In this document: piece after piece, positions 1 to 64,000 of the stretch
How positions within the stretch are numbered: the first letter of the stretch is position 1
Layout: each line of letters begins with the position of its first letter
DNA from: Ruegeria discodermiae
GTDB lineage: Bacteria > Pseudomonadota > Alphaproteobacteria > Rhodobacterales > Rhodobacteraceae
Direction of reading: 5' to 3'
Assembly (NCBI RefSeq): GCF_030758345.1
Contig: NZ_JAVAMO010000004.1
Coordinates: 248,001 to 312,000 of the forward strand
Length of the DNA stretch: 64,000 nt
Program-made: the position numbers and the translations under genes
The notes under the pieces: model-generated
Seen by the model: only the letters and a program-made list of their open reading frames with translations
Databases searched by the model: none
What the model was told of the DNA's origin: nothing

Positions 1-9
1 GAGGCTGAC

Positions 10-1533
10 ATGTTTGAAGGCATTATGACGGGCCTCGCAACGGCCTTTACATTCACCAATATCATGATGGTCATTGGCGGCTGTCTGATCGGGACCTTCA
101 TCGGCATGTTGCCGGGTCTTGGCCCGATGTCGATTATCGCGATCATGATCCCTGTGGCGATCACCATCGGCGATCCCTCGACCGCGCTGATCCTGCTGGC
201 GGGCGTCTATTACGGCGCTGTCTTTGGCGGATCGACCTCGTCCATTCTGATCAACGCGCCGGGGGTCGCGTCAACCGTGGCTACCAGCTTTGACGGCTAT
301 CCGCTCGCCCGATCCGGCCAGGCGGGCAAGGCATTGACCGTGGCCGCGATCTCGTCCTTTGCAGGGGGCTCGATTGGGGCGATCCTGCTGATGATCTTCG
401 CGCCCATGCTGGCCTCGGTAGCGTTGCTTTTTCACTCGTCCGAATATTTCGCCCTGATGGTGGTGGGACTTTCGGCTATTGCCGCATTCGCGGGCACCGG
501 ACAGGTGGCCAAGGCATTGCTGATGACCTTCCTGGGTCTGATAATGGCCACCGTGGGCGAAGGCGTTCTGTTCAACATGCCGCGCTTCACCATGGGGATC
601 ATGGACCTGCAATCTGGCTTCGGCTTCATCACGCTGGCCATGGCGATGTTTGCCTTGCCCGAGGCGATCTATCTTGTGCTCGACCCGAGCCGGTCCAAAA
701 CCGGCGATGGTGAGGATGGCGGCAAGATCACCAATCTGCGCATCAACCGGCAGGAGGCAAAAAGCATCGCGCCGGTGATTGGCCGCCAGTCGCTGCAAGG
801 CTTCTTCATCGGCGTTCTGCCGGGTGCAGGGGCAACCATCGCGTCCTTCCTCGGCTACGCGGTCGAACGCAACATTGCCCCCAAGGAAGAGCAGGAGCAG
901 TTCGGCAAAGGCGCGATCAAAGGCATCGCCGCACCGGAAAGCGCCAACAACGCCGCCTGTACCGGATCTTTCGTGCCGCTGCTGACGCTTGGTATTCCCG
1001 GTTCGGGCACCACCGCGATCCTGCTCGGTGCGCTGATTGCGCTCAACGTCTCGCCCGGCCCGCGCCTGATGGTGGATGAGCCGCAGATCTTCTGGGCGGT
1101 CATCATCTCGATGTATCTAGGCAACCTGGTTCTGCTAATCCTGAACCTGCCGCTGATCCCCTATATCGCCAAGGTGCTGGCGGTGCCGCGCAACTTCCTG
1201 ATCCCGTTCATTTTGTTCTTTACCCTGATGGGGGCCTATATCGGGCAGAACAACGCAACGGAGTTACTGATCCTGGTAGGCTTCGGCATCTGCGCGACGA
1301 TCCTGCGCTTTGCCGATTACCCGCTGGCACCGCTGCTGATCGGATTCATCCTCGGCCCGCTACTGGAGAACAACTTCTCGCGCGCGATGCAGCTTTATGA
1401 CGGGATGGGATTCATCTGGTCACGTCCGATGACGCTGGGGCTGCTGATCTTTGCGGTGGTCCTGGTGGTGCTGCCCAGCTACCGCGCCCGCCGCGCCCGC
1501 GCCCGGGCCGAAGGGGTGGCCGACGGCGATTGA
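10..1533 (+). CDS. Tripartite tricarboxylate transporter large permease, TctA family
   Basis: This 507-residue protein is almost entirely hydrophobic, with about eleven predicted membrane segments. It carries the TctA-family glycine-rich signature near residues 30-42 (GMLPGLGP) and a second loop motif around 275-285 (GVLPGAGATIASF). TctA is the large channel subunit of TTT transporters, which take up tricarboxylates or other organic acids by cation symport using a periplasmic TctC binding protein. The length matches the family norm of about 500. A GAGG ribosome site lies at positions 1-4, close to the ATG. The partner TctB and TctC genes are not downstream, so they are probably upstream of the window. 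The substrate cannot be read from the sequence. Confidence 0.93.
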   Translation: MFEGIMTGLATAFTFTNIMMVIGGCLIGTFIGMLPGLGPMSIIAIMIPVAITIGDPSTALILLAGVYYGAVFGGSTSSILINAPGVASTVATSFDGYPLARSGQAGKALTVAAISSFAGGSIGAILLMIFAPMLASVALLFHSSEYFALMVVGLSAIAAFAGTGQVAKALLMTFLGLIMATVGEGVLFNMPRFTMGIMDLQSGFGFITLAMAMFALPEAIYLVLDPSRSKTGDGEDGGKITNLRINRQEAKSIAPVIGRQSLQGFFIGVLPGAGATIASFLGYAVERNIAPKEEQEQFGKGAIKGIAAPESANNAACTGSFVPLLTLGIPGSGTTAILLGALIALNVSPGPRLMVDEPQIFWAVIISMYLGNLVLLILNLPLIPYIAKVLAVPRNFLIPFILFFTLMGAYIGQNNATELLILVGFGICATILRFADYPLAPLLIGFILGPLLENNFSRAMQLYDGMGFIWSRPMTLGLLIFAVVLVVLPSYRARRARARAEGVADGD

Positions 1534-1553
1534 CCCGGGTTTCCGAAGAGTTG

Positions 1554-1581
1554 GAAGGGGCCGGCGCAAGCTGGCCCCTTC
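1554..1581. terminator. Hairpin between convergent genes
   Basis: Nine-base arms GAAGGGGCC and GGCCCCTTC are separated by ten bases, just after the tctA-like gene. The following GTGTTT is only a weak T-tract, so this may be a bidirectional or weak terminator. Confidence 0.55.
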
Positions 1582-1629
1582 GTGTTTGGATAGCTACAAG
1601 GCAGAGCGTTGGCGCCAGCCGCTGTCAGA

Positions 1630-2517
1630 TCATCTCAGATAGGTATTGAACCAATCAATCGTCCGATCCCAAGCCAATTCAGCCATGGCCTCGTCATATC
1701 GCGGCGTGCTGTCATTGTGGAAACCGTGGTTCGCCCCTTCGTAGATATACGCTTCATAGACGTTGCCGTTGGCTTTCAAGGCCGCTTCGAAATCAGGCCA
1801 GCCCGCGTTGATGCGCTCATCGAGTTCACCCATCTGGATCAACAAGGGCGCCTTGATCTTTGACACATCCTCTGCTGCGGGCTGACGCCCGTAGAACGGC
1901 ACCCCGGCAGCAAGCTCCGGGTACGCCACAGCGATGGCGCTCACAACACCTCCGCCATAGCAGAACCCGACCGCACCGACCTTGCCGGTGCTGTCCTCGC
2001 GCGTTAGCAGATATTCGAAACCCGCGAAGAAGTCGTTCATCAGCTCGGTCCGGTCAACCGTGCGCTGAAGCTCGCGCCCATCGGCGTCATTGCCGGGATA
2101 GCCGCCGACCGAGGTCAGCCCATCTGGGGCCAGTGCCATGAAACCGGCCTTTGCCAGTCGGCGCGCCACATCCTCGATATAAGGGTTGAGCCCGCGATTC
2201 TCGTGAATGACCAGAACGGCAGGCAAGGGCCCTTCGACTCCGGCAGGGCGCACCAGATAGCCCCGGACGTCCCCCGTGCCATTGGGCGAGGGATACATGA
2301 CGTACTCCGCATGGATGTCAGGGTCATTGAACGATACCTGCTCGGCCAGTGCGTAGTTGGGGCTGAGCATGTTCAGCAGTGCGGCGCTAGTCACGCCACC
2401 GACCGCAAACTTGCCTGCACGATCTAGGAATTCGCGTTTGGTGATCTTTCCGTGGGCGTAGAAATCGTAGAGATCAAGAAGTTCCTGATCGAAGTCTTTT
2501 GCGGTCATGCGGGTCAT
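1630..2517 (-). CDS. Dienelactone hydrolase family protein
   Basis: An alpha/beta hydrolase of 295 residues. The nucleophile elbow is GFCYGGG with Cys186, and the acid and base are probably Asp233 (after GELDE) and His264 (in GANHGFH), the Cys-Asp-His triad of dienelactone hydrolases. Residues 35-58 form a hydrophobic stretch before the catalytic domain, as in YghX-type members, which may be an export signal without a clear twin-arginine motif. An AGGAGG ribosome site sits eight bases before the chosen ATG. It lies alone between tctA and katG, so the true substrate (a lactone or ester) is not indicated by context. Confidence 0.85.
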
Positions 2518-2612
2518 GACACGTCCTCCTGGGTTCAGTGTGACAAGGTGATCTTTCTGAAAAAGTGAGGGTATTGCGGGACAGTCTACAAGAAGACTCC
2601 GACTTGTGCGTC

Positions 2613-2753
2613 TTAAGAAACCTCCATGTTGAGAAAATCCTCCTGCGCGGGGGTGGTGCCATAGATGATGCGAACGGAGCGGTAGCGGCTCAGATCCGCA
2701 TTCAGGTCGAAACTACCCGCGCAATCAAACGCCCGCAGGCATAGCGCGAGGCA
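2613..2753 (-). pseudogene. Possible 3' remnant of a lost gene
   Basis: Between the katG terminator and the hydrolase gene, one minus-strand frame stays open for 46 codons with strongly G/C third positions and ends in TAA at 2613. The tail reads as protein-like sequence (for example the segment [20 protein letters not shown]). No start codon or ribosome site precedes it, and the katG terminator begins immediately upstream. I do not recognise the family. It could be the C-terminal stump of a deleted gene or simply chance; the evidence is codon bias only. Confidence 0.25.
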
Positions 2754-2755
2754 CG

Positions 2756-2783
2756 AAAAAAGGCGCGCCGCTTCCGGCGCGCC
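2756..2783 (-). terminator. Intrinsic terminator of katG
   Basis: On the minus strand the perfect arms GGCGCGCC flank a six-base loop and are followed by six T residues, beginning 25 bases after the katG stop. This is a textbook rho-independent terminator. Confidence 0.9.
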
Positions 2784-2807
2784 CTGATGCGAGTGAGTGG
2801 CGCATCT

Positions 2808-5018
<2,211 letters not shown>

Positions 5019-5226
5019 CTAAAGTCTCCGATCGTGGCTGCGTTATGTAACTCTGTCTGCGCAAGACTCCGATGCGCCCGGTTCCCGTCCAGTGGCGTGG
5101 ACCGCCCGTAGCCTGGGCATATCAACCGGATTCGCATCATCCTCCCCGTAGCTGATGACGGAATGCTAGCAAAACCTTAGAATTGTTTTAAGTTGCATTT
5201 TCCGATTGTGGCGATAATTTTTAGTT
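5019..5226. promoter_or_regulatory. katG-oxyR divergent control region
   Basis: This 208-bp region separates the two divergent genes. The AT-rich part near oxyR holds two interrupted palindromes: CTTA-N9-TAAG at 5176-5192, and ATAA-N7-TTAT at 5214-5228, which overlaps the oxyR start codon. The second resembles one half of the ATAG-N7-CTAT pattern known for OxyR, fitting negative autoregulation of oxyR and activation of katG. Binding is inferred. Confidence 0.45.
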
Positions 5227-6126
5227 ATGGCAAATCTGACGCTCCGGCAGTTGCGATATTTTCAGGCGCTGTCGCGGCACGCGCATTTCGGACGTGCCGC
5301 AGATGCCTGCGCGATCTCGCAACCCGCCCTATCCGTGCAGATCAAGGAGTTGGAGGAAAACCTTGGCGTTCAACTGTTTGAACGTAGCGCGCGACATGTG
5401 CGGCTGACCAGCTTTGGTGAGGAGTTCGCCCTGCGCGTTCGCGACATCCTGCGTTCGGTGGATGAGCTGGCGGATATGGCGCGCGCCTCTCAAGCAGAGT
5501 TGGCGGGCCGGTTGCGCATCGGGGTCATTCCGACCATCGCCCCCTATCTGCTGCCATCCCTTGTCGGCGCGCTGACCCGAACCCATCCGGGACTCGATCT
5601 GCACATTCGCGAGACGCTGACATCCAAGCTGCTGGAGGAGGTCACCGAAGGCCGTCTGGACACCGCCATCGTGGCGCTCCCGGTGTCAGAGTCCGCTTTC
5701 ACCGAGGTGGAGCTTTTTGCCGAGGATTTCGTCCTGATCCGGCCGGAGGCGGACGCGGGCAAACCGACACCCAGCGGCGAGTCTTTGCGCAAGATGCGCC
5801 TGCTGCTGCTGGAAGAGGGGCATTGTTTTCGCGACCAGGCGCTGTCCTTCTGCAACATCCAATCGGCGGTGCCGCGCGAGGGGCTGGATGGCAGTTCGCT
5901 GTCAACGCTGGTCCAGATGGTCGGCGCCGGGATCGGCGTCACGCTGATCCCGGAAATGGCGGTTCCGGTGGAAACCCGTTCAGCCGCCGTATCCGTCGCA
6001 CGCTTCGACGCCCCCCGCCCCTCGCGCACCATCGGAATGATCTGGCGCAAGACCAGCCCGATTGCCGGTCAGTTGCGGGTGATTTCCGAATGTGTTCGCG
6101 AAGCCGGGATGGAACAGCTAGCGTGA
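5227..6126 (+). CDS. oxyR: Hydrogen peroxide-sensing LysR-type regulator OxyR
   Basis: A LysR-type regulator of 299 residues with an N-terminal winged helix-turn-helix (about residues 5-64) and a C-terminal sensor domain. The sensor keeps the two OxyR redox cysteines, Cys200 and Cys209, in EEGHCFRDQALSFC, matching Cys199 and Cys208 of Escherichia coli OxyR. Disulphide formation between them switches the protein into an activator of peroxide defence genes. It is divergent from katG, the classic arrangement. The start chosen gives the usual LysR N-terminus beginning NLTLRQLRYF. Confidence 0.95.
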   Translation: MANLTLRQLRYFQALSRHAHFGRAADACAISQPALSVQIKELEENLGVQLFERSARHVRLTSFGEEFALRVRDILRSVDELADMARASQAELAGRLRIGVIPTIAPYLLPSLVGALTRTHPGLDLHIRETLTSKLLEEVTEGRLDTAIVALPVSESAFTEVELFAEDFVLIRPEADAGKPTPSGESLRKMRLLLLEEGHCFRDQALSFCNIQSAVPREGLDGSSLSTLVQMVGAGIGVTLIPEMAVPVETRSAAVSVARFDAPRPSRTIGMIWRKTSPIAGQLRVISECVREAGMEQLA

Positions 6127-6151
6127 TCAGGCACAGATCAGGGAAACTCAA

Positions 6152-6487
6152 ATGTCACAGATCACCAGCTTCCATGCCCATGTCTATTTCGACGAGGCCA
6201 CGCAGGATGTGGCCCAGCAGGTCTGCGAAGAGGCCGCAAAGCTCTTTCCGGTCGAAATGGGCCGGATGCATGCCAAACCCGTCGGCCCGCATCCGCGATG
6301 GAGCTGCCAATTGGCCTTTGCGCCCGAGGTCTTCGATCAGGTGATCCCCTGGCTGATGCTGAACCGGCAGGGGCTGACGGTGTTCACCCATCCCGAAACC
6401 GGAGACCATCTGGCAGACCATCGCGACCGCGCGATCTGGATGGGTGAGATGCTGGATTTGAACCTATCGATATTTGACAAGCTCTGA
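6152..6487 (+). CDS. DOPA 4,5-dioxygenase family protein
   Basis: A 111-residue protein of the small DOPA 4,5-dioxygenase family, recognised by the N-terminal FHAHVYFD (His8, His10), the central GPHPRWSCQLAF and the C-terminal LTVFTHPETGDHLADH segments. These histidines are the likely non-heme iron ligands. Characterised fungal members open the ring of catechols such as DOPA; the role of bacterial copies is mostly unknown. It follows oxyR by 25 bases on the same strand and could be co-transcribed with it, but nothing else links it to peroxide stress. Confidence 0.85.
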   Translation: MSQITSFHAHVYFDEATQDVAQQVCEEAAKLFPVEMGRMHAKPVGPHPRWSCQLAFAPEVFDQVIPWLMLNRQGLTVFTHPETGDHLADHRDRAIWMGEMLDLNLSIFDKL

Positions 6488-6491
6488 GCAC

Positions 6492-6515
6492 CCAAGCGGT
6501 TTCGGAACCGCTTGG
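6492..6515. repeat. Perfect 10-bp-arm hairpin
   Basis: Arms CCAAGCGGTT and AACCGCTTGG flank a TCGG tetraloop, four bases after the preceding stop codon. No T-tract follows directly. It is the first of two strong adjacent hairpins. Confidence 0.7.
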
Positions 6516-6540
6516 ACAAGGCCGTTGCAAAGGTGTGAAG

Positions 6541-6566
6541 GGCCATAGGGTGTGAACCCTATGGCC
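6541..6566. repeat. Perfect 11-bp-arm hairpin with GTGA loop
   Basis: Arms GGCCATAGGGT and ACCCTATGGCC flank GTGA, which as RNA is a GNRA tetraloop. It lies 25 bases after the first hairpin and before a weaker third stem. Confidence 0.7.
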
Positions 6567-6568
6567 AG

Positions 6569-6603
6569 CACTTTGACACTGATTGAAAGTGAGATTGTTT
6601 TTT
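6569..6603 (+). terminator. Probable terminator of the oxyR-dioxygenase unit
   Basis: CACTTT and AAAGTG form a six-base stem with an eleven-base loop, followed after six bases by a run of six T residues. It is weaker than the two hairpins before it but is the only one with a T-tract. Confidence 0.45.
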
Positions 6604-6641
6604 CGCGCGTTGTGTCCTCTACGTTGGATTTGGGTTGGGCA

Positions 6642-7382
6642 TCAATCACGCACAAGGTGGCCGCCATCTACATCCAGCACGGTGCCGGTCAGGAACTCGT
6701 TTGTCATTGCCATGATGACAGCTTGCGCAACGTCCTGCGCCTCCCCAACCCGTCCGACAGGCAGTCTGCCGCCAACTTGCGCGTACATGTCTTCGCGCGC
6801 CGCATCCGGCATTGCCGCATAGGCTTCGGTTGCAACCATGCCAGGGCTGATGCAGTTCACCCGCGCGCGACCGGACAGTTCCAGCGCCAGCCCCTTCGCC
6901 AGTGCCTCAACCGCCGCGTTTACTGCGCCAAGACCTGTGGCGCCGGCAGATGGGCGGCGGCTGAGCACGCCGGAAAAGAGCGTGATAGACCCGCCGTTGC
7001 TCAACACAGGCAACACTTCGCGCGCAGCTACATAGGGGCCGAGGAACTTAGCCTCGACCATGTCGCGCAGATCGTCTGTGGGCAGATCCATGAACGCCCC
7101 ATGCGCAGCGCTTGAGGCAGTGATCACCAGATGATCCACCGGTCCCAGCCCTCCGACCCAGGATTTAACGTCGGCTTCCTGGGTCGTATCCACAGGCGCG
7201 GCCTTCACCCCGCCCCCAATTTCGTCCGCTGCGGCCTGTAACTTGGCCGGATTGCGGCTGGCGATCGTGACCTTTGCGCCAAGGGCGGCGGCCATCTTTG
7301 CGGTGGCCTTCCCCATGCCACTGCTGCCGCCGACGATGACGAGATGTTTGCCCTTCAGGGCAGTCTCAAAAACCGTGCTCAT
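6642..7382 (-). CDS. SDR family protein lacking the usual catalytic Tyr and Lys
   Basis: A 246-residue short-chain dehydrogenase-fold protein with the nucleotide-binding motif GGSSGMG near residues 19-25 and the NxxSPG-like segment RVNCISPGMV. Where most SDRs have Tyr-x3-Lys after the active-site serine, this protein reads GLGAVNAAVEAL, so Leu and Asn replace them. The ATG at 7382 is preceded by AAGGAA and gives the normal SDR N-terminus; a longer frame from 7418 would overlap the end of the upstream reductase. It is probably transcribed with the quinone reductase upstream. It may bind NADP without classical SDR catalysis. Confidence 0.85.
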   Translation of the reverse strand: MSTVFETALKGKHLVIVGGSSGMGKATAKMAAALGAKVTIASRNPAKLQAAADEIGGGVKAAPVDTTQEADVKSWVGGLGPVDHLVITASSAAHGAFMDLPTDDLRDMVEAKFLGPYVAAREVLPVLSNGGSITLFSGVLSRRPSAGATGLGAVNAAVEALAKGLALELSGRARVNCISPGMVATEAYAAMPDAAREDMYAQVGGRLPVGRVGEAQDVAQAVIMAMTNEFLTGTVLDVDGGHLVRD

Positions 7383-7470
7383 TGCTATGGTTCCTTTTTT
7401 GTCGGGTCGGTCAATCAATGCTCAGTACAAGCTTGCCGGTGGTTTCTCCTGCTTCCGGACGGCGATGCGC

Positions 7471-8400
7471 CTAGGCGGCTTCGGCAATGGGTAGGGTGGC
7501 AATCTGCGGGGTCAGAACGCCGGTCTCTAGCAGGTCGAACACCGTGGCCATATCCGCGCTGAACCCATCGGGGCGGTTGAGGAAATAGGTATAGATGTCG
7601 CTGACCCGCACTGAGACCGATTTCTGAAAATGCTTCGCTAGATCTTCAGCAAAGCCACCTGCGGGCGGACCAGCTATGAACCCGAACAGGACTGCCGTAC
7701 CAAGCGGAGCCAGCACGTCGAGGTCGGATTTCAACGACTCGCCCGAGATCGGGTTCAGCGTCAGATCCACGCCGCGCTCGTCGGTAATTTCCATCACCCG
7801 TGCGGTGACATCCTCGGTGCGATAGTCGATCACGTGATCGGCGCCTTGATCTTTGGCGTACCCGACCTTGTTGGTGCTGGTCGAAGCGATCACAGTCATG
7901 CCCAGATGTTTGGCGATCTGCAGGGCCATAGTACCGACGCCCCCCGCAGCCGCATGAACCAGCACGGATTTACCCGCCCCGCCCAGATTGACCAGCATAT
8001 GATAGGCCGTCATTGCGTTGACCGGGATGGCGGCTGCGATGTCAAAGCTGATCGGGTCGGCCAGCCGGGTAACATAGGGCGCTCCGATCACAGAATGGGT
8101 GCCATAACCGCCCGCACCGATTGGCCCTATCCACGCCACGCGGTCACCCAAGGAAAAACCGTCTACACCCTCGCCCAGCGCTTCGACGATTCCGGCCCCC
8201 TCAACACCCGGCACATGAGGCAGATCGGGCATCATCCCTTCGGGCATTTCGCCCCTGCGGATGACCGTGTCGATAAAGTTGACCGCCCCGGCATGGTTGC
8301 GGATCAGGATTTGCCCGCCACCGGGCTGCGGAATTGTCCGGTCGGTTTTGCTCAGAACGTCCGGCCCGCCGGTCTGAGTGATTTCAATTGCGTAGGGCAT
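7471..8400 (-). CDS. NADPH:quinone oxidoreductase, truncated by in-frame amber codon
   Basis: A zinc-independent MDR/quinone-oxidoreductase-type enzyme of 309 residues, with the N-terminal ITQTGGPDVL motif and the NADPH-binding AAAGGVGTMALQIAKHLG near residues 150-170. The reading frame stops at TAG (7471-7473) after LPIAEAA, but the same frame continues for 19 sense codons that read as a perfect family C-terminus (AHRRPEAGETTGKLVLSID) and ends at TGA 7411. A single change from GAG would explain the stop. The product lacks the last beta strand and may be inactive. It is divergent from a LysR gene that probably controls it. Confidence 0.85.
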   Translation of the reverse strand: MPYAIEITQTGGPDVLSKTDRTIPQPGGGQILIRNHAGAVNFIDTVIRRGEMPEGMMPDLPHVPGVEGAGIVEALGEGVDGFSLGDRVAWIGPIGAGGYGTHSVIGAPYVTRLADPISFDIAAAIPVNAMTAYHMLVNLGGAGKSVLVHAAAGGVGTMALQIAKHLGMTVIASTSTNKVGYAKDQGADHVIDYRTEDVTARVMEITDERGVDLTLNPISGESLKSDLDVLAPLGTAVLFGFIAGPPAGGFAEDLAKHFQKSVSVRVSDIYTYFLNRPDGFSADMATVFDLLETGVLTPQIATLPIAEAA

Positions 8401-8463
8401 GGTGTGTCTCCTTCTGTTGAGCAGAAGGTAGCGGTTGCATACTTACGTGATAATAGTTGATTT

Positions 8464-8480
8464 TGAGATATATTATCTCA
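8464..8480. promoter_or_regulatory. Palindromic operator between quinone reductase and LysR gene
   Basis: TGAGATA-TAT-TATCTCA is a perfect seven-base inverted repeat 12 bases before the LysR start and 64 bases from the divergent reductase start. The size and T-N11-A content suit a LysR-type binding box. Confidence 0.55.
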
Positions 8481-8491
8481 TAAATAGGATT

Positions 8492-9328
8492 ATGATCTAT
8501 AACGACCTTGCTCTGTTTACTGTCGTCGCCAACCACCTCAGCTTTTCCAAGGCTGCAGACCGCTTGGGCATACCGCTCAGCCGGATCAGCCGCAGGGTAG
8601 CTGAGTTAGAGGGCCATCTGGGCACCAAGCTGTTTGAGCGCACGACCCGCCAGGTTCGCCTGACCGAAGAGGGTCGGCGCCTTCTGGATCGCTGTCAGAA
8701 CCCGATTGAAGCGCTGCAGGGAGTTGTTGGGTTTGCAGACGATACCAGACGTCAAAGCATCCGCGTTACCGCGCCACCACTGGCCGCCCGCACAACAATA
8801 GGCCCCCGACTGCTGGATTTTGCGGAACAGAATCCGGATGTGGAACTTGAGCTGACCACAACAAATGTCATGCTGGACTTCTTTCGTGATAATATTGATC
8901 TAGCCTTCCGGGTCGGCCCATTGACGGATTCCAGCCTTGTCGCAAAACGGCTCTGGTCGGTTCCCTACTGCTTTTGCGCCGGTTTGGGTTTGATCCAGGA
9001 ACGCGGGCTGAACGCTTCGGTCCCGCGCCAGGATTTTCTGGCCTTGCCCGCACTGATATCTGGTCAGCCCTGGGTACTTGAAACCGGCGAAGTGCTGCAC
9101 CCAAAGCATATCGCGCACAGCTTAACCGACCTTGATGTCATTGCGCAGGCCGCCCGCCGGGACTTGGGCGTAGCAATGCTGCCTCTGGATATGATGGGTG
9201 GCGATTTGCAACGGCTTGACGTCACGGACACCATGCCGCTGACGCGGGACATGTTCGCCGTTTATCCCAGCCGTCGCCTCTTGCCCGCACGGATCAGGAG
9301 ACTGATTGATTTCATGTCGCCCGGGTAA
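8492..9328 (+). CDS. LysR-type transcriptional regulator
   Basis: A 278-residue LysR-type regulator starting at MIYNDLALFTVVANHLSFSK, with the DNA-binding helix-turn-helix in the first 60 residues and an effector-binding domain after it. Its N-terminal sequence (RLGIPLSRISRRVAELEGHLG, LFERTTRQVRLTEEG) is of the subgroup that usually controls divergent oxidoreductases. The ATG at 8492 follows an ATAGGAT ribosome site; a longer in-frame start at 8435 would read through the palindrome and is unlikely. It is divergent from the quinone reductase, its probable target; the inducer is unknown. Confidence 0.9.
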   Translation: MIYNDLALFTVVANHLSFSKAADRLGIPLSRISRRVAELEGHLGTKLFERTTRQVRLTEEGRRLLDRCQNPIEALQGVVGFADDTRRQSIRVTAPPLAARTTIGPRLLDFAEQNPDVELELTTTNVMLDFFRDNIDLAFRVGPLTDSSLVAKRLWSVPYCFCAGLGLIQERGLNASVPRQDFLALPALISGQPWVLETGEVLHPKHIAHSLTDLDVIAQAARRDLGVAMLPLDMMGGDLQRLDVTDTMPLTRDMFAVYPSRRLLPARIRRLIDFMSPG

Positions 9329-9331
9329 GGC

Positions 9332-10024
9332 CTACCACTCAATCGCAACACCGTCGCGAAAGAACCCTCCGGTCGGGCCGCTATTCGGCAGGGTTGCAGC
9401 CCAGACGACACCTTTGGCGCCTTCGGATACGGGGCGTCCGCCGCCGCCCATATCGGTGGCGACCCATCCGGGGCACACTGCATTGACGAGGATGCTTTGG
9501 GGTTTCAGTTCCGCAGCAGTCTTGATGGTCAGCGCATTCAATGCTGCTTTGGAAATACCGTAACCGGGCGTACCCGCTGACATACCGGTCAATGCCCCTG
9601 CCCCAGAAGACACGTTGACGATCCGGGCGTTCTCACCGCGTTGGAGCAACGGATTTGCCGCAATCGTTGTTGCCCAAGGACCAAAGAAGTTGGTGTCGAA
9701 CGCGCGTCGTACGCGCTCAAGATCAGCATGATAGGCCCGCTGATCCGTATCGTAATCCGCCCCCGCGTTGTTCACCAAGACATCAAGACGCCCGAACGCA
9801 GCTTCAATTTGCGCGAAGGCCGCTGCAACAGAGGTCTGATCGGACGCATCCAGTTGCACGGCTTGCGCCCCATACCCGATCTCATCCGCAGCAGCCCGCC
9901 CTTTTGCCAGATCGCGCGCACCTACAAGAACTTTCATCCCATGGTCTCGCGCCAATTGGCGGGAAACTTCCTTGCCGATGCCGCGATTGGCTCCGGTCAC
10001 GAGCGCGATGCGTTGGCTGGTCAT
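9332..10024 (-). CDS. SDR family NAD(P)-dependent oxidoreductase
   Basis: A classical short-chain dehydrogenase of 230 residues, with cofactor motif GANRGIG near residues 11-17, NNAG near 88, the active-site serine in NVSSGAG and the catalytic YGISK motif. The C-terminal region (GVVWAATLPNSGPTGGFFRDG) resembles carbonyl-reductase-like SDRs that use NADPH to reduce aldehydes, ketones or quinones. The ATG at 10024 begins MTSQRIALVTG, the usual SDR start. It ends three bases from the convergent LysR gene and follows an exported NTF2-fold gene by ten bases, so the two are probably co-transcribed. The substrate is unknown. Confidence 0.9.
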   Translation of the reverse strand: MTSQRIALVTGANRGIGKEVSRQLARDHGMKVLVGARDLAKGRAAADEIGYGAQAVQLDASDQTSVAAAFAQIEAAFGRLDVLVNNAGADYDTDQRAYHADLERVRRAFDTNFFGPWATTIAANPLLQRGENARIVNVSSGAGALTGMSAGTPGYGISKAALNALTIKTAAELKPQSILVNAVCPGWVATDMGGGGRPVSEGAKGVVWAATLPNSGPTGGFFRDGVAIEW

Positions 10025-10034
10025 GGTTTTTCTC

Positions 10035-10544
10035 TCAATTCGCCTCGGCAGCGCGCTGGCCAGCAATCGTCACAAGACCACGGTCGCCGGTTTCCCAGAG
10101 TGCAGTCATGGTCATCGAGGTGACAACCCAGCGGTCGTCTGATTTTTCCAACGCATAGTCATAGCGGCCGCCCAGAACCCACAAGCCATCATCAAGGCGA
10201 TGGGTCGCCGTGAAATCGGCCTGCGCTGTGGCGGTGTTCCCTGAAAGTGAGGTGATCGTATGGTTGGTTACCATATGGTGCGTATTGTCGAATCCAGGCA
10301 AGAAGGCGGACCACCCCGCCACCAGATCATTGGCGGGTTGCGTTGCTGGTTCTCCACCCCAAAGGCTGGTGTAATCAATGGTCACGTCGTCAGCAAACGC
10401 ACCTCGTACACGAGCCCAGTCATGACGATCAGCGCCAGCGGCGATATCCGTGATTGTGGTCGAGATACCGGTCTGTTCCTCGGCAAATGCTGCGGTTCCA
10501 ATCATGGCAACGGCCGCAAGGGTGGATGTGAGTTTTCTCTGCAT
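10035..10544 (-). CDS. Exported nuclear transport factor 2 (SnoaL)-fold protein
   Basis: A 169-residue protein with a Sec signal peptide (MQRKLTSTLAAVAMIGTAAFA, cleavage after AFA) followed by a SnoaL/NTF2-like domain. The features are the tryptophan in DWARVRGAFADDVTIDY, HHMVTNH in the middle and the closing beta strands around RYDYALEKSDDRW. Members of this fold are enzymes or small-molecule binding proteins, usually cytoplasmic, so export is notable. The ATG at 10544 gives a complete signal peptide. It sits between a secreted alpha/beta hydrolase and an SDR in the same direction. The function is not known. Confidence 0.8.
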   Translation of the reverse strand: MQRKLTSTLAAVAMIGTAAFAEEQTGISTTITDIAAGADRHDWARVRGAFADDVTIDYTSLWGGEPATQPANDLVAGWSAFLPGFDNTHHMVTNHTITSLSGNTATAQADFTATHRLDDGLWVLGGRYDYALEKSDDRWVVTSMTMTALWETGDRGLVTIAGQRAAEAN

Positions 10545-10604
10545 GGGGAGGCTCCGATAGAGTGAGGAGGGACGCCGAATAGTACTCCGGCGTCCGGACA
10601 AGGC

Positions 10605-11558
10605 TTAGTTCTTCAGGCCAGCGCGGAAGTGGTCGGCCACGGTGTCTGCGGCGCGGGTGACATCCTCGGGATTGTCGTAGAAATCGAACTGAGTGACGTC
10701 TTCCAGCCATTGCGCCGTCGCTTCACCCGCGTACCCGGCCAGGAAAGTCTGCACGCCCTGTGGGATCGCCGCACTTTCCGAATGAACGATGGCCAGAGGT
10801 TTGTCCAAACGCTGTGGGTTGTCGGCGGGGTGATAAGTCAGCCACCCTTCCCAGCCTGCGTTGTTCCACTTGTCGTCATATTCCGGGATCGCGCCACGGT
10901 CGGCCTCGTAATAATACCCACCAATGGGCATCAGGACACCTTCGGCACCTTCGGGGCCCGCGGCGGGAATGATCTGACCGCCCGCAGCCTCGGCGGCATG
11001 CGAAACCTTGATCAGCCCCGCGACGCCTTCGGCACCTCCATAGACCGCCTCGACAATCTCGGCGTTTTGCAGCCAGGGCGCGACCAACCCCAGACGCTGA
11101 ACCAGCGGGTTGCCGGACACAGCGTCAACCATGTACCCGGCCGAGGCGCAAATCCCCAGGCCGTTGATCTGATCGGTGTCCACTTCGGGCAGGGTTGCGA
11201 CGAACGCGATCGCGGCCTTGATGTCCGAGGTCTTGGCCGCGGGGCTTTCAACAAAACGCACTTTGTTTGGCAGATCACCTGATTTCCCCCAACCACGAAA
11301 GTCGAAGGTGAAGGCGGCAAAGCCCCGTTCGGCCATTTCGCGGGCATAATTGGCAGGCATCTGCTCCTGAACTGAGGTCCAGGCCCCAGTTACCACAACC
11401 GTCGGCAGCGGTGCCTCCCCACGCTCTTCCGGCAGATAAAGCGTGCCGGACAGGACGGAGCCTTCGTTTTCAAAGGTTACGGTGCGGGTTTCGACCTGCG
11501 CGACGGCGGCGGTCGAGGCCATCAACGCGGCGGCAGTATTCAGAGCGAGGGTCTTCAT
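10605..11558 (-). CDS. Exported alpha/beta hydrolase, YcjY-like
   Basis: A 317-residue alpha/beta hydrolase with a signal peptide (MKTLALNTAAALMASTAAVAQ). The nucleophile elbow is GLGICASAGY, and FDFRGWGKSG is the oxyanion-side loop typical of the YcjY-like group. The position that usually holds the catalytic His near the end reads TQFDFYDNPEDV, with Gln where a His is common, so activity is uncertain. The ATG at 11558 is chosen for the signal peptide; the upstream extension has no such character. It precedes the NTF2-fold and SDR genes, forming a likely three-gene operon transcribed toward 9332. Confidence 0.82.
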   Translation of the reverse strand: MKTLALNTAAALMASTAAVAQVETRTVTFENEGSVLSGTLYLPEERGEAPLPTVVVTGAWTSVQEQMPANYAREMAERGFAAFTFDFRGWGKSGDLPNKVRFVESPAAKTSDIKAAIAFVATLPEVDTDQINGLGICASAGYMVDAVSGNPLVQRLGLVAPWLQNAEIVEAVYGGAEGVAGLIKVSHAAEAAGGQIIPAAGPEGAEGVLMPIGGYYYEADRGAIPEYDDKWNNAGWEGWLTYHPADNPQRLDKPLAIVHSESAAIPQGVQTFLAGYAGEATAQWLEDVTQFDFYDNPEDVTRAADTVADHFRAGLKN

Positions 11559-11670
11559 GGCGGTATCTCCCAAAGTCATGCTGATTGGGCGCAAGCCCGA
11601 TGACCAAGAGATACGGGGATTGGACCGGCCAGACTTGCACCGGACTGCCGCGTTTTTGAATGATCCTGCT

Positions 11671-12558
11671 TCAGGCGTTGATCGTGGCGCGGTATGCGCG
11701 CGGGGTTTGACCGACCACCTGTTTAAAGCTGCGTGTGAAATGCGCCTGATCGGAGAAGCCACAGGCAAAGGCTATGTCGCCAAGCGGACGGGCGGCATCC
11801 TCCATCATCTTCATTGCCTGTTCGATCCGGAAGGCCATGACATACTGCATGGGGGTCGAACCCAGTGTCTCTTTGAACACCCGCGCGAAATGCGAAGGGC
11901 TCATACCGGCCTCGGACGCCATCTGATCAACAGTGATGGTCTGATCCAAACGGTTCTGCACATAGGCCAGAACGCGCTGGTAGTGCTGAGACGTAAAGCG
12001 CGCAGACAGCTCGACCTCTTCGGTGCGGCGTTTGCCGTATTTCTGCAGCAGCTTGACCAGAAACACCCGGCTCATGGCCTCGAACATGACAACCGAGGAC
12101 ATATCGTCGGTTTCAAGCGCATCGCGCAGAATAACACCGGCGGCACACAAATCAGGATCAGAAAACTGGGGGAGGTCGTGGAACTGTTCCGGTGCCAGCA
12201 GCATCCCAAGCTCGGCCTGTGCAAAGTGCTGAACCTTGCCCGGATGCAGGGTAATGACGATCACGTCGGACTGCCCGTACCACTGCCAGCCCGATCGCAT
12301 CCCTGCAGGGGTCACGATGACCTCGTCCTTGCGAAAGATGAAATCCCTTAGTTGACCATCCCGCCAGTTCTTCACGCGGTGGCCGTTCTGCTGCAGGTTC
12401 AAAAGGACATGATGCTCTGAAAATACGTCCTCGGGCATCCGGTCCGGTTCGGCCCGAAAGTACCGGACAGACATCAGCCCCGCTGCCGAGGGGCGCTGCA
12501 TCGCGTCGCTGTTGAGCAGCGGTTCCGATGGGTAGATGTCTTCGTACTTTAAGGGCAA
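11671..12558 (-). CDS. AraC family transcriptional regulator
   Basis: A 295-residue regulator with an N-terminal sensing domain and a C-terminal AraC/XylS double helix-turn-helix (about residues 190-290), seen in ITVDQMASEAGMSPSHFARVFKETLG and GDIAFACGFSDQAHFTRSFKQVVGQTPRAYR. Translation probably starts at TTG (12558), preceded at seven bases by GGAG; no ATG is better placed. It lies just upstream of the exported hydrolase operon in the same direction, and likely regulates it or is co-transcribed with it. The ligand is unknown. Confidence 0.9.
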   Translation of the reverse strand: MPLKYEDIYPSEPLLNSDAMQRPSAAGLMSVRYFRAEPDRMPEDVFSEHHVLLNLQQNGHRVKNWRDGQLRDFIFRKDEVIVTPAGMRSGWQWYGQSDVIVITLHPGKVQHFAQAELGMLLAPEQFHDLPQFSDPDLCAAGVILRDALETDDMSSVVMFEAMSRVFLVKLLQKYGKRRTEEVELSARFTSQHYQRVLAYVQNRLDQTITVDQMASEAGMSPSHFARVFKETLGSTPMQYVMAFRIEQAMKMMEDAARPLGDIAFACGFSDQAHFTRSFKQVVGQTPRAYRATINA

Positions 12559-12644
12559 TCACAGGCTCCGGTTGGGGATATGGTCAGATTTGCAGCTATC
12601 GGCTGGGCAGACAACGCCGGAAGTGGACAGTTGAGCGGTCTCGA

Positions 12645-13544
12645 TCAGGGCAGGTCTTGGGTCTTTATGTGCTGGATGAACAGCCTGAGAGGCACCATGG
12701 ATCTGTATTCCCGCGGAAAATACAGGAATATACCGGGTGTCTGACCAAGGTGGGCCTCCAGGACCGAGCTCAGATCACCCGCGCGAATGTCATCGGAGAC
12801 ATAGGCCCGAAAAGTATAAGCCAGACCCAACCCCTGTTTGGCCAGACCGACCGACGCAGGCAGAATGTTCGTGGTCAGAGTGCCCTGCACATCGACAGAA
12901 TAGTCGCCCTCGTCCGACTGAAAATCCCATGGCGCGATGTGGCCCGAAGACTGAAACCTGTAGCGGATACAGTTATGCTGCAGCAGGTCACGCGGGGTTT
13001 CAGGCGTCCCGTGCAGGGACAGGTAATCCGGGCTTGCCACCACAGCAACCGGCAACGGCTGCGTCAACCGCACCGCAACCATGTCCTGCGCGATGCGATC
13101 CCCCAGGCGAAACCCGGCATGGAGTTCCTCGCTCAGAATGTCCGACAGCGCATCGGTCAGTGACAGTTCCAACTTGATCTCGGGGTATTCGGCGCAAAAG
13201 CTCTTGAGGATTGGGCTGACAAACAGGTGGTAGACAAATTCCGGCATCGCCAGTTTCAGCGTCCCCCGCGCGACGTGGCCGGTGGTACGTGCGCTTTCGA
13301 CCGCCTCAGAGAGTTGATCGAACGCCGGGCCTGCACCACGGATCAGGGCGCGCCCGGCCTCGGTCAGGCTGATCGACCGCGTGGTTCGAACGAACAGCGC
13401 GGTGCCAAGCCGTTCTTCCAGCGTTTTCAGCTGATGGCTGACGGTCGATGGCTTGAGGCCCAACGCCTCAGCCGCTGCCCGCAATGACCCGTGGCGCGCG
13501 ATGGCGGTGAAGACTTCAAGCGTTGCAAGTGGCAGGCGCATCAT
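12645..13544 (-). CDS. LysR-type transcriptional regulator
   Basis: A LysR-type regulator of 299 residues. The N-terminal HTH is clear (LEVFTAIARHGSLRAAAEALGLKPS, then LFVRTTRSISLTEAG), and the C-terminal part is the periplasmic-binding-like effector domain. Two consecutive ATG codons open the gene; the GAGGAT ribosome site is better spaced for the second, at 13541. It is divergent from the exported NTF2-fold gene at 13683, with a palindrome in the 138-bp gap, so that gene and the flavoprotein after it are the probable targets. Confidence 0.9.
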   Translation of the reverse strand: MMRLPLATLEVFTAIARHGSLRAAAEALGLKPSTVSHQLKTLEERLGTALFVRTTRSISLTEAGRALIRGAGPAFDQLSEAVESARTTGHVARGTLKLAMPEFVYHLFVSPILKSFCAEYPEIKLELSLTDALSDILSEELHAGFRLGDRIAQDMVAVRLTQPLPVAVVASPDYLSLHGTPETPRDLLQHNCIRYRFQSSGHIAPWDFQSDEGDYSVDVQGTLTTNILPASVGLAKQGLGLAYTFRAYVSDDIRAGDLSSVLEAHLGQTPGIFLYFPREYRSMVPLRLFIQHIKTQDLP

Positions 13545-13596
13545 ATCCTCAGACTTCCTTATTATTCGATGTTATACATGAAAGAAGTGCGATTAG

Positions 13597-13610
13597 GGTG
13601 AATTATCACC
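13597..13610. promoter_or_regulatory. Palindrome in divergent LysR/NTF2 promoter
   Basis: GGTGA-ATTA-TCACC lies 53 bases from the LysR gene and 73 bases before the NTF2-fold gene. It may be the LysR binding site; assignment is by position only. Confidence 0.4.
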
Positions 13611-13682
13611 ATCCAGAAAGATTATTATGTTCACCGCATCGACGCCCGGAAGGCTGTCGTGAAATTTCTAGGAGGACACAAA

Positions 13683-14177
13683 ATGAAAGCCCTAACCAAA
13701 GTTGCTGCCCTCACCGCCACTCTGATCGCAGGACAGACCACCATGGCCGCATCCCCCGAAGACAACATCAAAGTCGTACAGGATTTCTTTGCCGCCTATG
13801 GCGCGAACGATCTGGACGGTATCGCCGCCGTAATGGACGAGAACGTCGAGTGGCACATCCCCGGTCGCCATCCGCTGTCCGGCACCAAAACCGGTCGTGC
13901 CGAGGTACTCGCCTTTTTTGAACAACTGGGCGTCGCCGGTTTTCAGGCCGACCCGATCTATTTCGGAGCGGATGAGACCCATGTGGTCGATATCCACCGC
14001 GGCTGGTCGAATGCCGAGGGCAAGCCGAATGTCGATACCACATGGGCGCTGGTCTATCGGATCGAAGACGGCAAGATCGTCGAAGCGACCAACCTCTCCG
14101 CCGATCAGGACGCGGCAAACACGTTCTTCTGGTCGCAATACGATCTGGCCCCGGTGCCGGAACGGCTGGCCAAGTAA
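13683..14177 (+). CDS. Exported NTF2-fold (ketosteroid isomerase-like) protein
   Basis: A 164-residue protein with a signal peptide (MKALTKVAALTATLIAGQTTMA) and a SnoaL-type domain: VVQDFFAAYGANDLDGIAAVMDENVEWHIPG is the classic opening of ketosteroid-isomerase-like proteins, and RIEDGKIVEATNLSADQDA is the typical last strand pair. An AGGAGG ribosome site lies six bases before the ATG, so expression is probably strong. It is the second exported NTF2-fold protein in this block, not obviously a recent duplicate of the one at 10035. It is followed at 190 bases by a flavoprotein reductase. The ligand or reaction is unknown. Confidence 0.82.
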   Translation: MKALTKVAALTATLIAGQTTMAASPEDNIKVVQDFFAAYGANDLDGIAAVMDENVEWHIPGRHPLSGTKTGRAEVLAFFEQLGVAGFQADPIYFGADETHVVDIHRGWSNAEGKPNVDTTWALVYRIEDGKIVEATNLSADQDAANTFFWSQYDLAPVPERLAK

Positions 14178-14368
14178 CCCATCGACCGAGCATCACGTCA
14201 GCAAGATCGCCCCCCCCGATGCTACACAAATCGAAGTTTTGTTCCGTGCCAAAACCGTTGCAGGAAGAGCCTCGAAGACCGTGCGCAAGAGAATTGGCGC
14301 TTTGGCACCCGACCCGATGCCCCCCCAATCACCTTCTATTCCGCAAAATTCCCGCAAGAGGTCGACAG

Positions 14369-14971
14369 ATGAAAACCCTCGTTCTTACCGCCCACCCGGA
14401 CCTGATCAGTTCACGTATCAACAGCGCATGGTTTCAGGCGCTCTCGGGTGCAACTGATGTGACCACCCGCGATCTGACCACCATCGGCGGCCCCGAAATG
14501 CGCTTTGACATTGAGGCCGAGCAAGCCCTGCTGTTGGCCCATGACCGGATCGTATTCCAGTTTCCGTTCTATTGGTATTCCGCGCCGCCGGTCATGAAAG
14601 CCTGGATGGATCAGGTCCTGAGCTATGGCTTTGCCTATGGCCCGGGCGGTGATCGTCTGAAGGGGCGGGAGCTTTTGATCCTTGTCTCGACCGGTGGACC
14701 CGAGCACAGCTATCATGCGGGTGGGTACAACAACTTTTCAATGGCGGAGTTTCTGAAACCGTTCCAGCAGACGGCAATCCTGGCCGGTATGACCTATCTG
14801 CGGCCGTTTGTGGCGCATGGTATGGCCTTGGCGGCCCAGGAGCAGATTGACGAAACCGTGCCGCACATGCTGGCTTGTCTGAGCGATCCAGAGCTGGACC
14901 CAAAGGTCAGACAAGCGCGACTGCTCAAGCAGTTGGAGGATGATCCGACCCTCGCGGCAGCGGTCAGCTGA
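14369..14971 (+). CDS. NAD(P)H-dependent oxidoreductase, KefF/MdaB flavodoxin-like fold
   Basis: A 200-residue flavodoxin-like quinone reductase. MKTLVLTAHPDLISSRIN is the FMN/FAD-binding N-terminus, FPFYWYSAPPVMKAWMDQVL is the diagnostic family segment, and LILVSTGGPEHSY is the second cofactor loop. Members make two-electron reductions of quinones with NAD(P)H, or act as KefF subunits of potassium efflux systems; no kefC gene is nearby, so a free quinone reductase is more likely. The ATG at 14369 was chosen because the longer frame upstream lacks protein character. It shares direction with the NTF2-fold gene. Confidence 0.88.
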   Translation: MKTLVLTAHPDLISSRINSAWFQALSGATDVTTRDLTTIGGPEMRFDIEAEQALLLAHDRIVFQFPFYWYSAPPVMKAWMDQVLSYGFAYGPGGDRLKGRELLILVSTGGPEHSYHAGGYNNFSMAEFLKPFQQTAILAGMTYLRPFVAHGMALAAQEQIDETVPHMLACLSDPELDPKVRQARLLKQLEDDPTLAAAVS

Positions 14972-15071
14972 CGTCTTCCAGTCTCGCGTCTAAACGAAAG
15001 CGGGTCTGCGGGGTGCGTTCAGGGCCGATGATGGGTAGAATACCGGCGCGGAAGCAGACTGTGAGATTGCC

Positions 15072-16223
15072 GTGGCCGATATTGATCACCTGAACCATTG
15101 GCTGATTTCCGAAGGCAGATTGCTTGGTGATGAGACACAAACCGTCCGAGGCTATTGCGAAGGTCTGGTGCAGCTTGGGGTTCCCTTGTCCCGCGCGCGG
15201 ATTGCGCAGAACTACTCTAACCCATTGCTCAGTGCCTGGGGCATCATCTGGACACCTGAAGAGACACATCGCTACACGGTACCGACAACGGTTCTGGCAA
15301 CCAGCGCGTGGCATGGCAGCCCTTTTGAGTATGTCGTCACTCAGCGGCGTCCCTTGCGCAAACGCCTGACCAACCTCGACCTCAAGACGGAACACCCGGT
15401 CTATGCCGAGCTAGCCGAAACAGGTGCCACCGACTTTCTGGCCATCCCTCTGGAGCATGGCAACGGATCAGTTCAGGGCACCAGTTTCACCTCGAGTGCG
15501 GCCGCAGGATTTTCAGACGAGCACATCCGATATATCGAAGACACGCGATATGCACTTGCTGCGGCGTTGGAGCCTATCGCGATGCGCCATTCGCAAAAGA
15601 GCCTTCTGCAAACCTATCTGGGTCACGGTCCCGCCGAACAAGTGGGTCAGGGGCACATAAAGCGCGGAGAACACAGGACAGTTTCCGCCGCTATCCTGTT
15701 TGCGGATCTCCGTGGCTTTACCGAGAAAGCCTCCGCCTGGCCCGAAGCCGACTTGCTTAGCATGATGGGTGAGTATTTCGAAATGGTGGTGACGCCCATT
15801 CAGGATAAGGGTGGTGACGTTCTCAAATTCATGGGGGACGGCATACTTGCTGTTTTCGATATTGATGACGACGCGCAAGCATCCTGCAGAGCTGCCATCA
15901 AAGCGGCACATCAAGCCTTGGCCAACCTGCGCGACTATAACGATACAGCCGGCGACAAAGGCAAAGAGGCAATCGAATTTGTAATCGGCATTGATTTTGG
16001 TCGCGTCACATTTGGCAACATCGGCAGCCCCGATCGCTTGGATTTCACAGTCGTCGGTCAGGCCGTCAACGTCGCCAGTCGCCTTCAGGGATTGTGCAAG
16101 AAGCTGGACGAAAAGATACTGGTGACACAGAGCGTCGCAAAACGAATGACGAGTGATGTGCAGTCAACCGGCTATCATTCCGTCCGCGGTTTGCCTGAGG
16201 AGATCGAAGTTTTTAGAGTCTGA
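15072..16223 (+). CDS. Class III adenylate/guanylate cyclase with N-terminal sensor-like domain
   Basis: A 383-residue soluble protein. The C-terminal half (about 200-383) is a class III cyclase catalytic domain: metal-binding Asp in ILFADLRGFTE and in FMGDGILAVF, and the transition-state Asn and Arg in VVGQAVNVASRLQ. It therefore looks active, making cAMP (less likely cGMP). The N-terminal 190 residues lack membrane segments and have a GAF-like look (ATDFLAIPLEHG followed by FSDEHIRYIED), so they may sense a cytoplasmic ligand. Translation begins at GTG. No effector or partner gene is adjacent. Confidence 0.9.
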   Translation: MADIDHLNHWLISEGRLLGDETQTVRGYCEGLVQLGVPLSRARIAQNYSNPLLSAWGIIWTPEETHRYTVPTTVLATSAWHGSPFEYVVTQRRPLRKRLTNLDLKTEHPVYAELAETGATDFLAIPLEHGNGSVQGTSFTSSAAAGFSDEHIRYIEDTRYALAAALEPIAMRHSQKSLLQTYLGHGPAEQVGQGHIKRGEHRTVSAAILFADLRGFTEKASAWPEADLLSMMGEYFEMVVTPIQDKGGDVLKFMGDGILAVFDIDDDAQASCRAAIKAAHQALANLRDYNDTAGDKGKEAIEFVIGIDFGRVTFGNIGSPDRLDFTVVGQAVNVASRLQGLCKKLDEKILVTQSVAKRMTSDVQSTGYHSVRGLPEEIEVFRV

Positions 16224-16624
16224 AAGAAACTCTTCCGAAGCGAACTGTTCGTTAAACGTGGTTGTTTTGACCGTACCGATGGCATGAGTTTACCTTTCGC
16301 GCGGGGCCGTCGGGTACATCAGCATTTGCCTACATGTCGACGCTTGAGACTGTGTCGCTGAATATGGCTGAAATAGAGGTCTGCCTCCGGTGACATTGGA
16401 CTGTTGCATCAGTCCCCCAGAGCAGGACCGCAGCCCGCCCACGGTGTTTTTCGCCACCGGTGCTAGGCGCCCAAAGCGATGGTAGGGGCGTTGACATCGA
16501 ACAGCAGGTTTGTTGCGTCCTGTTGCCGGTCTAAGCTGCACCAGAGATCGGCAGGTTTCGTAGGAATCTGAACCTCGCAGGCAAACTATCTGGCATTTCA
16601 CATAAGGCCCTGGCGGCACCGCGC
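16224..16624. other. Intergenic region without a recognisable gene
   Basis: A 401-base gap between the cyclase and the acyl-CoA synthetase. One 109-codon minus-strand frame (16290-16619) is open but has no ribosome site and an unusual Arg/Cys-rich composition, so I do not call it a gene. Codon-like order in parts suggests a conserved or repeated DNA segment, but I cannot identify it. Confidence 0.4.
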
Positions 16625-18253
16625 CTAAAGCGCGCGGGCCCGGTCCCGCAGCAGGAATTTCTGGATCTTGCCGGTGGAGGTCTTGGGCAGAACACCAAAC
16701 ACCACCGTTTTCGGCGCCTTGAAATGGGCCATGTTGTCCCGGCAGTGGGTGATCAGGCCTGCCTCATCCACCTCTGCCCCCGGTTTGAGTTCCACAAAGG
16801 CGCAGGGGGTCTCGCCCCATTTCTCGTCAGGGCGCGCCACGACCGCCGCTTCAAGCACCGCAGGGTGTTTGTAGAGTATATCCTCAACCTCGACCGATGA
16901 GATATTCTCGCCGCCCGAGATGATGATGTCCTTGGAGCGATCCTTGAGCGCGATATAGCCGTCAGGGTGCATGACCCCCAGATCGCCCGAGGCAAACCAG
17001 CCGCCACGGAACGCCTTGTCCGTGGCATCCGCGTTCTTGAGATACCCTTTCATCACGATATTGCCCTGCATAAAGATCTCGCCCATCGTCTCGCCATCCG
17101 CCGGGACCGGCTCCATCGTTTCCTGATCGGCCACCATCAGGCCGGACAAAGCCACGTATTTCACGCCCTGCCGAACCTTCAGAGCGGCGCGTTCCTCACC
17201 CGAGCGCGTATTCCATTCGTCTTTCCACGCACAGACCACCGAGGGGCCATAGGTCTCGGTCAGCCCATAGACATGGGTCACCTCGATCCCAATTGCCTCC
17301 ATCTTTTCGATCACGGTGGCGGGCGGCGGCGCGCCTGCTGTCATGACCTTGATCGCATGGTCGAACTGTTTCAGCGCATCCGGCGCATTGGCCAGCATGT
17401 TCAGCACGATAGGCGCGCCGCAGAAATGGGTGACCTGATGGTCGCGAAACGCCCGGAACACGGCCTCGTCCCGCACCGCGCGCAGACAAACGGAGGTGCC
17501 CGCATTTGCCGCCATGGTCCATGGAAAACACCAGCCATTGCAGTGAAACATCGGCAGGGTCCACAGGTAGACCGGATGCTGCGGCATCCCCCATGTCAGA
17601 ATGTTCGAGGTCGCGTTCAACGCCGCACCGCGATGGTGATAGACCACCCCTTTAGGGTTACCCGTCGTGCCGGACGTATAGTTGAGCGAGATCGCGTCCC
17701 ACTCATCCCCCGGCAGCGACCAGTCGAACTCCGGATCGCCCTCGGCCAGCAGGGCGTCATAGGTCATCGCGCCGATGGGTTCAGCGCTCTCGAAACTGGG
17801 ATCGACAATGTCCACCACCAGCAGGCCCGGCAGATTCACCTGTTTCAGCGCTTCGCTGACAACGCCCGAAAACTCGGGATCGACCAGTAGCACCTGTGCC
17901 TCGGCATGACCGAGAATGAACGCGATGACAGCCGCATCCAGTCGCGTGTTGATCGTGTTGAGTACCGCGCCCGCCATCGGCACGCCAAAATGCGCCTCAT
18001 ACATCTCGGGTATATTCGCCGCGATGATCGAGACGGTATCCCCCTTGCCGATCCCGCGTTGCGCCAGCGCGCTTGCCAGGCTACGACACCGGGCATAGGT
18101 CTCGGCCCAGTGATAGCGCCGCTCGCCATAGATGACAGACGGGTGGTCCGGATAGACGGTGGCGCTGCGTTCGAGATAGCTCAACGGTGACAGGGGTGTG
18201 AAATTCGCACCGCACTTGCCAAGGTGCTGATCATAGATATTTACCTGCGACAT
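16625..18253 (-). CDS. Acyl-CoA synthetase, AMP-binding family
   Basis: A 542-residue adenylate-forming ligase that activates a carboxylic acid to its CoA thioester via an acyl-adenylate. Motifs in order are the P-loop YTSGTTGNPKG near 192-202, the GLTETYGP adenine-binding motif, the hinge region GDLGVMHPDGYIALKDRSKDIIISGGENIS, and the catalytic lysine in KTSTGKIQKFLLR near the end. Length fits medium/long-chain or methylmercaptopropionate-type ligases (DmdB), which marine relatives use on DMSP breakdown products; the substrate cannot be decided here. It is divergent from the aminotransferase at 18485. Confidence 0.9.
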   Translation of the reverse strand: MSQVNIYDQHLGKCGANFTPLSPLSYLERSATVYPDHPSVIYGERRYHWAETYARCRSLASALAQRGIGKGDTVSIIAANIPEMYEAHFGVPMAGAVLNTINTRLDAAVIAFILGHAEAQVLLVDPEFSGVVSEALKQVNLPGLLVVDIVDPSFESAEPIGAMTYDALLAEGDPEFDWSLPGDEWDAISLNYTSGTTGNPKGVVYHHRGAALNATSNILTWGMPQHPVYLWTLPMFHCNGWCFPWTMAANAGTSVCLRAVRDEAVFRAFRDHQVTHFCGAPIVLNMLANAPDALKQFDHAIKVMTAGAPPPATVIEKMEAIGIEVTHVYGLTETYGPSVVCAWKDEWNTRSGEERAALKVRQGVKYVALSGLMVADQETMEPVPADGETMGEIFMQGNIVMKGYLKNADATDKAFRGGWFASGDLGVMHPDGYIALKDRSKDIIISGGENISSVEVEDILYKHPAVLEAAVVARPDEKWGETPCAFVELKPGAEVDEAGLITHCRDNMAHFKAPKTVVFGVLPKTSTGKIQKFLLRDRARAL

Positions 18254-18324
18254 GTGCGCTCCTCCGCTTCACGGCATGATAATGCCCAGAATGGCGCTAC
18301 ATGAAAATCCCTAACCATTGTATC

Positions 18325-18344
18325 GGCTTGCAACCGGGCAAGCC
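18325..18344. promoter_or_regulatory. Inverted repeat in ligase/aminotransferase divergent promoter
   Basis: GGCTTGC-AACCGG-GCAAGCC is a perfect seven-base inverted repeat, followed by a TATAAA at about 18353. It is a candidate operator for either gene. Confidence 0.4.
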
Positions 18345-18484
18345 TAATTTGGCTATAAACCACCCTTCATTCTGGCCCTATCGGTCCCTTTCGTTTTGGC
18401 GTTTCTGGATGGGTAGGACATCGCAACGCCGCCGGGGTCCCTTGATCGATCCGGCGCGCGCAGACATAGCAGAAAGGACATGTC

Positions 18485-19876
18485 ATGGACGGCACGTTCA
18501 ACGAAAACGACCTGAGCCGTGTGGTCGAAGCCGACCGCGCCCATATCTGGCACCATCTGATTCAGCATAAACCCTTTGAAACAAACGATCCGCGCATCAT
18601 TGTCGAAGGCAAGGGCATGCGCGTCTGGGACCAGAAGGGCAAGGAACATCTGGATGCGGTATCCGGCGGGGTCTGGACCGTGAATGTGGGCTATGGACGC
18701 GAATCGATCGCCAAGGCTGTCTATGACCAGCTGATGAAGCTGTGTTATTTCGCCAATTCCGCAGGCTCAATTCCGGGCTCGATCTTTGCCGAAAAGTTGA
18801 TTGAAAAGATGCCGGGCATGAGCCGGGTCTACTATACCAACTCCGGTTCCGAGGCGAATGAGAAAGCATTCAAGCTGGTGCGCCAGATTGCGCATAAGCG
18901 CTATGGTGGCAAGAAGACCAAAATCCTCTATCGCGACCGCGACTATCATGGCTCGACGCTGGCGACGATGTCGGCAGGCGGTCAGGACGAGCGCACCGTA
19001 CAATACGGCCCCTTCGCCCCCGATTTCGTGCGGGTGCCCCATTGCATGGAATACCGCAAGCACGAGTTGGACGGCGCGCCTGAAGAGAGCTTTGGCGAGT
19101 GGGCGGCAGATCAGATCGAAGAGGTCATCCTGCGCGAAGGCCCCGACACCGTCGGTGCGCTCTGCCTGGAACCGGTGACCGCCGGTGGCGGCGTAATTGA
19201 GGCACCCGAGGGCTATTGGCAGCGCGTGCAGGAAATCTGCAAGAAATACGATGTGCTGCTGCATATCGACGAGGTCGTCTGCGGCGTGGGCCGGACCGGC
19301 ACCTGGTTCGGCTATCAGCAATACGGCATCAAACCCGATTTCGTGACCATGGCCAAGGGCGTAGCCTCGGGCTATGCGGCCATTGCCTGCATGGTGACCA
19401 CCGAGGAGGTGTTCAACATGTTCAAGGATGATGTCGAAGACCCGCTGAACTATTTCCGCGACATCTCGACCTTTGGCGGCTGCACCGCGGGTCCCGCGGC
19501 GGCGATCGAAAATATGCGCATCATCGAGGACGAGAACCTGCTGGACAACTGCGCTGCGATGGGCAACCGGATGACGGCCAACCTGCAGGCGCTGATGGAA
19601 AAGCACAAGGTCATCGGTGACGTACGCGGCAAGGGCCTGTTCCTGGGCGCTGAACTGGTTGCGGACCGGTCCACAAAGAAACCGGTGGACGAGAAACTGG
19701 CGCAGGCAGTTGTGGCGGACTGCATGGCACAGGGTGTGATCATCGGCGTCACCAACCGCTCGATCCCCAGCCGCAACAACACGCTCTGCTTCTCGCCCGC
19801 GCTGATCGCAACGGCGGATGATATCGACCAGATCACCGATGCGGTCGATGGCGCGCTGGGGCGTGTCTTTGGCTGA
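18485..19876 (+). CDS. tpa: Class III aminotransferase, taurine:pyruvate type
   Basis: A 463-residue class III pyridoxal-phosphate aminotransferase. The N-terminus (NDLSRVVEADRAHIWHHL) and the run VSGGVWTVNVGYG closely resemble taurine--pyruvate aminotransferases of roseobacters. The cofactor lysine lies in FVTMAKGVASGYAAI and the cofactor aspartate in LLHIDEVVCGVGRTG. Tpa converts taurine and pyruvate to sulfoacetaldehyde and alanine. No taurine transporter, xsc or pta gene is beside it, so a paralogue acting on another omega-amine is possible. An AGAAAGGA ribosome site precedes the ATG and a strong terminator follows. Confidence 0.8.
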   Translation: MDGTFNENDLSRVVEADRAHIWHHLIQHKPFETNDPRIIVEGKGMRVWDQKGKEHLDAVSGGVWTVNVGYGRESIAKAVYDQLMKLCYFANSAGSIPGSIFAEKLIEKMPGMSRVYYTNSGSEANEKAFKLVRQIAHKRYGGKKTKILYRDRDYHGSTLATMSAGGQDERTVQYGPFAPDFVRVPHCMEYRKHELDGAPEESFGEWAADQIEEVILREGPDTVGALCLEPVTAGGGVIEAPEGYWQRVQEICKKYDVLLHIDEVVCGVGRTGTWFGYQQYGIKPDFVTMAKGVASGYAAIACMVTTEEVFNMFKDDVEDPLNYFRDISTFGGCTAGPAAAIENMRIIEDENLLDNCAAMGNRMTANLQALMEKHKVIGDVRGKGLFLGAELVADRSTKKPVDEKLAQAVVADCMAQGVIIGVTNRSIPSRNNTLCFSPALIATADDIDQITDAVDGALGRVFG

Positions 19877-19898
19877 TCTGCCATGAATTGACGATGAA

Positions 19899-19926
19899 AA
19901 CCGGCGCACACCGCGCCGGTTTTTTT
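19899..19926 (+). terminator. Intrinsic terminator after aminotransferase
   Basis: AACCGGCGC and GCGCCGGTT pair around a five-base loop and run straight into a T-tract, 22 bases after the stop. Confidence 0.92.
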
Positions 19927-20001
19927 GTGCGCTCAGCAGATTGCCAAATGGCTGAACTTGGCTAGCCTGACGCCAACACAACCAATGCAGGAGATCGCCC
20001 C

Positions 20002-20463
20002 ATGATACGCAACCTTTTCCGCGGCCTGGCTGCAGTTCTCGTACTTGCGCTCAGCATCCCGGCCAGCGCGGATGAGGGGGAGGGTTTCCCGCAGATCGTG
20101 GGTACCTGGACCGGCACCTATCTGGTGGCCTTTGCCAAATCGAACCCGAACCACGAAAAGGGTCTTTTGCGCACGGAAATGGAGCTTGAGATCACCAAGC
20201 TCGACGGCAACCTCATCACCGCCACCAACCGATGGCGCCGGATCGGGGATAGCGAATGGATTGTCGAGGAGGCGATGGGCACGTTCAGCCTCGATGATCC
20301 GACCCGTTTCGTGCTCGCCGAGGCCGGGATTTCGGGTGAGGACGTGTCATCGGGGATCTTCAACGGGGTGTATCTGGATGACGTGCTGATGATCACCTAT
20401 GCCGGTCCGGGCACCGGCGTGGCCTTTGCCGCGCAACTGGTAAAAAAGGACAGCGACAAGTAG
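20002..20463 (+). CDS. Exported hypothetical protein
   Basis: A 153-residue protein with a clear signal peptide (MIRNLFRGLAAVLVLALSIPASA, cleavage before DEGEG). The mature part looks like a single beta-rich domain opening with GTWTGTYLVAF, of the lipocalin/avidin-like kind that starts with a G-x-W motif, and contains no cysteines. AGGAG lies at good distance before the ATG. I cannot assign a family or function. It stands alone between a terminator and an acetyltransferase gene that follows 54 bases later on the same strand. Confidence 0.75.
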   Translation: MIRNLFRGLAAVLVLALSIPASADEGEGFPQIVGTWTGTYLVAFAKSNPNHEKGLLRTEMELEITKLDGNLITATNRWRRIGDSEWIVEEAMGTFSLDDPTRFVLAEAGISGEDVSSGIFNGVYLDDVLMITYAGPGTGVAFAAQLVKKDSDK

Positions 20464-20517
20464 GTCCGGCACCTGCATCACCCGCCGCGCCAGCTGTTTA
20501 TCTGAGGGATTTCCGCC

Positions 20518-21108
20518 ATGTGGGCTAAGCCCGTTACTCTGACCGGTACGCATGTCTCGGTCGCCCCCCTATCGCAGGACCATGCCGCAGACCTGACGCA
20601 GGCAGCGGCAGATGGGGATTTGCACCGGCTCTGGTACACGTCGGTTCCCGCCCCCGAGGCGGTGGCGGATGAGATCACCCGTCGCCTGTCGCTGCTGGGG
20701 GCGGGCAGCATGGTGCCCTTCGCCATTCTGGATCCAGGCGGAAAGGCAGTTGGAATGACCAGCTACATGCATATCGACCACGCCAATCGTCGGCTTGAGA
20801 TAGGCTCGACCTGGTACCGCAAATCGGTGCAGCGCGGCCCGATGAACAGCGAATGCAAATTGCTGCTGCTGACCCACGCGTTCGAGACGCTCGATGCCAT
20901 CGCGGTCGAGTTCCGAACCCATTTCATGAACCACCAGAGCCGCCGCGCTATCGAACGGCTGGGGGCCATGCTGGACGGGGTGTTACGGTCTCATATGATC
21001 ATGCCCGATGGCAGCCTGCGCGATACGGCGGTTTATTCGATCACCGCGGCGGAGTGGCCCGCCGTCCGGTCCAACCTGCGCTGGAAGCTGGAACAGCCGC
21101 GCGAATAA
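20518..21108 (+). CDS. GNAT family N-acetyltransferase, RimJ/RimL-like
   Basis: A 196-residue GNAT enzyme. Beta strands and turns follow the RimJ/RimL-like pattern: GTHVSVAPLSQDHAADL at the start, RLEIGSTWYRKSVQRGPMNSECKLLLLTHAFE around the acetyl-CoA site, and VEFRTHFMNHQSRRAIERLGA in the last part, where Asn-x-x-Ser-x-x-Ala-x-x-x-x-G is diagnostic. It transfers acetyl from acetyl-CoA to a protein N-terminus or small amine; the target is unknown. A TGAGGGA ribosome site precedes the ATG. It is convergent with the quinone oxidoreductase at 21119. Confidence 0.88.
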   Translation: MWAKPVTLTGTHVSVAPLSQDHAADLTQAAADGDLHRLWYTSVPAPEAVADEITRRLSLLGAGSMVPFAILDPGGKAVGMTSYMHIDHANRRLEIGSTWYRKSVQRGPMNSECKLLLLTHAFETLDAIAVEFRTHFMNHQSRRAIERLGAMLDGVLRSHMIMPDGSLRDTAVYSITAAEWPAVRSNLRWKLEQPRE

Positions 21109-21118
21109 ACCCCGCGCG

Positions 21119-22102
21119 TCAGACCTCCAATATGGTGCTGCCGGTTGTTTGGCGCGCCTCAAGCGCGCGATGGGCATCCGCCACCCGCTCCAGTGGGAAA
21201 CGCTGGTCGATACGGATCTGGATGTCGCCCTTGGTTACCTTGCCAAACAGATGTTGCGCCATGTCCTGACAGGCGGTGGCATCGGCAGTATGGGTGAACA
21301 GGGTTGGCCGCGTGATCTTGAGCGATCCGCGCTGCGCCAGCATCGCCAGTCCAAAAGGCGGCACCGGCCCCGAGGCATTGCCGAAGGAAATCATCATGCC
21401 CAGCGGTTTCAGCGAGTCGAGCGAGCCGACAAAGGTATCCGCCCCGATTGAATCCATCACCACATCGACCCCTGCCCCATCGGTCAACTCGCGCACTTTG
21501 CTGGCAAAGTCCTCGCTACGGTAGTTGATGCATTGGCTCGCCCCATGATGCAGCGCCAGCTCGCATTTCTCGTCTGATCCGGCGGTACCGATCAGCTGGA
21601 TACCTTCGGATCGCGCCCATTGGCAGGCAATCAACCCGACCCCGCCTGCCGCCGCATGAAACAGCACGGTATCGCCCCGTTTGAGCGGTGTGGTTCGGTG
21701 GAACAGATATTCGACCGTCATCCCCTTTAGCATCATCGCCGCCCCCTGATCGAACCCGATGGCAGCGGGCAGCAGGCAGACCTGCGCGGCAGGCATCACC
21801 CGCGCCTCGGCATAGGCGCCGGGCGGGGCTGCGGCATAAGCCGCGCGATCACCGGGTTTCAGGTGGGTTACACCGGTCCCAACCGCCTCGATCACGCCGG
21901 CGGCCTCCATGCCCAGCGCATGCGGCAGTTCCAGCGGATAAAGCCCCATGCGCTGATAGACGTCGATGAAGTTCAGCCCGCAGGCATGATGGCGGATACG
22001 GATCTCGCCCGGGCCGGGCGCTACGACGTCACGGTCTTCGATGCGCAGCATCTCGGGGCCGCCGGTCTCATGGATCACGATGGTGCGGGCGGTCTGTGAC
22101 AT
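21119..22102 (-). CDS. NADPH:quinone oxidoreductase (QOR type)
   Basis: A 327-residue zinc-lacking member of the medium-chain dehydrogenase superfamily. Family marks are IVIHETGGPEML at the start, HHACGLNFIDVYQRMGLYP, and the NADPH-binding AAAGGVGLIACQWARSEG near 150-167, with the intact C-terminus ALEARQTTGSTILEV. It reduces quinones with NADPH and protects against redox cycling. This is the second of three QOR-type genes in the window and, unlike the one at 7471, is complete. It is followed by a convergent acetyltransferase gene 10 bases away. Confidence 0.93.
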   Translation of the reverse strand: MSQTARTIVIHETGGPEMLRIEDRDVVAPGPGEIRIRHHACGLNFIDVYQRMGLYPLELPHALGMEAAGVIEAVGTGVTHLKPGDRAAYAAAPPGAYAEARVMPAAQVCLLPAAIGFDQGAAMMLKGMTVEYLFHRTTPLKRGDTVLFHAAAGGVGLIACQWARSEGIQLIGTAGSDEKCELALHHGASQCINYRSEDFASKVRELTDGAGVDVVMDSIGADTFVGSLDSLKPLGMMISFGNASGPVPPFGLAMLAQRGSLKITRPTLFTHTADATACQDMAQHLFGKVTKGDIQIRIDQRFPLERVADAHRALEARQTTGSTILEV

Positions 22103-22297
22103 CTTCGCCTCCTTCTGGCTGTTGCGGGCAGGCTAACAGGCAACAGTCAAAGGGCAAGCGCGTCCTCGCCAAGCCGTGACCGGCAGCGCGCGCAACCTAT
22201 GCTATACTGAGAGCAGCTGTCGCGGACTGACCGAGTCTGATGCGATTGTCGGACTTCTTGGGCGCGGCGCATTCGCACTGCCAAGGAAGGATACGCC

Positions 22298-23155
22298 ATG
22301 GCGAAAACAATCGGAAATCCAATCAGCTGGGCCGCGCAAAGTCTGAGCAGTACCGGCGATCACATGGGCGAGGCCATTTCAGGTCTGGGCGGCGAGGCCA
22401 AGGCCGAGTTGCCGATGGTTCAGGTCCTCACGATGAGCGATATCGCCGCCTGCCTGCGGGCCGGATATGACGATTTCATTACTACCCGCGCCGATGCGAT
22501 CTTTGCCATCGTGGTCTACCCGATCGCGGGGCTGATCCTGTTCGGGATGGGTATGCAGATGAACCTCGTGCCGCTGCTTGCGCCGCTGGTGCTGGGCTTT
22601 GCGCTGGTCGGTCCCGCCGCAGCGGTGGGGCTTTATGAGATCAGCCGCAGACGCGAAGCCGGTGAGGACGCGCATTGGCGCCATGCCTTCAGCGTGTTCC
22701 GCTCGCCCGCCTTCGGGTCGATCTTTGTGCTGGCCGCCTATCTGACCATGCTGCTGCTGGTCTGGCTGATGGCCGCGCAAAGCATCTATGCCGCCACGCT
22801 GGGGCCCGAACCTCCGGCCTCGATCATGAGCTTCGTCACGGCTCTTTTTACCACACCCGCAGGCTGGGCCCTGATCATAGCAGGCAACGCGGCGGGCCTT
22901 CTGTTTGCCATCGTGGCATTGGCGATGAGCGTGGTCAGCTTCCCGCTGCTGCTTGAACGCAAGGTCGGGGTGCCGATTGCGGTGGTCACCTCGGTCCGGG
23001 TGCTACGCCGCAATCCCGGCGTCATCATCACCTGGGGCGCAATGGTTGCAGCACTGCTGGTTCTGGGATCGATCCCGTTCATGCTGGGGCTGATCGTGGT
23101 GCTGCCGGTGCTGGGTCATGCCACATGGCATCTCTACCGGCGGGCCGTGGCCTAG
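22298..23155 (+). CDS. DUF2189 domain-containing membrane protein
   Basis: A 285-residue inner-membrane protein with about six hydrophobic segments after a 60-residue soluble N-terminus. The segment DIAACLRAGYDDFITTRADAIF and the later GPAAAVGLYEISRRREAGE and FPLLLERKVG identify the DUF2189 family, found mainly in alphaproteobacteria and often near cytochrome oxidase or respiratory genes. No function is established. A GAAGGATA ribosome site precedes the ATG, and a possible TATACT -10 element lies at 22203-22208. It is flanked by two quinone oxidoreductase genes on the opposite strand. Confidence 0.87.
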   Translation: MAKTIGNPISWAAQSLSSTGDHMGEAISGLGGEAKAELPMVQVLTMSDIAACLRAGYDDFITTRADAIFAIVVYPIAGLILFGMGMQMNLVPLLAPLVLGFALVGPAAAVGLYEISRRREAGEDAHWRHAFSVFRSPAFGSIFVLAAYLTMLLLVWLMAAQSIYAATLGPEPPASIMSFVTALFTTPAGWALIIAGNAAGLLFAIVALAMSVVSFPLLLERKVGVPIAVVTSVRVLRRNPGVIITWGAMVAALLVLGSIPFMLGLIVVLPVLGHATWHLYRRAVA

Positions 23156-23184
23156 AGCATCGCGCGGATACCACGCGATGCTCT
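23154..23184. terminator. Strong hairpin between convergent genes
   Basis: Eleven-base perfect arms AGAGCATCGCG and CGCGATGCTCT with a nine-base loop start at the stop codon of the DUF2189 gene. No T-tract, so termination is inferred from position between convergent genes. Confidence 0.6.
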
Positions 23185-23197
23185 GTCCATTTGCGTG

Positions 23198-24184
23198 CTA
23201 GCCGCCGACGTTCAGGACGATCTTGCCAATATGGTCCGACGCCTCCATCCGCGCATGGGCCTGCGCCGCGTCGGCCAGATCAAAACTGCTATCCATGACC
23301 GGGCCAATGCGCCCGGCCTCCAGCAGCGGCCAGACTGCCTCGCGCAGGTTCTGCGCGATCTGCGCCTTGGCTAGATCGCTTTGCGGGCGCAGCGTGCTAC
23401 CGGTCAGCGTCAGGCGCTTGACCATCATCATCGCAAAGTTCAGCTCGACCACCGGACCTTGCAGAAAGGCGATCTGCACTAGTCGCCCATCATTGGCCAG
23501 CGCCTTGACGTTGCGGGGAATATAGTCGCCCCCCACCATGTCGAGGATCAGATCGGCCCCGCCCTCAGCTTTCATCGCCTTGACGAAATCTTCTTCGCGA
23601 TAGTTGATCGCCCGTTCCGCACCCAGATCGGTACAGGCCTTGCATTTCGCCTCGGACCCGGCGGTGGCAAAGACCCGCGCGCCAAGCGCATTGGCAAGCT
23701 GGATCGCGGTTGTACCGATCCCGCTGGAGCCGCCATGGACCAGAAACCGCTCTCCGGCCTTCAGGCCACCACGGGTAAACACGTTGGACCACACGGTAAA
23801 GAAGGTCTCGGGCAAACACGCCGCTTCTTTCATTCCCATCCCCTTCGGCACAGGCAGGCAATGTGCGGCGGGGGTTGCAACATATTCGGCATAGCCGCCA
23901 CCGGGCAGCAGCGCACAGACCTGATCACCGATCGCCAACGAGGTGACGCCCGCGCCCAGCGCCACAACCTCGCCCGAAGCTTCCAGCCCCGGCAGATCGC
24001 TGGCACCCGGTGGCGGGTCATAGGCCCCAGCCCGCTGCAGCGCGTCCGGCCGGTTCACCCCGGCATAGGCAACCTTGAGCACCACTTGGCCCTGATCCGG
24101 TTCGGGCATGGGGCGCTCGACAAGGGTCAGCACCTCGGGGCCGCCGGGTTGGGAAATTTCGACGGCACGCATCATTTGGGTCAT
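23198..24184 (-). CDS. NAD(P)H-quinone oxidoreductase, PIG3 type
   Basis: A 328-residue medium-chain dehydrogenase without zinc ligands. The PIG3-like marks are VEISQPGGPEVL at the start, VAYAGVNRPDALQRAGAYDPPPGASDLPGLE, and the nucleotide-binding HGGSSGIGTTAIQLANALG near 147-165. PIG3-type enzymes reduce small quinones with NADPH. An adjacent COQ9-family gene lies 48 bases upstream in the same direction, so the pair may be one transcript tied to ubiquinone metabolism; that link is inference. It is distinct in sequence from the QOR at 21119. Confidence 0.92.
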   Translation of the reverse strand: MTQMMRAVEISQPGGPEVLTLVERPMPEPDQGQVVLKVAYAGVNRPDALQRAGAYDPPPGASDLPGLEASGEVVALGAGVTSLAIGDQVCALLPGGGYAEYVATPAAHCLPVPKGMGMKEAACLPETFFTVWSNVFTRGGLKAGERFLVHGGSSGIGTTAIQLANALGARVFATAGSEAKCKACTDLGAERAINYREEDFVKAMKAEGGADLILDMVGGDYIPRNVKALANDGRLVQIAFLQGPVVELNFAMMMVKRLTLTGSTLRPQSDLAKAQIAQNLREAVWPLLEAGRIGPVMDSSFDLADAAQAHARMEASDHIGKIVLNVGG

Positions 24185-24232
24185 TCTTTAGGGGTCCTTA
24201 TTGTTCAATGAGTTGGCGGCGGGCAGCGTGGC

Positions 24233-24937
24233 TCAGGGTCTGGGGCGCAACATACCCGGTAGATCAACACGCGGCGCCCGGACGGGCGCACGGATCTGTT
24301 TTGACAGCCAGTTCGGTCCGATCAGCAGCGGCTTCAGCAGTGGATTGCCATTGACCTGTGCCTTGACCTTCTCGATGAGCATCACGTCGTCGATCCGGCG
24401 GGCCAGAAAGGTCCAGCTTGCACTGTTGCCGTCCGAATCGTCGCCCATCCAGAACAGCAGGGTCGAGGAATAGACCCCCGACAGGATGGCGCGTTTGGAG
24501 TACCAGTTGAAATCATCCGACGTGTCGCCCAGCGCGGTCCAGATCTGGTCGCAGGTGTTCCACACCGCCCGCGCGCCTTCGGCCGCCAAATGCGGCAGCG
24601 CGAACAGGGTCAGGCCACGGCGCACCGCCTCGCGTTCATTCGGCCCGCTCACGGCCTCCAGCCGGTAACGCACGGCCAGCGCCACGCGATCGCGGTACTT
24701 CAGCGCGTTCAGGTCGGTTTCTTCAAGGCGTTTGAGCATGATGGCATCACCGCGCTGATGAAAGGCCAATGCCAGATCGACCGCCCCGCGCGGGCAGGCG
24801 GCCTCGGCCACAGTCCGGTCCAACCCGGTATCCGTGATCGCTGCGTCAAAGCAGGTGGAGGACCAGCCGTCAAAGGGAACATGCTCAAGGGCTGCATCCA
24901 GAAGCTGGTCGCGCACTGTCTCATAAGGCATTGTCAT
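24233..24937 (-). CDS. COQ9 family ubiquinone biosynthesis protein
   Basis: A 234-residue COQ9-type protein with a TetR-like helical N-terminal half and the conserved C-terminal lipid-binding region: VPFDGWSSTCFDAAITDTG, DDFNWYSKRAILSGVYSSTLLFWMGDDS and TWTFLARRIDDVM-like segments are diagnostic. COQ9 binds ubiquinone precursors and presents them to the hydroxylase of the CoQ pathway, on the cytoplasmic face of the membrane. Its presence is typical of alphaproteobacteria. It is divergent from rpsU and upstream of a quinone oxidoreductase gene. Confidence 0.93.
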   Translation of the reverse strand: MTMPYETVRDQLLDAALEHVPFDGWSSTCFDAAITDTGLDRTVAEAACPRGAVDLALAFHQRGDAIMLKRLEETDLNALKYRDRVALAVRYRLEAVSGPNEREAVRRGLTLFALPHLAAEGARAVWNTCDQIWTALGDTSDDFNWYSKRAILSGVYSSTLLFWMGDDSDGNSASWTFLARRIDDVMLIEKVKAQVNGNPLLKPLLIGPNWLSKQIRAPVRAPRVDLPGMLRPRP

Positions 24938-25048
24938 GGCGTAACTCCTTTGTCTGACCCACTACTAGACAAGATAGCAGCGCTTTGCTATATCGCCACT
25001 TCCTGCAATTTCCTTGCAACTCATATCTAGAAAGGTGGTGACAACCAC

Positions 25049-25255
25049 ATGCAGGTTAGTGTTCGCGACAACAATGTCGATCAGGCGCTCCGCGCCCTGA
25101 AGAAGAAGCTGCAGCGCGAAGGCGTATTCCGCGAAATGAAGCTCAAGCAACATTTCGAGAAACCGTCCGAGAAGAAAGCGCGCGAGAAGGCAGAAGCGAT
25201 CCGTCGTGCCCGTAAGCTGGCACGTAAAAAAGCCCAGCGCGAAGGTCTGCTCTGA
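25049..25255 (+). CDS. rpsU: 30S ribosomal protein S21
   Basis: A 68-residue, strongly basic protein matching S21 throughout: [23 protein letters not shown] then a long lysine/arginine helix. S21 binds the small ribosomal subunit near the mRNA platform and helps initiation. The 111-base upstream gap shared with COQ9 contains the inverted repeat ATAGCA-GCGCTT-TGCTAT (24974-24991). A good terminator follows, so it is probably its own unit. Confidence 0.98.
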
Positions 25256-25290
25256 TCCCTTCCCGTCCAGCTTTGGACGACACTATTTGA

Positions 25291-25326
25291 CGACCCCCGA
25301 GGCATCGCCCGGGGGTTTGTCGTTTT
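25291..25326 (+). terminator. Terminator of rpsU
   Basis: ACCCCCG and CGGGGGT pair around a ten-base loop, with extra CGAC/GTCG pairing outside and a short T-run (CGTTTT), about 36 bases after the rpsU stop. Confidence 0.8.
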
Positions 25327-25360
25327 AAGGGCGAGTTTCGGGACCAAGGCCCGGTTTTAA

Positions 25361-25458
25361 AGCAGAAATCGGTAAATCTGAATCATCCAACGCCGCCTGA
25401 AATCAAATATTTCAACGCGTTAGGTGATGCTCATGGTTCAGATTAAACCGATTTCGCT
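25361..25458. repeat. 98-bp nested palindromic element, MITE/REP-like
   Basis: The left end AGC(A)GAAATCGGT and right end ACCGATTTCGCT are inverted copies. Inside them ATCTGAA pairs with TTCAGAT, then AACGC with GCGTT, and the centre is TGAAAT-CAAAT-ATTTCA. The whole stretch could fold as one long imperfect hairpin. It fills the gap between rpsU and ppk2 and its right end touches the ppk2 stop codon. The design is that of a small non-coding dispersed repeat; other copies cannot be checked here. Confidence 0.7.
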
Positions 25459-26391
25459 CTAGTAGATTTTCGGGACATAGAGCTCGTCCGGCAGGACCTG
25501 GCGCTCGTATTCTGGGTTGTATTTGCGATCCGGCAGCGTGACTTTTTCGCTGGGGACATCCTCATAGGGGATTTGCGACAGCAGATGCTCGATGCAATTG
25601 AGCCGCTCGCGTTTCTTGTCATTGCCTTCGACGATATACCAGGGCGCCTCGGGGATGTTGGTGCGTGCGAACATCTCTTCCTTGGCCTTGGTATAATCCT
25701 CCCAGCGGATGCGGGATTCCAAATCCATCGGGCTCAGCTTCCACTGCTTCATCGGGTCGTGGATGCGCATGAGGAATCGCAATTGCTGCTCTTCATCGGT
25801 GATCGAGAACCAGTATTTCAGCAGGATGATACCGGACCGTTTCAACATCCGTTCGAATTCGGGAACGTCCTGAAAGAACTGTTCGACCTGATCTTCGGTA
25901 GCAAAGCCCATCACCCGCTCGACCCCAGCGCGGTTATACCAGGATCGGTCGAACAGCACGATCTCGCCGCCTGAGGGCAGATGTGGCACGTAGCGCTGGA
26001 AATACCACTGGCTCTGTTCCCGGCGCGAGGGCGCGGGCAAAGCAACGACACGCGCAACGCGCGGGTTCAAGCGCTGGGTGATACGTTTGATCACGCCACC
26101 CTTGCCAGCCGAGTCCCGCCCTTCCATCAGGATCAACACCTTGGAATTGGTGTGCTGCACCCAGTCCTGCAGCTTGATCAGTTCAGATTGCAGCCGCAAC
26201 AGGTTGCGGAAATAGACCCTGCGGTCGAGCATGCCGGGGTGCTGCGATTTGTAGAGCTTGCGGATCTCCATCGACAGCATGGGTTCGCTGAATTCGATCT
26301 CGAAATCCTCGTCCAGCGTATCCTCCAACTCGGCCTCAAGCCATTTCATGCCCAGGTCTTCGGAATCGTCGGTCAAGGTCAGCTCCTTCAT
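25459..26391 (-). CDS. ppk2: Polyphosphate kinase 2
   Basis: A 310-residue PPK2-family kinase that moves phosphate between polyphosphate and nucleotides. The Walker A motif is GRDSAGKGG at about 91-99 and Walker B is FDRSWYNRAGVERVMGF at about 147-163, with the lid region RREQSQWYFQRYVPHLPSGG between them. One PPK2 domain and this length suggest a GDP/ADP-phosphorylating type rather than AMP-specific. The ATG at 26391 begins MKELTLTDDSEDLG; the longer frame to 26577 has no PPK2 character. The N-terminal 45 residues are acidic. It stands alone and ends at the palindromic repeat. Confidence 0.92.
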   Translation of the reverse strand: MKELTLTDDSEDLGMKWLEAELEDTLDEDFEIEFSEPMLSMEIRKLYKSQHPGMLDRRVYFRNLLRLQSELIKLQDWVQHTNSKVLILMEGRDSAGKGGVIKRITQRLNPRVARVVALPAPSRREQSQWYFQRYVPHLPSGGEIVLFDRSWYNRAGVERVMGFATEDQVEQFFQDVPEFERMLKRSGIILLKYWFSITDEEQQLRFLMRIHDPMKQWKLSPMDLESRIRWEDYTKAKEEMFARTNIPEAPWYIVEGNDKKRERLNCIEHLLSQIPYEDVPSEKVTLPDRKYNPEYERQVLPDELYVPKIY

Positions 26392-26768
26392 TCGGTTCAC
26401 AATCGGATTTATGCCATATCCGGCGTGTGTAAATCTCTGATGTCGGTCAAATCGGGGCGAACACCCGGTTCCGAACGCGACATACTCGCCCGCCGCTTTG
26501 GGCGAGGCAAGCCCCTTGCACGGCACAATCGACCTATCCTGCGGGAAAGCTGCGTGTTGCGGCGCGGAAAGCGGCACCTCTTTCAGAGACTCCGTTCCGC
26601 TTGCCGACCCCTACGCCCTGGCAGCTCTAACGCCATGGTGGCCGTTTAAAAGTCACGTTGCGAGCCCTCGCCTCAAGGGTTCCGCAGCATGAGTTTGCCT
26701 CGACGATCATTGTCGTCGCAAAAGGCACATCCTATATGCGCGGCAACAGGTTTTGGAGGCCAAATCGG
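26392..26768. other. Divergent ppk2-htpX intergenic region
   Basis: A 377-base gap with no credible gene. It holds a perfect hairpin CTCGCCC-N8-GGGCGAG at 26485-26506, directly followed by GCAAG-CCC-CTTGC. I see no convincing sigma-32 promoter by eye. Confidence 0.45.
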
Positions 26769-27647
26769 ATGGTGCGTACATTTGTTCTTATGGCCGCTAT
26801 GACGGCTTTCGTGGGTGTCATCGGGCTTATGCTGGGCGGTGAGGTGGGTCTTATCATCGCGCTCGGGCTGGCCTTTGCGATGAACTTCTTCTCCTACTGG
26901 AATTCGGACAAAGCCGTCCTGCGCATGCATGGTGCGCGGCGCGTTGATGCGCGCTCGGCACCGGAACTGTGGAAGATGACCGAGGCGATGACCCGGCAGG
27001 CCGGTATGCCCATGCCCGCGCTCTACATCATGGAAACCGAGCAGCCCAACGCCTTTGCGACCGGGCGTAACCCGGAGAATGCCGCTGTCGCCGTCACGCG
27101 GGGTCTGATGAGCAACATGAGTCGCGAAGAAGTTGCGGGTGTCGTGGCCCATGAGCTCGCACATATCAAGAACCGCGATACGCTCACGATGACCATCACC
27201 GCTACGCTGGCCGGGGCGGTGTCGATGCTGGCGAATTTCGCGCTTTTCTTTGGCGGCGGACGCGACCGGCCTTTGGGTATTGTTGGAACCATCGCGATGA
27301 TGATCCTTGCGCCCCTGGCCGCGGGCATGGTGCAGATGGCGATCAGCCGGGTGCGTGAGTATGAGGCGGATGCCGAAGGAGCGGCGATCTGCGGCAATCC
27401 AGACTGGTTGGCCTCTGCGCTCGCCCGCTTGGGCCGTCTCTCTGGCCGGATTGACAATATCGCCGCCGAGCGCAACCCGGCGACCGCGCATATGTTCATC
27501 GTTAACCCGCTTCACATGCAGGCGGTGGATAGCCTTTTTGCAACGCACCCGCCGATCGAGAAACGCATCGCGAAGCTGCGGGCGCTCGGTGGCACCAGAG
27601 AGCAAAGAGGCAGCGCTCAACCGCCGAAAAGTGGTCCTTGGGGCTAG
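26769..27647 (+). CDS. htpX: Membrane zinc metalloprotease HtpX
   Basis: A 292-residue M48 protease of the inner membrane that degrades misfolded membrane proteins. The zinc site is HELAH (His128, Glu129, His132) and the third ligand lies in [10 protein letters not shown]. Two hydrophobic segments at the start and two after the HExxH motif anchor it with the active site in the cytoplasm. The ATG at 26769 is preceded by TTGGAGG at nine bases, better than the alternatives at 26736 or 26658. htpG follows 60 bases later on the same strand, suggesting one heat-shock unit. Confidence 0.95.
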
Positions 27648-27707
27648 TTGAAACAGGCGTGATAGATTACTAATCTGCGCCGCGATTGCCAGTTGGAGCC
27701 AGATGCC

Positions 27708-29573
27708 ATGACAGAGACCCTCGAGAAAGAAACGTTTTCCTTCCAGACCGAAGTGGGCCAGCTTTTGGAAATCGTCGCGGGGTCACTCTATTCCAACCGC
27801 GAGGTGTTTTTGCGCGAGCTCGTCTCAAACGCGTCCGACGCCTGTGACAAGCTACGCTACGCGGCCCTGACCGACGCGTCGCTCGCACCCTCCGAAGACT
27901 TTGCGATCACGCTTGAGATCGATACCAAGGCCAAGACGCTGTCGATTTCCGACAATGGCATCGGTATGAATCACGCCGATCTGCTGGAGACACTGGGCAC
28001 CATTGCCAAATCCGGCACCGGCGCTTTCATAGAGGCGCTCAAGGCCGACGACCAAGACAAGCCCGGCCTGATTGGCCAATTCGGTGTGGGCTTTTATTCA
28101 GCCTTCATGGTGGCGTCTCGGGTCGACGTCGTGACCCGCAAGGCAGGCGAAACAGAGGCCTGGCTTTGGTCCTCCGACGGCAAAGGTGAGTTCTCTATCG
28201 AGCCGACCGAGCGCGCGACCAATGGAACCACGGTCACGTTGCACCTCAAGAAAGACGCCAAGGAATTCGCCGAAGAGGCCCGAATCCGACATATCATCAA
28301 GACCTATTCCGAGCATATTGGCTTCCCGGTCAAACTTGGGGCAGAGACGCTGAACGCCGCCGAAGCACTCTGGACCCGCCCGGCCAAGGACATCTCGGAA
28401 GAACAATATGCCGAGTTCTACCGTCATACGTCCCACGCCTTCGATGCGCCATGGCACGTGATGCACAACAAGGTCGAAGGTACGCTTAATCACACAAGCC
28501 TGCTTTTTGTGCCCAGCACCCAGCCCTTCGATCTCTTTGAGCCTGAGCGCAAAAGCCATGTGAAGCTTTACGTCAATCGGGTCTTCATCTCCGAGACCAC
28601 GGACGATCTGATCCCTGCCTATCTGCGCTTCCTGCGCGGGGTGGTGGACAGCCAGGACTTGTCTCTCAACGTCTCGCGCGAGATGTTGCAGACCGACCCG
28701 CAGCTTGCCAAGATCAAAACCTCCATCACCAAAAAGGTGCTGAACGAGCTGAAGAAAAAGACGCGCAAAGCGCCGGAGGAGTACGCGGAGTTCTGGGGCA
28801 ATTTCGGCGCGGTACTCAAGGAAGGGCTGGTCGAAGACGCTGCGCTTCGCGACCGTATCCTTGAGGTTTGCCGCTTCGCCTCTACCGGCACGAGTGAACT
28901 TACCAGCCTTGCTGATTACGTAACCCGGATGAAAGAGGGCCAAGAGTCGATCTTCTACATCGCAGGCGAGGACGCAGCCAAACTGGCCCAATCACCCCAT
29001 CTGGAGGGCTTCAAAGCCAAAGGGGTTGAGGTGCTGCTCCTGTCCGATCACGTGGATGAGTTCTGGCTGCAGCACATCACCGAGTTCGAGGGCAAGCCTT
29101 TCAAATCCATCACCCGTGGGGCTGCCGATATCGACGAAATCAAAGCGGATGAAACACAAACGGAAAACGAAAAGCCTGAAGAGGCCGATCTCTCTGACTT
29201 GATCGCCGCGATCAAGACCGAACTAGGCGAGGTGGTCAAGGACGTGCGCCCGTCGAAACGTCTGACCGACAGCCCGGTCTGCCTCATCGCCGATGATGGG
29301 GACATGGACGTCAACCTGGAGCGGCTGTTGAAGCGTCACGGGCAGTTACAACACGGCGCCCCACGCGTCCTTGAGCTGAACCCAAGCCATGCGATCATCA
29401 GCAAACTTGCAGAGCGCGCCAAGGAACAGGGTGCGAGTGACGATGATCTTCTGAAAGACGCAGCACACCTCCTGTTGGACCAGGCCCGCATCGTCGAAGG
29501 CGAAGCGCCCATCGACCCGTCGGCATTCGCGCGACGCATGGGCACCGTCCTGGCACAAGCCTTCGCCTCATAA
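27708..29573 (+). CDS. htpG: Molecular chaperone HtpG (Hsp90)
   Basis: A 621-residue Hsp90 ATPase chaperone. The N-terminal GHKL ATP site shows FLRELVSNASDACDKLR, ISDNGIGM and GQFGVGFYSAFMVA; the middle domain carries RGVVDSQDLSLNVSREMLQ; the C-terminal dimerisation part follows an acidic linker around residues 470-490 and lacks the eukaryotic MEEVD. The ATG at 27708 (MTETLEKETFSFQTEV) is preceded by GGAG. It follows htpX and ends before a convergent AraC gene. Confidence 0.97.
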   Translation: MTETLEKETFSFQTEVGQLLEIVAGSLYSNREVFLRELVSNASDACDKLRYAALTDASLAPSEDFAITLEIDTKAKTLSISDNGIGMNHADLLETLGTIAKSGTGAFIEALKADDQDKPGLIGQFGVGFYSAFMVASRVDVVTRKAGETEAWLWSSDGKGEFSIEPTERATNGTTVTLHLKKDAKEFAEEARIRHIIKTYSEHIGFPVKLGAETLNAAEALWTRPAKDISEEQYAEFYRHTSHAFDAPWHVMHNKVEGTLNHTSLLFVPSTQPFDLFEPERKSHVKLYVNRVFISETTDDLIPAYLRFLRGVVDSQDLSLNVSREMLQTDPQLAKIKTSITKKVLNELKKKTRKAPEEYAEFWGNFGAVLKEGLVEDAALRDRILEVCRFASTGTSELTSLADYVTRMKEGQESIFYIAGEDAAKLAQSPHLEGFKAKGVEVLLLSDHVDEFWLQHITEFEGKPFKSITRGAADIDEIKADETQTENEKPEEADLSDLIAAIKTELGEVVKDVRPSKRLTDSPVCLIADDGDMDVNLERLLKRHGQLQHGAPRVLELNPSHAIISKLAERAKEQGASDDDLLKDAAHLLLDQARIVEGEAPIDPSAFARRMGTVLAQAFAS

Positions 29574-29692
29574 AGGTGACGTCCCGGTTTTTCATGTTCG
29601 CGACGAACAGCAGGGATGGAGGACTGCACCGCAGCACTCGCGCCTGATGCTGGACAGCGGTTTGGCGCCGTTTGAGCTGGCATGAGTGGATA

Positions 29693-30448
29693 TCAGCCTT
29701 CGGAAATGAACTGCCGCGGTGTCTTCCCGACCAGAAGCCGGAAGGCATGAATAAAGGCGCTTGGCGTTTGGAAGCCGACCTCAAAGGCGATTTCCGTAAC
29801 GAATTTCCCGGCGGACAGCCCGTCAAGCGCGACCATAATGCGTGTAAGACGCCTGAGTTCGCGAAAGGTCATCCCCGTTTCGGCACGAATTGATCTGATC
29901 AGGCTCCGTTCGGAAAACCCCAACCGTTTCGCCCAAGCTGCCAGCGTGGTCTGATCCGCCGGATTGGCCAGCAAGAGCCGCGCAAGTTCTGCGATACGCG
30001 GATCGCGGGGGATCGGAATGCTGAGCGGTTCAAGCTCCCCGCGCTTGATTTCGTTCAACAACACATCAGCCAAAAGCAAGTTCTGTTTGCGGTCAACCAC
30101 TTCGGACAGTCGCACCAAAACTTCCCGCATCAACGGCGAAACCGAGACCACGACCGCGCTGGCCTGAACAGGCGGATAGGCTTTGCTCAGATAGGCGGTG
30201 CGCATTTCAACCCGCCCAACACATTCAATAGCATGTGTTGCGTTGGCGGGAATCCACAGGGCACACCCCGGCGGCACGAACCACTGCGTATTCTGCACCG
30301 ATACCCGCATCGTGCCCGAAATCGCATGCGCAATCTGATGCGCGTCATGCGCATGTGGCGCGATAACCGTGCCCGCTTCGTAACTCGACGCCAGGCCAAC
30401 GATATCCCGCCGATCATCTTTTGGCATTTCAGGCGTATGGATTGACAT
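29693..30448 (-). CDS. AraC family regulator with cupin sensor domain
   Basis: A 251-residue regulator. Residues 15-100 form a cupin-like domain with a His-rich metal site (APHAHDAHQIAHAISG), and the C-terminal AraC HTH pair is TLAAWAKRLGFSERSLIRSIRAETG and VTEIAFEVGFQTPSAFIHAFRLLVGKTPRQF. This architecture is common in regulators of adjacent divergent efflux genes. It is transcribed divergently from an MFS transporter 69 bases away, its probable target, with an inverted repeat in the gap. Confidence 0.92.
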   Translation of the reverse strand: MSIHTPEMPKDDRRDIVGLASSYEAGTVIAPHAHDAHQIAHAISGTMRVSVQNTQWFVPPGCALWIPANATHAIECVGRVEMRTAYLSKAYPPVQASAVVVSVSPLMREVLVRLSEVVDRKQNLLLADVLLNEIKRGELEPLSIPIPRDPRIAELARLLLANPADQTTLAAWAKRLGFSERSLIRSIRAETGMTFRELRRLTRIMVALDGLSAGKFVTEIAFEVGFQTPSAFIHAFRLLVGKTPRQFISEG

Positions 30449-30464
30449 TATGTCGACAGATCGT

Positions 30465-30491
30465 ACTTGAAAATGCTGCGATAGATCAAGT
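30465..30491. promoter_or_regulatory. Inverted repeat between AraC and MFS genes
   Basis: ACTTGA and TCAAGT are separated by fifteen bases in the short divergent region. They form a plausible AraC-type operator; inference from position. Confidence 0.45.
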
Positions 30492-30517
30492 TAACGGTCC
30501 AGCCTTGAGAGATGCAA

Positions 30518-31717
30518 ATGTCGCGAAACGAAGCCCTTCACTTCATCAATGTGGCCCATTTCTTTGATCACTTCTTTCTTTTGATCTTTCCGACTGCGGC
30601 ACTTGCCATTGCGCCCGCCTGGGGCATGAGCTTCGCCGATGTGCTTTTCCTCGGGACACCCATTTACATTATGTTCGCCCTCGGGACCCTGCCAGCCGGG
30701 TGGTTGGGGGACAGGTTCGACAGGCTGACTCTGATCGCGGTGTTCTTCGTCGGCTGCGGGTGTTCAAGCCTTTGGATTTCTTTCGCAAGCGATCCAAAGG
30801 CCCTGACGTTCGGGCTTGCCTCGCTTGGATTGTTCGCTGCGATTTATCACCCGGTAGGACTGGCGCACATAACGCAAATCGGGTTGCGGTCAGGTCGGGC
30901 GCTGGCAATCAACGGCGTGTTCGGCAATATGGGCCTGGCCGGGGCGGCGGTCACGACCGGTTTTCTTGCGCAGTTCTTCGGCTGGAAAAGTGCCTTCGCG
31001 CTTCCCGGGGCGGTGTCTGTGGTCATCGGCGGCCTATTGATTTATCGGAACAGAGGCAATCGCTGCCTGACCGCTCCCCAACAAGCAGGTGGCAAAAGCG
31101 CCACTAGAATGTACGACCGACGGACACAACGCACCGTGTTCCTCATTATATGTCTGGCGGCACTGTTTGGCGGGCTGGTGTTTAACATGGTCACCATCTC
31201 ACTTCCCAAATTCCTTGAAGAACGGCTGGCTGATGACAACACCAAGCTGGCGTGGATCGGGACATCGGCCGGACTCGTGTTCGCGGTTGCTGCCTTCGCG
31301 CAACTGCCGGTCGGAGAGCTTCTGGATCGGATCGGCGCCAGACCGATCCTCTTGTGCCTGCTGGGAGGCGAGACCGTGCTTTTGCTGCTGCTCACCCAGG
31401 CTACCGGATATGCAGCATTCATGCTGACCCTTCTGCTCGTAACAATAATGTTCGCGGGCATTCCCATCACAACCTGGCTGGTCGGGCACTATCTTGATGC
31501 CGGGATACGCGCCCGCATTCTATCGGTGGAGTACATTCTGTCGCTTGGGACGGGCTCAATCGTCGTCCCGCTGATTGCCTTCCTGCAAAATACAGGCTTT
31601 GGCTTTGCCTTCCAGTTCACTGGTCTCGCGGCATCGTCGGCAATCGTTTTCGCTGCCGGCATGTTCCTTCCGAATGCGCATCGCCCGTTGCACTTAAAGG
31701 ACGAGTCAGATTCCTAG
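30518..31717 (+). CDS. MFS transporter
   Basis: A major facilitator protein of about 399 residues with twelve predicted membrane segments and the MFS motif A after segment 2 (GWLGDRFDRLTLIAV). The second half repeats the pattern near GELLDRIGARPILL. Two ATG codons are close; the GAGAG ribosome site touches the first (30512), so the second at 30518 is chosen. Being divergent from a cupin-AraC regulator, it is probably an inducible efflux or uptake carrier. The substrate is not evident; FRS1-like or fosmidomycin-type (Fsr) exporters have similar opening sequence. Confidence 0.9.
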   Translation: MSRNEALHFINVAHFFDHFFLLIFPTAALAIAPAWGMSFADVLFLGTPIYIMFALGTLPAGWLGDRFDRLTLIAVFFVGCGCSSLWISFASDPKALTFGLASLGLFAAIYHPVGLAHITQIGLRSGRALAINGVFGNMGLAGAAVTTGFLAQFFGWKSAFALPGAVSVVIGGLLIYRNRGNRCLTAPQQAGGKSATRMYDRRTQRTVFLIICLAALFGGLVFNMVTISLPKFLEERLADDNTKLAWIGTSAGLVFAVAAFAQLPVGELLDRIGARPILLCLLGGETVLLLLLTQATGYAAFMLTLLLVTIMFAGIPITTWLVGHYLDAGIRARILSVEYILSLGTGSIVVPLIAFLQNTGFGFAFQFTGLAASSAIVFAAGMFLPNAHRPLHLKDESDS

Positions 31718-31960
31718 GCTTGTGAGTGATTGCATTTGCTTTCGACTCTGTACACCGTATGGCTAGTGAGTTGGGCCTCGTTGCGGCCATTGGAGCGAGC
31801 ACAGCATAAGAGTGGTGGCCCGATCGGCTTCGATAAGGACGGCCCGCAGCTGACCTTGGAAAAGGTAGCCGAATGCCGCAGTCGCAGCCGTCTTTGCTGC
31901 CATTCGCCGCGCGTACAAAATGTCGAAGGGCGCCGACGTCAGGATTGCGGGATAAGGCAA

Positions 31961-32545
31961 TTACTCCTGCGCCTGCGTCTCCCGCACTCTCAACACCCCG
32001 GCCCAAGGCCGAAGTCTACTGACCGCAAGAACCAACACCGCGCCTAAAACCGCACATATCATGATTTTGGAACCGGTCCCCATAGTGCCCTCGATCATGA
32101 GCGCGTGCGCCACAGTTCCGGCAACGACCACGATCGCGGCCATGGTGTGAGCAAGGCGCCAGACTTGCGGGCGCAATCGCAAACTCTTCCTGAACCCGGC
32201 CAGGAGAGCTGCAGCGGCCAATGCCCACATTGCGATAACGCCGAAAGCCGAGAAGGCCGTAGGCGCAGTGAAGGTCATCGCGTCAATCATGTCAGGGGGG
32301 CTCGTTATCCAGAGACCGGCAACATGAACGGCAACGGCGAACACCAAGGCCGCGCCGGTCCAGCGATGAATCCTGCGCCCGACCGGCATCGGCAGCCCGG
32401 GAAGGAACCCTGCCGCCAGCAAAGGCTGTAACAACAAAAGCGCCAGAGCGATCACGCCCGCGAGGCCCGCCGTGATGTAGATTGCGCTGCGATATTGAAG
32501 CAACTCGCTGCCCGCCGCCACCAACACCGCCCCTTCACGACACAT
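31961..32545 (-). CDS. Ferric reductase-like transmembrane protein
   Basis: A 194-residue membrane protein with five to six hydrophobic segments and histidines placed as heme ligands in ferric-reductase-like/cytochrome b561-type bundles: RRIHRWTGAALVFAVAVHVAGLW and WRLAHTMAAIVVVAGTVAHALMIEG. It lacks the FAD/NAD domains of full ferric reductases. The start at 32545 has no clear ribosome site, and an in-frame stop lies just upstream; relatives often have one more N-terminal helix, so the gene may be slightly shortened. The 243 bases downstream hold no gene I can support. Confidence 0.75.
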   Translation of the reverse strand: MCREGAVLVAAGSELLQYRSAIYITAGLAGVIALALLLLQPLLAAGFLPGLPMPVGRRIHRWTGAALVFAVAVHVAGLWITSPPDMIDAMTFTAPTAFSAFGVIAMWALAAAALLAGFRKSLRLRPQVWRLAHTMAAIVVVAGTVAHALMIEGTMGTGSKIMICAVLGAVLVLAVSRLRPWAGVLRVRETQAQE

Positions 32546-32598
32546 TGCAAGATAAATGTTCTTGTTTTATTCTGACCCAAGTAGAGAGAGCAATTCGC

Positions 32599-32976
32599 AT
32601 GTCAGTCATTAGCCACATCACATTTGGAACAAATGACCCGGAACGATCCGGCCGCTTTTACGATGAGGTTCTTGGGGTGCTCGGCTTCAGTCGACTACCG
32701 AAACCTCCGGGCAAGCCACCTGCATACGAGAAAGGCGGCATGCCGACAGTTTATATCTACACACCTGAAGATGGTCGCCCCGCTACTTGGGGGAATGGGA
32801 CGCATGTGCCTTTTGTCGCAGACACAAAGCAAAGCGTAAGGGACTTCCATGAAACAGCGCTGCGTCTGGGCGGGAGCACCAAAGGCGAGCCGAGGCCACG
32901 TCCGCATTATGGCGAGAATTACTATGCTGCCTACGTCCGTGATCCGGATGGGAACAAGCTCCAAGCTGTGTGCTAG
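32599..32976 (+). CDS. VOC family (glyoxalase/bleomycin resistance-fold) protein
   Basis: A 125-residue single-domain vicinal-oxygen-chelate protein: ISHITFGTNDPERSGRFYDEVLGVLGF carries the first metal His, THVPFVADTK the middle strand, and YYAAYVRDPDGNKLQAVC the last strands. The usual terminal Glu ligand is replaced in DPDGNKLQ, where Gln stands at the Glu position, so metal binding may be altered. It is divergent from the ferric-reductase-like gene. The 292 bases after it contain no gene I can support. Function unknown; such proteins include glyoxalases and resistance proteins. Confidence 0.87.
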   Translation: MSVISHITFGTNDPERSGRFYDEVLGVLGFSRLPKPPGKPPAYEKGGMPTVYIYTPEDGRPATWGNGTHVPFVADTKQSVRDFHETALRLGGSTKGEPRPRPHYGENYYAAYVRDPDGNKLQAVC

Positions 32977-33268
32977 GCATCTAACGAATGAAGCCTGTCC
33001 CAACGCAAGTGCTGACATTGATGGGTTGCACAGCGTTAAGTAAATTGGGCTCTTTGCTCGAATTCGCAACAAGTGGCATAAGCGTCTGCTTGTCTAAGAT
33101 GCGGTGGCGCGCTGCTAGGCCCAAGCGACCTGCAGTGCGGTGGTGGACGTCGGAGAGTTCAGCCAGAGCCGGTTGAGTCAGAGTTTGGCGCAAAGGTCAA
33201 AGTTATCTGACATTCAACAAGGAGGTAGGGGTGAACCGGGGCACGCACCGTGCCCCGGTTCCATTTCA

Positions 33269-34819
33269 TCAGTGTTCGAACTTGCGAATCTCGCCGCTCT
33301 TGAGACGGGCCGAGTAGGATTCCAGCTCTTCGCGCACTTTCTTCATCAGGAAGTAGAGCGCAAAAACGTTCACAACCGCCATCGCAAAGATCGCCGCATC
33401 CGAGAAGTCGATGACCGGGCCGAGATTGGCGGCCGCGCCGATAACGACGAAGATGCAGAAGATGACCTTGAACACCAGTTCCTTGGTGTGACCTTCGCCG
33501 AACAGATAGGTCCAGGCTTTGAGGCCATAATAGGACCAGCTGATCATGGTCGAGAAGGCGAACAGAACCACCGCAATGGCCAGCAGATACGGGAACCAGC
33601 TAAAGGCGCTGCCAAAGGCGGCCGAGGTCAGGCTGACGCCCGAATTACCGTCTACGGTGGCAATCGCGTTGCCCGCTTCGTTCAGCATGTAGTTGCCGGT
33701 TTCCGGATCAACGATCAGCTGCTGGGTGATGATGATCACCAGAGCGGTCATGGTACAGATCACGACCGTATCGATGAACGGTTCCAGCAGCGACACAAAG
33801 CCTTCGGTGATCGGCTCTTTGGTCCGCACCGCGGAGTGTGCAATCGCCGCCGAGCCCACACCCGCCTCGTTCGAGAACGCCGCACGGCGGAAGCCCTGGA
33901 TCAGCGCGCCGACCATACCGCCAGCGACGCCGAGACCGGTGAAGGCGCCCGCGAAGATCTGGCCAAAGGCCCAGCCGATCTGGTCTGCATGCATGATGAT
34001 GATCACCAGGGCTGCGGCCACATACATGACACCCATGAACGGCACGACCTTTTCGGTCACCCGCGCGATGGATTTCAGACCGCCTACGATCACGGCAAAC
34101 ACGATACCCGCGAAGACGAGACCAGTGATCCAGCCCGGATAGTCGCCGACAATACCCGCGATCTGCTGATGCGCCTGGTTGGCCTGGAACATGTTGCCCC
34201 CGCCCAGAGCGCCGAGAATACAGAAGATCGAGAACAGCACAGCCAGGATTTTACCGCCCGGCAGGCCCAGCTCGTTGAACCCTTTGGACATGTAATACAT
34301 CGGACCACCGGATACGGTACCGTCTTCGTATTCGTTGCGGTATTTCACGCCCAGCGTACATTCGGTGAATTTCGACGCCATGCCCAGCAAGCCAGCAACG
34401 ATCATCCAGAAGGTCGCGCCCGGCCCGCCGATGCCGACGGCAACCGCCACACCGGCGATGTTACCCAGACCGACCGTGCCCGAAAGTGCGGTCGCCAGTG
34501 CCTGGAAGTGACTGACCTCACCGGCGTCGTTGGGATCGGAATAGTCGCCTTTGACCAGGCTGATCGCATGGCTGAAAAACCGCAGCTGCACAAACGCAAA
34601 ATACAGCGTGAACACCGTCGCCGCGACAACCAGCCAACCCACGATCCAGGGGAATCCGGTGCCGGGAAACGGCGCAAAGATAAAGCTCACGAAGGGTCCG
34701 GTGAAATCGGCAAAGGCCTGATTGATCTTTTCATCCAGCCCCGGCGCGTCCTGCGCAAGCGCCGGATTGGCAAGAAGGGCTGCCATACCGGCCAGTCCGA
34801 GTGTCTTAATCGTTCTCAT
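33269..34819 (-). CDS. Sodium:alanine/glycine symporter, AGCS family
   Basis: A 516-residue symporter of the AGCS family with ten to eleven membrane segments. Signature motifs are GTVGLGNIAGVAVAVGIGGPGATFWM and NEAGVGSAAIAHSAVRTKEPITEGFV. It imports alanine, glycine or a related small amino acid with sodium. The N-terminus (MRTIKTLGLAGMAALLANPALAQ) looks like a cleavable signal peptide, which is usual in marine alphaproteobacterial members. GGAGG precedes the ATG. It follows a universal stress protein gene by eleven bases, so both are one operon divergent from an Lrp-type regulator. Confidence 0.94.
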   Translation of the reverse strand: MRTIKTLGLAGMAALLANPALAQDAPGLDEKINQAFADFTGPFVSFIFAPFPGTGFPWIVGWLVVAATVFTLYFAFVQLRFFSHAISLVKGDYSDPNDAGEVSHFQALATALSGTVGLGNIAGVAVAVGIGGPGATFWMIVAGLLGMASKFTECTLGVKYRNEYEDGTVSGGPMYYMSKGFNELGLPGGKILAVLFSIFCILGALGGGNMFQANQAHQQIAGIVGDYPGWITGLVFAGIVFAVIVGGLKSIARVTEKVVPFMGVMYVAAALVIIIMHADQIGWAFGQIFAGAFTGLGVAGGMVGALIQGFRRAAFSNEAGVGSAAIAHSAVRTKEPITEGFVSLLEPFIDTVVICTMTALVIIITQQLIVDPETGNYMLNEAGNAIATVDGNSGVSLTSAAFGSAFSWFPYLLAIAVVLFAFSTMISWSYYGLKAWTYLFGEGHTKELVFKVIFCIFVVIGAAANLGPVIDFSDAAIFAMAVVNVFALYFLMKKVREELESYSARLKSGEIRKFEH

Positions 34820-34830
34820 TCCTGTCCCTC

Positions 34831-35268
34831 CTACTTCACGACCGTGACCGGTACATCGGCATGCATGACCAGGTTCTGGGTCGAGCTGCCGAAGACACGG
34901 TTGGTAAAGCCATGGCCCGATGCACGGGCGACAACGATCTGAACTGCGCCGCTATCCACCGCGATCTTGTTGAGCGTTTCGGCCACGTCACCGTGGCGCA
35001 CGATGCCACTGGCGTTGAACCCGGCCTCTTTCAATGCGTTTACAGCGGGATCCACCACACGGTCGGTCGCAGTTGCGATTTCCTCTTCGCGCCGTTTGTG
35101 TCGGGTTGCGTTTTCCTCGGGCGTCTGGAACGTGAAGGGCGACCATTCGATCACATACGCACACAGCAATTCGCAAGCATCCAGCCGTGTGGCCTGATCC
35201 TTGGCAAAGGCAATCGCGCGATCTCCGGTTTCCGTCCCGTCCAGTCCAATGACTATTTTGACGGTCAT
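34831..35268 (-). CDS. Universal stress protein (UspA family)
   Basis: A 145-residue single-domain universal stress protein. The start IVIGLDGTETGDRAIAFAKD and the end VVARASGHGFTNRVFGSSTQNLVMHADVPVTVV show the ATP-binding pattern G-2x-G-9x-G(S/T). The ATG at 35268 has GGAGGACAGAA in front; the longer frame to 35346 is not supported. Proteins of this group often accompany symporters in marine bacteria. It is the first gene of the unit with the AGCS symporter. Confidence 0.93.
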   Translation of the reverse strand: MTVKIVIGLDGTETGDRAIAFAKDQATRLDACELLCAYVIEWSPFTFQTPEENATRHKRREEEIATATDRVVDPAVNALKEAGFNASGIVRHGDVAETLNKIAVDSGAVQIVVARASGHGFTNRVFGSSTQNLVMHADVPVTVVK

Positions 35269-35387
35269 TTCTGTCCTCCGTTTTGTTTTTTGTTTTCTTT
35301 GGTTCGGCCATCTGGCCCCAAAAAGGCTGCTGCGACAAGGTGTCACTTCAAGATCAGCCCGCGCGCAGTATCAGGAATAATCACTAG

Positions 35388-35433
35388 GAATAGGGTTTAT
35401 TCTTGGGGATTTTACAGCAATAATTCTCAGAAT
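35388..35433. promoter_or_regulatory. Two palindromes upstream of Lrp-type gene
   Basis: GAATA-GGGTT-TATTC (35388-35402) and ATTCT-C-AGAAT (35423-35433) lie in the AT-rich divergent gap, 28 bases or more before the GTG start. Their size and half-sites resemble Lrp/AsnC operators, fitting autoregulation and control of the USP-symporter unit. Confidence 0.55.
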
Positions 35434-35460
35434 ACGCGTCTTCTAAAGGTAAAATTCCTG

Positions 35461-35946
35461 GTGAGCAGAGATTTGGATCGCATAGACCAACGCATTCTGA
35501 CCGAGTTGGAGGCGAATGGCCGCCTGTCGATTGTTCAGCTTGCAGAGCGCGTGAACCTGACCAACACGCCCTGTTCCGAACGTGTCAAACGCCTTGAACG
35601 CGGCGGCTATATCCGCGGCTACCGCGCCGTTCTGGATAAGGACCGGCTGGGGCTGGGGCATCTGACCGTGGTACAGGTCTCGCTCGCCGCAACCGCCGAT
35701 ACTTCGCTGGAGGATTTCAACCGCGCGGTCCGGGATATACCCGAGATCGAGAGCTGCCTGATGGTGGCAGGCTCTTTTGACTATCTGCTGACCGTGCGCA
35801 CCCGGGATATTGCGCATTTCCGCGATGTTCTGGGCGACCGGATCAACCGGCTGCCGGGCATCCACCAGACAAATTCCTTTGCCGTCATGGAAACCGTCCA
35901 GCATCCCGATATGCGGCCAGCGCAAGACCATCGACCACCGCCGTGA
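35461..35946 (+). CDS. Lrp/AsnC family transcriptional regulator
   Basis: A 161-residue Lrp-type regulator: N-terminal HTH (LDRIDQRILTELEANGRLSI, then NLTNTPCSERVKRLERGGYI) and a C-terminal RAM ligand-binding domain (GSFDYLLTVRTRDIAHFRDVL). Translation starts at GTG 35461 with AAAGG upstream; the much longer frame before it runs through the promoter. It is divergent from the USP-symporter operon, its probable target. Its last 62 bases overlap the end of the convergent Hsp70-like gene. Confidence 0.9.
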   Translation: MSRDLDRIDQRILTELEANGRLSIVQLAERVNLTNTPCSERVKRLERGGYIRGYRAVLDKDRLGLGHLTVVQVSLAATADTSLEDFNRAVRDIPEIESCLMVAGSFDYLLTVRTRDIAHFRDVLGDRINRLPGIHQTNSFAVMETVQHPDMRPAQDHRPPP

Positions 35947-37144
35947 AGGCATCAGAATACAGCAGCTCCGCCCCCGGACAGAGCACTGCGATCTCATCGG
36001 CCACGAACTGCATCAGGCTGGACCCGCCCACCAGGATGACCCGCCCGATCCGGTCCGGCGTGACATCAGCATGTGCCAGCGTCCCGGACATGGCGGCGCG
36101 CAGAAGCGCGCGATTCTCCGCCAGAGCGGCGTCAAGCGCGTCGCGCGTGAGCGGTGCCGCAAGCCCCGGTTCGATGAACCCCATCTCGATCTGACCAGTG
36201 CCTGCACCGGAATTGGCCGCGATCTTGCCGCGCTCTACCGAAAAGGCCAGTTCATGGCCCAGTTCCATCTCAAGCACGGTGGCGAACCGCCCCAATCGGA
36301 CGGGATCAACGGCCAGCCGGGCCATATCGGCCACCGCGCGACGAGTCTCGCCAGTATAAAGGAACGGGATCTTTGCCCAGGTGGCCAGATCGACATAAGG
36401 CGCGCGGGGCACCGGCAGCAGGCCCGGCCCCATCTGCCGCCGCAACTGCCCGCCCAGACCAAGCTGCGGCATGGCATGGGCCATCGACACCGCATGGTCA
36501 AAATCCGTCCCGCCCAACCGAATCCCGTAGCTGGCCAGAATCTCGGGTCCCGCGCAGGTGCTGCGAAAGACCGAGAAATCCGAGGTGCCCCCGCCGATAT
36601 CGACCACCAGCCCGATCTCTTCCGCATCCCCCATCCGATGGCTGGCAAGGGCCGCCGCCTCGGGCTCGGCCAGAAAGGCGACCTCTTTAAACCCCGCGGC
36701 TAGGTAACAGGCGCGCAGATCCACCTCGGCCTGCGCATCCAGCGCCGGATCGTCAGAGTGGAAATGCACGGGCCGCCCCGACAATGCGTAGCGGAACCGC
36801 GCCCCGGTCGCTGCTTCGGCGCGCTGGCGCATCTCGGCCAGGAATTCGGTGATGATCCCCGACAGCGTCCGCCGCCGCCCGTTGATCAGGCGCTTTTCCT
36901 GCAGCAGGGGCAGGCCCAGCACGCTTTTCAACGCCCGCATATAGCGCCCCTCTTCGCCTGCGATCAACGCCTGCGCCGCCCGTGCACCGATCTGCATCGG
37001 GCTTTCGTCGGCAGGAAAGAACACGGCGGTGGGCAGCGTGTCTGCCCCTTGCTCGACCGGTATCCGCCGCACGCCCTGCTCTGTCACAATGGCGGCGGCG
37101 GAGTTGGATGTTCCGAAATCGATTGCCAGAATATCTGTCCGCAT
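35885..37144 (-). CDS. Hsp70 family protein, YegD-like
   Basis: A 419-residue actin-fold ATPase: DILAIDFGTSNSAAAIV is the phosphate 1 motif, EIGLVVDIGGGTSDFSVF phosphate 2, and RVILVGGSSLMQFVADEIA the adenosine motif. It ends after the nucleotide-binding domain, with no DnaK substrate-binding domain or EEVD tail, as in YegD and other atypical Hsp70s. Co-chaperone genes are absent nearby. It is divergent from the Mla-like operon (162-base gap), a pairing whose meaning is not established. Its 3' end overlaps the Lrp gene. Confidence 0.9.
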   Translation of the reverse strand: MRTDILAIDFGTSNSAAAIVTEQGVRRIPVEQGADTLPTAVFFPADESPMQIGARAAQALIAGEEGRYMRALKSVLGLPLLQEKRLINGRRRTLSGIITEFLAEMRQRAEAATGARFRYALSGRPVHFHSDDPALDAQAEVDLRACYLAAGFKEVAFLAEPEAAALASHRMGDAEEIGLVVDIGGGTSDFSVFRSTCAGPEILASYGIRLGGTDFDHAVSMAHAMPQLGLGGQLRRQMGPGLLPVPRAPYVDLATWAKIPFLYTGETRRAVADMARLAVDPVRLGRFATVLEMELGHELAFSVERGKIAANSGAGTGQIEMGFIEPGLAAPLTRDALDAALAENRALLRAAMSGTLAHADVTPDRIGRVILVGGSSLMQFVADEIAVLCPGAELLYSDAFTAVVDGLALAAYRDAGRFP

Positions 37145-37306
37145 GACGCCCTCCGATCAAAAAAGACGCCCCTGCTATCCAAGTTCGAAATCGGGCGCAA
37201 CCGGCCCTTCGCACACCCCCGCTCCAAGAGACGCAAAGAACACGTTTTTTCCCGCATTACGCGACGGCCTCTTTGCGCAGCGCACGTCCGCCGTTATGAC
37301 TTGGCC

Positions 37307-38431
37307 ATGGCAGAACCGTCACTGACGATCGAGCAGTCGTCAAACAGTGCAATGATCAGGATTCTGGGTGAGTTGCTTACCCGGCATGTGGGCGATGTGC
37401 AGACCGCATTCGACCGCGTGCCCACTGGCATGACCGACGTGGAACTGGACCTTGCCGGTGTCGAAAGCTTCGATACCGGTGGCGCCTGGCTGATCGCCAA
37501 TATGCAGCGCCGACTCGAAGCGGGCGGCGCAACGGTGCGCATCACCGGCGCCAAGCCCGCCCATGCCGCATTGCTGGACACCGTAGAACAGCACCTGCCC
37601 GAAAAACTCGAAGACGACGAGGACGCGCGCGGCTTCGTCCCCGCTCTGATCGCGCTGGGGAAATACACCGTTTCAGGCTGGCGCAGCTTTCTGTCGGCCC
37701 TCGCCTTCTTCGGCGAAACCCTTGTTGCGCTGGTCCTGACCCTGCTTCAGCCCTGGCGTCTGCGCCGGGCGGCGCTGTTCAGCCAGATGGAAAGCGCGGG
37801 GCTGAAGGCCGTGCCCATCGTCGCGCTCATGGGTTTCCTGATCGGCGTGGTTCTGGCCTTTCAGGGCGCGGCTCAGTTGAAACAATTCGGAGCCGAGGTG
37901 TTCGTGGTTGAATTGATCGCCATCTCGGTTCTGCGCGAGTTGGGCATCCTGCTGACGGCGATCATCGTGGCGGGTCGCTCGGGCTCAGCCTTTACCGCCT
38001 CGGTCGGCTCGATGAAGGTGCAGGAGGAAATCGACGCCATGCGCACCATCGGGTTGAACCCGATCGAGGCGCTGGTGGTTCCCCGCGTACTGGCGCTGAT
38101 CATCATGATGCCGATCCTGGGCTTCATCGCCAATATGGCCGGGCTGTTTGGCGGCGCGCTGATGAGCTGGATCGATCTGGGCGTGACACCGGGCATGTTC
38201 ATCACCCGGCTGAAGGAAACCACCGATGTCTGGAACCTGCTGATCGGCATGATCAAGGCCCCTTTCTTTGCCCTGATGATCGGGGTCGTGGCCTGCTGGC
38301 AGGCGATGCAGGTGCGCGGATCGGCTGAAAGCGTCGGCCAGCACACCACCGCATCGGTGGTGCAGTCGATCTTCATGGTGATCGCCATCGACGCCATGTT
38401 CTCGGTCTTCTTTTCCGAGTTGGGGGTGTGA
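37307..38431 (+). CDS. MlaE-family ABC permease with N-terminal STAS domain
   Basis: A 374-residue inner-membrane permease of the Mla/MCE lipid transport systems. Residues 1-90 form a STAS domain (VDVELDLAGVESFDTGGAWLIANMQ-like core), the role played by separate MlaB in Escherichia coli; here it is fused. Residues 115-370 contain the MlaE core: GFLIGVVLAFQGAAQLKQFGAE, ILLTAIIVAGRSGSAFTASVGSMKVQEEIDAM. It moves phospholipid between membranes with the ATPase MlaF and MCE protein MlaD encoded next. The ATG at 37307 was chosen for a complete STAS domain. It overlaps the next gene by one base. Confidence 0.93.
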   Translation: MAEPSLTIEQSSNSAMIRILGELLTRHVGDVQTAFDRVPTGMTDVELDLAGVESFDTGGAWLIANMQRRLEAGGATVRITGAKPAHAALLDTVEQHLPEKLEDDEDARGFVPALIALGKYTVSGWRSFLSALAFFGETLVALVLTLLQPWRLRRAALFSQMESAGLKAVPIVALMGFLIGVVLAFQGAAQLKQFGAEVFVVELIAISVLRELGILLTAIIVAGRSGSAFTASVGSMKVQEEIDAMRTIGLNPIEALVVPRVLALIIMMPILGFIANMAGLFGGALMSWIDLGVTPGMFITRLKETTDVWNLLIGMIKAPFFALMIGVVACWQAMQVRGSAESVGQHTTASVVQSIFMVIAIDAMFSVFFSELGV

Positions 38432-39237
38432 TGCAGATGCCAGTCCCCCAAACCGGCACGGCTGCCCGCGAAGCGGTAATCGAAGTGCGCGGGTTACGTA
38501 ATCAGTTCGGACCGCAGGTGGTGCATGACGACCTGAACCTCGATGTCTGGCGCGGCGAGGTGCTGGGCATTGTCGGTGGCTCAGGCACAGGCAAATCCGT
38601 GCTGCTGCGCACCATTGTGGGCCTTAACGCACCCGCAGCGGGTTCGATCAAGGTGCTGGGAGTGGATGTGGTCAACGGCACGGATGAAGATCGCCAGAGC
38701 GTCGAAAAGCGCTGGGGCGTGGCCTTTCAGGATGGCGCGCTGTTTTCTTCGCTCTCGGTGCTGCAGAATGTCGAAGCGCCGATGCGCGAACATCTCAAGC
38801 TCAGCGAACACCTGATGAGCGCGCTGGGGCAGCTGAAGATCAGCCTTGTGGGCCTGCAGCCACTGGCCTGCGGCAAGATGCCCTCCGAGCTTTCAGGCGG
38901 GATGCGCAAACGTGCGGCCTTGGCACGCGCGCTGGCGCTGGATCCCGAGATCGTGTTCCTAGACGAACCCACGGCCGGGCTCGACCCGATCGGGGCGGCG
39001 GCGTACGACGAGTTGATCGGCGAGTTGCAGCACGCGCTGGGGCTGACCGTTTTCATGGTGACCCATGATCTCGATAGTCTATACGCGATCTGTGACCGGG
39101 TGGCGGTTCTGGCGGAAAAACGCGTCTATGCCGAAGGCCCGATCGAGATGATGCCAGAGGTCGATCACCCCTGGATACAGGAATATTTCACCGGTCCCCG
39201 TGCCCGCGCGGCGCAGAACAAGACCAAGGAAAGATAG
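38431..39237 (+). CDS. MlaF-type ABC transporter ATP-binding protein
   Basis: A 268-residue ABC ATPase. Walker A is GGSGTGKS near residue 50, the signature LSGGMRKRAALARALALDPEIVFLDEPTAGLDP is joined to Walker B near 160-180, and the switch His is in VTHDLDS. It energises lipid transport by the MlaE-like permease. The ATG at 38431 shares a base with the permease stop (TGATG), indicating coupled translation; a GTG at 38428 is possible but less likely. The C-terminal tail (GPRARAAQNKTKER) is basic. Confidence 0.93.
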   Translation: MQMPVPQTGTAAREAVIEVRGLRNQFGPQVVHDDLNLDVWRGEVLGIVGGSGTGKSVLLRTIVGLNAPAAGSIKVLGVDVVNGTDEDRQSVEKRWGVAFQDGALFSSLSVLQNVEAPMREHLKLSEHLMSALGQLKISLVGLQPLACGKMPSELSGGMRKRAALARALALDPEIVFLDEPTAGLDPIGAAAYDELIGELQHALGLTVFMVTHDLDSLYAICDRVAVLAEKRVYAEGPIEMMPEVDHPWIQEYFTGPRARAAQNKTKER

Positions 39238-39244
39238 GCGTTCG

Positions 39245-40639
39245 ATGGAAACCAAAGCGAACTATCTGTTGATCGGGGCCTTCACACTGGCCGGTATTCT
39301 GGGCGCGTTCATCTTCGTGCTGTGGCTGGCCAAGGTGAATGTGGACAAGCAATATGACTATTACGACATCCTCTTTGACGATGTCTCGGGGCTCAGTACC
39401 GCCGGTGACGTGCGCTATAACGGCCTGCCGGTGGGACAGGTCACGGCGCTTTCGCTGGACGAGGACGACCCGTCCAAGGTGCGGGTCAAGATCCAGGTGG
39501 ATGCCGACACCCCGGTCAAGACCGACACCACCGCAACGCTTGAATCGCAAGGAGTTACCGGCGTCAGCTATATTGATCTGAGCGGCGGATCGGCCAATGC
39601 CGAGGCCCTGCCGCAGGACGGCGTGATCAAGAGCAAGCGCAGCGCCTTGCAAAGCATCTTTCAAGGCGCGCCAGAGCTGATGGACAATGCCATCGACCTG
39701 CTGGAGGAAATCAAGAAGCTGGTCGATCAGCCAAACCGCGAGGCAGTCACCAAGACGCTGGCCAATCTGGAAAGCGCTTCGGGGCGGCTCAACGATGTGC
39801 TGTCGGATGTTGAGGGGCTCTCGGGGGACATCCGCAAGACAGCGGGCGATATTTCGCAGTTTTCGGGACGGCTGGGGGAATTGTCCGATACCGCCGAAAG
39901 TACCCTGAAAACGGCGCAGGGCACGCTTGAGTCCATCAAGGACACATCGAACAACATTGACACGATCATCAAGGAAGACGGCAAGGCGATGGTCAGCGAA
40001 GCGCGCGAGACCATCGCAACCATCAACAACACCGTCAAAAACGACCTGCCCGGTCTGGTCGAGGATGTGCGCGGCGTCGTGAAAAACGCCAATACGGTGA
40101 TCGAAACCGTCGGTCTCGATGTCTCGCGCGTGGCCGACCGGATCGATGTGCTGTCCAGTGAGGGCAGTGTGGCACTGTCAGCCGCGACCGTGACCATCGA
40201 GAACGCGAACAAGACGCTGTCGGATATCTCCGGCGCGATGGATGCCGCCAAGACCACGCTCGATACCGCAGATCAGACCTTTAGCAAGGTGAACAAGGTG
40301 ATCGACGAGGATGTCGATGTTGTCGTCAGTGATGTCCGCAAGGCAGTTGGCGAGATCAGCACCACCGTGCAGACGGTCACCACCAATGTCGACCAGATCT
40401 CGCAAGAGGTTCTGAGCGCCTCAAAATCGGCCTCGGATCTGCTGGCCACGGTGGATGGCATCATTCAGGAGAACCGCGTGCAGGTCTCGGCCTTTCTGCG
40501 GGTTGGCCTGCCCCAGACCCAGCGCTTCATCGAAGAGGCGCGCCGTCTGGTGGTCAATCTCGAACGCCTGACCGACCGGTTCGAGAGCGACCCCGCCCGC
40601 TTCTTTTTCGGAACCCAAGGCTCGGAGTATCGTCGATGA
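39245..40639 (+). CDS. MlaD family protein (MCE domain)
   Basis: A 464-residue protein with one N-terminal membrane anchor (residues 8-28), an MCE domain at about 38-120 (LFDDVSGLSTAGDVRYNGLPVGQV), and a very long helical C-terminal part of some 300 residues rich in repeated heptad-like segments, forming a periplasmic needle or coiled coil. MCE proteins form hexameric tunnels for lipids. Escherichia coli MlaD is 183 residues, so this is of the longer, PqiB/LetB- or Mce-like kind. It begins 7 bases after the ATPase gene and overlaps the lipoprotein gene by four bases. Confidence 0.92.
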   Translation: METKANYLLIGAFTLAGILGAFIFVLWLAKVNVDKQYDYYDILFDDVSGLSTAGDVRYNGLPVGQVTALSLDEDDPSKVRVKIQVDADTPVKTDTTATLESQGVTGVSYIDLSGGSANAEALPQDGVIKSKRSALQSIFQGAPELMDNAIDLLEEIKKLVDQPNREAVTKTLANLESASGRLNDVLSDVEGLSGDIRKTAGDISQFSGRLGELSDTAESTLKTAQGTLESIKDTSNNIDTIIKEDGKAMVSEARETIATINNTVKNDLPGLVEDVRGVVKNANTVIETVGLDVSRVADRIDVLSSEGSVALSAATVTIENANKTLSDISGAMDAAKTTLDTADQTFSKVNKVIDEDVDVVVSDVRKAVGEISTTVQTVTTNVDQISQEVLSASKSASDLLATVDGIIQENRVQVSAFLRVGLPQTQRFIEEARRLVVNLERLTDRFESDPARFFFGTQGSEYRR

Positions 40640-41289
40640 CACGGCCCTTTGCCCTCGTCCTTCTTCTTGCAACCGCACTCAGCGGCTGCGCGGGCCTGAC
40701 CGGTCTGAGCCAGGCCACCCGGCCCAGTAATCTTTATGCGCTGACGCCCAAAAGCACTTTCAACAAGAACCTGCCACGGCTGAGCCAGCAGATCGTGGTC
40801 GAGGAACCCACCGCCACGGCGGCGGTGAATACCGACCGCATCGCCGTGCAGCCCAACGTGTTCGAGGTGCAATACCTGCCGCGCTCGCGCTGGGTCGACC
40901 GGGCGCCACTGATCATCCAGGCGCTGATGATCGAAAGCTACGAGAATACCGGCAAGGTCGCCGCTGTGGGTCGCTCTGCGGTCGGCTTGCGCTCGGACTA
41001 CAACGTCATCACGGACCTGCGAGAGTTTCAGGCCTTTCAGGTCTCCGACGAGCCAGGCGATGACACGCTGCGCGTCGTGGTGCGGCTCAACATCAAGCTT
41101 GTCGATGCCGACGAGGATAACATCATCGCATCGCGATCCTTCGAAGAGGTCGCGATCTCGGCCAATGACGACCCGCTGACGCTGGTCACCGCGTTCGATC
41201 AGGCGCTGGGGAACGCGATGAAGGATTCGGTGGAATGGAGCATCCGCACCATCCACTCCTATGCCCGCAACAATCCAAGTTCGTTCTAA
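40636..41289 (+). CDS. ABC-type transport auxiliary lipoprotein (PqiC-like)
   Basis: A 217-residue lipoprotein with signal MTRPFALVLLLATALSGC; Cys18 in the LSGC lipobox becomes the lipidated N-terminus, and the mature start AGLTG lacks an Asp at +2, so outer-membrane sorting is expected. The domain is the ABC-transport auxiliary (DUF330/PqiC-like) type. It probably receives lipid at the outer membrane from the MCE tunnel. It overlaps the MCE gene by ATGA and closes the four-gene operon. Confidence 0.9.
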   Translation: MTRPFALVLLLATALSGCAGLTGLSQATRPSNLYALTPKSTFNKNLPRLSQQIVVEEPTATAAVNTDRIAVQPNVFEVQYLPRSRWVDRAPLIIQALMIESYENTGKVAAVGRSAVGLRSDYNVITDLREFQAFQVSDEPGDDTLRVVVRLNIKLVDADEDNIIASRSFEEVAISANDDPLTLVTAFDQALGNAMKDSVEWSIRTIHSYARNNPSSF

Positions 41290-41449
41290 CGGTTCGCGCG
41301 CCTTCAGCTGCAATTACCCGGTTGAGCTGACAGCCATCTGCTTGGCCCGACTCAGTGATTGCGAACCTACGCAGCGCGGCATTTAGAGTGCCCGCGACGC
41401 CCGTCTCTTTTCATGTTGCGCTGAAAGGCGGGCAACCGATCACGCCGCG

Positions 41450-41478
41450 CCGCCGATTCCGGCCCGGCGGTTGTTTTT
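41450..41478 (+). terminator. Probable terminator of the Mla-like operon
   Basis: CCGCCG and CGGCGG pair around a nine-base loop, followed by TTGTTTTT. It lies 160 bases after the lipoprotein gene. Confidence 0.6.
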
Positions 41479-41496
41479 CGTTCCAACTGCCGGGTT

Positions 41497-41508
41497 TTTG
41501 TGCACAAA
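41497..41508. promoter_or_regulatory. Perfect 12-bp palindrome upstream of SLC13 gene
   Basis: TTTGTGCACAAA is a perfect palindrome in an AT-rich patch right after the terminator, about 170 bases before the transporter start. It suits a dimeric repressor operator; no regulator gene is adjacent. Confidence 0.4.
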
Positions 41509-41678
41509 TAAAACTCCAAGGGACAGCAATGCCAGACGCGCAGAACACAAGACCGCGGGGCCGAAGCCGGCCAGATGCAGGCGACCGCAGCCACCGCCTC
41601 CGATGACGCACCGCCGCGCGGGACATTTCGCCCGTGCCATTCACACAGACCATCCCACGCGCCGCGGAGACTACAGAT

Positions 41679-43562
41679 TTGGAACCACTAGCTTTTACTT
41701 TTGAGATGGGTGTCGTCACGGCGATGCTCGCATTTACGGTTTTTCTCTTTGTTTCCGAAATCATCCGCATCGACCTGGCCGCCATCCTGGTGCTGGTCCT
41801 GCTCGGCATCTTCAGCTACCTGCCGGGGCTCGACAATCTGGCCAACCCCGCGCACCTCTTTGACGGTTTTGCCTCCAACGCGGTGATCTCGATCATCGCG
41901 GTCATGATCGTGGGGGCCGGGCTGGACCGGACCGGGATCATGAACAAGGTCGCCGCCAAGATCCTGAAGCTGGGCGGCACGACCGAGGCACGCATCCTGC
42001 CCATCGTGTCGGGCACTGTGGGCTTCATTTCCAGCTTTTTGCAGAACGTGGGGGCGGCGGCCCTGTTCCTGCCGGTGGTCAGCCGCATCTCGGTCCGCTC
42101 GGGCATTCCGCTCAGCCGGTTGCTGATGCCGATGGGGTTCTGTGCCATTCTGGGCGGCACCATGACGATGGTCGGGTCTTCGCCGTTGATCCTGCTGAAT
42201 GATCTGATCCAGAGCGCCAATGCCAGCCTGCCTGAAGGCCAGAAGATGCAGCCTTTTGGTCTGTTTTCAGTCACCCCGATCGGGGCCGTGCTGATCCTGA
42301 CCGGCATCCTCTACTTCCTGCTGCTGGGCCGCTGGGTGCTGCCCGGTGGCGCTCAGGACAGTGAAGTGGCCTCGGCCCAGGGCACCTCGGAATACCTGCA
42401 GCGGGTCTATGGGCTGGATGCCAGTGTGTTCGAGGTCGAGGTCCCCAAGGACAGCCCGCTGGTTGGCCAGATTTTGGCCGATATCAACAATGAAAACAGC
42501 ATCTACATCATCTCAACCTTCTATCGCGGCAAGTCCTCGATGGTGCAGATCCTTACCGCCGAAATCGCTGCCCCCTGCCGCTTGGCGGTGATCGGACAGG
42601 GCGGCGACGTCAGGCGCTTTGCCGAGCGGTTCGGCCTAACCATACGGTCCGAGCTCGACATCTTCGCCGAAGAGTTCGCGCAGACCAATGCAGGGGTTGC
42701 CGAACTGGTCATCCCCCCCGATTCCAAGCTGATCGGCAAAAGCCCTCGCGATCTGCTGCTGCGCAAGACCTATGGGCTGAGCCTGCTGGCGATCCATCGT
42801 GGCGAAGACACGTTGAGCCACGTCAAGACCGAAGACCATGTCCCGACCCAGATCGGGCTGGTGCCGTTTCAGGCGGGGGACATGCTGGTGGGGCACACCC
42901 GCTGGGACAACCTGATGCGGCTAAAGCGCGATCCCGATTTCGTGGTGGTGACCGCCGATTTCCCGCAGGACGAGCTGCGCCCGCACAAGGTGGGCTGGGC
43001 GCTGTTCTTCTTCGCCATCTCGCTGTCATTGATCCTGTTCACCGATGTCCGCCTGTCGCTCTGCTTGCTGGTCGGCGCGGTGGGCATGATGTTAAGCCGG
43101 GTGCTGAGCATCGACGAGGCCTATCGCGCGGTGGGCTGGAATACGGTGTTCCTGCTGGCCAGCCTGATCCCGTTGGGTCATGCGGTGCAGAACACCGGCA
43201 CCGCCGCCTGGATCGCGCAACAGATCCTGCTGGTACTGGATGGCTGGCCGATCTGGGCACTGCAGGCGGGTGTGGCGCTGCTGGCGACGGTCTTTTCGCT
43301 GGTCATGTCCAATGTGGGCGCAACCGTGCTGCTGGTGCCTCTAGCAGTGTCCATCGCGGCGGCAGCGGGCGCGAATCCGGCGGTGTTTGCACTGACGGTG
43401 GCGATCTCGACCTCGAACTCCTTCATCATCCCCACCCATCAGGTCAACGCGCTGATCATGGGGCCTGCGGGTTACAAGGTGATGGATTTCGTCAAGAGCG
43501 GCGGCATCATGACGCTGCTCTTCTGGGTGGTGTCACTGCTAATGCTGAACCTGATCTTCTGA
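41679..43562 (+). CDS. SLC13/DASS-type permease with RCK_C domains
   Basis: A membrane protein of about 627 residues in two hydrophobic halves separated by a soluble insert. The insert (roughly residues 235-420) contains two TrkA-C/RCK_C domains (YGLDASVFEVEVPKDSPLVGQIL and AELVIPPDSKLIGKSPRDLLLRK), which usually bind a regulatory ligand. The halves have the SLC13/ArsB fold: SFLQNVGAAALFLPV and STSNSFIIPTHQVNALIMGPAGYK are the substrate loops. Such proteins carry sulfate, dicarboxylates or other anions with sodium. TTG 41679 has GGAG nine bases upstream; GTG 41634 and ATG 41706 are alternatives. Confidence 0.88.
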   Translation: MEPLAFTFEMGVVTAMLAFTVFLFVSEIIRIDLAAILVLVLLGIFSYLPGLDNLANPAHLFDGFASNAVISIIAVMIVGAGLDRTGIMNKVAAKILKLGGTTEARILPIVSGTVGFISSFLQNVGAAALFLPVVSRISVRSGIPLSRLLMPMGFCAILGGTMTMVGSSPLILLNDLIQSANASLPEGQKMQPFGLFSVTPIGAVLILTGILYFLLLGRWVLPGGAQDSEVASAQGTSEYLQRVYGLDASVFEVEVPKDSPLVGQILADINNENSIYIISTFYRGKSSMVQILTAEIAAPCRLAVIGQGGDVRRFAERFGLTIRSELDIFAEEFAQTNAGVAELVIPPDSKLIGKSPRDLLLRKTYGLSLLAIHRGEDTLSHVKTEDHVPTQIGLVPFQAGDMLVGHTRWDNLMRLKRDPDFVVVTADFPQDELRPHKVGWALFFFAISLSLILFTDVRLSLCLLVGAVGMMLSRVLSIDEAYRAVGWNTVFLLASLIPLGHAVQNTGTAAWIAQQILLVLDGWPIWALQAGVALLATVFSLVMSNVGATVLLVPLAVSIAAAAGANPAVFALTVAISTSNSFIIPTHQVNALIMGPAGYKVMDFVKSGGIMTLLFWVVSLLMLNLIF

Positions 43563-43565
43563 GAA

Positions 43566-43587
43566 GGCCGGGCGCGCAGGCCCGGCC
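43566..43587. terminator. GC-rich hairpin between convergent genes
   Basis: GGCCGGGC-GCGCAG-GCCCGGCC follows the SLC13 stop by three bases, before the convergent aminotransferase. No T-tract; role inferred from position. Confidence 0.6.
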
Positions 43588-43593
43588 AACCGC

Positions 43594-44451
43594 TCAGATC
43601 GCCGTCTTGCGGCTTTCGTCCAGATAGATCTCGCGCAGGCGCTTTGCGATCGGGCCCGGCGTGCCGTCGCCCAGTTGCACGCCGTCGATCTCAACCACCG
43701 GCATCACAAAGGCGCTGGCCGAGGTGGTGAAGGCCTCATCCGCCTCTTTTGCCTCGTCGATGGTGAACAGCCGTTCCTCGATCTGCATCTGCGCCTCTTC
43801 GGCCAGACGCAGCACCGCCTTGCGGGTGATGCCGTGCAGGATGTCATTTGAAAGCGGGCGGGTCACGATGGTGCCGTTCTTGATGAAATAGGCGTTGTTC
43901 GAGGTGCCCTCGGTCACATAGCCATCCTCGACCATCCAGGCATCATCGGCTCCGGCTTTCTTGGCCATCATCTTGCCCATGGACGGGTAGAGCAGTTGCA
44001 CCGTCTTGATGTCGCGACGCCCCCAGCGGATATCGTCGATCGAGATCACTTTGGCGCCCTTTTGGGATGCGGGGCTATTGGCCAGACCCGGCTTGTTCTG
44101 GGTGAACAGCACGATGCCCGGCTTGGTATCAGGGTCCGGGAACACAAAATCCCGATCCCCGTCAGAGCCGCGCGTGACCTGAAGATAGACCAGACCTTCG
44201 ACGATCCCGTTCTCTTCGACCAGCTTGCGGTGGATTTCCAGCAGCTCGTCCTTGGTGCAGGGCGCGGTCATGTCCAACTCGCGCAACGAACGTTCCAGCC
44301 GCACCGCGTGGCCGTCGAAATCGATCAGCTTGCCGTCCAGCACGCTGGTCACCTCATAGACCGCGTCGGCCATCAGGAAGCCGCGGTCAAAGATCGAGAT
44401 CTTGGCCTCGTCCTCGGGCAGGTATTCGCCATTTACGTAAACGGTGCGCAT
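43594..44451 (-). CDS. D-amino acid aminotransferase-type (class IV) enzyme
   Basis: A 285-residue fold-type IV pyridoxal-phosphate aminotransferase. The N-terminus TVYVNGEYLPEDEAKISIFDRGFLMADAVYEVT is typical of D-alanine/D-amino-acid transaminases; the cofactor lysine is Lys149 in RWGRRDIKTVQLL, and TEGTSNNAYFI contacts the phosphate. It would exchange amino groups between D-amino acids and 2-oxo acids. The ATG at 44451 has GGAGACAG in front. It is ten bases downstream of dgcA, at the end of the D-amino-acid operon. Branched-chain specificity is less likely but cannot be excluded. Confidence 0.88.
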   Translation of the reverse strand: MRTVYVNGEYLPEDEAKISIFDRGFLMADAVYEVTSVLDGKLIDFDGHAVRLERSLRELDMTAPCTKDELLEIHRKLVEENGIVEGLVYLQVTRGSDGDRDFVFPDPDTKPGIVLFTQNKPGLANSPASQKGAKVISIDDIRWGRRDIKTVQLLYPSMGKMMAKKAGADDAWMVEDGYVTEGTSNNAYFIKNGTIVTRPLSNDILHGITRKAVLRLAEEAQMQIEERLFTIDEAKEADEAFTTSASAFVMPVVEIDGVQLGDGTPGPIAKRLREIYLDESRKTAI

Positions 44452-44461
44452 GATCTGTCTC

Positions 44462-45427
44462 CTATCCCCAAAGAGCGGCAATCGGCGGATGCACACCCTT
44501 GTCGTCAAATGTCAAAGCGTTGTCGCGGTCTTCGGCCAGAAGAAGCGGGCCGTCAAGGTCCGTTACCATCGCCCCCTGCGCCAGCAGGGTCGCAGGGGCC
44601 ATGGCCAGTGACGAGCCGACCATGCAGCCGATCATGATGTCATAGCCCTCGGCACGCGCCGCCGCGCGCAGTTTGAGCGCCTCGGTCAGGCCACCAGTCT
44701 TGTCCAGCTTGATATTGGCAACGTCATACTTGCCCTTCAGCTTGGGCAGGCTGGCGCGATCATGGCAGCTTTCATCGGCGCAGACGGGGACGGGACGCTC
44801 CATGCCCAGCAGAGCGTCATCCTCTCCGGCGGGCAAAGGCTGTTCGACCAGTGCCACGCCAAGGCGAACCAGATGCGGGGCCAGATCGGCATAAACTTGC
44901 GCCGACCAGCCTTCATTGGCGTCAATGATGATCTTGGCATCCGGTGCACCGGCCCGCACCGCTTCCAGGCGAGGCATGTCATCGGGGGTGCCCAGTTTGA
45001 TCTTCAGGAGCGGGCGATGGGCGTTCTGCGCAGCCTGATCCCGCATAGCGTCAGGCGTGTCCAGTGACAGGGTATAGGCGGTGATCTCTGGCCCCGGCGC
45101 AGGCAGGCCTGCCAGCTCCCACACACGCTTGCCCGCCTGCTTGGCCTCCAGATCCCACAGCGCGCAATCCACCGCGTTGCGGGCCGCACCTGCGGGCAGC
45201 AGATTCATCAGATCGTCGCGGGTGAACGCCTGTGGCAGACCAGCGATCTCGGCCTCGACTGAGTCCAGCGTCTCGCCGTAACGCGCATAGGGCACGCATT
45301 CGCCCCAGCCCTGATGCACCCCGTCGCTGATCCGTACCGTCAGCACCTTCGCCTCGGTCCGCGACCCGCGCGAAATAGTGAAAGCCTGCGCCAGCCGGAA
45401 CACATCGCGAGAGACCTCTACCTGCAC
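44462..45427 (-). CDS. dgcA: N-acetyl-D-glutamate racemase DgcA, enolase superfamily
   Basis: A 321-residue enolase-superfamily enzyme of the dipeptide epimerase-like branch. The barrel shows the KxK base motif LLKIKLG (Lys142, Lys144), metal ligands Asp169 (IIIDANEGW), Glu195 (VEQPLP) and Asp218 (CADESCHD), and the opposite-side Lys240 (NIKLDKTGG). Alone it would be called L-Ala-D/L-Glu epimerase, but its position directly after dgcN matches the D-glutamate catabolic pair of marine bacteria, where DgcA converts N-acetyl-D-glutamate to the L form. It lies between dgcN and an aminotransferase. Confidence 0.88.
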   Translation of the reverse strand: MQVEVSRDVFRLAQAFTISRGSRTEAKVLTVRISDGVHQGWGECVPYARYGETLDSVEAEIAGLPQAFTRDDLMNLLPAGAARNAVDCALWDLEAKQAGKRVWELAGLPAPGPEITAYTLSLDTPDAMRDQAAQNAHRPLLKIKLGTPDDMPRLEAVRAGAPDAKIIIDANEGWSAQVYADLAPHLVRLGVALVEQPLPAGEDDALLGMERPVPVCADESCHDRASLPKLKGKYDVANIKLDKTGGLTEALKLRAAARAEGYDIMIGCMVGSSLAMAPATLLAQGAMVTDLDGPLLLAEDRDNALTFDDKGVHPPIAALWG

Positions 45428-45450
45428 GCGCCCACCTCTTCTTCTTTGTC

Positions 45451-45483
45451 AAAAACCGCCGGGGGCGGATCACCCCACCCCCG
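45451..45483 (-). terminator. Terminator-like hairpin between dgcN and dgcA
   Basis: On the minus strand CGGGGG pairs with CCCCCG across a twelve-base loop and is followed by GCGGTTTTT. It sits in the 69-base gap inside the operon, so it may reduce readthrough into dgcA. Confidence 0.4.
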
Positions 45484-45496
45484 CACGCTGCTTAAA

Positions 45497-46498
45497 TCAC
45501 AGCTCGGCCAGCGCATCCACCAGCTTGCCCGCGCCAAAGCGATAGGGGTCGGTGGCGGGGATGCCCATCTCTGCCTCAACCTCGGCGATATAGGCGCGCG
45601 CTTCATCCTCACCCAGATGCTGGGTGTTGATCGAGACACCGGCCACCTGACAGGCCGGGTTGGCGATCCGCGCCATGGGCAGCGCCGTGTCGCGCAACTG
45701 CGTCAGCGTCGGCAGCGAGTATTCCGGCAGACCCCGCATATGGGTGCGGGTGGGCTCGTGGCACAGGATCAGCGCATCGGGCTGGCCACCATGGATCAGC
45801 GCCATGGTCACACCGGAGTAAGAGACATGGTAGAGCGAGCCCTGCCCCTCGATATGATCCCAGTGATCCTCGTCATTCTCAGGGGTCAGATACTCAACGG
45901 CACCCGCCATGAAATCGGCAATGACCGCATCCAGAGGCACGCCTTGACCGGTGATCAGGATGCCAGTCTGACCGGTGGCGCGGAAGGTGGATTTCTGCCC
46001 CCGCTTGCGCATCTCGGCATCCATCGACATCGCGGTGTACATCTTGCCCGCCGAACAATCAGTACCCACGGCCAGACAGCGCTTGCCGGAGCGTTTCTTG
46101 CCGTTGGCGATGGGATAGCCAACCGTCGGCACCCGCACATCATGCAGCGTGCCGCCATGGGTCTGCGCGGCGGCAACCAGATCGCCTTCATCCCGCAACA
46201 GGTTGTGCAAGCCTGAGGCCAGGTCATAGCCCATCTCAAGCGCCGCGATCAGAACCTCTTTCCACGCGTCACTGATGTAACCGCCGCGGTTGGCAACACC
46301 GATGACCAGCGTCTTGGCCCCGGCCTCTTTCGCCTCGGCCAACGTCATATCGGTCAGGCCCAGATCGGCACCGCAGCCGGGCAAACGGATCTGGCCCACA
46401 GCATTCTCGGGCCGCCAGTCACGGATGCCGATGGCAACCTTGGCGGCCAATTGGTCGGGCGCATCCCCCAGGAACAAAAGATACGGCGTCTCGATCAT
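45497..46498 (-). CDS. dgcN: D-glutamate N-acetyltransferase DgcN (DUF1611)
   Basis: A 333-residue DUF1611-family protein with an N-terminal Rossmann-like domain (TLVIGVANRGGYISDAW) and a C-terminal P-loop domain (LAVGTDCSAGKMYTAMSMD at about 142-160). In marine Proteobacteria, DgcN acetylates D-glutamate using acetyl-CoA, after which DgcA racemises the product; deacetylation then yields L-glutamate. It heads a minus-strand operon with dgcA and a D-amino acid-type aminotransferase, and is divergent from mcl1. Confidence 0.88.
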   Translation of the reverse strand: MIETPYLLFLGDAPDQLAAKVAIGIRDWRPENAVGQIRLPGCGADLGLTDMTLAEAKEAGAKTLVIGVANRGGYISDAWKEVLIAALEMGYDLASGLHNLLRDEGDLVAAAQTHGGTLHDVRVPTVGYPIANGKKRSGKRCLAVGTDCSAGKMYTAMSMDAEMRKRGQKSTFRATGQTGILITGQGVPLDAVIADFMAGAVEYLTPENDEDHWDHIEGQGSLYHVSYSGVTMALIHGGQPDALILCHEPTRTHMRGLPEYSLPTLTQLRDTALPMARIANPACQVAGVSINTQHLGEDEARAYIAEVEAEMGIPATDPYRFGAGKLVDALAEL

Positions 46499-46794
46499 TG
46501 CGGTTCACTCCTTTGATTCCGGCGCACACTAAGGGCAGAGGACCGCAAGCGTTTCGTTTTTGCACCTAATATTTCCCCACCAGATGCAAGATTTTTCCCT
46601 CAGCACAAGATTTTTGCGAAGATATTCCCAGTCGCACGCCCGGTTTGCGTGAACTCTGCGACCGCTGCCGCCCTTTACCAAAGATGCTGCACCGCCAATG
46701 CTGCGGCCGCACAATAGCGCTTGCAGGCATCCTCGCAATTTAATATCCCCCAAACTGACGAAATCGCAATTTCCTTACCAACACGAGGCGACCA
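46499..46794. promoter_or_regulatory. dgcN-mcl1 divergent region with direct repeats
   Basis: This 296-base region has no gene. An AT-rich part holds two copies of CAAGATTTTT at 46587-46596 and 46606-46615, spaced 19 bases start to start (about two helical turns), and several TTGCA/TGCAA elements nearby. It may bind a regulator of mcl1 or dgcN. Confidence 0.4.
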
Positions 46795-47757
46795 ATGAGC
46801 TTTCGCATTCAACCCGCCGCCCCGGCACGCCCCAACCGCTGCCAGCTGTTCGGCCCCGGATCGAACACCAAGCTGTTTGAGAAAATGGCGGCCTCAGCGG
46901 CGGATGTCATCAACCTCGACCTTGAGGATTCGGTGGCCCCCAGCGACAAGGACGTCGCCCGCGCCAACGTGATCGAAGCGCTGAACAGCGTCGATTGGGG
47001 CAACAAATACATGTCCGTGCGCATCAACGGGCTCGACACGCCTTATTGGTATCGCGACGTGGTCGATCTGCTGGAACAGGCGGGCGACCGGCTGGACCAG
47101 ATCATGATCCCCAAGGTGGGCTGCGCCGAGGATGTCTATGCCGTCGATGCGCTGGTCACCGCCATCGAACGCGCAAAGGGCCGGACCAAGCCGATTTCTT
47201 TCGAGGTGATCATCGAATCCTCGGCCGGAATCGCCCATGTCGAAGCCATCGCCGCCTCTTCCCCGCGTCTACAGGCGATGAGCCTGGGTGCTGCGGATTT
47301 CGCTGCGTCCATGGGCATGCAGACCACCGGCATCGGCGGCACGCAGGAAAACTACTACATGCTGCGCGAGGGCGAGAAACACTGGTCCGATCCGTGGCAC
47401 TGGGCGCAAGCCGCCATCGTTGCCGCCTGCCGCACCCATGGCGTGCTGCCCGTCGACGGCCCGTTCGGCGATTTCTCGGATGATGAGGGCTATATCGCGC
47501 AGGCCAAACGCTCGGCCACGCTGGGCATGGTGGGAAAATGGGCGATCCACCCCAAGCAGATCGCGCTGGCCAATCAGGTCTTCACCCCCTCGGACGAGGC
47601 GGTCACCGAAGCCCGCGAAATCCTCGCCGCGATGGAGCAGGCCAAGGCCAATGGCGAAGGCGCCACCGTCTACAAGGGCCGCCTGGTTGACATCGCCTCG
47701 ATCAAACAGGCCGAGGTGATCGTGGCCCAGGCCGAGTTGATCGCGGCAAACGGCTGA
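46795..47757 (+). CDS. mcl1: L-malyl-CoA/beta-methylmalyl-CoA lyase
   Basis: A 320-residue CitE-like lyase. The segments RPNRCQLFGPGSNTKLFEKM, VINLDLEDSVAPSDKD, MIPKVGCAEDVYAVD and MSLGAADFAASMGMQTTGIGG carry the substrate and Mg2+ residues (Glu and Asp of LDLEDSV; later Glu in FEVIIESSAGI), and MVGKWAIHPKQIALAN closes the barrel. Mcl1 splits L-malyl-CoA into acetyl-CoA and glyoxylate and (2R,3S)-beta-methylmalyl-CoA into propionyl-CoA and glyoxylate, as in the ethylmalonyl-CoA pathway of Rhodobacter. GAGG precedes the ATG. No other gene of that pathway is in the window. Confidence 0.93.
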   Translation: MSFRIQPAAPARPNRCQLFGPGSNTKLFEKMAASAADVINLDLEDSVAPSDKDVARANVIEALNSVDWGNKYMSVRINGLDTPYWYRDVVDLLEQAGDRLDQIMIPKVGCAEDVYAVDALVTAIERAKGRTKPISFEVIIESSAGIAHVEAIAASSPRLQAMSLGAADFAASMGMQTTGIGGTQENYYMLREGEKHWSDPWHWAQAAIVAACRTHGVLPVDGPFGDFSDDEGYIAQAKRSATLGMVGKWAIHPKQIALANQVFTPSDEAVTEAREILAAMEQAKANGEGATVYKGRLVDIASIKQAEVIVAQAELIAANG

Positions 47758-47767
47758 TCAAACAAGA

Positions 47768-47790
47768 AGGGGCACCCGTGCGGTGCCCCT
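47768..47790. terminator. Hairpin between mcl1 and convergent hypothetical gene
   Basis: AGGGGCACC-CGTGC-GGTGCCCCT, nine-base perfect arms, ten bases after the mcl1 stop. No T-tract. Confidence 0.65.
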
Positions 47791-47814
47791 CTGCGCGTCC
47801 GCCTCCGCAGGCCG

Positions 47815-48405
47815 CTATTTGTACCCAAACACATCGTTGGGAACCCATTTCAGGTCCTCGTCGCCTTCCTTGCCCCATTTCATCATCAGGCAGGAGGTCG
47901 ACCATTTCTGGAAATAGACCATGTTCAGATCATACCAGCCCGCCTGCGGCACTTCGACGGTGGTGCGCTGGTTTGGCGAGCAGGTCTGACGACCGGTGAT
48001 GATCCCCACCTTCTGCCCCCCGATAAACGCCTCGATCCCGTCATTGGACCAGGTTTCGACCTCATAGGTTCCCGGTTCGTCAAAGCGGATATAGCCCCTC
48101 ACTGCGGCGGCGACGTTAAAGGCCTGATCAAAGGTCAGCACCGGATCACCCTCGTCGGTATCGCGATAATCCAGCCCGCGCAGAGGTTTGCCCGATTTGG
48201 CCCCCTCTTTAAGCAAGTCCTTCGCCTGCCCCAGATAGTCGATCTTGGCCGGTATATCCCCCGCCCAGGCATAGGCCACTGCCAGGCCGGATTTCACCCC
48301 GGAAGGCTGCGGGTTTGCAGGCTTAAGCTTCTTGGCATCCGCCCCGGCGGCAGAGGCCATAAGAACACAGGCCAGAACGGCGCAGGCCCGAGATAAGAAC
48401 GTCAT
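47815..48405 (-). CDS. Exported protein, PA14-like beta domain
   Basis: A 196-residue protein with a signal peptide (MTFLSRACAVLACVLMASAAGADA). The mature part reads like a PA14/GLEYA-type beta sandwich: VRGYIRFDEPGTYEVETWSNDGIEAFIGGQKVGI, then PQAGWYDLNMVYFQKWSTSCLMMKWG, which match the strand pattern of carbohydrate- or surface-binding PA14 domains. No enzyme motif is seen. It is alone between a convergent mcl1 and the Lrp gene. I infer a periplasmic or outer-surface binding role, with low certainty. Confidence 0.7.
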   Translation of the reverse strand: MTFLSRACAVLACVLMASAAGADAKKLKPANPQPSGVKSGLAVAYAWAGDIPAKIDYLGQAKDLLKEGAKSGKPLRGLDYRDTDEGDPVLTFDQAFNVAAAVRGYIRFDEPGTYEVETWSNDGIEAFIGGQKVGIITGRQTCSPNQRTTVEVPQAGWYDLNMVYFQKWSTSCLMMKWGKEGDEDLKWVPNDVFGYK

Positions 48406-48522
48406 GATTGTCTCCCTGAATGTCCATGCCGCCCCGGTATGCGCCGGGTTTCACGACAGAATTACGGCGAGCCTAGGCAGGAAGATCGGCTCCGGCAAGT
48501 CTCAGGATATCAACTTTTCCCC

Positions 48523-48975
48523 TTACGCCCGCTCATCCTTGGGCGATCCCATCACCACGTAAGAGGTGATCGCGGTGACATGGGGCAGCGTTCCCAGCAC
48601 ATCGGTGTGGAAGCTCTTGTAGCTGGGTAGGTCGGCGCATTCGACCCGCAGAAGGTATTCGATTGTACCGGTGATGTTATGGCATTCGACCACCTCGGGC
48701 GCGTCCGCTATGGCGTGTTCGAAACCTTCCTGCGCCGCCTTGGTATGCTCGCCCAGCCCGACGCCGATATAGGCGACAAAGCCATGGCCCAGCGCCACCG
48801 GGTCCAGCACGGCGCGATAGCCGGTGATGATGCCACGCCGCTCAAGATCCTGCACCCGGCGCAGGCAGGCCGAGGGGCTGAGCCCCACGCGCTCGGCCAG
48901 TTCAAGGTTCGAGATTCGGCCATTGCGCTGCAACTCTCGCAATATCCTGCGATTTATCTGGTCCAGATCCGCCAT
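48523..48975 (-). CDS. Lrp/AsnC family transcriptional regulator
   Basis: A 150-residue Lrp-type regulator: LDQINRRILRELQRNGRISNLELAERVGLSPSACLRRVQDLERRG is the HTH, and the RAM domain follows (HNITGTIEYLLRVECADL). The ATG at 48975 begins MADLDQINRRIL. It is divergent from a LysE-type exporter 73 bases away, the usual arrangement for amino-acid-responsive control of export. Confidence 0.92.
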   Translation of the reverse strand: MADLDQINRRILRELQRNGRISNLELAERVGLSPSACLRRVQDLERRGIITGYRAVLDPVALGHGFVAYIGVGLGEHTKAAQEGFEHAIADAPEVVECHNITGTIEYLLRVECADLPSYKSFHTDVLGTLPHVTAITSYVVMGSPKDERA

Positions 48976-49016
48976 AAATTGCAGATATAGGTCACCAGAC
49001 CCAATCTTTGCAATTT
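48976..49016. promoter_or_regulatory. Inverted repeat in Lrp/LysE gap
   Basis: AAATTGCA and TGCAATTT are perfect eight-base arms separated by 25 bases, spanning most of the 73-base divergent gap and touching the Lrp start codon. They are good candidates for paired Lrp half-sites. Confidence 0.5.
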
Positions 49017-49048
49017 CAAACTGGGCAGAGGGCGCAATCCTTGTCGGC

Positions 49049-49645
49049 ATGAGTTACGACCTGTTGATTGCCTTTGTCGGGTTTGCCTTCGTCTCGTCGG
49101 TGACGCCCGGCCCCAACAACCTGATGCTGATGGCATCCGGGGCCAATTTCGGCTTTCGCCGCACAATCCCACATATGCTGGGGGTTGGGATCGGCTTTAC
49201 CCTGATGATCGTTCTGGTGGGCGCCGGGCTGCTGGGGCTGTTTGACCGGTTCCCGGTGAGCTACGTGATCCTCAAGACCTTGTCCGTGGCCTACCTGCTC
49301 TATCTCGCGTGGAAGATCGCCACAGCCGCGCCCATCGACCGTCAGGCCGAGGTGGGGACGCCGATGCGCTTTCTGCAGGCGGCGGCGTTCCAATGGGTCA
49401 ATCCCAAGGCCTGGGCAATGGCGCTGACCGCGATCAGCATCTACGCGCCAGACCGCTCGATCCCCGCGATCCTGCTGGTGGCGGCCATCTTCGGGGCGAT
49501 CAACCTGCCCTGTGTCAGTTCATGGACCATGCTTGGCCAGCAACTGGCGCGGTTCCTCAGAAATCCGCGCCAGTTGCGCATGTTCAACGGGATGATGGCG
49601 GCGCTGCTGGTTGCCTCGCTCTACCCGGTGCTTTGGCCCAACTGA
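49049..49645 (+). CDS. LysE family amino acid exporter
   Basis: A 198-residue membrane protein with five to six hydrophobic segments. The N-terminal FVSSVTPGPNNLMLMASGANFGFRRTIPHMLGVGIG is the LysE/RhtB signature, and PKAWAMALTAISIYA marks the middle loop. It exports amino acids or derivatives such as homoserine or cysteine. The ATG at 49049 fits the family start. It is controlled in all likelihood by the divergent Lrp gene. It ends next to a convergent AraC-type gene. Confidence 0.93.
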   Translation: MSYDLLIAFVGFAFVSSVTPGPNNLMLMASGANFGFRRTIPHMLGVGIGFTLMIVLVGAGLLGLFDRFPVSYVILKTLSVAYLLYLAWKIATAAPIDRQAEVGTPMRFLQAAAFQWVNPKAWAMALTAISIYAPDRSIPAILLVAAIFGAINLPCVSSWTMLGQQLARFLRNPRQLRMFNGMMAALLVASLYPVLWPN

Positions 49646-49646
49646 G

Positions 49647-50480
49647 CTACTTCAAAGGCAGACAGATCTCGGTCAGCAGATCTTCGGGCGCGGTTTCGCG
49701 CGGGTCGTTGAGATAAATTTCATAGCACGGCTGGTCATCGGGTTCCTCCCCCGACTCCGGCAGCCAGTTGCCGAAAAGCGAGTGGTAAGCGGCGTGGAGG
49801 CCGGAATACGGCCCCTTATAGGTCAGGACAGCGGTTTTGCCGCCGGGGATGTGCCGCTCTTCCATCCCCTCAGGCACGTCTGCACCGCGGAACTCGCCAC
49901 CGGCAAAGCTGCGTAAATCTGCCTCTGGCACCTCATCGGGGCTGTCCAGATAGAGTGCCAGCACCGGGCCGACATCCGGCCAGAGCTGGCGCGCCTCGCA
50001 GATCGCGCCGAAACTTTCAAAGCTCTTTCCGATCTCCATATAAGCGCCTTTATGGGCGATGCCGATCATCCGGCGGGCGGGTTCGGTGCGGGTGGTAATA
50101 GGATACATGGGATAATCTCCGGTTCTGAACTGTGGATGGGCGGGCGTCAGACGCCCGGCCTTGCGAAAGGCCGAAGGGCTTGCGCCATAGGCCTCGGAAA
50201 AGGCCCGCGCAAAGGATTTGGGATTGGGATAGCCGACATCACCGGCGATCTGTTCAGGCGTTCGGTCGCTCTGCAACAACCAACCCGCCGCTCGGTGCAG
50301 GCGAATGCGCCGCACCGCCTGGGCGCAGGTCTCGCCCGTCATGGCCCGGAATACCCGGTGCCAGTGAAAGCGCGACATCGCCGCGACATCGGCCAGAGCA
50401 TCCAGCGACTGGTCCCCGGCAGGGTTGTCGTGAATATAGCCCAGCACACGCAGGATTCTGTCTTCGTAAGCCTTGCTCAT
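49647..50480 (-). CDS. AraC family regulator with GyrI-like effector domain
   Basis: A 277-residue protein with N-terminal AraC HTH pair (SLDALADVAAMSRFHWHRVFRAMTGETCAQAVRRIRL and IAGDVGYPNPKSFARAFSEAYGASPSAFR) and a C-terminal GyrI-like/SOUL-type small-molecule-binding domain (about 125-277). This is the Rob/SbmC-like architecture that senses drugs or other amphipathic compounds. ATG 50480 is preferred to the longer frame, whose first 36 residues lack domain character. It lies between the exporter gene and accA, divergent from accA. Confidence 0.9.
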   Translation of the reverse strand: MSKAYEDRILRVLGYIHDNPAGDQSLDALADVAAMSRFHWHRVFRAMTGETCAQAVRRIRLHRAAGWLLQSDRTPEQIAGDVGYPNPKSFARAFSEAYGASPSAFRKAGRLTPAHPQFRTGDYPMYPITTRTEPARRMIGIAHKGAYMEIGKSFESFGAICEARQLWPDVGPVLALYLDSPDEVPEADLRSFAGGEFRGADVPEGMEERHIPGGKTAVLTYKGPYSGLHAAYHSLFGNWLPESGEEPDDQPCYEIYLNDPRETAPEDLLTEICLPLK

Positions 50481-50605
50481 GTGACGCGGCGCTCCCTTGT
50501 CCTTGCCCCTTCCACATGCCACGAGCCCATGGCACAAATCTTGCTGAGTTGCATCCCGTCCGCCCTCGGGCCATATAACGGCAAACACCGCGCAGAAGAG
50601 GCGTC

Positions 50606-51568
50606 ATGACCCAGTATCTGGATTTCGAAAAACCGTTGGCCGAAATCGAAGGCAAGGCAGAAGAACTGCGCGCGCTGGCCCGCGCCAACGAAGAGATGGA
50701 TGTGGCCGATGAGGCGGCAGCGCTGGACGCCAAGGCCGCCACCATGCTGAGTGATCTCTACAAGGAACTGACGCCGTGGCGGAAATGCCAGGTGGCGCGC
50801 CACCCCGATCGCCCGCATTGCAAGGACTATATCGAGGCGCTGTTTGACGAATACACACCTCTGGCAGGCGACCGGAACTTTGCCGATGACCATTCGGTCA
50901 TGGGCGGTCTGGCCCGCTTCAACGACCAGCCGGTGATGGTGATCGGCCATGAGAAAGGCAGCGACACCAAATCCCGGATCGAGCGCAATTTCGGCATGGC
51001 CCGCCCCGAAGGCTATCGCAAGGCGATCCGTTTGATGGATATGGCTGGCCGCTTTGGCCTGCCAGTGATCACGCTGGTGGACACGCCCGGTGCCTATCCC
51101 GGCAAAGGCGCCGAGGAACGCGGCCAGTCCGAAGCGATCGCGCGCTCGACCGAGATGTGCCTGCGCATCGGCGTGCCGCTGGTCTCGGTCATCATTGGCG
51201 AGGGCGGTTCGGGCGGGGCCGTGGCCTTTGCCACCGCCAACCGTGTCGCGATGCTGGAACATTCGGTCTATTCGGTGATCTCGCCAGAGGGCTGCGCCTC
51301 GATCCTGTGGAAGGACGCCGAGAAGATGCGCGAAGCCGCCGAGGCATTGCGCCTGACCGCGCAGGACCTGCACAAATTGGGCGTCGCAGACCGGATCATC
51401 ACGGAACCACAAGGCGGTGCCCATCGCGACAGGACGGCCACCATCGAAGCAGTTGGTCGCACCATCGCCGATATGCTGAAAGAGCTGAACGGCAAGGATC
51501 GCGACGCGTTGATCAAGGACCGCCGCCAGAAATTCCTCGACCTCGGCAGCAAGGGGCTGGCGGCCTGA
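50606..51568 (+). CDS. accA: Acetyl-CoA carboxylase carboxyltransferase subunit alpha
   Basis: A 320-residue subunit of acetyl-CoA carboxylase, first step of fatty acid synthesis. The N-terminal helix pair ([21 protein letters not shown]) precedes the crotonase-like core, where [36 protein letters not shown] and [17 protein letters not shown] form the carboxyltransferase site with AccD. Length fits the family. AGAGG precedes the ATG. It is a single gene here; accD and accBC lie elsewhere. Confidence 0.98.
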
Positions 51569-51580
51569 GCCTGCCCGCGC

Positions 51581-52180
51581 TCACAGCAAGCCGTGCGCGC
51601 GCAGATCCGCCTCCAACGTGGCGGCATCGGTGAACAGATGCGCCTGAATGCCCATCGCCTCGGCGCCCCGGCAATTGGCGGCGCTGTCATCGACAAAAAG
51701 CGTTTCGGCGGCGCGAATCCCGTTCCGGCTCAGGCATAGCTCGAATATCTCGGGGCTGGGCTTGATGAGCGCCTCTCGAGACGACACCACGACATCGCGC
51801 ATATACCCGATTTCCGGCGCGGTCTTTTTCACCGCCTCGAACGAGGCCTCTGCTGCGTTGGTCAGCCCAAACAGGCCCACACCGCGCCGATGCAGAGCTT
51901 CGATCAGATCTGACATGCCCGGCACCCGCTCCCCATGGGCGGCGTCCAGCCCGTTGGCATAGGTGTGAAAGATATGGGCGTGATCGGGATGATCACGCTC
52001 TGCTGCCGCCAACCCTTCTTCCCAGCTTCGACCGCGATCCTGTTCGGCGTTCCAGCCAAAGAAATCAATCTGATCGAAACAGGCCAGCATCTCAGCTTCG
52101 CTGGAAAAGTGCATGTGCAACGCGGCATAGGGGCGCCAGCGAATAAGCACGTTACCAAAATCGAAAATAACGTTCTTCAT
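51581..52180 (-). CDS. HAD family hydrolase (YihX-like)
   Basis: A 199-residue haloacid-dehalogenase-type phosphatase. Motif I is VIFDFGNVLIRW, where Asn replaces the second catalytic Asp, as in the YihX/epoxide-hydrolase N-terminal-like group; motif II Thr/Ser lies in GLFGLTNAAEASF, motif III Lys in SREALIKPSPEIFEL and motif IV in TLFVDDSAANCRGAE. It probably removes phosphate from a sugar phosphate or similar small substrate. It is convergent with accA. Confidence 0.88.
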   Translation of the reverse strand: MKNVIFDFGNVLIRWRPYAALHMHFSSEAEMLACFDQIDFFGWNAEQDRGRSWEEGLAAAERDHPDHAHIFHTYANGLDAAHGERVPGMSDLIEALHRRGVGLFGLTNAAEASFEAVKKTAPEIGYMRDVVVSSREALIKPSPEIFELCLSRNGIRAAETLFVDDSAANCRGAEAMGIQAHLFTDAATLEADLRAHGLL

Positions 52181-52222
52181 GAATGGACCTATTCAAAATG
52201 AGGGACCCGACGCACAGAGAGA

Positions 52223-53452
52223 TCAGCGCCGAAGTGTTTGCAACAATTCGCGGGAGGGCTGGCCGGTCACAGGCAGGCCATTGGCCCGCTGATAGGCAGT
52301 GATGGCCGATGTGGTATTCGACCCGATCACCCCATCGGCGCCTTGCGTGTCATACCCGGCGGCGGTCAGGCGGGACTGCAACTCTTTGCGGTCTTTGAGC
52401 GTCATACCCTGTGCATCGGGCGGGAAACTGCCCCGGATCGGTGGGCCGCCCTTGATACGGTCGGCCAGATGCCCGATTCCGATCACGTAGCTGGTGGAGT
52501 TGTTGTAGCGCGTGATCACCGTGAAATTGTTGAAGATCATGAAGGCAGGCCCGCTTGTCCCCGCCGGCAGGATCACCGAAGCCGCGCCATAATCCGGCAC
52601 AGCGCGCCCGTTCACATCGCGCACGCCCAGCGCGGCCCAATCGCCGGGGCTGCGTTTGCTGCCGCGTCCGGTCAGGCCGGTATTGAAGCCCGGCGGCAAT
52701 TGCACCTCAACGCCCCAGGGCTGGCCCGGTGTCCAGCCCGAGCGCCGCAGATAGGCCGCTGCCGAGGCCAGCGCGTCGGTGGGGTCGTCATCCCAGATGT
52801 CGCGCCGCCCATCACCGGTGAAATCCACCGCATAGGCCAGATACGAGGTCGGAATGAACTGCGTATGCCCCATTGCCCCGGCCCAACTGCCGGTCATCTT
52901 GTCGGGCGTGGTGTCACCGTTCTGGAGAATCTTGAGCGCCGCCACCAGCTGGCTTTCGAAAAACTGCCCCCGCCGCCCGTCATAAGCCAGCGTCGACAGG
53001 GCCGAGACCACCGGTATGTCGCCACGCCGCGCGCCATAGCGGCTTTCCAGCCCCCAGATCGCGGTGACATATTCGGGCTCAACGCCATATTGCTGCTGGA
53101 TACGAGTCAGCACCGCCTGATGGGCGCGCAGTTTCTGCTTGCCTGTGCTTACCCGCTCATCCGATGCGGCAATCGCCAGATAATCCTCAAGCGAGCGTTT
53201 GAATTCGGTCTGGTTGCGGTCGCGTTCGATCACTCCGGGCAGGTAGCCCGCGCCCTGGAAGGCGCGCTCCAGCGTCGGTTGCGAGATGCCGCGCGATGGC
53301 GCGCGGGCCCGGAAATTCGCAACCCAGGCGTCATAGCCCGCATTGGGCACCGCCCGCATCCGCTGCGGTCTGCTTGGGCTCGAAGCCGGGGTATCACATC
53401 CGGCCAGCGCCATCGCGCCCAGCCCGGACAAAAAGAAACGCCTGTCGATCAT
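52223..53452 (-). CDS. Lytic murein transglycosylase (MltB type), Tat lipoprotein
   Basis: A 409-residue cell-wall enzyme. MIDRRFFLSGLGAMALAGCD combines a twin-arginine RRFFLSG with a lipobox, LAGC with Cys19 lipidated, so it is a Tat-exported lipoprotein. The SLT_2/MltB domain has the catalytic Glu in AIWGLESRYG and the MGHTQFIPTSYLAYAVDFTGDGRRDIW motif. Residues about 345-409 are a peptidoglycan-binding domain 1. It cleaves peptidoglycan to 1,6-anhydromuropeptides. ATG 53452 with GAGGGTGG in front is chosen over the GTG at 53482. Confidence 0.93.
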   Translation of the reverse strand: MIDRRFFLSGLGAMALAGCDTPASSPSRPQRMRAVPNAGYDAWVANFRARAPSRGISQPTLERAFQGAGYLPGVIERDRNQTEFKRSLEDYLAIAASDERVSTGKQKLRAHQAVLTRIQQQYGVEPEYVTAIWGLESRYGARRGDIPVVSALSTLAYDGRRGQFFESQLVAALKILQNGDTTPDKMTGSWAGAMGHTQFIPTSYLAYAVDFTGDGRRDIWDDDPTDALASAAAYLRRSGWTPGQPWGVEVQLPPGFNTGLTGRGSKRSPGDWAALGVRDVNGRAVPDYGAASVILPAGTSGPAFMIFNNFTVITRYNNSTSYVIGIGHLADRIKGGPPIRGSFPPDAQGMTLKDRKELQSRLTAAGYDTQGADGVIGSNTTSAITAYQRANGLPVTGQPSRELLQTLRR

Positions 53453-53560
53453 ACCACCCTCGCCTGCTCTGGTGTTTTTCACACGATAGCGGCATCGCGG
53501 CGGTCAAACCAGCGCGGCATTCTCCTTGTGGCAACGAAACGCCAGCCTGCACAGGCGACC

Positions 53561-54403
53561 CTATCCGGCCACCACGTCATGCGCCTGTATGCCAAGCCCC
53601 TCGACGCCCAGCTCCACCCGGTCACCGGGCTTGTGATAGACTGGCGGCTTCAGCCCCATGCCGACGCCCGGCGGGGTTCCGGTGGCGATCACGTCACCCG
53701 GATGCAGGCTCATGAAATGCGACAGGTAGGACACGATCTTGCGCACGCCGAAATGCATGGTCCGGGTCGAGCCGTCCTGATAGCGCGTACCGTTCACCTC
53801 CAGATACATCGCAAGGTCCTGCGGGTCGGGCACCTGATCACGGGTCACCAGCCAGGGACCGATCGGGCCGAACGTGTCGGCGGATTTGCCTTTGACCCAC
53901 TGTCCGGCGCGCTCGATCTGGAATTCCCGTTCGCTCACGTCATTGATGGTGCAATAGCCCGCCACATGATCCAGCGCTTCATCCTCGGTGATGTATTTGG
54001 CATGTTTGCCGATCACGATGCCCAGCTCGACCTCCCAATCGGTCTTTTGCGAGCCGCGCGGAATCTCTATCGGATCATTGGGGCCGCAAATCGATGAGGT
54101 CGCCTTGAAAAAGACGATGGGTTCGGCTGGCAGCTCCATTCCCGCCTCGGCGGCGTGGTCGGCATAATTGAGGCCGATGGCAATGAACTTGCCCACCTGC
54201 CCCACACAGGCACCGATGCGCGGCTGCCCCTCGACCAACGGCAGCGCGGCAGCATCCAGCGCCCTGAGCCGGTCCAGCGCCGCATCGCCCAGCGCATCTC
54301 CGTTCAGATCCGTGATCTGCCCTGAGAGGTCGCGGATATTGCCGTCGCCATCCAGCAGACCGGGCCGTTCCGACCCGTCCGGGCCATAGCGTAGAAGTTT
54401 CAT
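53561..54403 (-). CDS. Fumarylacetoacetate hydrolase family protein, probable diketo-sugar-acid hydrolase
   Basis: A 280-residue FAH-fold enzyme. The metal-binding acids lie in KTDWEVELGIVIGKHAKY and after PIVFFKATSSICGPNDPIEIPRG, and VIATGTPPGVGMG is the C-terminal family motif. FAH-family members cut C-C bonds of 2,4-diketo or 2-oxo acids. It is the third gene of the UxaA-SDR-FAH unit, which fits the last step of a non-phosphorylative sugar-acid route (cleavage of a 2,4-diketo-3-deoxy acid into pyruvate and a hydroxy acid). Substrate is inferred. Confidence 0.9.
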   Translation of the reverse strand: MKLLRYGPDGSERPGLLDGDGNIRDLSGQITDLNGDALGDAALDRLRALDAAALPLVEGQPRIGACVGQVGKFIAIGLNYADHAAEAGMELPAEPIVFFKATSSICGPNDPIEIPRGSQKTDWEVELGIVIGKHAKYITEDEALDHVAGYCTINDVSEREFQIERAGQWVKGKSADTFGPIGPWLVTRDQVPDPQDLAMYLEVNGTRYQDGSTRTMHFGVRKIVSYLSHFMSLHPGDVIATGTPPGVGMGLKPPVYHKPGDRVELGVEGLGIQAHDVVAG

Positions 54404-54424
54404 CGGTGATCCCTTCCTAAAATA

Positions 54425-55162
54425 TCAGAGGCTCCAGCCGCCATCGATGGCAAAGGCCTGACCGGTGGTATAGGCGCTGTCATCGCTCGCCAGATAGAGC
54501 GCAAGCTTGGCGATTTCTTCTGCAGTGCCCAAGCGTCCCATCGGCTGACGGGCCACAAACTCGACCATCGCCTTGTCATAGTCGCCCGTGGCGCGCAGCC
54601 GGTCATGCAGGCTGGGTGTGTCGACCGTGCCGGGGCAGATCGCGTTGCAGCGGATGCCTTGCGTCACGAAATCGGCGGCGATTGATTTGGTCAACCCGAT
54701 CACCGCCGCCTTGGTTGTGCCATAAGCGAACCGGTTGGGCGCTGCCGTGATCGAGGACAGAACCGAGGACATGTTGACGATGCTGCCTGTGCCACGTTCC
54801 AGCATCCCTGGCAGCACCAGACGGCAGAGCCGATACATGGCGGTGACGTTCAGATCATTGCTGAACGCCCAGTCCTCCTCGTCGCAGTCAAGGATCGTCC
54901 CCGCCGCCACGAATCCCGCGCAGTTGAACAGAATGTCGACCGGCCCGATCCGTGCCACCGCGTCCCGCACCGCATCCGCGTCGGTCACATCGAGCCGGAA
55001 CGGCGTGATTCCGTCTATGGGCTCCAATTCGGCCAGCGTCGCGTCGTTGATGTCGCAGGCCAGCACCTCGGCCCCTTCGGCAGCGAAAATCTCGGCCGAT
55101 ACCCGGCCAATGCCCTGACCTGCTGCTGTCACCAGCGCGCGTTTTCCAGAAAGTCGTCCCAT
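54425..55162 (-). CDS. SDR oxidoreductase, probable 2-keto-3-deoxy sugar acid dehydrogenase
   Basis: A 245-residue classical SDR with TAAGQGIG cofactor loop, NCAG, active-site Ser in NMSSVLSSI and YGTTK. The closing segment LASDDSAYTTGQAFAIDGGWSL is typical. Close relatives are DHRS6-like and the 2-keto-3-deoxy-L-fuconate/rhamnonate 4-dehydrogenases. It overlaps the UxaA-family gene by one base (TAATG) and precedes the FAH gene by 21 bases, which supports the dehydrogenase step between dehydration and cleavage. Confidence 0.9.
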   Translation of the reverse strand: MGRLSGKRALVTAAGQGIGRVSAEIFAAEGAEVLACDINDATLAELEPIDGITPFRLDVTDADAVRDAVARIGPVDILFNCAGFVAAGTILDCDEEDWAFSNDLNVTAMYRLCRLVLPGMLERGTGSIVNMSSVLSSITAAPNRFAYGTTKAAVIGLTKSIAADFVTQGIRCNAICPGTVDTPSLHDRLRATGDYDKAMVEFVARQPMGRLGTAEEIAKLALYLASDDSAYTTGQAFAIDGGWSL

Positions 55163-56682
55163 TACATAACCGCTCCGATTTGCCAGGGCACGAATTCGAC
55201 ACCCCCGAACCCCAATTCCTCGCTCCTGGTAGGTTCACCCGACGCCACCCGGATCAACAACTCGAAAAGCGCGGCACCCTTGTCTTCGATGCTGACCCCT
55301 TCACTGACGATATCGCCGCAATTGAGGTCCATATCCTCAGCCAGCCTCGCATACATTTCCGAATTGGTTGCCAGCTTGATACAGGGCGTTGGCTGAAATC
55401 CCGACACCGAGCCGCGCCCGGTGGTAAACACGATCAGGTTCGACCCCGACGCGATCTGGCCGGTCACCGAACAGGGATCAAAGCCGGGGCTGTCCATGAA
55501 AACAAACCCCTTGCGGTCCACGATCTCACCGAACTTGTAGACCCCGCTCAACGGCGCGGTGCCGCCCTTGGCCACCGCCCCCAGCGACTTTTCCAGAATG
55601 GTGGTCAGCCCACCGCGCTTGTTGCCGGGGCTGGGGTTATTGTCCATCTCACCGCCATTGCGTTCGGTATAGGCCTCCCACCAACGGATGCGGTCGATCA
55701 GCGCTGCGCCGATGTCAGGCGTTTCCGCGCGCCGGGTGAGCAGGTGTTCGGCACCGTAAATCTCTGAGGTTTCCGACAGGATCGTCGTGCCGCCATGGCG
55801 CACCAGCAGGTCCGAGGCATGGCCCAGCGCCGGGTTTGCGGTGATCCCCGAATAGCCATCCGAGCCGCCGCATTGCAGCCCGACCGTCAGCTCTGACACC
55901 GGGGCGGGCGCACGGACCGCCTGATTGGCCTGGGCGGCGATGCCGCGCAACTCTTCCAGCCCGCGCGCGATGGTTTTGCGCGTCCCGCCTTCGGATTGGA
56001 TCGTCATATAGCGCAGCACACCATCAGCCCGGATCGGGCGTCCGCCCACCAGATCGGACAGTTGCATCACCTCGCAGCCCAGTCCGATCAGCAGGATACC
56101 CGCGAAATTGGGGTGCTGCGCATAGCCTGACAGGGTGCGGAACAGGGTGGCATAGCCCTCGTCACGGGCCGACATGCCGCAGCCGGTGCCATGCACGATG
56201 GGCACAATCCCGTCCACATTGGGAAATTCCTCCAGCAGGCCGGTTTTCTCGGCCGCCTCGGCGATGAAGCGCGCCACCGAGCCCGAGCAATTCACCGAGG
56301 TCAGGATGCCGATATAGTTGCGTGTCCCCACTTGGCCATCGGCCCGGTGATAGCCCTGAAAGACACGCGGACTATCGATTGCAGGTAGCGGATCGTTCTG
56401 GCTGGCAAATGCGTAATCCTGCTGATGCGCGCCCATGCCCAGATTGTGCACATGCACATGCTCGCCGGGCGCGATATCCGACTTTGCCTCGCCAATGATC
56501 TGGCCATAGCGCCGCACCAACTGCCCTTCACGGATCGCGGCCACCGCGATCTTGTGGCCCCGGCTGATCGGCGCGACCAGCGGCGTACCGTCCACCAATG
56601 ATCCGGCGGGCAGGTCGCGCAAGGCGATCACCACGTTGTCCTGTCCGTGCAGGCGTATCGTATCGCGGGCGGTGCCACCCAT
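55162..56682 (-). CDS. UxaA family sugar-acid dehydratase (altronate/galactarate dehydratase type)
   Basis: A 506-residue protein with an N-terminal SAF-like domain (about 1-90) and a UxaA catalytic domain. GYHRADGQVGTRNYIGILTSVNCSGSVAR, VHGTGCGMSARDEG and GLQCGGSDGYSGITANPALGHASDLLVRHGGT are hallmark segments, with the cysteines that hold iron. Altronate and galactarate dehydratases and the L-fuconate dehydratase of Campylobacter are of this family. It opens the dehydratase-SDR-FAH unit. ATG 56682 has AAAGGA in front; the GTG at 56697 is not needed. It is divergent from a GntR gene. Confidence 0.92.
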   Translation of the reverse strand: MGGTARDTIRLHGQDNVVIALRDLPAGSLVDGTPLVAPISRGHKIAVAAIREGQLVRRYGQIIGEAKSDIAPGEHVHVHNLGMGAHQQDYAFASQNDPLPAIDSPRVFQGYHRADGQVGTRNYIGILTSVNCSGSVARFIAEAAEKTGLLEEFPNVDGIVPIVHGTGCGMSARDEGYATLFRTLSGYAQHPNFAGILLIGLGCEVMQLSDLVGGRPIRADGVLRYMTIQSEGGTRKTIARGLEELRGIAAQANQAVRAPAPVSELTVGLQCGGSDGYSGITANPALGHASDLLVRHGGTTILSETSEIYGAEHLLTRRAETPDIGAALIDRIRWWEAYTERNGGEMDNNPSPGNKRGGLTTILEKSLGAVAKGGTAPLSGVYKFGEIVDRKGFVFMDSPGFDPCSVTGQIASGSNLIVFTTGRGSVSGFQPTPCIKLATNSEMYARLAEDMDLNCGDIVSEGVSIEDKGAALFELLIRVASGEPTRSEELGFGGVEFVPWQIGAVM

Positions 56683-56720
56683 GACAGGTCCTTTCACTGC
56701 TGGCGGTGGCTTTTGCTAGC

Positions 56721-56753
56721 TTGACAGATCGCACCTGTCAACTAACATGTTAG
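56721..56753. promoter_or_regulatory. Double palindromic operator for the GntR regulator
   Basis: TTGACAG-ATCGCAC-CTGTCAA (56721-56741) abuts the perfect palindrome CTAACATGTTAG (56742-56753). Both lie in the 88-bp gap between the dehydratase and GntR genes. They are strong candidates for FCD-type GntR binding. Confidence 0.65.
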
Positions 56754-56770
56754 CATTCAGTCGAGGCCCC

Positions 56771-57520
56771 ATGACCCTGATCCCTGATATCGACATGACG
56801 CAGCTCAGCGCCATTGCCGCGCAGGACGGACCGCTGTCGCAACAGGTCTACCAGATCTTGAAACAGGCGATCCTGTCGCTCGACTTTCCGCCCGGCGCGG
56901 TGCTGCGCAAACCTACGATCTGCGCGCGCTTGGGCGTCTCGCGTGCACCGGTCTCTGAGGCGATCACCCGGCTGTCCGAAGACGGGCTGGTCGAGGTGAT
57001 CCCGCAATCGGCCACCCGCGTGGCCTATTTCTCGATGCCCGAGATTCGCGAGGGCGCATTCCTGCGCGAGGCGTTGGAAATCGCGGCTGTGGGCAAGGTC
57101 GCGCAGGACCGGACCGAAACCCAGTTGACCCAGTTGAACCGCACCCTGCGCTTGCAAGCGCTGCTGGCCGAGGATGGCGATTTTCAAGGCTTTTACGAGG
57201 CCGACGAAGCCTTTCACGCACAGATCATGCAGTTCACCGGCTTTGCACGCCTGACCGATGTTGCGCAAAAGGTCTCGCTTCAAGTCACCCGCGCGCGGAT
57301 ATTGCTGCTGCCCTCACCGGGCCGTATGTCCGAAACACTGCAGGAACATCGCGCCGTTTTCGAAGCCATCCACGCACAGGACCCGCAGGCCGCGCAAACC
57401 CGCCTGCGCCACCATCTGGGGCAACTCATGCCCCGGATCGCAAAGCTGGCCGAGGAACGCCCGCGCCTGTTCCGCCCACTGGCACAACCGGGGCCGCCTG
57501 CCTCGACAAAGCGCGCTTGA
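56771..57520 (+). CDS. GntR family regulator, FCD subfamily
   Basis: A 249-residue regulator: winged HTH (VYQILKQAILSLDFPPGAVLRKPTICARLGVSRAPVSEAITRL) and C-terminal FCD domain (REALEIAAVGKVAQ, then DEAFHAQIMQFTGFARLTDV), whose acidic and His residues bind metal and sugar acids or organic acids. The ATG at 56771 is used because an upstream ATG lies inside an operator palindrome. It is divergent from the dehydratase-SDR-FAH operon, its likely target. Confidence 0.9.
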   Translation: MTLIPDIDMTQLSAIAAQDGPLSQQVYQILKQAILSLDFPPGAVLRKPTICARLGVSRAPVSEAITRLSEDGLVEVIPQSATRVAYFSMPEIREGAFLREALEIAAVGKVAQDRTETQLTQLNRTLRLQALLAEDGDFQGFYEADEAFHAQIMQFTGFARLTDVAQKVSLQVTRARILLLPSPGRMSETLQEHRAVFEAIHAQDPQAAQTRLRHHLGQLMPRIAKLAEERPRLFRPLAQPGPPASTKRA

Positions 57521-57553
57521 ACCGCCCCCGCTCTGCTTGTACGGATGCGGGCT

Positions 57554-58486
57554 ATGCACATCATCAGGGATCATCAGTTCGTCACCCCAGAAGACCGCGG
57601 CGCGTCCGTTGCGATCGGCAATTTCGACGGGGTGCATCTGGGCCACCAGTCGGTCATTGCACAGACCCGCGATGCCGCACCCGATGCGCCGCTGGGCGTG
57701 CTGACCTTTGAGCCACATCCGCGTGAATACTTCGCCCCCGCCGCTCCGCCCTTTCGCCTGATGCGCCCCAATTCCCGCGCGCACCGGCTGGAGAAACTGG
57801 GGATCGAGCGTCTCTACGAGTTGAACTTCAACGCGAGCCTTGCCGGACTCTCCCCCGAAGAGTTCGCCCGCAACGTGCTGGCCGACGGGTTGGGCGTGCG
57901 CCATGTGGTGGTGGGGGCCGATTTCTGCTTTGGCAAGGGACGCAGCGGCAATGCCGATGATATGGTCCGGTTTGGCCGCGAAATGGGTTTTGGCGTCACC
58001 ATCGCGCAACTGATGGCGCGGTCCGACAAGGTCGTGTCCTCGACCGCAATCCGCAACGCGCTAAGTCACGGCCAGCCGCGCGAGGCTGCCGCCATGCTGG
58101 GCCACTGGCACCGGATCGAAGGCGAGGTGATCGGCGGCGAGCAGCGCGGGCGCGAGCTGGGCTATCCGACCGCCAATATGTCGATGGACGGGCTGCACCT
58201 GCCAAAATTCGGCGTCTATGCGGTGCTGGTGGACGTGCTGGAAGGCCCGCATGCCGGCAGCTATCACGGCGCGGCCTCGGTCGGGGTGCGACCGATGTTT
58301 GACGGCGAACAGCCCAATATCGAGACCTTCCTGTTCGACTTCTCGGGCGATCTCTATGGCGCGATCCTGTCGGTCGGGCTGGTCGAGTATCTGCGCCCCG
58401 AGATGAAATTCGACGGTCTGGACGCACTGATCGCCCAGATGGGCAGCGATTGCGCCCAGGCGCGCGATATCCTGTCCGCGCTATGA
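57554..58486 (+). CDS. ribF: Bifunctional riboflavin kinase/FAD synthetase
   Basis: A 310-residue RibF that phosphorylates riboflavin to FMN and adenylates it to FAD. The N-terminal nucleotidyltransferase shows IGNFDGVHLGHQSVI, VVGADFCFGKGRSGN and SSTAIRNAL; the C-terminal kinase shows GYPTANMSMDGLHLPKFGVYAV. ATG 57554 gives the usual MxIIRD start (57545 is a possible alternative). The stop overlaps the next gene by four bases, giving an operon with ycgN-like and threonine aldolase genes. Confidence 0.96.
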   Translation: MHIIRDHQFVTPEDRGASVAIGNFDGVHLGHQSVIAQTRDAAPDAPLGVLTFEPHPREYFAPAAPPFRLMRPNSRAHRLEKLGIERLYELNFNASLAGLSPEEFARNVLADGLGVRHVVVGADFCFGKGRSGNADDMVRFGREMGFGVTIAQLMARSDKVVSSTAIRNALSHGQPREAAAMLGHWHRIEGEVIGGEQRGRELGYPTANMSMDGLHLPKFGVYAVLVDVLEGPHAGSYHGAASVGVRPMFDGEQPNIETFLFDFSGDLYGAILSVGLVEYLRPEMKFDGLDALIAQMGSDCAQARDILSAL

Positions 58487-58953
58487 GTGATCCGATCGAC
58501 CGCAAGGGGCTCTCGCCCCGGTTCTGGGAGCGCAAACCGCTCGCCAAACTGTCCCAAAAGGAATGGGAAGCGCTCTGTGATGGCTGTGGTAAATGCTGCC
58601 TGAACAAGCTGGAAGACGAGGACAGCGGCGTGGTGGCCCTGACCCGCGTGGCCTGCCGGTTGCTGGATGATGAGAGCTGCCGCTGCGCGCACTATGATAT
58701 CCGCCACCAATTCGTGCCCGAATGCATCGTGCTGCGCCCCGACAATCTGGACAGCCACGCCTATTGGATGCCCCAGACCTGCGCCTATCGTCTGCTCTGG
58801 GAGGGCAAGCCTCTTTACGACTGGCACCCGCTGATCTCGGGCACGGCGGAAAGCGTGCACAGGGCGGGCGTCTCGGTACGCGGCTGGACGGTGTCCGAGT
58901 TCGAAACCCCCGAAGAAGAATGGGAAGACCACATTATCAAGGAGCCAACCTGA
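58483..58953 (+). CDS. YcgN family cysteine cluster protein
   Basis: A 156-residue protein of the YcgN/UPF0260 family. ALCDGCGKCCLNKLEDE holds three of a set of conserved cysteines, with more in RVACRLLDDESCRCAHYDIRHQFVPECIVL; a zinc or iron-sulfur site is implied but unproven. The function is unknown. It overlaps ribF by ATGA and the threonine aldolase gene by one base, so all are translationally coupled. Confidence 0.92.
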   Translation: MSDPIDRKGLSPRFWERKPLAKLSQKEWEALCDGCGKCCLNKLEDEDSGVVALTRVACRLLDDESCRCAHYDIRHQFVPECIVLRPDNLDSHAYWMPQTCAYRLLWEGKPLYDWHPLISGTAESVHRAGVSVRGWTVSEFETPEEEWEDHIIKEPT

Positions 58954-60011
58954 TGTTCTTTGCCTCTGACAATTCCGGCCCGGTCCATCCCGAGGTCCTG
59001 CAGGTGCTGGCTGAGGCCAATCAGGGCTACCAGATGGGCTATGGCGCCGATGATCTGATGGATGAGGTGCGCGACCGCATCCGCACCCTATTCGAGGCCC
59101 CCGAGGCGGCGGTCTATCTGGTGATCAACGGCACCTCGGCCAACGCACTGGCGCTGGCGACGCTGGCTGATCCCTGGGATACGGTGTTCTGCACGCCGGT
59201 CTCTCATATCCACCGCGACGAATGCAACGCGCCGGAATTCTACACCGGTGCAAAGCTGACGCTGGTGCAGGGCGATGACAAGATGACCCCCGAGGCCCTG
59301 TGCGCGGCCATCGAGGCCGAGGGCAATCGTGGGGTGCACGGGCCGCAACGCGGACCGGTCTCAATCACGCAGGTCACCGAATGTGGCACGCTTTATACGC
59401 TGGAGGACATCCGCGCCCTGGGCGACATGGCGCGAGGTTATGGCCTGCCCTTCCATCTGGATGGCGCACGCTTCGCCAATGCGCTGGTGGCGCTCGGCTG
59501 TTCGCCCGCCGAGATGACCTGGAAAGCCGGGGTGGACGTGGTCAGCTTTGGCGGTACCAAGAACGGGCTGATGGGGGTCGAGGCGGTGATCCTGTTCGAT
59601 CCCGCCAAGGCGCGGGAATTCGAACTGCGGCGCAAACGCGGGGGTCACCTGTTGTCCAAGCACCGCTACCTGTCCGCCCAGATGGCCGCTTATCTGCGCG
59701 ATGACCTCTGGCTGCGCTCGGCTCGCATGGCCAATGACACGTGCAACCGTTTGGCCGGGGGTCTGCGCGCGGCAGGAGCGATGTTCATGTATGAACCGCA
59801 GGCCAACATGATCTTCGCCAGGCTCCCCCGCCGCGTGCACCGGAACCTGATTGCCGCAGGCGCGGTCTATCATATGGAAGGCGAAGAGCTGGAGGGCCCG
59901 GACGAAGACGCAATGCTGCGCTGCCGGCTGGTCTGTGACTGGTCACAGCCAGAGGCCGAGGTCACCCGGTTTCTGGACCTCGTTACAGAGCAGATGGCCC
60001 CCGCCGCGTGA
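58953..60011 (+). CDS. Low-specificity L-threonine aldolase
   Basis: A 352-residue fold-type I pyridoxal-phosphate enzyme. The N-terminus FFASDNSGPVHPEVLQVL, ending GYGADDLMDEV, is diagnostic, and the cofactor lysine is Lys203 in VVSFGGTKNGLMG. It splits L-threonine or L-allo-threonine to glycine and acetaldehyde, or other beta-hydroxy amino acids to glycine and aldehydes. AAGGAG lies nine bases before the ATG. The gene overlaps the ycgN-like gene by one base and the small membrane-protein gene by four bases. Confidence 0.93.
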   Translation: MFFASDNSGPVHPEVLQVLAEANQGYQMGYGADDLMDEVRDRIRTLFEAPEAAVYLVINGTSANALALATLADPWDTVFCTPVSHIHRDECNAPEFYTGAKLTLVQGDDKMTPEALCAAIEAEGNRGVHGPQRGPVSITQVTECGTLYTLEDIRALGDMARGYGLPFHLDGARFANALVALGCSPAEMTWKAGVDVVSFGGTKNGLMGVEAVILFDPAKAREFELRRKRGGHLLSKHRYLSAQMAAYLRDDLWLRSARMANDTCNRLAGGLRAAGAMFMYEPQANMIFARLPRRVHRNLIAAGAVYHMEGEELEGPDEDAMLRCRLVCDWSQPEAEVTRFLDLVTEQMAPAA

Positions 60012-60217
60012 AAGCGCTGTTTTACGGCCTCGCGCTGGTTCTGATCGCGGCACCAATCCTGTTCTGGGGCTGGGTCTCCGCTTATGGCTGCGCCTTCAGC
60101 AATTCGCCCAATTGCGGGGTCGACTTACAGGATTTCTGGGACGAGGAGTTCCTGATGATCGCCGCCCTGCCCTGGGCGCTTGGGACGCTGTTCCTGATTG
60201 CCGCGCTGCGTCGCTAA
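60008..60217 (+). CDS. Small membrane protein
   Basis: A 69-residue protein with two hydrophobic segments (about 4-24 and 48-66) and two cysteines between them in YGCAFSNSPNCGVDLQD, probably facing the periplasm. Translation starts at GTG inside the threonine aldolase stop (GTGA), the usual sign of translational coupling. I do not recognise a family. Its last four bases overlap the end of the convergent GltB-like gene. Confidence 0.65.
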   Translation: MKALFYGLALVLIAAPILFWGWVSAYGCAFSNSPNCGVDLQDFWDEEFLMIAALPWALGTLFLIAALRR

Positions 60218-61791
60218 AACCGCTCAGCCGAGGCGCGCGCCCAGTCGGCGGCAAATTCCGGCGGGACTTTCTTGCCCAGCAGCGCGCCCTCGTCCAGATG
60301 ATTGTAAAGCTCAGCATAGCTTTCTTCGCGTTCATCGGAGTTGCGGCGGCGGATATCGGCAGAGGTTAACTCGGCCACCGTCTCGCGCCCCATCGCGCCC
60401 AGCAACTCGCGAAAGCTCTCCAGCGTGGCATCGTGAAAACGATGCACGCGCACCCGTTTCTGCGGCACGTTGACGGCACGCGCGCGGATCGGGTCCTGCG
60501 TGGCCACGCCGCTGGGGCAACGGTTGGTGTTGCAATGCAGCGCCTGAATGCAGCCCAGCGCAAACATCATCGAGCGCGCGCAATTGCACATATCAGCCCC
60601 CAGCGCGAATTTCTCGATCATGTCATAGCCCGAGGACACCTTGCCCGAGGCAATCACCCGGATCTTGTCACGCAACCCGATCCCCCGCAGGCAGTTGTTG
60701 ACGAAAATCAGCGCCTCGTTCAGCGGCACGCCCAGCCGGTTGGTGAACTCCACCGGAGCCGCGCCGGTGCCGCCCTCGGCCCCGTCCACGGTGATGAAGT
60801 CGGGCAGAATGCCGGTCTCCAGCATTGCCTTGCAGATCGACATGAATTCCGACCGGTTGCCGATACACAGCTTGAAACCCACCGGTTTGCCACCCGACAT
60901 CTCGCGCAGGTGCTGGACGAAATTCATCAACCCGGTGGGTCCGTCAAAAGCCGAATGAGCCGGGGGCGAGATCACGTCCTTATGCGGTTCCACCCCGCGA
61001 ATCTCTGCGATCTCCTCATCGACCTTGGCGGCGGGCAGCACCCCGCCATGAGCGGGTTTTGCGCCCTGGCTCAGCTTGATCTCGATGGCCTTGACCACAT
61101 CCTTGCTGGCTTTTTCGGCGAACTTGTCCTTGTCGAACCCGCCCTCCTTGGTGCGGCAGCCGAAATAGCCGGTGCCGATCTGCCAGATAATGTCGCCCCC
61201 CTCAACCAGATGATAAGGACTGAGCCCACCCTCGCCGGTGTTATGGGCAAAGCCGCCATCCTTGGCGCCACCATTCAGCGCCCGGATCGCGTTGGAACTG
61301 AGCGCGCCAAAGCTCATGGCCGAAACGTTCAGCCGCGAGGCCAGATAAGGCTTGTCGCATTGCGGCCCGCCCAGCATCACGCGCTCTTCCGCTGCATCGA
61401 CCTCTTTGGGCGCAAGCGAATGGTTGGTGCTGTGATAGCCCACCTTGAGCAGGTCATATTGCGTGCCGAAAGGCAGCGTATCGGCTTGTCCCTTGGCCCG
61501 CGAATAAACCAGCGCGCGGTTGATCCGGTTGAACGGCCGCCCGCTTTCATTGGTTTCCACGAAATATTGCCGGATCTCGGGGCTGACAAATTCCAGCGCA
61601 TAACGGAAATGGCCCAGAACCGGGTAGTTGTTCAGGATGTTGTGCCGCGTGGTTGTCAGATCGTAAATCCCGACGATGACATACGGGATCAGAATGACCA
61701 GCAACCAATAGGCCGGGGACCAGAGCCAACCCAGCAAAAGCACCAACGGCAGCCCCAACACCGCCACCACGTAAAAGATCTTGCGTACCAT
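60214..61791 (-). CDS. FMN-binding glutamate synthase family protein
   Basis: A 525-residue membrane-anchored protein with an N-terminal hydrophobic segment (about 5-45) and a GltS-like TIM-barrel domain: MSFGALSSNAIRALNGGA, TGEGGLSPYHL, SQGAKPAHGGVLPAAKV, DFITVDGAEGGTGAAPVEF and the iron-sulfur-like CAR...ALGCIQALHCNTNRCPSGVATQ. It lacks the amidotransferase and is therefore not a complete glutamate synthase. Related archaeal-type and membrane versions exist, with unclear electron donor. It is convergent with the threonine aldolase group. Confidence 0.9.
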   Translation of the reverse strand: MVRKIFYVVAVLGLPLVLLLGWLWSPAYWLLVILIPYVIVGIYDLTTTRHNILNNYPVLGHFRYALEFVSPEIRQYFVETNESGRPFNRINRALVYSRAKGQADTLPFGTQYDLLKVGYHSTNHSLAPKEVDAAEERVMLGGPQCDKPYLASRLNVSAMSFGALSSNAIRALNGGAKDGGFAHNTGEGGLSPYHLVEGGDIIWQIGTGYFGCRTKEGGFDKDKFAEKASKDVVKAIEIKLSQGAKPAHGGVLPAAKVDEEIAEIRGVEPHKDVISPPAHSAFDGPTGLMNFVQHLREMSGGKPVGFKLCIGNRSEFMSICKAMLETGILPDFITVDGAEGGTGAAPVEFTNRLGVPLNEALIFVNNCLRGIGLRDKIRVIASGKVSSGYDMIEKFALGADMCNCARSMMFALGCIQALHCNTNRCPSGVATQDPIRARAVNVPQKRVRVHRFHDATLESFRELLGAMGRETVAELTSADIRRRNSDEREESYAELYNHLDEGALLGKKVPPEFAADWARASAERF

Positions 61792-61928
61792 TCATCCATC
61801 CTTTTTGCGTGGCATGCGCCCTGTGGGCCGCTGCGGTATCGGCATTTAAGGGCATCGTTACGTGTAAGTCGGGGGTTGGCAACAATTTCAGAGGTCACAG
61901 CGTTGCGATCATACAAGGGCGCGCGCCC

Positions 61929-62618
61929 TCAACGGCGCAACCGACTGATCGTGAGATAGGCCACCGCCCCGAACAACAGCAACGCCATCGCATACCATGT
62001 CAGCGCATAAGACAGGTGGGTGTTGCGGAAGCTGAGCTGGGTCAACCCACCGCGTGGCCAAGCCGTCTCGTCCGCGTTGTGATCCGCATCAATGAAATAG
62101 GGCGCTGTCTCGCCTAGCCCCACCGCTTCGGACAAGGCCTCAACATCGCGCGAGACCCAGCGCCCTGCGCCGGGATCGTTGCGCTCCAGCAGCGTGCCTG
62201 CGGGTTCGCTCGGGCGCAGTAGACCGGTGACGGGCAGGTCGGGAAGGGCCCAGCCCGCAGGGTCCTGCGCCTGAGCCGGGACAAAACCGCGATTGACCCA
62301 GATGATGCGACCCTCTGCCAAAAGCGGCATCATCAGCCAATAGCCCGGCCCTAGCCCGGTTACCGCCTTGATCAGCACAGGCTTATCCATCTCGAACTGA
62401 CCAACAGCCCTGACACGCAGATAACTATGCGCGTCAGGCTCGAACCTTTCGGGCAAATCCACCGGCTCACCAAAGGCGCGGCTTTCGACCGTCTCGATCA
62501 GGTCCGTTTTCCACGCCAGGCGGCGCATTTGCCAGTTGCCCAGCAGGATGAAGGTGACGATCAGAGTCGCACAACAGCCAAGCAGCAGAACCGTCAGCCA
62601 GACGGGCCTCGCGGTCAT
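61929..62618 (-). CDS. SURF1 family cytochrome oxidase assembly protein
   Basis: A 229-residue SURF1-family membrane protein with a transmembrane segment at each end and a periplasmic domain between. GNWQMRRLAWKTDLIETVESRA and PGYWLMMPLLAEGRIIWVNRGFVP are family signatures. SURF1 assists heme insertion into heme-copper oxidases. Four-base overlap with cyoD makes it the last gene of the cyo operon, as found for SURF1-like genes beside quinol oxidases. Confidence 0.93.
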   Translation of the reverse strand: MTARPVWLTVLLLGCCATLIVTFILLGNWQMRRLAWKTDLIETVESRAFGEPVDLPERFEPDAHSYLRVRAVGQFEMDKPVLIKAVTGLGPGYWLMMPLLAEGRIIWVNRGFVPAQAQDPAGWALPDLPVTGLLRPSEPAGTLLERNDPGAGRWVSRDVEALSEAVGLGETAPYFIDADHNADETAWPRGGLTQLSFRNTHLSYALTWYAMALLLFGAVAYLTISRLRR

Positions 62619-62974
62619 TTCAAACTGCGCGCCCGCTCGATCTGGTCGTGGGCGGGCATCATGTTTTCTTCGAGGTTGAACATCACCCAGATCGACCCGG
62701 CCAGCACGATCACCAAAAGCAGAATGGTCAGCACCATCGACATGACCTGCCAGCCCTCATCCACCTTCAGCGAGACATGCAGGAAGTAATGGATATGCAC
62801 CAGCATCTGCAACCCGCCCAGCGTGAAGATGACCACCACCGCCCAAGCCGTGTTGTCCATCACATCGCCCAGCACCAGCCAGAACGGGATCAGCGTCAGG
62901 ATCACCGACAGGGCAAACCCCACCAAATAGGAATGCAGCGATCCGTGGCCTGTGCCTTTGACAGGGGTGCTCAT
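62615..62974 (-). CDS. cyoD: Cytochrome bo3 ubiquinol oxidase subunit IV
   Basis: A 119-residue subunit with three predicted membrane helices (LVGFALSVILTLIPFWLVL, WAVVVIFTLGGLQMLVHIHYFLHV, and VLTILLLVIVLAGSIWVMFNLEENMMP). The HIHYFLH segment is typical of CyoD. ATG 62974 is chosen; it overlaps the cyoC stop by four bases. It stabilises the oxidase. Confidence 0.96.
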   Translation of the reverse strand: MSTPVKGTGHGSLHSYLVGFALSVILTLIPFWLVLGDVMDNTAWAVVVIFTLGGLQMLVHIHYFLHVSLKVDEGWQVMSMVLTILLLVIVLAGSIWVMFNLEENMMPAHDQIERARSLK

Positions 62975-63606
62975 AGCAGGACTCCGGTGAGATAGACGAG
63001 CGAGTAGACCCCGATCCAGATCAGATCGAGGAAGTGCCAGAACAGGCTCAGGCACATCACCCGGCGCGTGTTGGCGGGCGTCAAGCCGCGCTGTGACAAT
63101 TGCACCAGCAACACGATCAGCCAGATTGTACCGGCGGTCACGTGCAGACCATGCGTACCCACAAGAAAAAAGAAAGATGACAGGAACGCGCTGGCCATCG
63201 GCGTCGCGCCTATATGCCAGAGATGGCTGAACTCCTCATATTCCAGATAGAGGAACGCCGCGCCAAAGAGCCCCGTGATCACTAGCCAGAAGATCGTACC
63301 ACGCAGGTCGCCGTGATCCATTCGCATCACTGCAAAGCCAAAGGTGACTGAGGAAAAGAGCAGCGCAAAGGTGGCCACCAGGATCATCTCGATATCAAAG
63401 AGATCGGCAGGTGATGGCCCGGCGGCATAGTTCTGGCCCAAGACAGCATAGACCGCAAAGAGGATGCCGAAGATCAGGCAATCGCTCATCAGGTAGATCC
63501 AGAACCCCAGCATGGTCGGGGGTTCATGCGCGTGATCCCCGTCGTGATGCGGATCGTCGAGAACGTAGAATTTCGAGGCGTCGGTCACTGCGCTATCCGT
63601 CATCAT
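62971..63606 (-). CDS. cyoC: Cytochrome bo3 ubiquinol oxidase subunit III
   Basis: A 211-residue membrane subunit with five helices, including LGFWIYLMSDCLIFGILFAVYAVLGQNYA and SAFLSSFFFLVGTHGLHVTAGTIWLIVLL, the normal CyoC features. It overlaps cyoB by four bases (ATGA) at 63603-63606 and cyoD by four. It supports proton/oxygen delivery in the quinol oxidase. Confidence 0.96.
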   Translation of the reverse strand: MMTDSAVTDASKFYVLDDPHHDGDHAHEPPTMLGFWIYLMSDCLIFGILFAVYAVLGQNYAAGPSPADLFDIEMILVATFALLFSSVTFGFAVMRMDHGDLRGTIFWLVITGLFGAAFLYLEYEEFSHLWHIGATPMASAFLSSFFFLVGTHGLHVTAGTIWLIVLLVQLSQRGLTPANTRRVMCLSLFWHFLDLIWIGVYSLVYLTGVLL

Positions 63607-64000
63607 TCCGCCGCCTGTGCCAGTTGCGCGCTGCGCTGATCCTCAATGCCGCGCACCTCATCAGCGGGGATGTCATAGTCGCGGTTATAGTTGAACGTGT
63701 GTCCGATCCCGTAAAGCAGCGCGGCGGCAAAGCTGGCGGCGGCCAGCCAGTACACATGCCAGACTAGCGCAAAGCCCATCACGGTCAGGATCGCCGCCAG
63801 CACCACGCCGGTTGCCGTGGAATGTGGCATATGGATCGGCACAAAGCCGGTGGTGGGCCGCACGAAGCCTTCCCGTTTCATCTGGGCAAAGGCGTCGATC
63901 TCATACACCCGAGGCGTGAAGGCGAAGTTGTAATAAGGCGGCGGGGAAGAGGTCGACCATTCCAGCGTCCGGCCATTCCACGGGTCGCCGGTCACATCGC
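63603..64000 (-). CDS. cyoB: Cytochrome bo3 ubiquinol oxidase subunit I, C-terminal part
   Basis: Only the last 130 or so residues are in the window; the frame continues past 64000. DPWNGRTLEWSTSSPPPYYNFAFTPRVYEIDAF and FVPIHMPHSTATGVVLAAILTVMGFALVWHVYW match the C-terminus of CyoB, the heme-copper subunit that reduces oxygen and pumps protons. The core ligands lie outside. It is followed by overlapping cyoC-cyoD-SURF1 genes; cyoA presumably lies just beyond. Confidence 0.95.
   Translation of the reverse strand, partial: DVTGDPWNGRTLEWSTSSPPPYYNFAFTPRVYEIDAFAQMKREGFVRPTTGFVPIHMPHSTATGVVLAAILTVMGFALVWHVYWLAAASFAAALLYGIGHTFNYNRDYDIPADEVRGIEDQRSAQLAQAAE

Follow-up and report, generated by a model that had tools for sequence, protein, structure and literature searches.

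A quinone-oxidoreductase-like gene of Ruegeria discodermiae, probably chromosomal, carries an in-frame amber codon ahead of its conserved C-terminus, and we read this codon, at a probability of about 0.72 and on comparative sequence evidence, as a real and recent nonsense mutation. The gene lies in the window, by which we mean the whole stretch of 64,000 nucleotides that was analyzed. Under this reading, a Glu codon (GAG) would have mutated to TAG on the window lineage, RF1 would terminate translation at codon 310 to leave a 309-residue protein, and the last 20 residues, the terminal part of the chain, which in proteins of this fold comes back to the catalytic domain, would be lost. The truncated protein would probably be unstable or inactive, placing the gene at the start of pseudogenization, and the downstream SDR and divergent LysR genes would stay intact. 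Three origins were offered by the original prediction, namely recent nonsense mutation, sequencing error and, as a rare case, stop readthrough; the first is the best supported. The features concerned are as follows:

7474-8400, minus strand: body of the quinone-oxidoreductase-like (MDR superfamily) gene, codons 1-309, from Pfam domains and orthologues
7471-7473, minus strand: in-frame amber codon TAG, codon 310, at a Glu or Lys column of the distinct orthologues
7414-7470, minus strand: conserved C-terminal tail of 19 codons, now past the stop and carrying L315P, from orthologue alignment, Pfam and distant homologues
7411-7413, minus strand: TGA, the presumed ancestral stop, from orthologue ends
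6642-7382, minus strand: downstream SDR-family oxidoreductase gene, intact (NF005449, 257.3 bits against a cut-off of 257)
8492-9328, plus strand: divergent LysR-family regulator, intact, from Pfam (start codon inferred; searches used 8465-9325)
9332-10601, minus strand: second SDR gene and small protein gene beyond the LysR gene, from locus comparison

The amber codon and the tail behind it

The oxidoreductase frame opens with ATG at 8400-8398 and continues through 309 sense codons to TAG at 7473-7471, exactly where the original prediction had placed and read it. The tail codons that follow (7470-7414) encode AHRRPEAGETTGKLVLSID, and TGA at 7413-7411 closes the same frame. Up to the TAG, the protein scores above the Pfam cut-offs for all three domains of the zinc-binding dehydrogenase superfamily, namely ADH_N (52.3 bits, cut-off 23.5), ADH_zinc_N (81.6 bits, cut-off 31.8) and ADH_zinc_N_2 (50.3 bits, cut-off 27), and it is therefore a quinone-oxidoreductase-like member of the family bearing these domains, which we take to be the MDR superfamily. 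The C-terminal end of the catalytic domain is incomplete in the truncated frame, which matches PF13602 over profile positions 1-117 of 134 with 50.3 bits; only when the stop is read as X is the profile complete (1-134 of 134, 78.3 bits). For TIGR02824, the PIG3-type quinone oxidoreductase model with a cut-off of 296.8 bits, both the truncated (179.4 bits) and the read-through (200.8 bits) versions fall below the cut-off, as does the intact orthologue from Ruegeria atlantica (209.7 bits), so that "quinone reductase" is to be understood as a family-level name. NAD(P)H-dependent reduction of quinones is likewise a predicted activity, drawn from sequence similarity.

To compare the stop region with that of related genes, a scan of genome contigs was used, which yielded 19 loci, 17 of them intact orthologues that are 72-86% identical to the window gene in the body and come from Ruegeria, Thalassovita, Shimia, Tropicibacter, Mameliella, Phaeobacter, Pelagimonas and two MAGs (Rhodobacteraceae and Rhodospirillales). 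The two loci left out both have interrupted frames: that of L049 (66% match) breaks well ahead of the tail and that of L050 (48% match) at an early point. In addition, 394 genomes of the family were searched, with the first few candidates per genome scored, and matches at E <= 1e-90 were found in at least five, the own genome included; of the sequences from the other four, three (L051, L053 and L054) were identical to L037, L042 and L047 and were dropped, and one (L052) was new, giving 18 distinct orthologues. One further genome of the same genus had no match at 1e-60. The broken relative L049 comes from a Roseovarius MAG (JAPOTF010000189.1, match 3001-3802) whose contig has a coverage of about 11, so its break is possibly an assembly error.

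At the column of the TAG, 17 of the 18 distinct orthologues have Glu (8 GAG, 9 GAA) and one has Lys; a stop occurs in none. As in a recent nonsense-type pseudogene, the stop thus stands where every distinct orthologue has a sense codon and removes a tail that is conserved. All 18 orthologues carry this tail, their C-termini reading EAHRRLEAGETTGKLVLSID or close to it, and they end at the TGA column of the window or one residue earlier; among the 17 whose terminal codons were tabulated (13 TGA, 4 TAA), L046 ends one residue early and the rest end at the TGA column. The same-frame C-terminus that had been noticed in these 19 codons is consequently no chance match to the family, with orthologue ends and PF13602 in agreement. 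C-terminal similarity in alignments, on which the claim had been made to depend, is present in 18 of 18 orthologues and also in all 29 distant homologues whose ends were examined (31-41% identical; L003-L031, a subset of a longer match list); in each of these the frame ends with the tail. A truncated family or a natural short isoform was considered and rejected, there being no early end among the 18 orthologues or the 29 distant homologues examined. A TTGKLVL block in the tail is invariant in 18 of 18 orthologues. Calling the C-terminus "perfect" went too far: residue 315 is Pro in the window, Leu in all 18 distinct orthologues, and Leu, Met or Ile in the 29 distant homologues.

In the gene tree, the sister clade of the window gene (L032, L033 and L036) has GAG throughout, so the proposed one-base change from GAG to TAG fits as a single event on the window lineage. 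The R. atlantica HKCCD6218 orthologue (L032, NZ_WQCF01000009.1) is 86% identical over 309 residues and has the same neighbors (a divergent LysR gene, a downstream SDR gene and, on the far side of the LysR gene, another SDR gene and a small protein gene); unlike that of the window gene, its frame runs uninterrupted to 331 residues, and Glu and Leu occupy the columns of the stop and of P315, respectively. No intact duplicate of the stop region was found in the own genome, where the stretch occurs once. An intact backup copy was also sought among the four other matches in this genome, and these are paralogues of 35-41% identity.

Age of the stop and effect of the truncation

Judged by its substitutions, the gene body is under normal purifying selection, with a dN/dS of about 0.09 when L032 and L033 are the reference and of 0.11-0.13 when L036 and L034 are. 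Of 132 body columns that are invariant in the other sequences, the window departs at two, both conservatively (I to V and L to I); for the other rows, the number of such departures ranges from 0 to 5 in a leave-one-out comparison that retained duplicates and was therefore biased toward few departures for L037, L042, L047, L053 and L054, so in this respect the window resembles the intact orthologues. An undecayed body is expected from a young event and equally from a sequence error.

Parsimony against the sister clade and L034/L035 assigns to the window lineage, within the tail, seven synonymous changes and one missense change besides the nonsense change, which suggests that the stop is young. 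If a rough branch dS of 0.42 is assumed, a tail free over the whole branch should have collected about 17.6 missense changes and a tail under constant constraint 1.6; for a tail free during the last 20% of the branch, the probability of one missense change or fewer would be 0.048. On these estimates, the stop is likely to have arisen within about the last 20% of the branch. The pattern in the tail is consistent with a stop that is young relative to the divergence from the lineage of R. atlantica, with a base error, or with a tail still in use, of which we prefer the first. As one missense change is close to the expectation for a functional gene (1.6), L315P lends the nonsense reading modest support. 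Long relaxation of the tail was also considered, on two signals that are at most suggestive: a low third-position GC content (9/19 in the tail, 217/309 in the body, with 16 of 292 body windows equally low) and a higher synonymous rate in the tail than in the body (Fisher P = 0.077). Of the seven synonymous changes in the tail, five replace G or C by A or T, which is borderline.

We consider it unlikely that the TAG is a sequencing, assembly or consensus error in a genome that truly has a sense codon and makes a full-length enzyme. A single wrong base would be enough, the body is without decay and the draft assembly comprises 81 contigs, but two unusual changes, the stop and L315P, fall within six codons, and seven neighboring frames of the window, the oxidoreductase body included, were translated with no internal stop. 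Substitution errors are, moreover, rare per base in short-read assemblies.

Less probable still is a working 309-residue protein for which the TAG would be a new and tolerated end. Purifying selection on the body is what such a protein would show, the loss is limited to 20 residues, and one unusual change lies past the stop, as relaxed constraint would allow; nevertheless, most of the selection recorded in the body acted before a young stop arose, the lost tail holds the invariant TTGKLVL block, and none of the distant homologues examined ends early. The window product resembles bacterial quinone oxidoreductase and zeta-crystallin-like MDR proteins (1qor, 3jyl, 4rvu and the 2-haloacrylate reductase 1wly) in having ADH_N and ADH_zinc_N domains, but these match the intact orthologue over nearly its whole length, whereas the window product ends before the last 20 residues. 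The five solved relatives displayed residue by residue (3jyl, 4rvu, 4rvs, 1wly and 1qor) all align with the intact orthologue through the tail, and 13 of the 14 solved relatives listed reach residue 327 or beyond with that orthologue as query, the exception being 4a27, which ends at 244. In ceQORH, a plant relative, Gly3-Pro132 and Leu277-Pro329 together form the catalytic domain, according to the part of its description used here (PMC5343027). Since this C-terminal segment belongs to the catalytic domain, which also counts against a functional short form, its loss should remove an edge of the domain and probably destabilize or inactivate the enzyme; by analogy of fold and by conservation, the 309-residue product is probably unstable or inactive. 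An AlphaFold model (mean pLDDT 53.1) was too poor for use, and a low-confidence prediction places residue 315 within a putative helix, 305-316.

TAG as a stop in this genome

Amber readthrough or suppression, yielding some full-length enzyme and perhaps serving as low-level regulation, appears very improbable. The tail changes are nearly all synonymous, a pattern that a tail still translated would show but that a young stop would produce just as well, and L315P alters the very tail that readthrough would preserve. Release factor RF1 (prfA) was found above its cut-off. A check for an amber suppressor tRNA, which had been proposed, gave no candidate: with ARAGORN run on stretches around tRNA-family matches and on the other stretches taken, none of 41 tRNAs had a CTA, TTA or TCA anticodon, in a set that is incomplete because, for example, it contains no Ile tRNA. 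Relatives do not share the stop either, as it is absent from this position in all 18 distinct orthologues. No stable RNA fold was found downstream of it (z = +1.43), and such a structure was rejected.

To see how TAG is used elsewhere, open reading frames were collected from a sample of 0.5 Mb, consisting of the whole window contig and six 20-kb pieces of another contig of the genome, C1. TAG closes 76 of 394 long ORFs (76 of 391 when counted per stretch), or about 19%, some of these ORFs being spurious. At least 15 open codons follow the stop in 58 TAG ORFs, and in 28 of these the extension lies mostly outside other ORFs. When the stop was read through as X, 17 of the 28 had a Pfam match at 1e-8, and the oxidoreductase alone was matched across the stop; in at least four others (L059, L061, L064 and L108), the TAG comes shortly after a Pfam domain that is matched to its model's end. 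By codon score, extensions that equal or exceed the oxidoreductase tail follow every type of stop (9 of 53 after TAA, 9 of 58 after TAG and 15 of 159 after TGA), so this score does not discriminate. Reassignment of TAG was rejected on the presence of RF1, the survey of 41 anticodons and the ordinary use of TAG as a stop in the sampled 0.5 Mb.

Two other ORFs on contig C1 were observed in this survey. A helicase-like ORF (L110, 9189-12428, plus strand) is closed by TAG, and wholly past this stop the same frame encodes an S4 domain, which is probably a separate small downstream gene. The other (L106, 16915-18519, plus strand) has a match to the TIR domain PF13676 at residues 40-128.

In-frame stops in bacterial genes are described, in the part of the study by Belinky et al. 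(2021; PMC7918605) used here, as widespread and short-lived in evolution; they occur there in genes with dN/dS below 1, and frequent readthrough is suggested for such interrupted genes under selection, which would speak for readthrough in the window as well. Similar to those cases, the window stop lies inside a gene under purifying selection, and it fits the short-lived class. Unlike them, it is present in one genome, whereas the criterion given in that part of the study is sharing by two or more species, so by this criterion it is not distinguishable from error. A further possibility, that the amber codon is a stable or polymorphic low-expression switch in which basal UAG misreading gives a little full-length enzyme and selection keeps the tail, seems scarcely credible.

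Genomic setting and meaning for the gene

The surroundings of the gene were compared across 19 related loci (L032-L049 and L052) with flanks of 1.5 or 3 kb. A divergent LysR gene adjoins the oxidoreductase gene in 17 of these loci and the downstream SDR gene in five (L032, L033, L036, L040 and L042). Beyond the LysR gene, the second SDR gene is found in seven of the 19 (in one as a partial match) and the small protein gene also in seven; their conserved placement suggests a larger co-inherited cluster. The ATG of the downstream SDR gene (7382-7380) lies 28 bases past the TGA and 88 past the TAG, and this gene is a possible operon partner of the oxidoreductase gene. A simple scan between 7300 and 8600 revealed no terminator-like site, and we expect that the downstream SDR is probably still made. 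Nothing favored a plasmid origin: there was no near match among plasmids, protein-level plasmid matches were all below 60% identity, and the contig has tRNA genes. The tRNA genes, together with the lack of a near plasmid match, make a chromosomal place likely.

Annotations should describe the gene as probably truncated and not as an intact quinone reductase, and the finding has little importance beyond that. The most likely account is a gene broken recently by an ordinary mutation, not a novel reading of the genetic code. If the base is real, the gene would illustrate a very young nonsense mutation cleanly, in that the body has been normally selected and the conserved tail is still present past the stop.
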